Source: a virus
IMG/VR virus record: IMGVR_UViG_3300017772_000075
Coordinates: 1 to 29,480 of that record
DNA: 29,480 bases
Reading direction: 5' to 3' (one strand)
In this document: in pieces, positions 1 to 29,480 of the stretch
Position numbering within the stretch: the stretch's first letter is position 1
How the letters are laid out: every line of letters begins with the position of its first letter
Translations under genes and position numbers: made by a program
Notes under the pieces: model-generated
The model's input: the letters and a program-made list of their open reading frames with translations, nothing else
The model's database searches: none
Told to the model about the DNA's origin: nothing

Positions 1-123
1 AAAAGAAAATTTAAAGTATACCCAAGTGCTTATGCTAATATGTATGCTTCTGGTGTTTGCTCTGGTAGGATCAAGCCAAAGTCTGCCAAGAAAAAAACAT
101 CTAAGAAAAGGAAACGTGCATGA
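1..123 (+). CDS. Small basic phage protein, 3' part only
   Basis: The open frame enters from the left edge and ends at TGA 121-123, leaving 40 codons. The visible protein begins with a KFKVYPSAYAN-type stretch, then has two Cys near residues 20, and ends in a Lys/Arg-rich tail. This sequence type recurs next to the terminase genes of marine phages; that is from memory and its function is not known. The next gene starts at ATG 120, overlapping the stop as ATGA, so translation is probably coupled. The strongly basic tail would suit nucleic-acid binding, but that is inference. The true start lies outside the window. Confidence 0.7.
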   Translation, partial: KRKFKVYPSAYANMYASGVCSGRIKPKSAKKKTSKKRKRA

Positions 124-239
124 CCATAACTCCTGAACTAATAGAAACAATACACAACATATCTTGGTTTGATGGTATCTGTTATATTTTTTTAGGTCTG
201 GGGGTATATGCTTTATATAGATGGATACGTAGGATATGA
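120..239 (+). CDS. 39-aa single-span membrane protein
   Basis: This is a short frame of 39 codons whose ATG overlaps the upstream stop (ATGA) and whose own TGA overlaps the ATG of the next gene at 236. An uncharged stretch at about residues 18-33 (GICYIFLGLGVYALYR region) looks like one membrane segment, followed by a short Arg-rich end. The double stop-start overlap is the best argument that it is real. No family is recognised. It could be a small membrane protein that acts late in infection, but no function can be assigned. Confidence 0.55.
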   Translation: MTITPELIETIHNISWFDGICYIFLGLGVYALYRWIRRI

Positions 240-499
240 GTTTACGTAAATGGGTTGGTGAGAAGTGGGTTGATATTGGAGCACCAAAGAAGAATGGTAA
301 GTATCAACCATGTGGTAGAAGCAAAGGATCTAAACGTAAGTATCCTAAATGTGTACCACTAGCTAAAGCAAAGCGAATGACATCAGCACAGAAGACATCA
401 GCAGTAAAAAGAAAACGTAGTGTTAAACAAGGAGTGGGTGGTAAGCCTACTAATGTAGCAACCTTTAAAAGGAAAAAAAGAAATGGCAAAAACAGTTAA
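236..499 (+). CDS. Basic small protein, 87 aa, unknown function
   Basis: The protein is very rich in Lys and Arg throughout, with Gly and Pro and two Cys in the first half (C26 and C39). The N-terminus reads as a short ordered segment (LRKWVGEKWVDIG) with a KYPKCVP motif near residues 35-41; such motifs recur in small phage proteins beside terminase genes. It is coupled at both ends: its ATG overlaps the previous stop, and its last 17 bases overlap the next gene. It is probably a DNA- or RNA-associated late protein, by charge alone. The antisense frame over it is a shadow. Confidence 0.75.
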   Translation: MSLRKWVGEKWVDIGAPKKNGKYQPCGRSKGSKRKYPKCVPLAKAKRMTSAQKTSAVKRKRSVKQGVGGKPTNVATFKRKKRNGKNS

Positions 500-659
500 A
501 CATTATTTAAGAGATGGTACAGTACATACTGGTGCTATGCATAAAATGTCTAATGGTAAATTACATACTGGTAAAACACATACCAAATCTAGTAAGCCAT
601 TATTCCATTTAAAAGATTTATCAATGACTGCTAAAAAGAAAGTAAAAGCAAATGGCTAA
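483..659 (+). CDS. Small basic His-rich protein, 58 aa
   Basis: ATG at 483 lies inside the 3' end of the upstream gene, and TAA at 657-659 overlaps the start of the next gene at 652. The protein carries several His residues in a repeated pattern of H-T-G and K-T-H-T, then a PLFHLKDLSMTAKKK end. A similar C-terminal string is familiar from small conserved proteins of marine phages, with no known function. The chain of overlapping small genes here (120, 236, 483, 652) looks like a single translationally coupled group. Function unknown. Confidence 0.65.
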   Translation: MAKTVKHYLRDGTVHTGAMHKMSNGKLHTGKTHTKSSKPLFHLKDLSMTAKKKVKANG

Positions 660-918
660 ATCACCAGCATGGACAAGAAAAGAAGGCAAGAATCCTAAAG
701 GTGGATTAAATGCTAAAGGTCGTGCTAGTTATAATAAAGGTCGTACCAAGACTGGTAAGAAAAGAAATCTAAAAGCACCGAGCAAAGTAGTAGGCAATAA
801 AAGACGTGCTTCGTTTTGTGCAAGGATGAAAGGTATGAAGAAGAAGTTAACGAGTAAGAAGACAGCTCGTGATCCTAATTCAAGAATAAATAAATCTTTA
901 CGTGCTTGGAACTGTTAG
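652..918 (+). CDS. DUF6321-like basic protein, 88 aa
   Basis: The sequence has the pattern I associate with the small DUF6321-type phage proteins: a W-x-R-KEGKNPKGGLN-x-KGR-x-SYN N-terminal half, then SFCARMKGMK and a DPNSRINKSLRAWNC end. The two Cys (one at SFC, one at the C-terminus) and high Lys/Arg content stand out. Such proteins occur widely in phages, and biochemical function is not established to my knowledge. It begins within the last codons of the previous gene, and its TAG shares a base with a GTG at 918. The family name is from memory and should be checked by profile search. Confidence 0.75.
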   Translation: MAKSPAWTRKEGKNPKGGLNAKGRASYNKGRTKTGKKRNLKAPSKVVGNKRRASFCARMKGMKKKLTSKKTARDPNSRINKSLRAWNC

Positions 919-1079
919 TGTATACCATTAATTATAAGATGGAGTTTAAATCAAGACCAAGTAAATATGAAGTTCAATGTAGATTATGGGATCTATTAGC
1001 TAAAGGTTTTACTCTACGCACACCAGAAGAAGATGCAGAGTATAAAAAATTTATAGAGGAGAAAAATGTTTATACGTGA
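918..1079 (+). CDS. Small unknown protein, 53 aa (GTG start) or 46 aa (ATG 939)
   Basis: The frame runs from GTG 918, which shares its G with the previous TAG (TAGTG), to TGA 1077-1079. An internal ATG at 939 would give 46 residues. The protein reads KYEVQCRLWDLLAKGFTLR then an acidic segment, a compact mixed helix pattern that I have seen in small proteins near the packaging genes of marine phages. I prefer GTG 918 because of the stop-start overlap and because no Shine-Dalgarno precedes 939. It overlaps the start of the next gene by 14 bases. Function unknown. Confidence 0.55.
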   Translation: MYTINYKMEFKSRPSKYEVQCRLWDLLAKGFTLRTPEEDAEYKKFIEEKNVYT

Positions 1080-1254
1080 ACTATCTTTAAAAGATTTAAA
1101 TAGACTACGTTCTATTGTACGTAATACTCATTTAAAATTTTACCCTAATGAGTTTATGACTAACGTAGAAGTTGATAAGTTTATAAATGCAGTCGGTCCA
1201 GAACTAGCTGGTAAGATGATCCGATACGCAGTAGACAACAAACAAGTCGAATGA
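1066..1254 (+). CDS. Small protein directly before large terminase, 62 aa
   Basis: The start is well supported by GAGGAG a few bases upstream of ATG 1066. The product is mostly helical in character, with LKDLNRLR and VEVDKFINAVGPELAGKMIR segments, and ends with ATGA overlap into the large terminase gene. By position it could be a small terminase-like or packaging accessory protein. However, at 62 residues it is much shorter than T7 gp18 and I see no DNA-binding helix-turn-helix, so this is only a positional guess. Coupling to the terminase start implies matched expression. Confidence 0.7.
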   Translation: MFIRELSLKDLNRLRSIVRNTHLKFYPNEFMTNVEVDKFINAVGPELAGKMIRYAVDNKQVE

Positions 1255-2783
1255 AATTAAATTACAAACCTGATGGTGCAGTAGTCAAAAGTTTTATGAA
1301 AGACAATAGTTTCTTTCGTGGACTACGTGGACCAGTAGGCTCTGGTAAATCTGTTGCTTGTTGTATAGAAGTATTCCGTAGAGCCTTAGCACAGAAACCA
1401 TCACCAGATGGCATACGTAAATCTCGTGTAGCTATTATAAGAAATACAAACCCACAGTTAAAGACTACGACTATGAAGACATGGTTAGATTGGTTTCCTG
1501 AAAAAGAGTTTGGTAAAATGAATTGGTCACCACCCTATACACATAGAATACAAGTAGGTGATGTAGACTTAGAAGTAATTTTTCTGGCTTTGGATAGACC
1601 AGAAGATGTTAAGAAGTTATTATCTTTAGAATTAACATTCCTTTTCTTTAATGAAAGCAGAGAAATAGCCAAGCCAATTATAGATGCTGGTACTATGCGT
1701 GTAGGAAGATACCCTTCTATGAAAGATGGTGGACCAACTTGGTATGGTGTTATAGCAGATACCAACGCACCAGACGAAGATCATTGGTGGAGTGTGATGA
1801 GTGGAGATGCACCACCACCAGAACATCTATCACGAGAAGAAGTTATGATGTTAGTCAAACCTGACAACTGGAAATTTTTTACACAACCACCAGGTATGTT
1901 AGAAAAAAGAAACTCAGATCAAGAAGTAGAAAACTATATAAATAATCCAGATGCAGAGAATAGAAACAATCTAATGCGAGATTACTATTCTTCTATTATT
2001 AGAGGAAAGACAAAGTCATGGATTGATGTGTATGTAATGAATAGATTAGGTTCAATCGAAGATGGTAAACCTGTATACAAACAATTTGCTTCAGACTTAC
2101 ACGTTGCCAAGCAACCAATAATACCAGCAGAAGTTCCATACTATATAGGTATCGACTTTGGTTTAACTCCAGCTTGTGTATTTGCACAACAAGTCCGAGG
2201 GAGATGGTTAATACTACACGAGATCGTAGCACAAGATATGGGTATGGTGCGATTTGGGGAACTACTTAGACAAGAGATGGTAAGTAAATTTCCCAACATA
2301 CCAGTAGCACGAATATTTGGAGATCCAGCTGGAGATTATCGAGCACAGACTGATGAGTCTACTCCATTCCAAATACTACGTGGTGCTGGTATTCGTGCCA
2401 TTCCAGCACCATCCAATGATGTATCGTTAAGAATAGAATCTGTAACTGCACCATTGATGCGATTGTTAGAAGGTAAGTCAGGTATATTAATTGATAAAAG
2501 TTGTAAACATTTAATTAAAGGATTTGAAGGTGGTTATCAGTACAAACGTATGCAAGTATCTGGTGAACGATACACAGAAAAACCAGACAAGAATCACTAC
2601 TCACACGTACATGACGCACTACAATATTTATTATTAGGTGCTGGAGAAGGTAGGCAGATTACTAAGAGTTCTATTACTAGCAAAGTAGTACAAGCAAAAA
2701 CTAATTTTGATGTCTTTACAAAAGCACCAAAAAAGAGTATACGAAAGAAGTGGAACGTATTCGATATTAGATCAAGATTATAG
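1251..2783 (+). CDS. terL: Terminase large subunit
   Basis: This is the motor and nuclease that packages phage DNA into the prohead. The ATPase half has a Walker A motif GPVGSGKS at residues 27-34 and a Walker B-like LTFLFFNE at 128-135. The RNase H-like nuclease half shows the three acidic sites expected: D302 in YIGIDFG, D358 in FGDPAGD, and D455 in HVHDALQYLLLG. The length of 510 residues is normal for the family. It overlaps the previous small gene by ATGA. No conventional small terminase gene is recognisable in the window. The packaging mode (terminal repeats, headful or cos) cannot be read from this. Confidence 0.97.
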   Translation: MKLNYKPDGAVVKSFMKDNSFFRGLRGPVGSGKSVACCIEVFRRALAQKPSPDGIRKSRVAIIRNTNPQLKTTTMKTWLDWFPEKEFGKMNWSPPYTHRIQVGDVDLEVIFLALDRPEDVKKLLSLELTFLFFNESREIAKPIIDAGTMRVGRYPSMKDGGPTWYGVIADTNAPDEDHWWSVMSGDAPPPEHLSREEVMMLVKPDNWKFFTQPPGMLEKRNSDQEVENYINNPDAENRNNLMRDYYSSIIRGKTKSWIDVYVMNRLGSIEDGKPVYKQFASDLHVAKQPIIPAEVPYYIGIDFGLTPACVFAQQVRGRWLILHEIVAQDMGMVRFGELLRQEMVSKFPNIPVARIFGDPAGDYRAQTDESTPFQILRGAGIRAIPAPSNDVSLRIESVTAPLMRLLEGKSGILIDKSCKHLIKGFEGGYQYKRMQVSGERYTEKPDKNHYSHVHDALQYLLLGAGEGRQITKSSITSKVVQAKTNFDVFTKAPKKSIRKKWNVFDIRSRL

Positions 2784-2795
2784 AAAGGAATTATT

Positions 2796-3032
2796 ATGTG
2801 TTCAGGATTATTTAAATCACCTCCAAGAGTAGTATTACCACCTCCATCCAAACCTGATCCATCTATAGCTATTAGAGAAGGTGAAATAAGAGATCAAAAT
2901 TTAAGCGATCAATCAGAAGCAAGTAAAGCTAGAAAGAAACAAATACAAGCTGGCTTCGGTAGAAGAAGTTTACTAACATCAAGTGGTGGTGGATATCTTT
3001 CTAATACTACTAATAATACAACTTTAAGTTAA
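2796..3032 (+). CDS. Small protein between terminase and portal, 78 aa
   Basis: AAAGGAAT precedes ATG 2796. The product starts with CSGLF-K then a Pro-rich stretch (residues 9-22), a charged helical segment (about 26-50, with GEIRDQNLSDQSEASKARKK), and a Gly/Ser/Thr/Asn-rich tail ending GFGRRSLLTSSGGGYL. This layout resembles small virion-region proteins common in marine phages; no function is known to me. Location between packaging and portal genes suggests a head-assembly role, which is inference. The N-terminal Met-Cys could also suggest lipidation, but there is no signal peptide ahead of the Cys. Confidence 0.7.
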   Translation: MCSGLFKSPPRVVLPPPSKPDPSIAIREGEIRDQNLSDQSEASKARKKQIQAGFGRRSLLTSSGGGYLSNTTNNTTLS

Positions 3033-3033
3033 T

Positions 3034-3204
3034 ATGAAACCAGATGCACAAAAGATACAAGCACATTTAGATACACATGAAGCTGTATGTACAGAAAGAT
3101 GGCTAGAGATTATAAGTAGAGTAAAAAGATTAGAAACAATCTTTATTGCTTTTAGTGGTGTTATTATGGTAATGTTAGCAACAATAATAATTAAACAGAT
3201 ATAA
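3034..3204 (+). CDS. 56-aa coiled-coil/membrane protein
   Basis: The frame is too short for many ORF callers but is bounded on the right by a TAATG stop-start overlap with the portal gene. The first half is a charged amphipathic helix (KPDAQKIQAHLDTHEAVCTERW, then IISRVKRLE). The second half, from about residue 36 to 53, is a continuous hydrophobic span (FIAFSGVIMVMLATIIIK). This helix-plus-one-TM plan resembles XhlA-type small membrane proteins linked to lysis in other phages, but that similarity is only of architecture. Its position inside the head gene cluster, far from the holin, is unusual for a lysis gene. Confidence 0.65.
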   Translation: MKPDAQKIQAHLDTHEAVCTERWLEIISRVKRLETIFIAFSGVIMVMLATIIIKQI

Positions 3205-4796
3205 TGGTAGCATTAATTCCTCAACCCATACTGAAAGAAATGTCTAGCTTAGAAAATATGTTAGCTAGATATAAAAGAGCAGAAAGTATAAAAGAGTTGT
3301 GGAGACCTACCTTCGAAGAATGTTTTGAATACAGTATGCCAGCAAGAGAAAGTTTTTATCCTACATCTGCTGGGCAAACTAAAACTGATAAGATATTTGA
3401 TGAAACTGCTGTGGTTGGTGTACAAGAATTTGCATCACGATTACAAGCTGGTATTGTTCCTAACTATGCAAGATGGGCAGAACTTATAGCTGGTAGTGAA
3501 ATACCATCAGAAGATCGTAATGAAGTAAATGAATCATTAGATGGTGTAACAAATTATGTATTTGAAATATTACAGAACTCAAACTTTGCACAAGAAATAC
3601 ATGAATCATTCTTAGACTTAGCTGTAGGAACAGGAGCAATGTTAATAGAAGAAGGAGATGCAATAAAGCCTATAAAATTTACTGCTGTCCCTTTATCAAG
3701 ACTTACATTAGATACAGGACCGAATGATATTATAGACACAGTTTATAGAACAAGAAAAATAAAAGCATCTAATATTCAATTAATTTATCCACAAGCAAAT
3801 GTACCAGCAGAAATAACTAGACAGTTACAAAATGGTAATGATATGTTTGTGCAATTAGTAGAATGTGTATCAAGAAATTATAGTAAACCAAATGTAGAAG
3901 TAAATGATCTTACAGTATTTGGTACAAATCCTCAACATATATATTTACAAAATCAATTTACAGGTGAAGGATCAAACCCATATGTAGTATTTCGTTGGAG
4001 CAAAGCCGCTGGTGAAATTTATGGGCGTGGTCCACTTTTAAATTCTATGCCAGCAATTAAGACCTGTAACCTTGTAATAGAAATGATATTAGAAAATGCA
4101 CAGATGGCTATATCTGGTATGTATCAAATGGAAGATGATGGAATTATAAATGTGGATACGATTCAACTCTTACCAGGAACTATCATTCCACGTTCTCCAT
4201 CATCTCGAGGACTAGAGCCAATTAAAAATGCTGGTAACTTTAATGTAGCTGATCTTGTATTAAAAGATATGCGACAGAATATTAAACGAGCATTGTATAA
4301 TGAAATGTTAGGTGACCCTAATCGTACACCAATGTCAGCTACAGAAGTAGCAGAACGTATGGCTGATCTATCAAGACAAATAGGTTCATCATTTGGTAGA
4401 CTACAAGCAGAGATGGTAACTCCAGTATTACAGAGAGTGATACATATTCTAAAGAAACAAGGTAGAATAAATATACCAACAGTAAATGGTAGAGAAATAA
4501 AAATACAGTCTACTTCTCCACTAGCACAAGCACAAGCTAACCAAGATATTAATGGATTTAATAGATTTTTAGAATTAATTGGTGCTAGATTTGGACCACA
4601 ACTAATAAATTTATTGGTAGATAGTAATGAAGCTACTAAATATTTAGCAGAAAAATTTGGAATACCAGCAAAACTTACAAGATCAAAAGAGGAAATGAAC
4701 CAAATAATGCAACAAATGCAACAAGCACAGCAAATGATGCAACAACAACAAGGACAAATGGCACAAGATGATGGACAAGAAACTCCCCCAAGTTAG
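3204..4796 (+). CDS. Portal (head-tail connector) protein
   Basis: This should form the dodecameric portal at the head vertex, through which DNA is packaged and ejected. Its 530 residues match T7 gp8-type portals. The N-terminal part (about residues 16-95) has the pattern of this family: RYKRAESIKELWRPTFEEC, FEYSMPAR, FDETAVVGVQEFASRLQAGI. The central and stem regions follow, and the last 40 residues are Gln/Met-rich, then acidic. It sits after the terminase and before the scaffold, as expected. Its 3' end overlaps the next gene by 29 bases in another frame. Confidence 0.95.
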   Translation: MVALIPQPILKEMSSLENMLARYKRAESIKELWRPTFEECFEYSMPARESFYPTSAGQTKTDKIFDETAVVGVQEFASRLQAGIVPNYARWAELIAGSEIPSEDRNEVNESLDGVTNYVFEILQNSNFAQEIHESFLDLAVGTGAMLIEEGDAIKPIKFTAVPLSRLTLDTGPNDIIDTVYRTRKIKASNIQLIYPQANVPAEITRQLQNGNDMFVQLVECVSRNYSKPNVEVNDLTVFGTNPQHIYLQNQFTGEGSNPYVVFRWSKAAGEIYGRGPLLNSMPAIKTCNLVIEMILENAQMAISGMYQMEDDGIINVDTIQLLPGTIIPRSPSSRGLEPIKNAGNFNVADLVLKDMRQNIKRALYNEMLGDPNRTPMSATEVAERMADLSRQIGSSFGRLQAEMVTPVLQRVIHILKKQGRINIPTVNGREIKIQSTSPLAQAQANQDINGFNRFLELIGARFGPQLINLLVDSNEATKYLAEKFGIPAKLTRSKEEMNQIMQQMQQAQQMMQQQQGQMAQDDGQETPPS

Positions 4797-5046
4797 TATA
4801 GATGGAATACGTAGAAGTACTGAACAAGAAAAAAGATTAAATGAAACTTTATTATCTTGTTTTGTAACTGATGCTGGAATGTTAACACTTAAATATTTAA
4901 GATCTATTACTATAGAAAGTGTAGCTGGATTTAATATATCTGATCAAGAGTTAAGAGCAAGAGAAGGTATGAGATTTCTAGTTGGTATTATTGAACAACG
5001 AATAAAGGAAGGTAAAAATGAGCGAGCAAGAAAGCCTAATAAATAG
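4768..5046 (+). CDS. Bbp19-like small protein, 92 aa
   Basis: The start (two ATGs at 4768 and 4771) lies inside the Gln-rich coding end of the portal gene, and the end overlaps the scaffold gene by 29 bases. The product has a helical pattern with an ELRAREGMRFLVGIIEQRIKEG ending. That 'RAREG...' region is what I associate with the Bbp19 family of small phage proteins found between portal and scaffold, although the match is by memory and weak. Overlap on both sides points to coupling with head genes. Function unknown; head assembly by context. Confidence 0.7.
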   Translation: MMDKKLPQVSIDGIRRSTEQEKRLNETLLSCFVTDAGMLTLKYLRSITIESVAGFNISDQELRAREGMRFLVGIIEQRIKEGKNERARKPNK

Positions 5047-5728
5047 CGAACAAGAAGTAAAAGATGAAGTAGGAGAAGTAGCAGAAAGACCAGAATGGTT
5101 ACCAGAGAAGTTTTTTAAAGATGGTAACCCTGATTATGAAGGACTAGCAAAGTCTTATACTGAAGCTGAAACTTATATTGGTAAGAAAAAAGAAGACTTA
5201 ACTACAGAAATAAAGACACAATTAGAAGAAGAAACTCTTAAAGCTGTACCTGAAACTTATGTATTACCAGAAATACCAGACACATATGAAACAGAAACAC
5301 CTCTTATGGATGGATGGAAAACTTATTGTAAAGATAATAAACTAAGTCAAGAAGCATTTGATAAAGGAATAGACTTATTTATACAAAGCCAACCACAAGT
5401 AGATATAGATGGTGAAAAGAAAAAGCTAGGTGAAAATGCAAATCAACGTATTGAAGCTGTAAGTTTGTGGGTAAATAAAAACTTTGATGAAGGACAAAGA
5501 CCTATGTTAGAAATGATGTGTTCTACTTCACAAGGTGTAGAAGCAGTAGAAAAAATTATGGGTATGTTACAAAATAGTATGTCACAAACTACAGATAATT
5601 TTATTGCTGGTAAAACAAAAGAAGACTTACAAGAGATGATGAAGGACAGAAGATATTGGCACGCACCTAGTAGAGATGAAACTTATATAAGACAGATAGA
5701 CTCAGCATTTGAAAAATTATATAAATGA
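5018..5728 (+). CDS. Capsid assembly scaffold protein
   Basis: AAGGAAGGT upstream of ATG 5018 is a good ribosome site. The 236-residue product is acidic and helical, with an N-terminal acidic leader, the motif RPEWLPEKFFKDGNPDYEGL at about residues 24-43 that is frequent in podovirus scaffolds, and a C-terminal basic/aromatic tail (about 208-236, MKDRRYWHAPSRDE). In T7-like phages such a C-terminal segment is the part that meets the capsid. It directly precedes a GNAT-like gene and then the major capsid gene. Scaffold is the clear reading by position and sequence type. Confidence 0.88.
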   Translation: MSEQESLINSEQEVKDEVGEVAERPEWLPEKFFKDGNPDYEGLAKSYTEAETYIGKKKEDLTTEIKTQLEEETLKAVPETYVLPEIPDTYETETPLMDGWKTYCKDNKLSQEAFDKGIDLFIQSQPQVDIDGEKKKLGENANQRIEAVSLWVNKNFDEGQRPMLEMMCSTSQGVEAVEKIMGMLQNSMSQTTDNFIAGKTKEDLQEMMKDRRYWHAPSRDETYIRQIDSAFEKLYK

Positions 5729-6180
5729 TTATTGAAGTAAGACCAAGTACAGAAAAAGATGCTAGATATATTGGAAACAATATGCGAATGGAAGACATTA
5801 TAGAGTTAGATGCTGTAGGATCTAAACCTATAGAGTCTATGCTTTACCCTTTTACTTGTACAAATGCACAAACATTTACATTATTCTTTGATAAAGAACC
5901 TGTTTTGTGTGGTGGAACTATAGGAGAAAGTATAGGTGTAGCAAGATTATGGATGTTAGCTACTAAAAAAGCATATACAAAACCTTTAAAATTAGCATTA
6001 TTAAGTAGAAAATACGTAGATTTTTTACAGCAACCTTATGAATATATGTACAATTATGTACATACTGGTAATGAAAAAGCAGTAAAACTTCTTAAACATC
6101 TTAATTGTACTTTTGATTCGGAGATTACAAAAAATAATAATTTAAGTTTTGTAAAATTTTCTCGTTGCAAAAAACATTAA
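5725..6180 (+). CDS. GNAT-like protein, T7 gp13/DUF2833 type
   Basis: The product (151 residues) starts VRPSTEKDARYIGNNMR and has ESIGVARLWMLAT at about residues 68-80, then a VHTGNEKAVKLLKHLNCTF segment at about 112-130. That last part has the N-x-x-A-x-x-L-L-x-x-L pattern of acetyltransferase motif B. It looks like the DUF2833 family that includes T7 gp13, a protein needed for T7 virion morphogenesis. Whether it acetylates anything is not known. In T7, gp13 lies after the tail genes; here it sits between scaffold and capsid, coupled by ATGA to the scaffold stop. No clear promoter is seen. Confidence 0.75.
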   Translation: MIIEVRPSTEKDARYIGNNMRMEDIIELDAVGSKPIESMLYPFTCTNAQTFTLFFDKEPVLCGGTIGESIGVARLWMLATKKAYTKPLKLALLSRKYVDFLQQPYEYMYNYVHTGNEKAVKLLKHLNCTFDSEITKNNNLSFVKFSRCKKH

Positions 6181-6299
6181 TATAATATATAGATTTATAT
6201 AGCAGTCCCAGAGTATTGAAGTATTGCCCATTTGGATAACCTTACAAAGATAGGCTGGATAAACTCGGTGAAACTTTTTTAACTTAATAAGGAGGACTT
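6181..6299 (+). promoter_or_regulatory. Structured leader before capsid gene
   Basis: This is the longest gap of the late module and holds no gene. From 6208 to 6268 it can fold: CC-A-GAGT (6208-6214) pairs with ACTCGG (6263-6268), with small hairpins inside (CCATTTGG near 6228-6235, and CCTTACAAAGATAGG near 6239-6253). It is followed by a run of six T at 6275-6280 and a strong Shine-Dalgarno AAGGAGGA (6288-6295). The string GGATAAACTCGGTGAAAC looks like an RNA core element and recalls sequence that accompanies group I introns or homing endonucleases in phages, from memory only. It may set the high expression of the capsid gene. Confidence 0.45.
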
Positions 6300-7121
6300 A
6301 TGTCTATAGGAATAAGCACTGCTTTTATAAAACAGTTTGAGAGTGATGTTCACATGGCTTATCAGCGAATGGGATCAAAACTTAAAGACACCATCAGACA
6401 AAAACCAAGTGTGAATGGTAATCAAGCAGTTTTTCAAAAAGTAGGAAAAGGCTCTGCTGTCCAAAAATCAAGACATGGACAAGTGCCGATCATGAATATC
6501 GACCATACAAACGTAACAGTTACACTACAAGATTTCTTTAGTGCTGACTATGTCGATAGACTAGACGAACTAAAAACCAACATTGATGAAAGAATGGTAG
6601 TAGCACAGAGTAGTGCTGGTGCGTTAGGAAGAAAGACTGACGAACTAATTACTACTGCTCTTGATGGAACATCAAACCTATCAGGTAACTCTGACTCAGA
6701 TGGTTTAACAATAGCCAAGATAAATGGTGTATTTGGATCAATGGGTGAAGGTGATATACCTGATGATGGTGATAGATACTTTGTAGTATCACCTGATGGT
6801 TGGATTGATTTATTAGGAATCAATGCGTTTGCTGATGCAGACTTCATTGGACCAGATGAACTTCCATACAAAGGTGGTATGGTTGCTAAAAGATGGCTTG
6901 GTTTTATGTGGATGACACATAGTGGACTACCAGTAACAGGTGGTAGAAGACAATGTTTCGCATATCACAGATCTGGAATAGGTGTAGCTATGGGTGCAGA
7001 TGTAACCACAGAAATTAACTACATTCCAGAAAGAGTGTCTAATTTAATAACTGCATATATGAGTCTGGGTGTTGTCTTAATTGACGATAACGCAGTCTTT
7101 GAAGTGCAAATAACTGAATAG
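6300..7121 (+). CDS. Major capsid protein
   Basis: The gene has the strongest ribosome site of the late module (AAGGAGGACTT before ATG 6300). The 273-residue product has HK97-fold capsid character: an N-terminal helix, a loop with HTNVTVTLQDFFSADYVDRLDE (about 69-90), RYFVVSPDGWIDLL (about 159-172), FADADFIGPDELPYKGGMVAK (about 178-197) and a TSHSGLP-like strand (MTHSGLPVTGG, 205-215). It is short against T7 gp10A (345 residues) but in the range of compact marine podovirus capsids. Location after scaffold is canonical. Better G+C than its neighbours fits high expression. Confidence 0.93.
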   Translation: MSIGISTAFIKQFESDVHMAYQRMGSKLKDTIRQKPSVNGNQAVFQKVGKGSAVQKSRHGQVPIMNIDHTNVTVTLQDFFSADYVDRLDELKTNIDERMVVAQSSAGALGRKTDELITTALDGTSNLSGNSDSDGLTIAKINGVFGSMGEGDIPDDGDRYFVVSPDGWIDLLGINAFADADFIGPDELPYKGGMVAKRWLGFMWMTHSGLPVTGGRRQCFAYHRSGIGVAMGADVTTEINYIPERVSNLITAYMSLGVVLIDDNAVFEVQITE

Positions 7122-7130
7122 GAGGTACAC

Positions 7131-7376
7131 ATGGCTTACGTAGCAAGTGATTTATACAAAGTTGGTGGTGCTAATCCTGGTATGTGGATATACAAATCTA
7201 CAGAAGCAGTTGGCGACATTGACAACTCAGGGTACTTTAATAGTGCTACTAATGAGTTAAAGCAGTTTGATGTTATAGTTATTATAAGTGCTACTGGTGG
7301 TACACCAGCAGTAGACTTAGCAACTGTAACTTCAGCTACAGGAGCGGCAACAGTAACAGTCGCACTTTTAGCATAA
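7131..7376 (+). CDS. Putative head decoration/fibre-like protein, 81 aa
   Basis: AGGAGGT sits just before ATG 7131. The product reads LYKVGGANPGMWIYKSTEAV then DIDNSGYFNSATNELKQFD and a beta-strand rich, Ala/Thr/Val end. Proteins of this pattern (an x-L-W-x-Y-x-S-T/A-D... GYF repeat-like unit) occur next to capsid genes or as domains of phage surface proteins. A capsid decoration or stabilising role is therefore likely by location, yet not proven. No Cys and no charged surface tail is present. It is separated from the next gene by the hairpin described at 7389-7408. Confidence 0.72.
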   Translation: MAYVASDLYKVGGANPGMWIYKSTEAVGDIDNSGYFNSATNELKQFDVIVIISATGGTPAVDLATVTSATGAATVTVALLA

Positions 7377-7382
7377 CTTAAC

Positions 7383-7418
7383 AAGGAGTGGGGAGAGCAA
7401 TCTCCCCAAACCTATATG
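7383..7418 (+). promoter_or_regulatory. Shine-Dalgarno split from start codon by GNRA hairpin
   Basis: AAGGAG at 7383-7388 is 27 bases from ATG 7416, too far for normal initiation. The bases between form a perfect 8-bp hairpin, TGGGGAGA (7389-7396), GCAA tetraloop (7397-7400), TCTCCCCA (7401-7408). If the hairpin stacks out, AACCTAT leaves a 7-base spacing, which is optimal. Phage T4 gene 38 is a known case of a hairpin that shortens this distance. There is no T run behind the stem, so it is not a simple terminator. No better ribosome site lies closer to ATG 7416. Confidence 0.75.
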
Positions 7419-8039
7419 GCAACAACAAAGATAGATATATGTGCAAGAGCATTAGTAATGATAGGAGCAAGTCCTATTAGTTCTTTTTCAGATGGCACTA
7501 CAGAAAGTACAGTAGCGAGTAACTTGTACTTAGATACAATTAAAAATATGTTATCAAGTTATCGTTGGAGGTTTGCTAGTAAACAAGCACAGCTTTCAAA
7601 ATTAACTGATACACCAGATCATAGATGGGATTCAGCATATCAATTACCCTCAGACTTAGTAGGATTACATGGTGTGTTTGTAAATGATACACCTATTAAA
7701 TTTGAAAGATATGGAGATATGGTCTATAATGATGCAGTATCAAGCGATAGTGTATATGCAGATTATACTTTTTATGATGAGTCAGCAACAAATCCTGAAG
7801 TATTTTTTCCACCATATTTTATATTCTCAGCAGAATTAGTACTAGCTTCTATATTTGCTTTTGCTGTAGCACAGAATACATCATTATCAGATTCATTAGA
7901 AATTAAATCACAAAGGCAAATAGCTTTAGCTAAAAACTTAGATGCACAACAAAGAACATCCAGTAGGTTACGTACTACTAGATTCACTAATACTCGTAAC
8001 TCAACAGGACTTGGTAATATTACTGGAACTGTGGAGTAA
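7416..8039 (+). CDS. Tail tubular protein A (gp11-like)
   Basis: The product would form the ring that joins portal and tail nozzle in T7-like phages. It is 207 residues, close to T7 gp11 (196). The N-terminus has the signature of the family: IDICARALVMIGASPISSF, then STVASNLYLDTIKNMLSSYRW-x-FA at about residues 31-55. Further on come DHRWDSAYQLPSDLVGLHGVFV (about 68-89) and a C-terminal helix with SLEIKSQRQIALAKNLDAQQ. The start is at ATG 7416, with the unusual hairpin ribosome site upstream. Its neighbour is tail tubular protein B, as in T7. Confidence 0.93.
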   Translation: MATTKIDICARALVMIGASPISSFSDGTTESTVASNLYLDTIKNMLSSYRWRFASKQAQLSKLTDTPDHRWDSAYQLPSDLVGLHGVFVNDTPIKFERYGDMVYNDAVSSDSVYADYTFYDESATNPEVFFPPYFIFSAELVLASIFAFAVAQNTSLSDSLEIKSQRQIALAKNLDAQQRTSSRLRTTRFTNTRNSTGLGNITGTVE

Positions 8040-8041
8040 GT

Positions 8042-10228
8042 GTGGCAAAAACTAGAGCAATACTAAGACAATTAAAAACAACTTTTCAGGCTGGTGAATT
8101 AGATCCTATGATGAACTTGCGTAGTGATACTTCTGCCTATACAAATGGAGCAAAGAAAATGCAAAATGTATCTTTGTTTTCACAAGGTGGTTTTAAAAGA
8201 CGTAATGGTACAAAACGATATGCAAGTTTACCTGGCAATGCTAGACTAGTAGGTTTTGATTTTGATGATAATGAACAGTATATATGTGCATTTAGTAATA
8301 CAAGAGTAGATATATATTATTTAGGAAACGATAGTTTAACGCAAACTATTACATCATGTCCTTGGGGAACATCTATTTTATTTGAAATGCAATTTACACA
8401 AGCTGGTGATACTATGATAATTACACATCCTAGTATGGCAACACAAGTTATAACAAGAACAAGTCTTACAGCATTTAGTAGATCTAACTTTGCTTTTGAT
8501 ACTGATACAGAAAATGTATACCAACCATATTATAAATTTGCATCTAGTGCAGTAACATTATCATCAAGTGGTACTACAGGATCAGTAACAATTACATCTA
8601 GTGCAGATCATTTTAATGCTGATTATGTAGGTTCTTATATTAAAATAGAAAATACTACTTTAGAAATTACAGGACACACAAATGCAACTACAGTTACAGC
8701 TACAATAGAAGGCACACTGAAAAAAAAATTAATCAATGATCCTTTTACTACAGCAGTAGGTACAAAAACAATTACTGTAAATGATCCTTTACATGGATTA
8801 ACAAATAATGCAAGTGTTACTATAGCTGGTGCTAATACAGTAGATACAATTACTGCTGGTAATATTAACGGAGCAAGAACCATAACAGTATTAAATGAAG
8901 ATAGTTATAGTTTTACTGCTGGTGGATCTACTAATGCAGATAATACTGATGCTGGTGGTGGAACTGCTGTATTTATTACAAGTCCAAATCAAGCAAATAC
9001 AGAATGGCAAGAACAAGTTTTTAGCACAGTAAGAGGTTATCCAGCTTCAGCAACATTTCATGATGGTAGGCTGTGGTTTGGTGGTTCATCTAGTTTACCA
9101 GATTGGTTATGGGCATCTAAAGTAGATCAGTATTTTAATTTTGATCTTGGTGAATCAGATGATGCAGATAGCATACAATCTTCTATTGGTGCATCACAAG
9201 TAGCTGACATAAGACATTTACAATCTAATAGACACTTACTTATATTTACAGCTAATGGAGAATTTTTTGCTCCACAAGCTACACAATCTGTTTTAACTCC
9301 TAGTAATTTTACAGCACGTAGACAAACTACACATGGATGTAGTCATGTAAATATAAAAACATTAGAAGGTGGTGCTTTATTTGTACAAAAGCATGGTAGA
9401 GCAGTAAGAGAATTATTATTTACAGATTTAGAATTATCTTACTCAGCTACAAACATTAGTGTATTAGCTAGTCATTTAATAAATACTCCAATAGATATGA
9501 CTATATTACAAGGTACAGCAGAACGACCAGAATCTTATGCAATATTTATAAACACAGATGGTACTGCTGGTGTGTTTCATGCAGTTCGTTCTGAAAAATT
9601 AGCTGGTTGGACAGAATGGAAAACAACAACAGGTGCTACATTTAAAAGTATAGAAGCAGTAGGAAGTAGATTATTCTTTACAGTATATAGGAATTCAACT
9701 TATTATATAGAAGAAATGGGAACAGAAGAAAATACATTAGATCATTCAAGTACTTTTACAATAGGAAGTGCTGGTACTACATTTACAGGACTAAGTAATT
9801 ATGCTAGTAAAACTGTAAATGTACGTAGTGGTGATTATCATATGGGTACATTTGCAGTAACTAGTGGTGGTGTATTAGAACTGTCTTCTGGATTTGATAC
9901 TACAACTATTACAGTAGGATATGATTATGATGTAGAAGTAGAAACTATGCCAGTAGAAACAGTAGTAACAACTGGTTCTTTACAAGGTAAACCTAAAAGA
10001 ATTAGTAAAGTAGTATTAGGTTTAAACTCTGCATTAGCTACTACTATATCAAATAACAAACTTACACTTAGACAAGTAACAGATGATTTATCAAATGCAC
10101 CTACACCAATAACAGGTAAAAGAGATTTCTATTTGTTAGGTTATAATAAAGATGCGACAGTTAGTATAACACAATCAGATCCTTTACCAGTAAGAATAAC
10201 AGGATTAATTATGGAGTATATGTTTTAA
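8042..10228 (+). CDS. Tail tubular protein B (nozzle, gp12-like), GTG start
   Basis: Start is GTG 8042, two bases after the previous stop. The N-terminus (TTFQAGELDPMMNLRSDTSAY, then QNVSLFSQGGFKRRNGTK) is the standard opening of podovirus tail nozzle proteins. Length is 728 residues against 794 in T7. Residues about 160-225 look like a beta-rich insertion, and residues 238-310 carry an E1-FCCH-like module (DPLHGLTNNASVTIAGA..., RTITVLNEDSYSFTAGGS). The core resumes with GYPASATFHDGRLWFGG at about 332-348. The inserted modules are a common variation in marine phages. Its end shares the A of TAA with ATG 10228. Confidence 0.93.
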   Translation: MAKTRAILRQLKTTFQAGELDPMMNLRSDTSAYTNGAKKMQNVSLFSQGGFKRRNGTKRYASLPGNARLVGFDFDDNEQYICAFSNTRVDIYYLGNDSLTQTITSCPWGTSILFEMQFTQAGDTMIITHPSMATQVITRTSLTAFSRSNFAFDTDTENVYQPYYKFASSAVTLSSSGTTGSVTITSSADHFNADYVGSYIKIENTTLEITGHTNATTVTATIEGTLKKKLINDPFTTAVGTKTITVNDPLHGLTNNASVTIAGANTVDTITAGNINGARTITVLNEDSYSFTAGGSTNADNTDAGGGTAVFITSPNQANTEWQEQVFSTVRGYPASATFHDGRLWFGGSSSLPDWLWASKVDQYFNFDLGESDDADSIQSSIGASQVADIRHLQSNRHLLIFTANGEFFAPQATQSVLTPSNFTARRQTTHGCSHVNIKTLEGGALFVQKHGRAVRELLFTDLELSYSATNISVLASHLINTPIDMTILQGTAERPESYAIFINTDGTAGVFHAVRSEKLAGWTEWKTTTGATFKSIEAVGSRLFFTVYRNSTYYIEEMGTEENTLDHSSTFTIGSAGTTFTGLSNYASKTVNVRSGDYHMGTFAVTSGGVLELSSGFDTTTITVGYDYDVEVETMPVETVVTTGSLQGKPKRISKVVLGLNSALATTISNNKLTLRQVTDDLSNAPTPITGKRDFYLLGYNKDATVSITQSDPLPVRITGLIMEYMF

Positions 10229-10836
10229 TGTGTGACCCAGTATCAGCGGCAGTAGCGGCAACAGCAATAACTGCTGGCTCTCAAATATATCAAGGAAAAG
10301 TTCAAGCAAGAATGGCAGAAAACAGTAATGCTTTGATGAAGTTTCAAACATCTGAACAAATTACTGAAGTAAAAGAACAAAAAAGAATAAATGCAATTCA
10401 AGCTAGAGAAGAAGAAATAGAAAGAAGAAGACTGCTAGAACAAGATTTATCAGCTTTAACTGCTTATAATCGAGGTTTTGCTTCATCAAGTAAAGACAAT
10501 ATTAAATCAACTGCACAAGAATTATTTGGAGCAGATGTAGCAACTAATAGATTTAATTTAACTATAGCTAATACACAAGCTGATAGACAAATAGGTGTAT
10601 TAACTGCTCAAGGAAATATGCCTAGTTATGCTAGTTCTATAAGAACTGCATCCTACATAAATGCAACAGCTACAGCTTTTAGTGGATATAGTAATTATCT
10701 ATCTGTTAAAACTCCAACACCTACTAAACCTACAGTTACAAGTAGTTACACTCCTGGTGGTGTTACAAATGTAGCTAGTCGTGGACCAGGGAAAACAACA
10801 GGTTTTGCAAATAAAGGATATACATTTAAAGGATAA
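10228..10836 (+). CDS. Internal virion protein B (gp14-like)
   Basis: The start overlaps the previous stop (TAATG). The product, 202 residues, matches T7 gp14 (196) in size and layout: a small-residue hydrophobic N-terminus (PVSAAVAATAITAGSQIYQG, about 4-23), a long charged helix (EQITEVKEQKRINAIQAREE at about 47-66), and an Ala/Gly/Ser-rich C-terminus. In T7, gp14 forms part of the ejected channel, in the outer membrane. The Gly/Thr/Pro-rich last 40 residues are likely flexible. It is followed, two bases later, by the larger ejection protein gene. Confidence 0.85.
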   Translation: MCDPVSAAVAATAITAGSQIYQGKVQARMAENSNALMKFQTSEQITEVKEQKRINAIQAREEEIERRRLLEQDLSALTAYNRGFASSSKDNIKSTAQELFGADVATNRFNLTIANTQADRQIGVLTAQGNMPSYASSIRTASYINATATAFSGYSNYLSVKTPTPTKPTVTSSYTPGGVTNVASRGPGKTTGFANKGYTFKG

Positions 10837-10838
10837 TA

Positions 10839-13800
10839 ATGGTAACAAGATATAAAGATACAAGAAGAATAAGAACAGCAGATAAACCAAAGGTAAACTA
10901 TAATATATCTATAGATACTACTGGTCAAGAATCTATAGCTAAATCTTTAATACAAGCTAGCCAAACTATAAGTAATGTATATATGCAAAAAGCAAAAGAA
11001 AATGCATTAAGGCAAGCACAACTAGATCAAAGTCAAGCACCGATAGAAATGATTGATGGAGTTCCTCAGTATAAAGAAATGTCAGAAGGAGGAACTATAT
11101 ACAATGATGCTTACAATCAAGCATCAAGAGTAGCTTATGAAAATTCTTTAGAAAATTCTGTTACTTCTAAAATTAATAGAATAAAAAAAGAATTTTATGA
11201 AGATCCAATAAAAAGACAAGATGTAAATAATTTAGCTAGTATGTTAGATAATGAATTAGCACCAATGAGAGATAATGTTTCTCCTCAATTTTTAAACAAA
11301 TTTGATATTATAGTTGGAGATAAAGTAAATCCTTTATTATCTAGTGTTACAAAAGAAAATGCAAATTTAGCTAGAAGCAATAAAGTATCTGCATTAACAC
11401 AACAAAATAAAAGATTAGAAAGTGAATTAATGGCAATGTTACCTGTAAGAGATAAAAATGGTAAATTAATATTATCTGATAAATATTATCAGAAAAGAGA
11501 AGAATTAAAACAAAATATTATTACCACTAATATGATATCTAATGGTACGTATTCTATTGAAAATATAAATCAAATAGATGCAAATTTATTAGGATTTGTT
11601 GAATATAATAAACTAGCATATAAACTTAACGAAACAAATGAATTAGGAGAACCTAAAGTAACAATAGGTCAATTAGATACAATAAGACAAATTTTAAATG
11701 GTGATCCTAATAAAAAAGTAGTACTTGATGATGGAACTATTTTTGACAAAAAGAATGTAGATAAATTATATCCATCAAATGAAATAAAAAATTCAGTAAG
11801 AGAAAAATTTAATACTTATTATAATCAAAGATTAAGAGGAGATACATCATATGGTAATGCTGTAACTGAAATGGATAATATAGTAACAGAATATAATATT
11901 TTAATTGATGAAAAAAAATTATCTATTGATGAAATAAGAGAACAAAATAAAATTTTTGAAGGTAAGATAAATGATATTGAAGGTGGCGATAGTATTAAAC
12001 AAAAGGCACAACTTAATCAAGCAAAAAATAAAGCTATAAATATAATTAAAAGTAAAACGTCAAGTATAACTTCAGACATAAATAAAAATAATTATAAAAG
12101 TAATTTAAAAAATGTAGCTAAAGATGTACAAATAAATTTAGGAACAGATTATAATTCTTTTCAAGAAGCAGTAAAGAATTATATACTATTAGATTCTGAC
12201 TCTACTGAAGCTAAACAATTACAAACAGTAAATGAACAAACTTTTGAAACAACAAAAAAATTTATTACTGAAGCATCAGTGCAAAATGTAGATATAATAC
12301 AAGAATTAATAGAAATAGTAGAAGGTAACAAAACATTAGTACCAGGAGAAATACTAGGTCATACAAGAAAAGATTTATATAATAAATTAAAGCCACTTAA
12401 ACCATTTATTTTAAATGAATTAAAAGCATTTAAATCTACAAATAAACAACCAAGTGCTAGATCTATATCAAATAAAAAAATAATAAGTAATATTACAGCT
12501 AGTGAACCAAATAGGTTATCTGCATTAAGTACTTCAAGTAGTGATGTAAATAATTTAATAAATGATTTAATAAGCGACAATGAAGTATCAAATACAGATA
12601 TAGAAGTATTTACAAAGTTAATAGAAAATGGTTATAAAGCTACTCAATTAGGTGTAATAATAAAAGATACACTAGCTACAGGCAATGTAGATAATTTAAA
12701 TAAAATAGTAGTTCCTTTAATAGATGCAATAGATAAAGCAAAACAGCCATTAGAAAAAATAAATTTAAGTAATGTAAATTATGGTTTTGTAAAATCATTT
12801 ATGACTGTTAGTCCAAATCAAAGACAAGATGTAATGACAGCATATGTTAATTTTAAATCGGATAAAACTAGTGATAGAATTAAATTGCAATTAGCTACTA
12901 TATTTAATGAATTTAATGATACACCTTCAGATTTAGCAAATGTAGTAAAAAAAAGTGAGAATAAAGTTTTTCAAGATGTAGTAGCAGAAGTATACAATGA
13001 TTTATTTAATAAAATAGATGAAGAAAAAAGACATAAATTAAAAGATGCTATAGAAAAACAATTACATTTTACTTTATTTAATAATGTTTTAAGAAATGAA
13101 ACTATTGAAATAAAAAAAAATGATTTTAAAAATGAAATAAAGGATATATTAGAAATAACTACAGATGGTGATATGCCATCTTATAAATTAAATGATGATG
13201 CAGTTACTAATGTAAATGAAGATTTTACTTATACACATAATGTAATTACAAATAATCAAGGAGAACAAATAGAAGCTGATATTAACAATCCATATGCACC
13301 AATAATAAAATCTGCTGAAAGATTCGGTGAGTATTTTGGTTCAGATAGATTTCATTTTGGTGCTATACTTACAACATTAAATGTATATCAACAAATAAAA
13401 GAACAAAATGGAACTATAAATTTAAGTGAAGCTGGTAGAAAACAAAACACTTGGAAAGGTAAACTTTCAGAAATAAGTAGAGGTATAGGTATAAATAAAG
13501 TAAAAGAAGAAACTGCTTTTGAAGGGATATTAGGAGATGTAATAGGAAATCAAACAGAAAATAATAACATGGTTGATGCTTTTACTATAGATGGTATGCC
13601 AGTATTACCAGAAAATTTAAAATATGTATCTAATCCAAACTTAGCAAGTAATGAAAGATATGTAAAAGTAACTTTTAGAACAGATGGACAAGATGAAGTT
13701 TTACCTATAATGAATAACAACAATGAACCAATAGTTATTACAATACCTGAAAATAAATCTGATATATTAAGGTATACTTCAAATCAATATTCATTTGAAA

Positions 13801-14303
13801 AAGAAAGAATACTAAATGTAAACCCTGAAAAAGCTAAGTTTATACAAGAAAACATAGATATGCTAAATACTAATTCTGGTGCAAATAATATAGCATTAAA
13901 TATTGATAACGCAAAAATAGTTAATAAAAAATTAAATCCAGTAAAAAAATTATTACCATTATCAAATAATAAATATGGAGATATTTTAGTAAAAGAAAGA
14001 AATATTATAAATCATAATAGGTCATTTTATACATTATCTATAGAAGCAAATGAAAGTTTTAATGAATCTTATTCTGATTATATAATAGAAAAAAATAATA
14101 AGTTTTACATACTACCTAGTAGAGAAATACAAAAAGTAGAAGATACAAATATATATAAAATATTTCCTATAAGTGAAAAAGAATCTTTAAAAAAATATTT
14201 TAATATAAATAAAATGCCAGTATATGATTCTAAAGAACAAGCTAATGAAGGTTTGAAAAGAATTAATAGAGTTAAAATGGAAGATAAAAAACTTATACAA
14301 TGA
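10839..14303 (+). CDS. Internal virion protein C (gp15-like), 1154 aa
   Basis: This very long protein sits where T7 gp15 would be, between the gp14-like and gp16-like genes, and likely builds the periplasmic tunnel of the DNA ejection apparatus. It is larger than T7 gp15 (747 residues). The N-terminus (about 20-60, DTTGQESIAKSLIQASQTIS...) looks like the gp15 opening; the middle is long alpha-helical and Asn/Lys-rich; no membrane span is obvious. The base composition is extreme: line 13081-13140 has 7 G/C of 60. A run of nine A lies at 13112-13120. The last codons overlap the next start by ATGA. The function call rests on position and length. Confidence 0.8.
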   Translation: MVTRYKDTRRIRTADKPKVNYNISIDTTGQESIAKSLIQASQTISNVYMQKAKENALRQAQLDQSQAPIEMIDGVPQYKEMSEGGTIYNDAYNQASRVAYENSLENSVTSKINRIKKEFYEDPIKRQDVNNLASMLDNELAPMRDNVSPQFLNKFDIIVGDKVNPLLSSVTKENANLARSNKVSALTQQNKRLESELMAMLPVRDKNGKLILSDKYYQKREELKQNIITTNMISNGTYSIENINQIDANLLGFVEYNKLAYKLNETNELGEPKVTIGQLDTIRQILNGDPNKKVVLDDGTIFDKKNVDKLYPSNEIKNSVREKFNTYYNQRLRGDTSYGNAVTEMDNIVTEYNILIDEKKLSIDEIREQNKIFEGKINDIEGGDSIKQKAQLNQAKNKAINIIKSKTSSITSDINKNNYKSNLKNVAKDVQINLGTDYNSFQEAVKNYILLDSDSTEAKQLQTVNEQTFETTKKFITEASVQNVDIIQELIEIVEGNKTLVPGEILGHTRKDLYNKLKPLKPFILNELKAFKSTNKQPSARSISNKKIISNITASEPNRLSALSTSSSDVNNLINDLISDNEVSNTDIEVFTKLIENGYKATQLGVIIKDTLATGNVDNLNKIVVPLIDAIDKAKQPLEKINLSNVNYGFVKSFMTVSPNQRQDVMTAYVNFKSDKTSDRIKLQLATIFNEFNDTPSDLANVVKKSENKVFQDVVAEVYNDLFNKIDEEKRHKLKDAIEKQLHFTLFNNVLRNETIEIKKNDFKNEIKDILEITTDGDMPSYKLNDDAVTNVNEDFTYTHNVITNNQGEQIEADINNPYAPIIKSAERFGEYFGSDRFHFGAILTTLNVYQQIKEQNGTINLSEAGRKQNTWKGKLSEISRGIGINKVKEETAFEGILGDVIGNQTENNNMVDAFTIDGMPVLPENLKYVSNPNLASNERYVKVTFRTDGQDEVLPIMNNNNEPIVITIPENKSDILRYTSNQYSFEKERILNVNPEKAKFIQENIDMLNTNSGANNIALNIDNAKIVNKKLNPVKKLLPLSNNKYGDILVKERNIINHNRSFYTLSIEANESFNESYSDYIIEKNNKFYILPSREIQKVEDTNIYKIFPISEKESLKKYFNINKMPVYDSKEQANEGLKRINRVKMEDKKLIQ

Positions 14304-17300
14304 AATTAAGTCCTAGAAAAAATTTAACATTTAATGCAATACCAGAAAACCCTCCCAGTTTTTGGGAAAATGTAGCCAATGAATATAGGTATAGTTATTT
14401 ACCATCTGTTCATGCAATAAAACAATTAGCTATAGGAAAACCAGATCCAAATTTTACAGTTACTAATGATATGTTAGTTGATGAACCATCAGAATTAATT
14501 GATGAATTGATTAATTCTAAAAGTCAACAAGAGTATGATTATCATAAAAACTTATACAAACGTATGAGTAATTTAAAAAATACAATGGGAGTTCATGGTG
14601 GATTTGGTTCAGCTTTATTTTCTGGTATATTAAGACCTGAAAATTTAATACCATTACCTGGAGCATTAGGTGTAGGTTTTGCAAAAGGAGCATTAAGAGT
14701 AGGTGCTGGATCTGCTGGTATTACTGCTGGAACAGAAATAATAAGAGCTCCATCAGATCCTACATATCAACCAACAGAAAGTGTATTTGCTATAGGTGGT
14801 TCTGCTTTTTTTGGTGGGTTATTAGGTGGTGCTATAGGTAAAGTAACAGCTAATAGAATAGGTAAAAATATATCTAATGCTACAGCTTACGATAATGGAC
14901 AAGATGCTGTAACAAAAAAAGTAAAGGTTAAAGGTAAAGCACCTAATGATAAAATGGCAAAAGAAGTTACTACACCAGTAATGAATATAGAACCTAACAC
15001 TATCTTAAAAGAAGAAGGAGTAATTCCAGTAGAAGAAGACCCTAGATTAAATGCTCAATTAGATACAGGTTATCAAAAAACAGGAGTTGGATATGAATTT
15101 TTTACAAGAGGTTCTACTTTAGGAAATTTATTACACAGAACAAATAGTCAATTAATGGAAGATTGGGTTATCTCAGTAGTAGGAGATGCTGGTGCTAATA
15201 CAAAAAAGGTTGCTAGAGGTGGAGTTCCTTTTACAAGAGGTACGGTAAATTTAAATCGTGGACCATGGTATGGAGCATCTTATGGTTATATAGAAGACAT
15301 GAGAGATATATGGTTAAAAAGTAAAGGTATACAAAGTCCAAGAATAGTTGGCACTCAAAATTTATCTTTTACTGCTGAAAATATAAGAACAAAAATAAAC
15401 AAAGCAGAATCATTTGAAGAATATACAGAGAGAGTAACTAAAGCAAATATAAAAGCATCTTATTTTGGTAATGATGATGTAATAGCAAATGAACCTAAAT
15501 ATGTATTAGATGGTGTAAGGCTTACTAGATCATTAAATGAGAGAACATTACAAGAAGGGCAAGATGCTGGTTTAATGAATACTAGTAAAAATTTAAATAC
15601 AAAAATGGATGCTTTAGCAAAATTTTCTGGAGATAGAGTTTCTAAATTAGAGCAATTAAAATCACAAATACCTAAAACAACTAAACCACAAACATTAAAA
15701 TTGCTTATTCGTAATGAAGAAGAAGCATTAGAAAATTCTTTAAGAGAAATGCATATCTTAGAAAGATTTAGTTTTTCATTAATAAGAACAGAAAAAAAAC
15801 TGTATGGTGCTTTAGATGAAGTATTAGAAAAAATAGATACAGATGATAGATTAACTGAAACTTATACAGATATTATGAATAAAATGTCTAAGAAAGCTGG
15901 AGATAGAGAAAAATTTTATAAACAATTATCAGAAAAAATACAGCTATCACAAATACAAAGACAAGAAAGAGATTTAAAAATATTTGTAGAATTAAGAAAA
16001 CAATTTGAAGAAAGTGGTTTATCTGATGATGCTATGAAATATATGGAAATATTAGATGATCGTATAAATAATCATAAATATACACCTAAGCAACAAAAAA
16101 TATTAGATGAATATGCTATATTAAAAAAAGATAAACAAGCTGGGTTTTCAAAAAAACAAAAAGATTTTTATAAAAAAATGGAAACACAATTAAAAGAACC
16201 ATTAGAATTTAATGTAAGAGCTTCTATTAATTCTCTTAAAGATTCTATTAAATCTATTAATAAAGATTTTACAAGACCTGCTGGAGAAAATCATTATACT
16301 ATGCGTAAGTATATGACAGATACTATTATAGATAAAAGAGATGCATTTCATAATGAAGTAATAATACCATATATAATGGAAAATCCATCAGGTAAATTAG
16401 CAAAATTAATAGATTTACAACAAAATGGACAAGAACTTATAGAACCAGCAACTGAAGAATTAGCCGAAAATTCTTTACTTACAAGATTAGATTTACCAAA
16501 AGAATATTTTAAATTAATTAAAAGTAAAAAAACATTAGATAGACAAGTAGATGATATTATTAAATTTAATAATAAAAATATCTATATATTAGAAGATGGT
16601 AGATATTATTTTTATAGAGAAAAAGATTTTGGAAGTTTTGCAGATAGATTTGGCAAAGAAAATTTAGATATAGATACTGCACCACTTGTAGCAAAAAGTG
16701 GTTTATATAAAAAAAGAATAAAGGGAACTACTTATGATGCTTTTAAATATAATTCTAATGAACTAGGAGATAATATAAGTAGACAGCAGTTAAATATGTT
16801 AGCTAGGCAAGCAAGATATATAGATAAAAAATACAAAGGAAAAATACCTAATGAAATTTATGAAGAATTAATCGTATTTAGTAATAAAAGAAAAGCATCT
16901 AATGTAATGCAATTCTTTGATAGAACTACTAAAAAGAAAAATTTTCAAACTAAATTAGATGATGGAACAGGTTTACCTTTACCTTTTTCTATAGGAAAAA
17001 AAACAAAAACATTATTAGGTTTTGAAGATGGATCGTTAGCTAAAACAACAGTAACAGATGAAATGATAAAAAAACAAGCAGATATACAAGCCACCAAAAT
17101 AATAAATAAAATTATTGGAGAAGGTGATGCTCAAGACTATGATGGTATTGCTGGTAGAGGGTTACAAAAATTTGTTATGCACAGGAATTTTAATATACCT
17201 AATTATTTTTTATTAAAAGAACATAATGGTATAGCAGATTTTATAGATACTAATGGTGCAGATTTAATGAGAACATATTTAAATAAATTTGGTCCAGCAT

Positions 17301-18817
17301 TAGAAATGGCAAGAATGTTTAATGGTGATAGATTTGGTAAAATGAAATTATACGAAGCATTTGATGATGTTATTTTAAGACATAGTGACGAAATAGAAAT
17401 AAATGCTAAAGATTTTGAAGATAGACTATTTTATCAAAAAGATGATATAGAAGAAATGACTGATGCAATATTAAATAGATCACCAAGAGGTATGGAAATT
17501 GGAAGTGCATCAAATAGAATAGTAAAAGCAGCACAACAATTTGCACAATTTACAATGATGGGAACAGCAACAATAGCTGGATTTGCTGATTTTGGAAAAA
17601 TAATTTTATCAAGAGGAATAAAAGAAGTATTTGGTAGATACCTTATAAGCTGGTTTAGAGATGTAGAATCTGTAAATTTAAAAGATGCATCAAATAAACA
17701 TATGGTAAGGTTTTTAGGTGATGGTATGGAAACAGTATCTGGTGCTGGTGCATCAAGAGTAGTAGAACAAGGATCTGGAATTGGAGAAATAAATAATAGA
17801 GTATTAGGAAGAACTGGAGATAAACTATTTGAATTTTTTGATAAGGTATCTGGTAGTTTTTATAATGTTAATTTATTAAATCATTGGACAGCTACTATGA
17901 AAAGAATGGTAATACCTATGAGTGTAGATAGAATTATTAGAACTGGTGCTATGGTGGCAAATGATTATAAAGGAGATAAAGCACTTAAACAATATCTACA
18001 AGATGATTTAGATATATTAAGGTCGTTTGGTTTAGAAAAAAAAGATTTATCTAAAATATATAACTTATGGAAAAAAAATGGAGCTCCTAAAAGTAGAGAT
18101 ATATATTATTCTAATGCTGATAAATGGATGGATGAAGACCCTGAGTTATTTAGAAAATATATTGCATCAGTGAGAGCAGATGTTTTAAGTACAGTTATCA
18201 CACCCACTGAAGCAGATAAACCATTATTATCATATGGTTTATTTAAAGGAGAAAGATTTAGTAAATCTATGAAAAATAGACAACATAATATTTTTAAGTT
18301 ACCTATACAATTTATGTCTTGGGGATTGGCGGCAAGTAATAAAATAGTTTTATCTACTTTACAAGGTAGACATCAAGGAGTAGCATCTGGAATAATGTCT
18401 ATGTTTGCATTAGGTATGCTATCAGACTTTGCAAGAAATCCTGAATGGTGGAAATATAAATCAACCACTGAAAAAATTATGAAAGCAACTGAGTATTCTG
18501 GAATTACTGCTTATTTATTAGATATAAATAGTTTTGCTGAAATAGCTTCTAATAATTATGTAGGTATAAGACCAATGTTAGGACAAAAAAATCCTTTTAC
18601 AGGAACTTTACCAGATCAAATATCTGAAGTAGGTGGTCCAGCTGGAAGTATAATAGCTGATATATATAAATTATTTGCTGATGATTCATTAGAATTAAAA
18701 GATCAGGCAAACATGGTAAAAAGAATGATACCATATAATAATATTTTTTATTTAAAGTGGATGTTTAATGGATTAAAGGATGCAATAGTAGATGATAATA
18801 ATACTATTCAATATTAA
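14300..18817 (+). CDS. Internal virion protein D (gp16-like), 1505 aa
   Basis: This is the largest protein of the window, comparable to T7 gp16 (1318 residues), which crosses the inner membrane during DNA ejection. The N-terminal 190 residues contain a long Gly/Ala-rich, weakly hydrophobic region (about 98-182, HGGFGSALFSG ... GGLLGGAIGK) that may be membrane-active. Long helical middle follows. Near the C-terminus, conserved-looking blocks lie at FTMMGTATIAGFADFGKII and LPIQFMSWGLAASNKIVLS. I do not see the lytic transglycosylase domain that T7 gp16 carries at its N-terminus. Coupled to the upstream gene by ATGA. Confidence 0.85.
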   Translation: MKLSPRKNLTFNAIPENPPSFWENVANEYRYSYLPSVHAIKQLAIGKPDPNFTVTNDMLVDEPSELIDELINSKSQQEYDYHKNLYKRMSNLKNTMGVHGGFGSALFSGILRPENLIPLPGALGVGFAKGALRVGAGSAGITAGTEIIRAPSDPTYQPTESVFAIGGSAFFGGLLGGAIGKVTANRIGKNISNATAYDNGQDAVTKKVKVKGKAPNDKMAKEVTTPVMNIEPNTILKEEGVIPVEEDPRLNAQLDTGYQKTGVGYEFFTRGSTLGNLLHRTNSQLMEDWVISVVGDAGANTKKVARGGVPFTRGTVNLNRGPWYGASYGYIEDMRDIWLKSKGIQSPRIVGTQNLSFTAENIRTKINKAESFEEYTERVTKANIKASYFGNDDVIANEPKYVLDGVRLTRSLNERTLQEGQDAGLMNTSKNLNTKMDALAKFSGDRVSKLEQLKSQIPKTTKPQTLKLLIRNEEEALENSLREMHILERFSFSLIRTEKKLYGALDEVLEKIDTDDRLTETYTDIMNKMSKKAGDREKFYKQLSEKIQLSQIQRQERDLKIFVELRKQFEESGLSDDAMKYMEILDDRINNHKYTPKQQKILDEYAILKKDKQAGFSKKQKDFYKKMETQLKEPLEFNVRASINSLKDSIKSINKDFTRPAGENHYTMRKYMTDTIIDKRDAFHNEVIIPYIMENPSGKLAKLIDLQQNGQELIEPATEELAENSLLTRLDLPKEYFKLIKSKKTLDRQVDDIIKFNNKNIYILEDGRYYFYREKDFGSFADRFGKENLDIDTAPLVAKSGLYKKRIKGTTYDAFKYNSNELGDNISRQQLNMLARQARYIDKKYKGKIPNEIYEELIVFSNKRKASNVMQFFDRTTKKKNFQTKLDDGTGLPLPFSIGKKTKTLLGFEDGSLAKTTVTDEMIKKQADIQATKIINKIIGEGDAQDYDGIAGRGLQKFVMHRNFNIPNYFLLKEHNGIADFIDTNGADLMRTYLNKFGPALEMARMFNGDRFGKMKLYEAFDDVILRHSDEIEINAKDFEDRLFYQKDDIEEMTDAILNRSPRGMEIGSASNRIVKAAQQFAQFTMMGTATIAGFADFGKIILSRGIKEVFGRYLISWFRDVESVNLKDASNKHMVRFLGDGMETVSGAGASRVVEQGSGIGEINNRVLGRTGDKLFEFFDKVSGSFYNVNLLNHWTATMKRMVIPMSVDRIIRTGAMVANDYKGDKALKQYLQDDLDILRSFGLEKKDLSKIYNLWKKNGAPKSRDIYYSNADKWMDEDPELFRKYIASVRADVLSTVITPTEADKPLLSYGLFKGERFSKSMKNRQHNIFKLPIQFMSWGLAASNKIVLSTLQGRHQGVASGIMSMFALGMLSDFARNPEWWKYKSTTEKIMKATEYSGITAYLLDINSFAEIASNNYVGIRPMLGQKNPFTGTLPDQISEVGGPAGSIIADIYKLFADDSLELKDQANMVKRMIPYNNIFYLKWMFNGLKDAIVDDNNTIQY

Positions 18818-18839
18818 AAAAATATGTTAAGGATTAATT

Positions 18840-20915
18840 ATGGCTATATTAGTTAACGATACGACTCCCAGAAACCAGTACACTGCATCTGCTGGGCAAA
18901 CAGTATTTGCTTACTCATTTGAAATATTTGAAGTAACAGATATTAAGGTGTTTAAAGGATCAACTCTTTTAACTTTTGCAAGTAGTCCATCAGGTGTTAC
19001 ACAATATTCTGTATCTGGTGCTGGTACAACTGGTGGTGGTAATATTACTCTCGGAGGTGGTGCTACTGTAAATGATATTTATACTATAGTACGTGACATA
19101 CCAGTTAAAAGAACAACAGACTTTCCGTTATCTGGACCATTTGTTATTGACAGTTTAAATACTGATCTTGATAAAATGATTGGAATGATGGGTGAAAGAG
19201 AAGATGAGATATCAAGGTCAATAAGACTAAAAGATGAAGACCCTTCAGCAACATTAACATTACCATTAAAAGCAGATAGAGCAAGTAAAGTACTTACATT
19301 TAGTAGTACAGGTAATGTAGAAACTTCTATTACTGCAACAGATGTAAGCACAGTTGCTGGTATATCAAGTAACATAACTACTGTAAGTGGTATAGCTAGT
19401 AATGTAACTACTGTTGCTGGTATTTCTAGTAACGTAACTACAGTAGCTGGTAAATCATCAGAGGTTACTTCAGTGGCGGCAGTTGCTAGTTTAATAACTT
19501 CTGACTTTGTAAGTGATTTAAATACATTAGCAGTTACAGATGTAATAAATGACATCAATACATTAGCAACTAGTGATATAGTAAGTGACTTAAATACATT
19601 AGCAACATCAGATATTGTTAGTGATTTAAATACTTTGGCAACAAGTGATATTGTTTCTGATATAAACACTCTTGCTACAAGTGATATAGTAAGTGATTTA
19701 AATACACTTGCTACAAGTGATTTTGTATCAGATTTAAATACAATAGCTACTTCAACAAACGTAAATAATATTGCAACAGTTGCTGGCAATAACTCAAACA
19801 TAAACACAGTAGCTGGTAACAATTCTAATATTTCTACTGTAGCTGGAATATCAAGTAATGTTTCTACTGTTGCTGGTATTACAAGTAATATTGCTACAGT
19901 AGCTGGTATATCAGCAAATATAACTACAGTTGCTGGTAACAATGCAAACATAACTACATTAGCTGGCATAAGTACAGATGTAACATCTCTTGCAAGTGCT
20001 CTTGCATCTACTACAAATTATGCTGTAACAGTTGCTAGTGGTACATTGTATGGTGGTGGTTCTGGTAATGTATTTTATTTAGATGGTACAGGTAATCCAG
20101 CTATTACTTTAACAAGAGGTAATACATATGTATTTGATCAAAGTAATTCTAGTAATAGTGGACATCCTATAGCATTTAGAACAAGTACAGATGCAAGTTA
20201 TACTACAGGTGTAACTTCTACTGGTACTCCTGGAAATGCTGGAGCAAAAACTACGTTTGTTGTACCTTCAGATGCACCAGCTTCGTTAAAGTATTATTGT
20301 ACCTCACATGGAAATGGTATGGGTAATGTTATTACTACAAATACATCAAATATAAATGTTGTTGCTAGTAATATAGGAGAAGTAAATAGTTTTGCACAAA
20401 GATATAGGGTAGCTAGTAGTGATCCTACGGCATCATTAGATGAAGGTGATCTAGCTTATAATAGCACAGCTAATGTTCTTAAATATTATAATGGATCAGC
20501 TTGGGTAACTATAGTTGCTGGTTCTTTAACAGATGTAGTACAAGATGGAACTCCTCAATTAGGTGGAAATCTTGATGTTCAGACAAATTCAATAATATCT
20601 ACATCTAATAGAGATATTAATATTACACCAAATGGATCTGGTAATGTAGTTTTAGACGGAATAAGTTATCCTTCTAGTGATGGATCAGCAGACCAAGTTC
20701 TTAAAACTGATGGTTCTGGAACAATTAGTTTTGGTACAGTACAAGCAAGTGAGTTGACAACACAAGGAAATTACTTTAGTAATTATAATAGTGTAAGTAG
20801 TGATGTTACATCAACAACAGCCAGCACAAAGAACGCATTTCTCTTTGGACCGATAACTGTAAGTGGTAGTTCTACTTGGACTGTAAGTGGTAATGGCACA
20901 TTAGAAATATTTTAA
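18840..20915 (+). CDS. Modular tail fibre with cupredoxin-like domain
   Basis: TTAAGGAT precedes ATG 18840. Residues 1-150 are the T7-type fibre N-terminal attachment domain (TPRNQYTASAGQTVFAYSFE, VRDIPVKRTTDFPLSGPF, NTDLDKMIGMMGE). Residues 171-380 are short tandem repeats, described separately. Residues about 393-500 form a beta domain with a complete type 1 copper ligand set: H442, C487, H490, M494. Residues about 573-635 are a module also found in the next gene (QLGGNLDV, ITPNGSGNVVLDG, VLKTDGSGTISFG). The C-terminal 50 residues are Ser/Thr-rich, likely trimerisation or tip. A fibre role is clear; the ligand it binds is not known. Confidence 0.92.
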   Translation: MAILVNDTTPRNQYTASAGQTVFAYSFEIFEVTDIKVFKGSTLLTFASSPSGVTQYSVSGAGTTGGGNITLGGGATVNDIYTIVRDIPVKRTTDFPLSGPFVIDSLNTDLDKMIGMMGEREDEISRSIRLKDEDPSATLTLPLKADRASKVLTFSSTGNVETSITATDVSTVAGISSNITTVSGIASNVTTVAGISSNVTTVAGKSSEVTSVAAVASLITSDFVSDLNTLAVTDVINDINTLATSDIVSDLNTLATSDIVSDLNTLATSDIVSDINTLATSDIVSDLNTLATSDFVSDLNTIATSTNVNNIATVAGNNSNINTVAGNNSNISTVAGISSNVSTVAGITSNIATVAGISANITTVAGNNANITTLAGISTDVTSLASALASTTNYAVTVASGTLYGGGSGNVFYLDGTGNPAITLTRGNTYVFDQSNSSNSGHPIAFRTSTDASYTTGVTSTGTPGNAGAKTTFVVPSDAPASLKYYCTSHGNGMGNVITTNTSNINVVASNIGEVNSFAQRYRVASSDPTASLDEGDLAYNSTANVLKYYNGSAWVTIVAGSLTDVVQDGTPQLGGNLDVQTNSIISTSNRDINITPNGSGNVVLDGISYPSSDGSADQVLKTDGSGTISFGTVQASELTTQGNYFSNYNSVSSDVTSTTASTKNAFLFGPITVSGSSTWTVSGNGTLEIF
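19350..19979 (+). repeat. Tandem 10- and 12-residue coding repeats in fibre shaft
   Basis: Inside the fibre gene three repeat blocks follow each other. Bases 19350-19469 code four copies of a 10-residue unit (TVAGISSNVT-like). Bases 19503-19754 code seven copies of a 12-residue unit (DIVSDLNTLATS-like). Bases 19770-19979 code seven copies of a 10-residue unit (IATVAGNNSN-like). The DNA is less conserved than the protein, with many synonymous changes, so the repeats are selected at protein level and are not very recent. They probably build a fibrous shaft. Because of this repetition a long antisense frame is open here, which I reject as a gene. Confidence 0.92.
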
Positions 20916-20924
20916 GGAGTAAAT

Positions 20925-22052
20925 ATGGCAAGCACAATTAAAGTAGATAAAGTACGAGGAGCGGCTAGTACGGAAGTTAAGCTAGATGGAAACTTAGATG
21001 TAAATGGAAACAGTATTGTATCTGCATCTGATGGCAATATAGCTATAACTCCAAATGGTTCAGGTAAAGTAATAGTAGATGGATTATCATTACCTACTGC
21101 TGATGGTACTAATGGACAATTTTTAAAGACAGATGGATCAGGAAACATATCCTTTGGAAGTGTATCATCTGATGTTAGTGGAGATTCAAGTCCTCAACTA
21201 GGTGGTGATTTAGATGTTAATGGCAACTCGATTGTATCAACATCAAATGCAAGTATAAACATTACACCCAATGGTACAGGAGATGTAAATTTAGGTGCTG
21301 ATACAGTAATGGTTGGTGACAATAATGTTAACGCAATAGTTACTACTCAAGGTACAGGTGATCTTACACTTAGCACAAACTCAGGTACAAATTCAGGAAC
21401 AATAGCAATAGCTGATGGAGTAAATGGTGACATATCAGTTACACCAAATGGTACTGGTAAAGTTATTCTTGATGGATTATCTCATCCAACATCAGATGGT
21501 TCAGCTAATCAAGTTTTACAAACAGATGGTTCTGGTAATTTAAGTTTTGCTACTCCTGGAGGTGGTAAAATATTACAAGTAGTGACTGTTCAAAAAAATG
21601 ATACTTTTTCTACATCAAGTACTTCAGATACAACAGTTACAGGATTAACGTTAGATATTACTCCGTCAGCAACTACAAGTAAAATTGCTATATTTTTAAA
21701 TTTAACAGCTTGTATGGGTCATTATACTGATTCAAATGGTCAAAATAGTAATAACAGAGTAGATATTTTTAGGGGATCAACAAATATTGTTGAAGATCAA
21801 ATTACTGGTCAAGGAAGTAGAACAGGAACTTTATCTCAACATGGATACAGAGGTGCTGGTGGTAGTGTTGAAGGATTAGCTTATAGTTTAATAGATTCAC
21901 CTAGTTCAACATCTCAACAAACTTATACTGTAAAAGTAAAAGCTAGAAGCAGTACTATTTTTGTAAATAAACATTCAGATGATTCAAGCAATAACGCATC
22001 ACACACACCTAGAGGTATATCAACTTTAACTTGTATGGAGATAGGAGCATAA
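20925..22052 (+). CDS. Second fibre / receptor-binding protein, 375 aa
   Basis: AAGGAG stands before ATG 20925. The protein lacks the portal-proximal fibre N-terminus of its neighbour. It is built of repeats of one module: residues about 20-80, 91-125 and 168-210 share GGDLDVNGNSIVS, ITPNGSGKVI and LKTDGSGNISF strings with residues 573-635 of the upstream fibre. The C-terminal half (about 213-375) begins KILQVVTVQKNDTF and has an alternating beta pattern, with His and Cys near the end; this type of C-terminal knob is common in marine phage fibres. It is therefore likely a tip or side fibre attached to the first fibre. Receptor unknown. Confidence 0.85.
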   Translation: MASTIKVDKVRGAASTEVKLDGNLDVNGNSIVSASDGNIAITPNGSGKVIVDGLSLPTADGTNGQFLKTDGSGNISFGSVSSDVSGDSSPQLGGDLDVNGNSIVSTSNASINITPNGTGDVNLGADTVMVGDNNVNAIVTTQGTGDLTLSTNSGTNSGTIAIADGVNGDISVTPNGTGKVILDGLSHPTSDGSANQVLQTDGSGNLSFATPGGGKILQVVTVQKNDTFSTSSTSDTTVTGLTLDITPSATTSKIAIFLNLTACMGHYTDSNGQNSNNRVDIFRGSTNIVEDQITGQGSRTGTLSQHGYRGAGGSVEGLAYSLIDSPSSTSQQTYTVKVKARSSTIFVNKHSDDSSNNASHTPRGISTLTCMEIGA

Positions 22053-22381
22053 TGATAGAAAGAGCAATACATAAAATTAATCCAAAAGCAGAATTTGTTA
22101 TAAATGCTGATAATATTGATAATATAGAATGGGTAAATGGTACTACACCCATATCAAAATCTGATATAGAAGCAAAATATTCAGAAGTAGAATTAGATAT
22201 AGCACTTGATGGTTTAAGAAGAATAAGGAATGAATTATTATCTATGACTGATTGGTATGCTTTATCAGATGTTACTATGTCTGATGATATGAAAACTTAT
22301 AGACAAAAGCTTAGAGATATTACTGCTGGTTTAGATACTGTTGCTAAAGTAAATAAAGTTACAATGCCAACTAAACCATAA
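22052..22381 (+). CDS. Tail assembly chaperone-like protein, 109 aa
   Basis: I place the start at ATG 22052, which overlaps the upstream TAA and has AGGAG at 22044-22048 region; a further in-frame ATG at 22031 would lie inside the fibre gene. The C-terminal half reads LRRIRNELLSMTDWYALSD then MSDDMKTYRQKLRDIT, which matches the Phage_tail_APC (XkdW-like) pattern of R-x-x-R-N-x-L-L-x-x-x-D-W and Y-R-Q-x-L-R-D-I. Proteins of this family lie next to fibre genes and are thought to help fibre assembly. The same placement here supports the call. Confidence 0.82.
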   Translation: MIERAIHKINPKAEFVINADNIDNIEWVNGTTPISKSDIEAKYSEVELDIALDGLRRIRNELLSMTDWYALSDVTMSDDMKTYRQKLRDITAGLDTVAKVNKVTMPTKP

Positions 22382-22389
22382 GAGGTTTA

Positions 22390-22500
22390 ATGATAGCTAT
22401 TAAAAAAATTTATCAAAAGATTAAAGAAAGATTGTTTGGTAAGTTATGCAAATGCAAACCTAAGAAACGAGGTAGACCCCCTAAGAAAAGACCTTTCTAA
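22390..22500 (+). CDS. 36-aa basic protein with AT-hook motif
   Basis: ATG 22390 follows AGAGGTTTA, and the TAA overlaps ATG 22500 of the next gene. About half the residues are Lys or Arg. Residues 18-36 contain a CKC pair and then KKRGRPPKKRPF, which fits the AT-hook core (basic, R-G-R-P, basic) that binds the minor groove of AT-rich DNA. The phage genome is itself AT-rich. The N-terminal half may form a short amphipathic helix. Its job is unknown: DNA condensation or binding host DNA are possibilities. Stop-start overlaps on both sides favour a real gene. Confidence 0.65.
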   Translation: MIAIKKIYQKIKERLFGKLCKCKPKKRGRPPKKRPF

Positions 22501-23132
22501 TGGTAGAACCAGTAACAGCAGTGTTGTCAGGAATAGCATTATTTAAACAGGCAACTTCATTTATAAAAGATAATATCAATACAGTAAACGATATATCTGG
22601 TATAGCTAAACAGATAGATCAAATGTTTACTGGTCAACAACAAATTAATAAACAAAGAAGTAAAGATGCTAATAGTACTGCAAACGAATTAGGTTTATCT
22701 AATGTTACTGAATCCATAATAGATGCAAAGTTAGCACAAGAGCAAATGAGAGAAGTTAAAAATATGATTAACCTTCGTTTCGGACCAAGTACTTGGGATG
22801 AAATATTAAATGAACGTAAACGTAGGATAGATGAAATTAAAGAACAAAAAAAAATAGCAAGGAAAAGAAAGATGCAAAAACAAAAAGAGATGATGGATGT
22901 AGCAAAGCAAGCTAGCATTGGTATTGGTGTTATATTTACTATAGTTGCCATGTGTGTAATTGCTTACGTTGCATTTGCAGAAGAAATAGATACAGCAGAG
23001 TGTATGGTTTTTAAACCAAAATATTATATGATATGTATGAACGAAGGACATGACATGGCTTTAGTTGAGCAACATTTAGACATACTTGAATACAAATCTT
23101 TATATATAACTGTACCTAACAAGGAGAAATAA
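22500..23132 (+). CDS. Coiled-coil protein with one membrane span, 210 aa
   Basis: The start overlaps the AT-hook protein stop (TAATG). Residues 1-60 look helical with EPVTAVLSGIALFKQATSFIKDNI. Residues 100-133 form a highly charged helix (ERKRRIDEIKEQKKIARKRK). Residues about 139-159 are a hydrophobic span (SIGIGVIFTIVAMCVIAYVA), followed by a 50-residue tail with three Cys. This plan is common in a conserved marine phage protein beside the holin gene. A spanin-like or lysis accessory role is possible by position; virion component is another. I do not recognise a precise family. Confidence 0.75.
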   Translation: MVEPVTAVLSGIALFKQATSFIKDNINTVNDISGIAKQIDQMFTGQQQINKQRSKDANSTANELGLSNVTESIIDAKLAQEQMREVKNMINLRFGPSTWDEILNERKRRIDEIKEQKKIARKRKMQKQKEMMDVAKQASIGIGVIFTIVAMCVIAYVAFAEEIDTAECMVFKPKYYMICMNEGHDMALVEQHLDILEYKSLYITVPNKEK

Positions 23133-23133
23133 C

Positions 23134-23523
23134 ATGGCACTTACTGCATTAATTGGACCAGCAACAAAACTCATTGGTAAATTTGTAAGAGATAAAGATA
23201 AACAAGCACAGCTTGCTCATGAGATAAGTACTATGGCAGAGAAACATAGTCAGCAATTAATGCTTCAACAAATAGAAATTAATAAAGCAGAAGCTAAAGG
23301 TAACTGGTTTCAATCGTCGTGGCGACCTCTCGTAGGCTGGGTCTGTAGTATATCTTTAATGGTTAACTATATGATCTCACCAATTTGTGCTGGGTTTGGT
23401 ATAACAATACCACAAGCTGACATGTCAGTCATGATGCCGTTGTTGCTCGGACTGCTAGGACTTGGTGGACTCAGGAGTTTTGACAAGTTGAAGAAAACTG
23501 ATACTAAGATTCCTAAAAACTAG
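23134..23523 (+). CDS. Holin, 3-TM GTA-type
   Basis: AACAAGGAGA precedes ATG 23134. The product (129 residues) has an N-terminal hydrophilic helix, the motif WFQSSWRPLVGWVCS at about residues 58-72, a membrane segment through about 84, and another at 98-112 ending GLLGLGGLRSFDK. This is the pattern of the 3-TM holin family first seen in gene transfer agents (PF11351 type). It would open the inner membrane so that the lysozyme can reach the wall. It is the last gene of the plus-strand block, and the lysozyme is on the other strand just beyond the convergent gap. Confidence 0.88.
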   Translation: MALTALIGPATKLIGKFVRDKDKQAQLAHEISTMAEKHSQQLMLQQIEINKAEAKGNWFQSSWRPLVGWVCSISLMVNYMISPICAGFGITIPQADMSVMMPLLLGLLGLGGLRSFDKLKKTDTKIPKN

Positions 23524-23726
23524 GTACAATCATAAGCAAACATTTTTCACTGGCACTCAGTGAGCCTTATATCGATCCAAGAAATCCCAGTTTTCTGGGG
23601 TTTGTGATTGTACTAGGGATATAATTAAAATCACAACATATAGTAATTTATCCCACAATAATTATAACAATTGTGTTTATTAATAAAATCCCTAGTACAA
23701 ATAATATATATTTATTGTCGTTTACT
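23524..23726. other. Convergent intergenic region with nested inverted repeats
   Basis: No gene fits in this gap between the two strands. It holds a 6-bp hairpin TCACTG/CAGTGA (23547-23563); a 9-bp hairpin AAATCCCAG-TTTT-CTGGGGTTT (23582-23603, one G-T pair); an 8-bp repeat TTGTGATT/AATCACAA (23602-23609 and 23629-23636); and a perfect 13-bp inverted repeat TTGTACTAGGGAT/ATCCCTAGTACAA (23608-23620 and 23688-23700) around an AT-rich core that itself has CACAAT/ATTGTG (23654-23675). The 9-bp hairpin could act as a weak bidirectional terminator. The 13-bp pair is more than a terminator needs; its role is unknown. Confidence 0.7.
23582..23603. terminator. Possible bidirectional terminator hairpin
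   Basis: Nine paired bases with a TTTT loop lie just past the holin and about 120 bases past the lysozyme stop, where transcripts from both strands should end. Each direction has three T or three A as part of the stem base rather than a long T run, so it would be a weak terminator, or one helped by the neighbouring repeats. Confidence 0.4.
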
Positions 23727-24170
23727 TCAAGAGAAATGTTTATCTGCACTATCTTTAAATATATTTACAATACGTTCTGCTCTTTCACCTACTTGACTAT
23801 ACCATTGGCTATCTTTTGCTTCTTCACTTGCAGTTAAATAGTCTGTAGCTTCGAGAGCAGCAATCATTTTTTTAAATTTACTAAGTCTAGTTATACCTAA
23901 ATTGTATGCCATGTTATAAAAAGATAACTTGATAGGTAAAGGTGCGGACTTTATAAACGGATAGTTCATATGCACTTCATCCACTACTGCCATAACTCTT
24001 TGCCTTAATAAATCTTCTGCTTCTTTTTCTGATAGTCCATGATCCTGAACTTCAATACCATAACCTATTGTCCATTTATCTGCTGGGCATAGGTATGCTA
24101 TGTGTCTACCATTATCATTCGTCACACTACCTTCATCTATCATTAATTGATTTACTAATTCATTTATCAT
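23727..24170 (-). CDS. Endolysin, GH24-type lysozyme
   Basis: AGGAG-TATAT precedes the ATG at 24170. The product (147 residues, close to the usual 150-165) has E13 near the N-terminus, then YLCPADKWTIGYGIE at about 26-40. The GH24 pattern needs Glu, then Asp or Cys, then Thr five residues later; here C28 and T34 fit, as in E-C-T lysozymes, and the E13 to C28 gap is a little long. Helices with FYNMAYNLGITRLSKFKKM follow. No signal peptide is seen, so it depends on the holin. It is the last gene of the early, minus-strand operon. Confidence 0.9.
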   Translation of the reverse strand: MINELVNQLMIDEGSVTNDNGRHIAYLCPADKWTIGYGIEVQDHGLSEKEAEDLLRQRVMAVVDEVHMNYPFIKSAPLPIKLSFYNMAYNLGITRLSKFKKMIAALEATDYLTASEEAKDSQWYSQVGERAERIVNIFKDSADKHFS

Positions 24171-24178
24171 ATATACTC

Positions 24179-24436
24179 CTATTTTATAAATTTATATTTT
24201 GATATGTTAATTTCTCTTGGCTTCTTTCTTTTTCCCTGGTGTTCGGAAATTTCCGACCCCCCTCCTCTCCTATAAGGGGGTGCAGAAATTTCCTTGTCTA
24301 TTCTTTTTACCACTACTTGTTCGTAACATTTCCTACAATAATAAGTACCACCTTTCCACTTTATAGCTTCATCTCCACAATACTTACATTGTTTCTTTAG
24401 TGTAGCTTTTCGCCAAGCATCATCAAACATACCCAT
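24179..24436 (-). CDS. Zinc-ribbon protein, 85 aa
   Basis: Four Cys at residues 17, 20, 34 and 37 (CKYC and CRKC) form one zinc ribbon. The last 40 residues hold a Gly-rich linker and a basic end (GKRKKPREI). The ATG at 24436 lies two bases past the previous stop and has no close Shine-Dalgarno, so it is probably read by reinitiation. Codons for about residues 48-65 sit in a GC-rich palindromic hairpin (24243-24293), unlike the rest of the gene. Nucleic-acid binding is likely; the partner is unknown. Confidence 0.75.
   Translation of the reverse strand: MGMFDDAWRKATLKKQCKYCGDEAIKWKGGTYYCRKCYEQVVVKRIDKEISAPPYRRGGGSEISEHQGKRKKPREINISKYKFIK
24243..24293. repeat. GC-rich in-frame palindromic hairpin
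   Basis: On the plus strand TCGGAAATTTCCGA (24243-24256) is a perfect 14-base palindrome. Further, GGAAATTTC (24245-24253) can pair with GAAATTTCC (24285-24293), and the C6 run at 24257-24262 with G5 at 24276-24280, around a 13-base loop. The whole lies inside the zinc-ribbon gene and keeps its frame. There is no T run behind it on the minus strand. Confidence 0.75.
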
Positions 24437-24438
24437 AA

Positions 24439-24666
24439 TTATAAGTATACTACATTACCTTTAATATTTTGTGCAAGATTTACTTTGATACCATAGCAGT
24501 GTGATAATGCTTTGATAGTTCTAGGACTAGGTATCTTTCTTTCTGCATTGACTATAGTAGATATACTCAAGCCAGTCAGATTGGATACATCTAAGTAGGT
24601 GTAATTACAATCTGCTCTGGCTCTACGTAATGTTAAACATATATTAGAATGGTGGTGCGTCATCAT
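24439..24666 (-). CDS. Small HTH (XRE-like) regulator, 75 aa
   Basis: Residues about 23-55 (YTYLDVSNLTGLSISTIVN AERK region) form a helix-turn-helix of the XRE/Cro kind, followed by PSPRTIKALSHCYGIKV. This is a likely DNA-binding regulator of the phage early region. The ATG lies inside the last codons of the SSB gene, so its first residues are coded by the same bases as the SSB acidic tip, in another frame (23-base overlap). Two ATGs stand in tandem. Its DNA target may be the TGCA-N4-TGCA elements upstream, but nothing ties them directly. Confidence 0.82.
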   Translation of the reverse strand: MMTHHHSNICLTLRRARADCNYTYLDVSNLTGLSISTIVNAERKIPSPRTIKALSHCYGIKVNLAQNIKGNVVYL

Positions 24667-24985
24667 CTGCTACTGCTTTTTTCTCACAAAGTTCTACCTT
24701 ACTATCAAACTTACCACACACGATACTGGTATAGTATGTACCATCATCTAGTTTGCTATACTGTAGTTCACCTTGAACAAATACAATCATACCTTTCTTA
24801 ATATACTGCATAATAAATCCAGTCTTGTAAGGATCAAAGACACTGATCTTATGATGATGTGCTTTACGATTGTCCTTACTACCTGAGTTGGTAGTAACTA
24901 CTAACTTACAAAAGTCTTCGTTCTTCATTGACTCTGGATCTACTGCACAATGTCCTAGTATTGTAACTTGATTAACTGTCTGCAT
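24644..24985 (-). CDS. ssb: Single-stranded DNA-binding protein
   Basis: AAGGAGAAT stands before ATG 24985; the longer frame upstream from 25045 has no such site and overlaps the ERF gene, so I take 24985. The 113 residues have OB-fold character (QVTILGHCAVDPE, FCKLVVTTN, KKGMIVFVQGELQYSKLDDGTYYTSIVC) and end DDDAPPF. The acidic tail with a terminal Pro-Phe copies the tip by which bacterial SSB recruits host DNA enzymes. Located next to the ERF and exonuclease genes, it serves replication and recombination. Confidence 0.9.
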   Translation of the reverse strand: MQTVNQVTILGHCAVDPESMKNEDFCKLVVTTNSGSKDNRKAHHHKISVFDPYKTGFIMQYIKKGMIVFVQGELQYSKLDDGTYYTSIVCGKFDSKVELCEKKAVADDDAPPF

Positions 24986-25580
24986 TTTTATTCTCCTTTT
25001 TAAATGAATTAATTTTCTTAGTATACACTGCTCTAAACCTAGCAATCTGTTTGTCGTCTAATGGTTTGATCTCATCTGAGAAACTATTGTTAATATCTTT
25101 AACCATTTGTACGTCAGCACATTCTTCTATGTTGGCTTCGTATTCTCTAAACAATCTATCGATACCTTTTAAGTCTGGTTCACTAGCTTTATTAGCATCA
25201 TCATCATCATCACCTACAATACCAAGTATTGCACACATGCCATAACGTCTAGCATAGGTAATAGAACCACCAAGTTTTTGTGGATCATTAGAATCTTTAG
25301 ACACTAAAGGTATACCACCATCTCTCATTACATTGCCTGATATATGCATCAAGTTAGTTTGCAATACAGTACCTTCACCTTTATCTGATTGCTTTACTAT
25401 TTGATGTAATGCAAAGTTGTGTTCTTTTAATACAGGCTTAACTGTCTTTAAGCAAGTAGGCAAGTCTGCAAACTTACTCTTGAAGTGTGGGTTAGTACCT
25501 GACTTATACGGATTAGTAACTGCATGTAGCAAGTTAAAGAAATCTGTATTGAAATCAGGTTTAGTTTTTTTATCTGCCAT
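24972..25580 (-). CDS. ERF-type ssDNA annealing protein
   Basis: Two ATGs are in frame (25586 and 25580). AGGAG lies directly before the first, so spacing fits the second, giving 202 residues. The ERF signature is present: NPHFKSKFADLPTCLKTVKPVL at about 30-51, GGSITYARRYGMCAILGIVG at 104-123, and DDDDDAN at 124-130. ERF proteins anneal complementary single strands and drive recombination without RecA. The gene is flanked by an exonuclease and SSB genes, so all three act together. It overlaps the next gene by 14 bases. Confidence 0.93.
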   Translation of the reverse strand: MADKKTKPDFNTDFFNLLHAVTNPYKSGTNPHFKSKFADLPTCLKTVKPVLKEHNFALHQIVKQSDKGEGTVLQTNLMHISGNVMRDGGIPLVSKDSNDPQKLGGSITYARRYGMCAILGIVGDDDDDANKASEPDLKGIDRLFREYEANIEECADVQMVKDINNSFSDEIKPLDDKQIARFRAVYTKKINSFKKENKNADS

Positions 25581-26403
25581 TATCATTCTCCTTTGATTTA
25601 GTTACAACAAGTGTACCTTTCTTGTTGCGTGTTATTACATAATTACTATTAGGATACGATACTTTCTTTGCATCCTTTGGTACTAGTAACTTAATCTTCA
25701 TCTTCGTTTCTTCGAAGCCTTCGATAGCACCAGAGTATTGGTCTAATGTAGAATCTAATCTTACATACTCTGTATTATCTATCATGTTATAGTCCTTGTA
25801 TTCATTGACTAATATGTCAGACACTATCTCTTTGTCTGAATCACTAGGCTTCCCTATCACTGGTGGTTGCTTATCGTTTTTAACAAACGACCAGAACCTT
25901 ATCATCTTAGACTTTAGTCTATTCCAAAACTCCTCATTGAAATCTACACGTAATACCTCTGGTGTATCATTGCCGCATATAATAGATATGTAACAATAAC
26001 TATCACCAAGTATATGCATATAGTGATGTAATTGTGGTGCATAGTATCTAGCTTTTACTTCTGGACTTACTCTACTGTTACTGTGTTTACACTCTAGTAT
26101 ATATTCCAATCCATTTATTCTTACAATAGCATCAAGATGTGCATACAATGTTATGCCATACAATTCTCTAGTGTAAGTATGAGTGGATTCAGATATACCA
26201 TGAAATGGTTTGTGATATTTACGTAACCAATCTACATGGAACGACTCAGTATATGTACCAAGTTGCACCTGAAAGTTATCACTTAAATCATCTTCTAATC
26301 TTTTATTAGTCTTTAGTTCCCAGAGTTTTACTGGGTCATAGTTATGCCATATACTATTAGCATCACTACCACCAAGACCAATGGTTCTATCAAAGTTCTT
26401 CAT
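25570..26403 (-). CDS. YqaJ-type viral exonuclease
   Basis: I set the start at 26403 (277 residues): it has AAGGAGA at good spacing, and the sigma70-like promoter at 26425-26453 lies upstream, whereas an ATG at 26436 would be ahead of the likely transcript start. The fold reads as the lambda-exonuclease/YqaJ class: GLGGSDANSIW (9-19), LGTYTESFHVDWL (E53), AHLDAIV (D91), ILECKHSN (E104, K106) and YYAPQLHHYMHIL (Q124). It should chew dsDNA 5' to 3' and hand ssDNA to the ERF protein. First gene of its own transcript. Confidence 0.92.
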   Translation of the reverse strand: MKNFDRTIGLGGSDANSIWHNYDPVKLWELKTNKRLEDDLSDNFQVQLGTYTESFHVDWLRKYHKPFHGISESTHTYTRELYGITLYAHLDAIVRINGLEYILECKHSNSRVSPEVKARYYAPQLHHYMHILGDSYCYISIICGNDTPEVLRVDFNEEFWNRLKSKMIRFWSFVKNDKQPPVIGKPSDSDKEIVSDILVNEYKDYNMIDNTEYVRLDSTLDQYSGAIEGFEETKMKIKLLVPKDAKKVSYPNSNYVITRNKKGTLVVTKSKENDNGR

Positions 26404-26424
26404 TACATTCTCCTTTATTAAATT

Positions 26425-26453
26425 ATTGTAATGCATTTCTGCATTGTAATCAA
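26425..26453 (-). promoter_or_regulatory. Sigma70-like early promoter with operator-like repeat
   Basis: Read on the minus strand, TTGATT (26453-26448), a 17-base spacer and TACAAT (26430-26425) form a near-consensus promoter about 20 bases before the exonuclease start at 26403. The spacer holds AATGCA-TTTC-TGCATT (26430-26445), an inverted repeat whose core is TGCA-N4-TGCA. The same core lies at the promoter at 27780-27807. It suggests a repressor site; host sigma70 is the likely reader. Confidence 0.72.
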
Positions 26454-26456
26454 CAT

Positions 26457-26490
26457 AAAAAAAGCCAGTAACTAAGGGATGTTACTGGCT
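26457..26490 (-). terminator. Rho-independent terminator
   Basis: On the minus strand a perfect 10-bp stem, AGCCAGTAAC (26490-26481) with GTTACTGGCT (26472-26463), has an 8-base loop and is followed by seven T (26463-26457). It lies just past the stop of the loader-like gene at 26507 and directly before the promoter of the exonuclease gene. Thus transcription ends and restarts here. Confidence 0.92.
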
Positions 26491-26506
26491 CAGAGTCGGA
26501 GAATGT

Positions 26507-27112
26507 TTACTGTATTGTTGCAATACGTGAGTAAGACACCTTGCACCAATTATAAAAGGATAACATTTGATCTAGCTTTGTGTCAATAGCTTCTCGTAAG
26601 GTAGCAGGCAAAGGGAAAGTATTATACTTATGTGTCTTTAATACTTTGACTGTTGCTTCTTGTAATAACAATGGTGGTATATCTCTTATAGATTCTATAT
26701 AAAACTTTAGACCTTCTGCCCTGGGCATTTCTACTTGGAAGGTATCAGCTAATACTTTTAAGAATGGTATTATCTTTTTGTCTTGTTGTTCTACACTACA
26801 GTTCCAATGTAAATCTTTTTCTACACTATACAACACACGACTGATACGCTCCTTGACTTCAGCCAACTCACTGTTATTTTTTATCTGTTCTAATTTGTCG
26901 TACGTTACTGTTGCTATTGTATCTATCAAGATAAGATCTGATTGAGTCATTGTTGTTGTTACTAACTCTATCTTGTTTAGTATAGGCCTTGGTCGTTGAT
27001 GTAGCTTTATCCAATCTGAAAGATTTACGACACCAGAACCTGAAGCAAGCTGACCAGTCGTACTTTCTTTCCCCTCTTGAAAGGTAGTAGTCTCGAAATT
27101 GATCTGTTTCAT
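26507..27112 (-). CDS. Helicase-loader-like replication protein (201 aa, or 147 aa from 26950)
   Basis: The C-terminal part (about residues 115-185) has FLKVLADTFQVEMPRAEGLK, IESIRDIPPLLLQEATVKVL and the FPLPATLREAI motif. This layout occurs in phage helicase-loader or replisome-organiser proteins (G39P-type), so a role in host helicase loading is plausible but not proven. ATG 27112 has GGAG nine bases upstream, but its first 54 codons lie wholly in another frame of the DnaT-like gene and read low-complexity. ATG 26950 avoids most of the overlap yet has no Shine-Dalgarno. A perfect terminator follows the stop. Confidence 0.72.
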   Translation of the reverse strand: MKQINFETTTFQEGKESTTGQLASGSGVVNLSDWIKLHQRPRPILNKIELVTTTMTQSDLILIDTIATVTYDKLEQIKNNSELAEVKERISRVLYSVEKDLHWNCSVEQQDKKIIPFLKVLADTFQVEMPRAEGLKFYIESIRDIPPLLLQEATVKVLKTHKYNTFPLPATLREAIDTKLDQMLSFYNWCKVSYSRIATIQ

Positions 27113-27224
27113 AATTTAAATCTCCGTCTGTTGCATGTTGATATGTATTGAAAAACCAGAGTTGCAACTTATCATCTGGCATCCACTCGTCATCTATTGG
27201 TTTAATGGTATAATCTCTGCCCAT
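26874..27224 (-). CDS. DnaT-like replication protein, 116 aa
   Basis: AAGGAG stands seven bases before ATG 27224. Residues about 10-70 (DDEWMPDDKLQLWFF, then FRDYYLSRGERKYDWSACF, RFWCRKSFR) look like the DnaT/primosomal DNA-binding fold, with the D-W-x-x-x-F-R-x-W pattern of that class. The rest is an Asn/Ser-rich tail. It likely binds ssDNA to help load a helicase. It overlaps the DUF1064 gene by 31 bases and the loader-like gene by 239 bases. No polymerase is in the window, so host replication is probably borrowed. Confidence 0.8.
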   Translation of the reverse strand: MGRDYTIKPIDDEWMPDDKLQLWFFNTYQHATDGDLNYETDQFRDYYLSRGERKYDWSACFRFWCRKSFRLDKATSTTKAYTKQDRVSNNNNDSIRSYLDRYNSNSNVRQIRTDKK

Positions 27225-27598
27225 GTTTCTATCTCCTTTGCTGGTATACTATGTACCTTAATGAAGTTCGTTGCTTCAATAAGACTTACTTTTAATTTGT
27301 ATACATCTGTAGTTACACCCACCACGTCTTCAATAACTTGATATCCTCGGTGATCGTTAGGTTCAAGTGTCATGTATCTAAAGTCTGGTGTAAATGTACA
27401 CATCTTTTTATTCTGTACAACTGCATCATAAGTAGGTTTGATTTCTAAATCAGTAATAGATTTATTCTCTAAAAATTTTACAAGCTGTAAGTATCTATCT
27501 GCTTTAGCATTGGATTGAAAGTAAATCATCTCTCCATTATATGCTTCGTATCTACCTGTCCTAGATTTCTTTACGGACTTTGTTGTAGTGTTCTTCAT
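27194..27598 (-). CDS. DUF1064-type nuclease
   Basis: GGAGTACATAC precedes ATG 27598. The 134 residues show the pattern of DUF1064 phage nucleases: FQSNAKADRYLQLV at 27-40, TPDFRY with D72 at 70-75, and VIEDVVG with E90 and D91 at 88-94, then VYKLKVSLIE. Such proteins have an endonuclease fold related to Holliday junction resolvases; a recombination or branch-cutting role would suit the neighbours. The product is a little shorter and its acidic sites seem intact. It overlaps the upstream regulator by 38 bases. Confidence 0.86.
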   Translation of the reverse strand: MKNTTTKSVKKSRTGRYEAYNGEMIYFQSNAKADRYLQLVKFLENKSITDLEIKPTYDAVVQNKKMCTFTPDFRYMTLEPNDHRGYQVIEDVVGVTTDVYKLKVSLIEATNFIKVHSIPAKEIETWAEIIPLNQ

Positions 27599-27773
27599 GT
27601 ATGTACTCCCATACTGTTTGTGCTGTTGATTCTCTTAAACAAAACTCACCAGTATTTATTCTGTGGTAAGTACTATCTTGTATACCAGACTTACGGAAAG
27701 CCTCTCGCAAGTTGATACCTTTTTTATCTGCAACCAAAGTAAGTTGTTCCATGTATGTATTTAATTTTTTCAT
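27561..27773 (-). CDS. Small HTH regulator, 70 aa
   Basis: Residues about 18-60 (KGINLREAFRKSGIQDSTYHRINTG, then RESTAQTVWEYI) look like a Cro/XRE helix-turn-helix. ATG 27773 has no Shine-Dalgarno and lies at about the predicted transcript start of the promoter at 27780-27807, so the message may be leaderless; ATG 27752 (MEQLT) is an alternative. The first gene of an operon beside an operator-like repeat is a natural place for an autoregulator. It overlaps the DUF1064 gene. Confidence 0.75.
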   Translation of the reverse strand: MKKLNTYMEQLTLVADKKGINLREAFRKSGIQDSTYHRINTGEFCLRESTAQTVWEYIHEEHYNKVRKEI

Positions 27774-27779
27774 ATCATT

Positions 27780-27807
27780 ATCATACTCATCTATTGCATA
27801 AGTGCAA
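27780..27807 (-). promoter_or_regulatory. Sigma70-like early promoter with operator-like repeat
   Basis: On the minus strand TTGCAC (27807-27802), a 16-base spacer and TATGAT (27785-27780) stand just ahead of the HTH gene at 27773. An inverted repeat TTGCA-TAAG-TGCAA (27794-27807) overlaps the -35 box and holds TGCA-N4-TGCA, as at the exonuclease promoter. The gap from 27774 to 27892 holds no gene otherwise. Confidence 0.65.
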
Positions 27808-27892
27808 GGCTTTGTTTATGCCCAGATATTAGGGACAGGAATAATTTAATCATTTTTCTCTGTACGTTTTTTATGCCTGAACCTTACACTTA

Positions 27893-28120
27893 CTATCCAT
27901 AGATAGGGAAGTCATACTTCTTTCTTATTCTACTTGCAGTTTTAGGACTCATGTTTTGTATACCTTTTAGTATCTGCAATACAAATGTATAAGAAAGATC
28001 TACTTCATAAGTAAGTTGTGTAACAGTTAGTCCTTTGTCTTTGGCTATCTTATACAACATCTTACTATGATGATGAGGTACATCTTTAAAATCTTCTAAG
28101 TTTATTGCTGATCTACCCAT
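27893..28120 (-). CDS. Small HTH regulator, 75 aa
   Basis: AAGGAGAATAAGA precedes ATG 28120. Residues about 22-65 (LYKIAKDKGLTVTQLTYEVDLSYTFVLQIL...) fit an XRE-type helix-turn-helix with a recognition helix around YTFVLQILKG, then PKTASRIRKKYDFP. A DNA-binding regulator is likely. Its end is close to the promoter at 27780-27807 and it is the third HTH protein of the minus strand block. It overlaps the upstream gene by 8 bases. Target unknown. Confidence 0.82.
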   Translation of the reverse strand: MGRSAINLEDFKDVPHHHSKMLYKIAKDKGLTVTQLTYEVDLSYTFVLQILKGIQNMSPKTASRIRKKYDFPIYG

Positions 28121-28400
28121 TCTTATTCTCCTTCTTTTTTCTATATGCTATATGTCTTTTAGGATCATAAGTTTTCTCTATCATTTCTACTACACCTATA
28201 ACTTTATCAAGAGTCCAATTACAATCATGTATATTATAGAAGCCACCTGATCTATTGTAATGCATGTACTCTATCTCTCGTACCTTATCTTCTATATCAT
28301 TCTCATCTATGAAATCTATATACACATCAACCATATCTTTGACACGATTAACTGCACGTGCTATCTCATGTAGCATACTCATGTGTTCACTTCTATACAT
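28113..28400 (-). CDS. Unknown protein, 95 aa
   Basis: GGAGG at good spacing precedes ATG 28400. The product is mainly helical, with an acidic middle (VYIDFIDENDIEDKVREIEYM, about 26-46) and a basic C-terminal tail (PKRHIAYRKKKENKNG). I recognise no family. It overlaps both neighbours by 8 bases, as expected for a coupled early operon. Early small acidic phage proteins often act on host proteins, but there is no evidence here. Confidence 0.75.
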   Translation of the reverse strand: MYRSEHMSMLHEIARAVNRVKDMVDVYIDFIDENDIEDKVREIEYMHYNRSGGFYNIHDCNWTLDKVIGVVEMIEKTYDPKRHIAYRKKKENKNG

Positions 28401-28713
28401 GGTTATCCTCCGAAGCTAGTTGTGCTTCTGCTTCATACGCATCACGTATCTCTTGACGTTTAGTATTAAAGTAATCAAGACAATCCCAGTAATCATCAAA
28501 CACTTTTAGATCATATGCTATTGACCAATCATCTTGAACAAACCCACTCCAACTATTTAATTGTTCAATCATTTCATAATAAGTATATGAAAAGATCTGT
28601 GGTTCATCTGCAAAATCTACCATCCAGAATATATCTTCACCACTTTTGATTCTGTCTTGTGTACGTTTACATAATGTTGGAAATATTTTTTCTCTTTGCT
28701 GTTGGTTTATCAT
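28393..28713 (-). CDS. Unknown acidic protein, 106 aa
   Basis: AAAGGAGAATTAA precedes ATG 28713. The product is acidic and aromatic-rich, with several Trp and Tyr (FWMVDFADEPQIFSYTYYEMIE, VQDDWSIAYDLKVFDDYWDC). No family is recognised. The negative surface and aromatic content recall small phage proteins that bind host proteins or mimic DNA, but that is a loose comparison. It overlaps the next gene by 8 bases and is one base away from the upstream one. Confidence 0.75.
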   Translation of the reverse strand: MINQQQREKIFPTLCKRTQDRIKSGEDIFWMVDFADEPQIFSYTYYEMIEQLNSWSGFVQDDWSIAYDLKVFDDYWDCLDYFNTKRQEIRDAYEAEAQLASEDNHV

Positions 28714-29049
28714 TTAATTCTCCTTTATATTTATATACATATCTTTGCCTTGTCTTGTTGCAAACCATATGCGTTGTTGTTTACCATGTGTAGATTTACG
28801 TGTACCATTAGCTTCGATATACCCTTCACGTTCTAACCACACTCTAGCTGTTCTATACTTAGATGTAATAATACCATCTTGATATGCTAGTTCTTCATCA
28901 GTCATACCAGATAGTCCACCTATCTCCATGATTAACTCTAGTACTCTGTCTTTAGCTTTACGCACTCTACCAATTTCTTGTTTGGCGGCAACTCTACTTG
29001 TTTCAGGATCGGTAGTCCTTACTATATTATACCATTCATCTTTCTGCAT
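28714..29049 (-). CDS. Winged-helix-like protein, 111 aa
   Basis: I set the start at 29049: AAGGAG lies seven bases ahead, while the longer frame to 29115 lacks such a site and would overlap the small hydrophobic peptide gene. The sequence has TTDPETSRVAAKQ (12-24), a pattern frequent in phage winged-helix proteins, then a helical part, SKYRTARVWLEREGYIEANG (63-82) which reads as recognition helix and wing, and an end GKQQRIWFATRQGK. DNA binding is likely, maybe as a regulator of the early operon. Confidence 0.8.
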   Translation of the reverse strand: MQKDEWYNIVRTTDPETSRVAAKQEIGRVRKAKDRVLELIMEIGGLSGMTDEELAYQDGIITSKYRTARVWLEREGYIEANGTRKSTHGKQQRIWFATRQGKDMYINIKEN

Positions 29050-29060
29050 AATTATTCTCC

Positions 29061-29135
29061 TTAATATATTGTTATTAAAATAATGTACATCCACACTATT
29101 ATATTTATACTCCATATAATTTTTACTGCGTACAT
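29061..29135 (-). CDS. 24-aa hydrophobic peptide
   Basis: AGGAGGTGAAC, the strongest ribosome site of the minus-strand region, stands right before ATG 29135. The frame gives 24 residues, almost all hydrophobic (Ile, Val, Trp, Tyr, Leu), one Lys near residue 5, and ends at TAA 29061-29063. It would be one membrane span. It sits between the ArdC-like gene and the winged-helix gene. A site this strong with such a peptide is unlikely to be chance, but no homology is claimed. Confidence 0.55.
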   Translation of the reverse strand: MYAVKIIWSINIIVWMYIILITIY

Positions 29136-29144
29136 GTTCACCTC

Positions 29145-29480
29145 CTATACTGCTACTTGTTCTATGCTATCTATCTTATTAGTTACATCCCTAATGTAAA
29201 AGAAAGATTGACTAGCATACTTACAAGCAGAACGTAGTGCATCTGGCTTATCTCTAAGAGCCTTAGCCCATGACTTTAAGTAATGCACATGGTCTTGCCT
29301 GGTTGTGTGTAACATACCATACTTAGCCATGTGAAAACTAGCACCAAGTTCTGCTATAAGTTCTTCGAAAGCATAATCATTTGATGCAAACGAACCTGAT
29401 AGTGTACGATTACATCTAGTCTTATGCCCACTCCAATGAGTAATCTCATGGAATAATGTTGAGTAGTAACTCTCTGTCTT
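29145..29480 (-). CDS. ArdC-like antirestriction metallopeptidase, C-terminal part
   Basis: The frame runs in from the right edge; 111 residues are visible. It starts STLFHEITHWSGHK, with the zinc-binding HExxH (visible residues 11-15), then EELIAELGASFH at about 39-50, and ends HYLKSWAKALRDKPDALRSACKYASQSFFYIRD. This is the C-terminal zincin half of ArdC-family antirestriction proteins, which also bind ssDNA at their N-terminus (DUF1738). It would protect phage DNA as it enters. The smaller ATG-start frame at 29330 is only its tail. The N-terminal half lies outside the window. Confidence 0.88.
   Translation of the reverse strand, partial: KTESYYSTLFHEITHWSGHKTRCNRTLSGSFASNDYAFEELIAELGASFHMAKYGMLHTTRQDHVHYLKSWAKALRDKPDALRSACKYASQSFFYIRDVTNKIDSIEQVAV

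What the first reader, a model, noticed from the sequence alone, without database searches (positions are those of the whole stretch)
6181..6299. Structured RNA-like leader before the capsid gene
A 119-base gap in an otherwise tightly packed module has a long-range stem (6208-6214 with 6263-6268), inner hairpins, a T6 run and then the best Shine-Dalgarno of the late module. GGATAAACTCGGTGAAAC looks conserved-RNA-like, and I recall similar strings beside group I introns or homing endonucleases in marine phages. It may be an intron relic, a promoter/attenuator region or a capsid-level control RNA.
Basis: partly seen in the sequence, partly recalled or inferred. Interest (0 to 1): 0.52.

Follow-up and report, generated by a model that had tools for sequence, protein, structure and literature searches.

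The report
Conserved RNA leader before phage capsid gene
A small folded RNA, kept by evolution just in front of the capsid gene of many marine bacterial viruses and absent from the current RNA family library, probably controls how much capsid protein is made.

Summary
Window 6204-6265 folds into a rod with two nested copies of one 1x4 internal loop: an unpaired C on the 5' strand faces A-U-A-A on the 3' strand, with covarying stems around it. The same RNA lies directly upstream of the major capsid protein (MCP) gene in relatives. An IMG/VR motif scan gave 198 placements, 188 of them before an MCP gene; 25 of 26 virus records carry exactly one copy. Covariation is strong: 171 double-changed pair cells against 55.7 in shuffles and at most 28 in slid versions. 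HTVC010P-type pelagiphages carry a single-loop version in the same place. No Rfam 15 family matches. Intron relic and attenuator are not supported; a capsid-gene control RNA is. Most likely it is a cis-acting 5'-leader element that binds a protein through the repeated loop and sets MCP mRNA output. Partner and sign of the effect are inferred, not shown.

The parts
6165..6170 (+). -35-like hexamer TTGCAA (overlaps the end of the upstream CDS)
   Evidence: TTGCAA-N17-TATA in 16 of 16 distinct window-clade leaders; score not above shuffles; TTGCAA is also under protein-coding constraint
6188..6193 (+). -10-like hexamer TATAGA; predicted transcript start about 6200-6202 (inference)
6204..6206 (+). 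outer stem, lower 5' strand AGT (pairs 6263-6265)
   Evidence: 47 of 47 cells paired in 16 relatives, TA/AT exchange at 6206-6263
6207..6207 (+). outer unpaired C facing ATAA 6259-6262
   Evidence: alignment
6208..6211 (+). outer stem, upper 5' strand CCAG (pairs 6255-6258)
   Evidence: covariation
6221..6226 (+). inner stem, lower 5' strand GTATTG (pairs 6240-6245; 6224 and 6225 mismatched in the window)
   Evidence: covariation
6227..6227 (+). inner unpaired C facing ATAA 6236-6239
6228..6235 (+). inner hairpin tip CC-ATTT-GG
6236..6239 (+). inner bulge ATAA
   Evidence: direct repeat TGGATAACCT / TGGATAAACT at 6233 and 6256, spacing 23
6240..6245 (+). inner stem, lower 3' strand CCTTAC
6255..6258 (+). 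outer stem, upper 3' strand CTGG
6259..6262 (+). outer bulge ATAA
6263..6265 (+). outer stem, lower 3' strand ACT
6197..6276 (+). whole RNA element as matched by covariance model R1 (51.4 bits; the window is in the training set)
6290..6295 (+). Shine-Dalgarno AGGAGG of the MCP gene
   Evidence: sequence
6300..7121 (+). major capsid protein gene (PF19821 Phage_capsid_2, phrog_3437)

Best explanation
The gap encodes the 5' leader of the capsid mRNA. It contains a cis-acting structured RNA: a rod-like hairpin with two identical, same-orientation 1x4 internal loops (C facing ANAA) at a near-fixed spacing. Shown: conservation, structure by covariation, single copy per genome, strict linkage to the MCP gene, and absence from Rfam. 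Inferred: the invariant loops are recognised by an RNA-binding protein (phage-coded, or a widely conserved host factor), probably as a dimer or two cooperating copies where two loops are present. Binding then sets the output (stability and/or translation) of the MCP message, recalled as the most heavily used structural message of such phages. I lean towards a positive role, because the RNA usually ends about 31-41 nt before the start codon, does not overlap the Shine-Dalgarno, and in the window clade would form the very 5' end of a transcript from its own promoter.
For: Covariation: A1, 60 sequences, 118 double-changed cells against 38.6 shuffled (0 of 500 reach it) and at most 27 when slid; A3, 91 sequences, 171 against 55.7 and at most 28; HTVC010P-type, 29 sequences, 99.0% paired, 25 against 8.2. 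Held-out test: of 50 loci L316-L365, found by MCP protein profile and not used to build the model, 41 match at E<=0.01. Each has one match, on the + strand, at the MCP leader; one of the 50 (L336) has no leader in the contig. Linkage: 188 of 198 pattern placements precede an MCP relative, and 4 of the other 10 run off the contig. One copy in 25 of 26 records. Spacing: C-to-C 18-22 nt in 87 of 98 and G-to-G 23-27 nt in 90 of 98, though the pattern allowed 13-43 and 15-45. Distance from outer stem to start codon: 31-41 nt (10th-90th percentile) in the 49 leaders parsed. Promoter in register, 16 of 16.
Against: No expression, probing or binding data. Folding energy is no better than shuffles. The ribosome-binding region is not more open than when its letters are shuffled (mean unpaired 0.41 against 0.45; higher in 34 of 88), which gives no support to a ribosome-landing role. 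The promoter is seen only in the window clade and does not beat shuffles by score. In L310 a terminator-like hairpin sits just upstream of the RNA and no promoter was found there. Some MCP relatives lack a recognisable copy: Vibrio 448O51-1 and 1.179, DVV SI2, the faecal MT838907.
Confidence: 0.55

Rival explanations
1. Autogenous translational operator: MCP (or scaffold) binds the two loops and shuts off its own translation when free capsid protein accumulates.
For: Strict one-to-one linkage with the MCP gene; two identical sites suit an oligomerising protein; in the AACAA-bulge variants L080, L309 and L312 the outer 3' strand CCTTC(A/G)G is complementary to the Shine-Dalgarno region (read; L080 and L309 also), which would couple the fold to ribosome access.
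Against: In general the RNA lies clear of the Shine-Dalgarno, and pairing of the outer 3' strand with downstream sequence is not above shuffles (4.63 against 4.75 pairs, 71 leaders). Autogenous control by an HK97-fold MCP is recalled as unusual.
Confidence: 0.2
2. Nascent-RNA modifier of RNA polymerase, working like HK022 put: the RNA binds the elongating host polymerase and lets it read through terminators in the long late operon.
For: About 70 nt, directly downstream of a promoter-like pair in the window clade, like putL, which lies just downstream of PL and is about 70 nt (PMC9378689, passages). PF00940 phage RNA polymerase absent in 26 of 26 records, with T7 as positive control, so host polymerase is probably used.
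Against: Always tied to MCP, not to the first gene of the late operon; no model match in HK022; put has two side-by-side stem-loops, this has one rod.
Confidence: 0.15
3. Passive 5'-end stabiliser or RNase processing site: the stem at the 5' end protects the message, and the internal loops are cleavage or structural features only.
For: Predicted transcript start a few nt before the outer stem in the window clade (inference).
Against: Stem letters change freely while loop letters (C, A-N-A-A) stay fixed in distant lineages, and spacing is tight; a mere stem would not need that.
Confidence: 0.09
4. Relic of a group I intron or an intrinsic attenuator.
Against: No Rfam match; no terminator-like hairpin on the + strand in the gap; conservation and covariation of an 80-nt stand-alone element.
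Confidence: 0.01

Closest known systems
HK022 put RNA (putL/putR)
   Same: About 70-nt phage leader RNA near a promoter, in a phage that relies on host RNA polymerase; bulges and non-canonical pairs within stems (PMC9378689, passages)
   Different: put has two stem-loops and occurs twice per genome; this is one rod with repeated C/ANAA loops, once per genome, always at MCP; no covariance-model match in HK022
T7 gene 10 leader (phi10 promoter and capsid mRNA 5' leader)
   Same: Dedicated promoter and leader in front of the capsid gene (T7 annotation)
   Different: T7 uses its own polymerase; the only model match in T7 is a chance-level one on the other strand at 21112-21141 (9.2 bits), not at gene 10; no repeated loop known to me
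Rfam cis-regulatory RNA families (4227 models, release 15)
   Same: Kind of object: short conserved structured RNA in an mRNA leader
   Different: No family matches the window, 12 relatives, or 15 further loci at gathering score; only chance hits at lax E-values

Membership tests
Group I intron (RF00028) | Match to the Rfam covariance model | tested here: not met
   0 gathering hits in the window; not among matches at E<=10 for 6100-6400
Group I intron (RF00028) | Interrupts a coding exon | tested here: not met
   MCP ORF 6300-7121 intact, upstream ORF ends at 6180
Intrinsic attenuator/terminator | G+C-rich hairpin followed by a T run | tested here: not met
   No terminator-like site in 6181-6299
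HK022 put RNA | Sequence/structure similarity to put | tested here: not met
   R1 finds nothing in HK022 at E<=10
HK022 put RNA | Promoter-proximal position on host-polymerase transcripts | tested here: inconclusive
   Promoter-like pair in register in 16/16 window-clade leaders, not above shuffles by score; no T7-type RNAP in 26 of 26 records
HK022 put RNA | Suppresses termination through the beta-prime zinc-binding domain | not testable with these tools
   needs read-through assays
Riboswitch (aptamer plus expression platform) | Conserved alternative pairing that reaches a terminator or the Shine-Dalgarno | tested here: not met
   Outer 3' strand against downstream: 4.63 against 4.75 in shuffles, 71 leaders; seen only in AACAA variants L080, L309, L312
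Structured cis-acting leader RNA (general kind) | Covarying helices in homologues | tested here: met
Structured cis-acting leader RNA (general kind) | Consistent position before one gene | tested here: met
   188 of 198 placements before MCP; 75 of 86 HTVC010P-type leaders by pattern, the other 11 by eye
Structured cis-acting leader RNA (general kind) | Measured effect on expression | not testable with these tools
   no expression data held

The most novel reading that the evidence does not exclude
An RNA that modifies host RNA polymerase (put-like antitermination), or that is bound by capsid/scaffold protein to nucleate assembly where the protein is made, kept across marine podoviruses with very different base compositions and probably different hosts.
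Probability: 0.15. Interest if true: 0.88.

Novelty: new variant of a known kind. Interest (0 to 1): 0.62.

Why it matters
To my knowledge (recalled), structured leader RNAs of capsid genes are little known in DNA phages. This one has a sharp signature (a repeated C/ANAA internal loop at fixed spacing). It occurs in lineages whose capsid proteins are only about 29-35% identical, including cultured pelagiphages (HTVC010P, HTVC024P, Greip, Lederberg with one loop; Hodr with two), and it matches no Rfam family. If it controls capsid dosage, capsid expression in this marine virus group becomes directly testable in cultured phage-host pairs, and its binding partner would be a new phage or host RNA-binding activity.

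Tried and rejected
Folding energy as a test: no signal. RNAalifold on the MAFFT alignment found only the inner hairpin; the outer stem was found by column-by-column pair counts. A strict perfect-stem descriptor parsed 74 of 99 MCP-found leaders and 22 of 100 shuffles; at score 18 or more, 49 against 0. It fails the window clade, whose inner stem has two mismatches, so I relied on the covariance model. Sigma-70 scoring against shuffles: mostly not significant. T7-type phage promoters were considered for GC-rich clades because of CTATAGG-like strings, and dropped because no PF00940 polymerase was found. A general switch with the Shine-Dalgarno was tested and rejected except in three AACAA variants (L312 read). 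An unusually open ribosome site was tested and not supported. Cellular genomes: 27 contigs with one strict pattern, none before an MCP; a few reach E<0.001 with the model because they were chosen by the same letters. A resemblance of GGAUAAC to the 23S rRNA peptidyl-transferase strand was recalled from memory only and not pursued.

Rows left out: alignment A1 used 60 of the 74 representative cores listed; the 14 left out were L080 (variant bulge) and 13 with unusual linkers or doubtful placement. A3 holds the 91 of 100 loci that matched at E<=0.1; the nine misses were L080, L309, L312, L322, L329, L341, L342, L347, L357. Loci whose contig starts inside or just before the MCP gene had no leader and were not counted. 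About half of the A1 rows were chosen by the letters GGCCC, GCCC, GGAYAAC, so those letters are fixed by construction there; the covariation is in other columns, and the MCP-found and held-out sets are free of that bias. Single-loop claims for CKB-S2 and the Manatee Spring phages rest on reading plus partial model hits of E 0.22 and 0.14; the CKB-S2 relative L485 shows no clear copy.

Literature: searches returned no paper on an RNA before this capsid gene. I saw search listings and abstract starts only, except passages of PMC9378689.

Full report
What was checked. The window is a 29,480-base virus record. The finding lies between the end of a T7 gp13-like gene (5725-6180; PF11090) and the major capsid protein (MCP) gene (6300-7121; PF19821, phrog_3437). 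The gap, T run and strong Shine-Dalgarno are as described. No ORF of 20 aa or more on the + strand overlaps the gap. Folding energy is unremarkable (z = +0.85), and Rfam is silent.

Homologues. MCP protein searches in IMG/VR gave 80 loci at 60-100% identity. Lining up their leaders on the MCP start showed a repeated pattern...GG-C-CC...G-C-CC(loop)GG-AYAA-C...GG-AYAA-CC.... Read as RNA, these are two nested copies of one 1x4 internal loop: an unpaired C (rarely U) on the 5' strand faces A-Y-A-A on the 3' strand, each copy set between Watson-Crick stems. In the window the outer copy is 6204-6211 with 6255-6265 and the inner copy is 6221-6245; the direct repeat TGGATAACCT/TGGATAAACT at 6233 and 6256 is its visible trace.

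Linkage. Two gapped DNA patterns that do not use the protein gave 98 + 98 stretches in IMG/VR. They hold 198 placements: 188 have an MCP relative encoded directly downstream, 4 run off the contig, and 6 (in 5 loci) do not. One of the 6, L104, still scores 42 bits with the model (G016). In GTDB genomes one of these patterns hits 27 contigs, none before an MCP. A covariance model R1 from 60 leaders finds exactly one copy in 25 of 26 virus records and only the expected copy in the window (the window is in the training set). A profile search with ten MCPs brought in a lineage related to the cultured Pelagibacter phage Hodr that was not used for the model. Of its 50 loci L316-L365, 41 match at E<=0.01, each once, on the + strand and at the MCP leader; one of the 50 has no leader in the contig.

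Covariation. On A1, 88.9% of pair cells are standard pairs (shuffled 75.7%), and 118 cells are changed on both sides (shuffled 38.6, best slid version 27). On the model-made alignment A3 of 91 leaders the numbers are 89.6% (76.3%) and 171 (55.7; 28). A3 is fitted to the structure, so A1, a plain MAFFT alignment, is the fairer of the two. Inner-stem pair 33-81 of A3 shows CG 27, GC 17, UA 16, AU 8. In the window itself the inner stem has two mismatches (6224, 6225).

Spacing and variants. In 98 distinct pattern-found cores the two unpaired C's lie 17-26 nt apart (87 at 18-22) and the two G's before AYAA lie 21-30 nt apart (90 at 23-27), although the patterns allowed 13-43 and 15-45. In L080 both bulges read AACAA, and in L309 they read ATCAA and AACAA, as if the two loops change together; this is a few cases, not a statistic.

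A deeper relative. Leaders of HTVC010P-type pelagiphages, whose MCPs are about 29-35% identical to the window's, hold a single hairpin with the same loop: G-C-[stem]-A(G/T)AA-C. It is in 9 of 9 isolates fetched. Among 86 loci with enough leader, 75 match a pattern and the other 11 show it by eye with a changed lower stem. On 29 distinct cores 99.0% of cells pair (shuffled 92.6%) and 25 are changed on both sides (8.2; best slid 12); one measure, the number of pair types, is not above shuffles there. CKB-S2 and two Manatee Spring phages look like single-loop versions too, on weak evidence; the CKB-S2 relative L485 does not. Vibrio 448O51-1 and 1.179, DVV SI2 and a faecal phage show none, and MEP301 has a hairpin with a different bulge.

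Transcription. In 16 of 16 distinct window-clade leaders TTGCAA-N17-TATA precedes the RNA, with a spacer that changes in letters but not in length. In the window this is 6165-6170 and 6188-6193, which would start the transcript about 2-4 nt before the outer stem. The hexamers do not score above shuffled AT-rich sequence, and TTGCAA overlaps codons, so this is a footprint argument only. No T7-type RNA polymerase (PF00940) was found in 26 records, while T7 rings as control. Both facts suggest that host polymerase makes the message; the records may be incomplete.

Mechanism. Stem letters drift while loop letters stay, two copies keep their distance, and the element is found before the MCP gene. 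The simplest reading is a protein-binding leader of the capsid mRNA. It usually ends 31-41 nt before the start codon (49 parsed leaders), leaves the Shine-Dalgarno free, and shows no general switch, so I favour an effect on mRNA stability or recruitment over direct repression. Openness of the ribosome site is not above shuffles, which gives no support to a recruitment role. A subset (AACAA variants) could gate the Shine-Dalgarno by pairing. The put-like rival is weakened by the fixed link to MCP and by the different fold, but it is not excluded.

Known or new. No Rfam 15 family matches the window or 27 further loci at gathering score, and lax scans give chance hits only. Eight literature searches in an open-access library found nothing on it; most subscription papers are not covered. 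I rate it a new RNA element of a known general kind (structured cis-acting leader), with a new signature and unknown partner.

Noticed in passing
L083, L086, L089, L396-L401, about 60-100 nt before MCP: HTVC010P-type leaders carry a second hairpin-like repeat (AGACT...AGTCT) followed by AGACTTTAAAT just upstream of the loop hairpin.
   Followed up: no
L080, L309, L312 (MCP leader): In AACAA-bulge variants the outer 3' strand CCTTC(A/G)G is complementary to the Shine-Dalgarno region, a possible switch limited to this subgroup.
   Followed up: partly
L310 1121-1148 (similar in L077/L079): A strong terminator-like hairpin with a T run sits directly upstream of the RNA element, between the upstream gene and the MCP leader.
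   Followed up: partly
L333, L344, L348, L353 and relatives, about 100-125 nt before MCP: The Hodr-related lineage has an extra upstream hairpin (such as AGATAC...GTATCT), in several cases next to a TATAAG-like box.
   Followed up: no
window 7389-7408: Short G+C hairpin between the small ORF after MCP and the tail protein gene, terminator-like only on the minus strand.
   Followed up: no
window 19079-19969 (-): A 296-aa ATG ORF lies antisense within the tail fibre gene 18840-20915; it may be a composition effect.
   Followed up: no
L104 5467-5531: A pattern match with 42 bits to the model in a 45-kb virus contig with no MCP relative found downstream; unexplained.
   Followed up: partly
L084 (MEP301 MCP leader): Methylophilales phage MEP301 has GG-C-CCAGA..TCTGG-CATA-CC before its MCP, the same architecture with a different bulge.
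   Followed up: no

Follow-up and report, generated by a model that had tools for sequence, protein, structure and literature searches.

Can a phage tail fibre carry a copper site? The question was raised by a virus record of 29,480 bases (the window, meaning the whole stretch of DNA that we analysed), in which the fibre had been predicted to contain a cupredoxin-like domain with a full set of copper ligands. The window encodes a podovirus structural module with terminase, portal, capsid, tail tube, nozzle and a T7 gp14-like internal protein. The nearest isolate is Pelagibacter phage EXVC031P Hodr, with which the window shares 65% identity in the terminase protein and 64% in the capsid protein; on this basis the window phage probably has a host of SAR11 type.

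The fibre is of the T7-like type, with an N-terminal attachment domain of phrog_1640 and with a nozzle of phrog_376 and a T7 gp14-family protein as neighbours in the structural module. Over residues 1–204 the fibre shares 49% identity with that of Hodr (features are collected in Table 1). The stalk is made of TVAG-type repeats, starting at residues 170–200 and 332–382, and of DLNTLA-type repeats, starting at residues 226–298 with one repeat per 12 residues. At the other end of the protein, the fibre C-terminus (20559–20735) and the 375-aa ORF next to the fibre (20925–22052) have in common the motif LGGxLDVxxNSIxSTSNxxINITPNGSG, probably a stem or tip repeat of both proteins.

Table 1. Features of the fibre gene and its putative copper site (window coordinates).
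Feature	Position	Strand	Basis
Tail fibre gene, 691 aa	18840..20915	+	ORF; phrog_1640 (tail protein) match at the N-terminus, E 1.8e-16
N-terminal virion-attachment domain, residues 1–113	18840..19178	+	phrog_1640 match, residues 5–113
Repetitive stalk, residues ~170–388	19347..20003	+	TVAGISSN-type and DLNTLATSD-type repeats
Cupredoxin-fold module (predicted), residues ~391–501	20010..20342	+	AlphaFold2 model; top Foldseek and VIA-align matches are cupredoxins
Putative first His ligand, H442	20163..20165	+	Aligned to first His ligand of plastocyanin-type profiles; His in 267/306 complete relatives
Putative Cys thiolate ligand, C487, sole Cys of the fibre	20298..20300	+	Profile alignment, residue count
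Putative second His ligand, H490	20307..20309	+	Profile alignment, residue count
Candidate axial Met ligand, M494	20319..20321	+	Conserved position; CxxHxxM relatives align with amicyanin-type Met
C-terminal fibre stem and tip	20343..20912	+	Aligned with sister phage L546, which keeps stem and tip and is without the module

The four residues of the original prediction, H442, C487, H490 and M494, lie exactly where it had placed them, with the spacing C-x2-H-x3-M. Its description of this spacing as intermediate is also correct, the loop being x4 in plastocyanin (CEPHRGAGM) and x2 in amicyanin (CTPHPFM) according to PF00127 sequences. The domain was likewise found in the expected place, but its modelled boundaries (~391–501) are slightly wider than the predicted residues ~393–500. 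In the whole 691-aa fibre there are one Cys and two His, and all three are ligands (C487, H442 and H490); M494 is the only Met beyond residue 117.

An AlphaFold2 model of the module, built with 38 relatives, was obtained with high confidence (pLDDT 97.3, pTM 0.90), with predicted strands covering model residues 3–113. As in small cupredoxins, H442 lies right before a strand, C487 ends the penultimate strand and M494 lies near the start of the last one. When the model was compared with the PDB by Foldseek, 48 of the 50 best matches were copper nitrite reductases or multicopper oxidases, laccases and CueO being among the cupredoxin matches. The top VIA-align match was residues 24–133 of 2dv6_A, with Z 9.7 and an rmsd of 2.5 over 100 residues; two-domain laccases had Z ~8.9. 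The window module matched no Ig family in a family search, and no Ig fold was present among the structure matches listed. The module is thus modelled as a Greek-key beta barrel that matches solved cupredoxins, and the predicted cupredoxin fold is near certain.

Does the module also align with known copper proteins at the sequence level? Sequence searches of Pfam and NCBIfam gave no family that matches it. The cut-off of Pfam PF00127 (Copper-bind) was not reached by the window module, and the best of 38 relatives scored E 0.1; sequence-only searches of the PDB gave plastocyanins at E 0.08–0.85, alongside antibody chains caught through the YYC motif. Profile-to-profile comparison by hhalign gave E 6e-6 against a combined PF00127 set of 28 sequences fetched from genomes, while none of the controls, one reversed and five column-shuffled, scored below 0.0096. 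Against a plastocyanin-type profile, E was 1.9e-6 with the window's own alignment and 7.5e-8 with the CxxHxxM relatives. In these alignments the His, Cys and His of the module fall on the ligands of PF00127 proteins, and in the CxxHxxM relatives all four ligands align with those of amicyanin-type proteins. The type 1 order H ... C-x2-H-xn-M is therefore present at equivalent positions, as had been proposed. Because PF00127 is not reached by score, we name the domain a cupredoxin-fold module, not a plastocyanin.

Ligand retention was counted only in relatives judged complete (n = 306). The upstream His and CxxH occur together in 257 of them and are both missing from 37, while 12 have one only (His alone in 10, CxxH alone in 2); the ligands are thus kept as a set. 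Spacing varies among the 364 unique relatives, 194 having His with C-x2-H-x2-M and 113 His with C-x2-H-x3-M. Close homologues (L002–L016) retain all of the Cys, His and Met ligands. The 14 distinct close relatives are under purifying selection (pN/pS 0.14), and their ligand codons show synonymous variation only (CAT/CAC and TGT/TGC). Since the only Cys and His of the fibre are ligands, a sister fibre has neither residue and relatives keep them, the ligand set of the module is more than chance. Three relatives (L077, L095 and L296) have Gln in place of the axial Met (HTGQG, HTNQG); an axial Gln is typical of stellacyanin-type sites.

In some more distant clades the ligands have been lost, mostly jointly, and the domain has been kept; judging from these clades, the module has value even without a metal. 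On the tree each trait, upstream His and CxxH, switches about eight times. A tree test of joint loss could draw on no more than four supported independent pairs and gave a median p of 0.25; with so few pairs the coupled loss of His and CxxH is suggestive, short of proof. Structure prediction for a ligand-less clade still gives a cupredoxin (pLDDT 88, Z 8.8 to 2dv6), so that the putative metal site is a feature separable from the fold. Metal-dependent folding, one of the roles suggested originally, is unlikely as the main role, since the fold is still predicted in this clade and a sister fibre is without the whole domain. The GMGN motif is also kept in the ligand-less clade, and because it is retained there the Met of the module appears to have a structural role too.

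The sister phage (L546) has an internal virion protein 83% identical to that of the window over the C-terminal 199 residues. Its 583-aa fibre is collinear with the window fibre except that the module is missing, and it contains zero Cys and zero His by residue count; no copy of the module was found anywhere in the 31-kb record. Hodr also has a fibre without the module, and its nozzle carries a copy with all four ligands; this nozzle is 918 aa long versus 728 aa in the window phage. By these comparisons, the module is optional and mobile. A surface decoration, not an essential structural part, is suggested by its presence in fibre, nozzle and baseplate proteins, by its clean gain or loss within the stalk and by the tip being retained in a sister that lacks it. 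We observed that the locus tags of the GenBank records of Pelagibacter phages Hodr (L537, OQ414635) and Baldr (L538, OQ414636) are swapped between them.

How widespread is the module? It was found in at least 328 of 50,697 phage records, nearly all marine; most are from phages of Synechococcus and Prochlorococcus, and some are from pelagiphages or Methylophilales (OM43) phages. Two scans of viral contigs likewise matched it, with counts that are lower bounds. The expectation that similar domains occur in marine phages was therefore borne out. Where the matches listed bore an annotation, it read tail fibre, baseplate wedge, virion structural protein or hypothetical protein; others had none. The module is contained in PHROG 677, 708, 30742 and 27200, tail families named by virion position or as unknown, in which the copper-site fold is unnamed. 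In pelagiphages Baldr and HTVC028P it lies near the fibre C-terminus. Tandem double copies in one tail protein were seen (L034, L036, L042, L043, L058, L064, L075 and L076), sometimes with a further copy in another gene of that contig, and some contigs have the module in two genes. The module was also found in a few contigs assigned to marine bacteria or archaea (L082–L095), some with frames of 2,000–3,700 residues and some with lost sites; some of these contigs may be viral.

What, then, would the module do? The reading that we hold with somewhat better than even confidence is that it is an exchangeable cupredoxin-fold stalk module in the T7-like fibre of a probable SAR11-type phage, which binds copper after release and serves as a decoration aiding engagement of the host surface. 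Seated in the fibre stalk as an exchangeable decoration, each domain would bind one copper ion via H442, C487, H490 and M494 after virions have left the cell, and the decoration would help the virion to make contact with the host surface ahead of commitment by the fibre tip and the tail. Because a complete type 1 copper ligand set is preserved, copper binding in the released particle is likely. One point against this explanation is that free copper is scarce in the reducing cytoplasm in which virions are assembled. A role in adsorption we infer solely from the location of the module in tail proteins. Host-surface contact would be the most likely benefit, judging from the analogy to phage Ig-like domains and to what the iron hypothesis proposes for phage fibres (PMC11705849). 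Two other functions, metal piracy feeding the host and electron transfer, were dropped, there being no partner gene or signal for either.

Alternatively, the module could be a cupredoxin-derived beta-barrel that is purely structural or weakly adhesive, a decoration comparable to the Ig-like domains of phage virions, with ligands that are ancestral relics or structural residues and a virion without copper. Ligand-less clades that retain the domain and its predicted fold, GMGN motifs that persist without Cys and His, and the optional presence of the module in several tail proteins are all consistent with such a barrel. Relics should decay stepwise, yet His and CxxH persist together in 257 of the 306 complete relatives, with no more than 12 intermediates. 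Also arguing against relics, the ligands are the sole Cys and His of the fibre and change only synonymously in close relatives, and in some relatives the axial Met is exchanged for a stellacyanin-like Gln. We consider a copper-free barrel possible, though unlikely.

A second alternative is that fibre-bound copper is recognised by an outer-membrane copper receptor or TonB-dependent receptor of the host, as in a Trojan horse. Against such an entry route, TonB-dependent receptors are known to be few or absent in SAR11 and in picocyanobacteria of the open ocean. Its iron version has been proposed for marine phage fibres (PMC11705849), of which it would be the copper analogue. Docking on OprC, a copper receptor, has been reported for the secreted cupredoxin azurin (PMC6907878), but with purified OprC the complex was not confirmed (PMC8610252). 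Overall, recognition of the copper by a host receptor seems improbable.

We regard as quite improbable a site that binds another metal such as zinc, or one that acts as a copper-independent redox or thiol switch tuning fibre stability. It is true that in vitro His/Cys/His/Met sites can also take up metals other than copper. Moreover, phage tails use iron in HxH sites (PMC11705849). Against this, the order and spacing of the ligands are those of a type 1 copper site, and 194 relatives have the exact amicyanin spacing. Finally, a generic Ig-like sandwich that holds Cys, His and Met by coincidence, to which the weak antibody matches of the PDB profile searches through YYC might point, was rejected as extremely improbable, because cupredoxins and not Ig domains come out on top in fold comparison, profile E-values stand apart from those of shuffled and reversed controls, and the conserved ligands are the only Cys and His of the fibre.

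What would a copper-binding tail decoration mean beyond the window? Hundreds of ocean phages have the module in their tail proteins, so copper may be carried by the particles of these phages. The extrapolation that many marine tailed phages (cyanophages, pelagiphages and OM43 phages) have copper-loaded tails used in host contact, and that virions form a copper ligand pool in seawater, is distinctly unlikely. Should the site hold copper, marine phage tails would count among the few parts of virions in which a metal centre is defined, and the proposal linking ocean viruses to trace metals would widen from iron to copper. Some existing isolates have the module in the fibre and one has it in the nozzle, which would make a direct comparison possible. 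Even without copper, the analysis gives a name to a tail module that hundreds of phage genomes label by nothing more than its place in the virion.

The fold is already known and the metal site is of a known kind, and in the titles and abstracts of the literature searched we found no description of a copper-site cupredoxin module in phage tails or virions. The module had been called unusual; this holds for its occurrence as a phage tail module, unreported in those sources, but not for its frequency, since the tails of ocean phages commonly have it. The small blue copper proteins (plastocyanin, amicyanin, pseudoazurin; PF00127) share with it the Greek-key barrel, the order H ... C-x2-H-xn-M, a Cys that closes the penultimate strand and a Met that opens the last. 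They are free secreted or periplasmic electron carriers, whereas the module is a domain within a virion protein, and in the window it has x3 spacing (x2 in most relatives), a long GVT..GTPG loop and a score short of PF00127. The closest solved fold over the whole domain is the N-terminal cupredoxin domain of 2dv6, the three-domain copper nitrite reductase of Hyphomicrobium denitrificans, in which a cupredoxin is likewise added as an extra module; in contrast to the fibre module, with which it shares 18% identity, the 2dv6 domain belongs to an enzyme.

Two comparisons come from phages themselves. Phage Ig-like domains are optional, mobile decorations of virion proteins, and the module resembles them as a beta-sandwich that comes and goes in diverse virion proteins, but it has other best fold matches and a conserved putative metal site. 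The 691 residues of the window fibre contain no HxH motif. In HxH phage fibres, those of T4 gp37 and of the marine Alteromonas phage R22Y, iron is coordinated between fibre chains (PMC11705849). Like these fibres, the window fibre has a proposed metal site; unlike their interchain iron sites, the proposed site of the module lies within one small domain.
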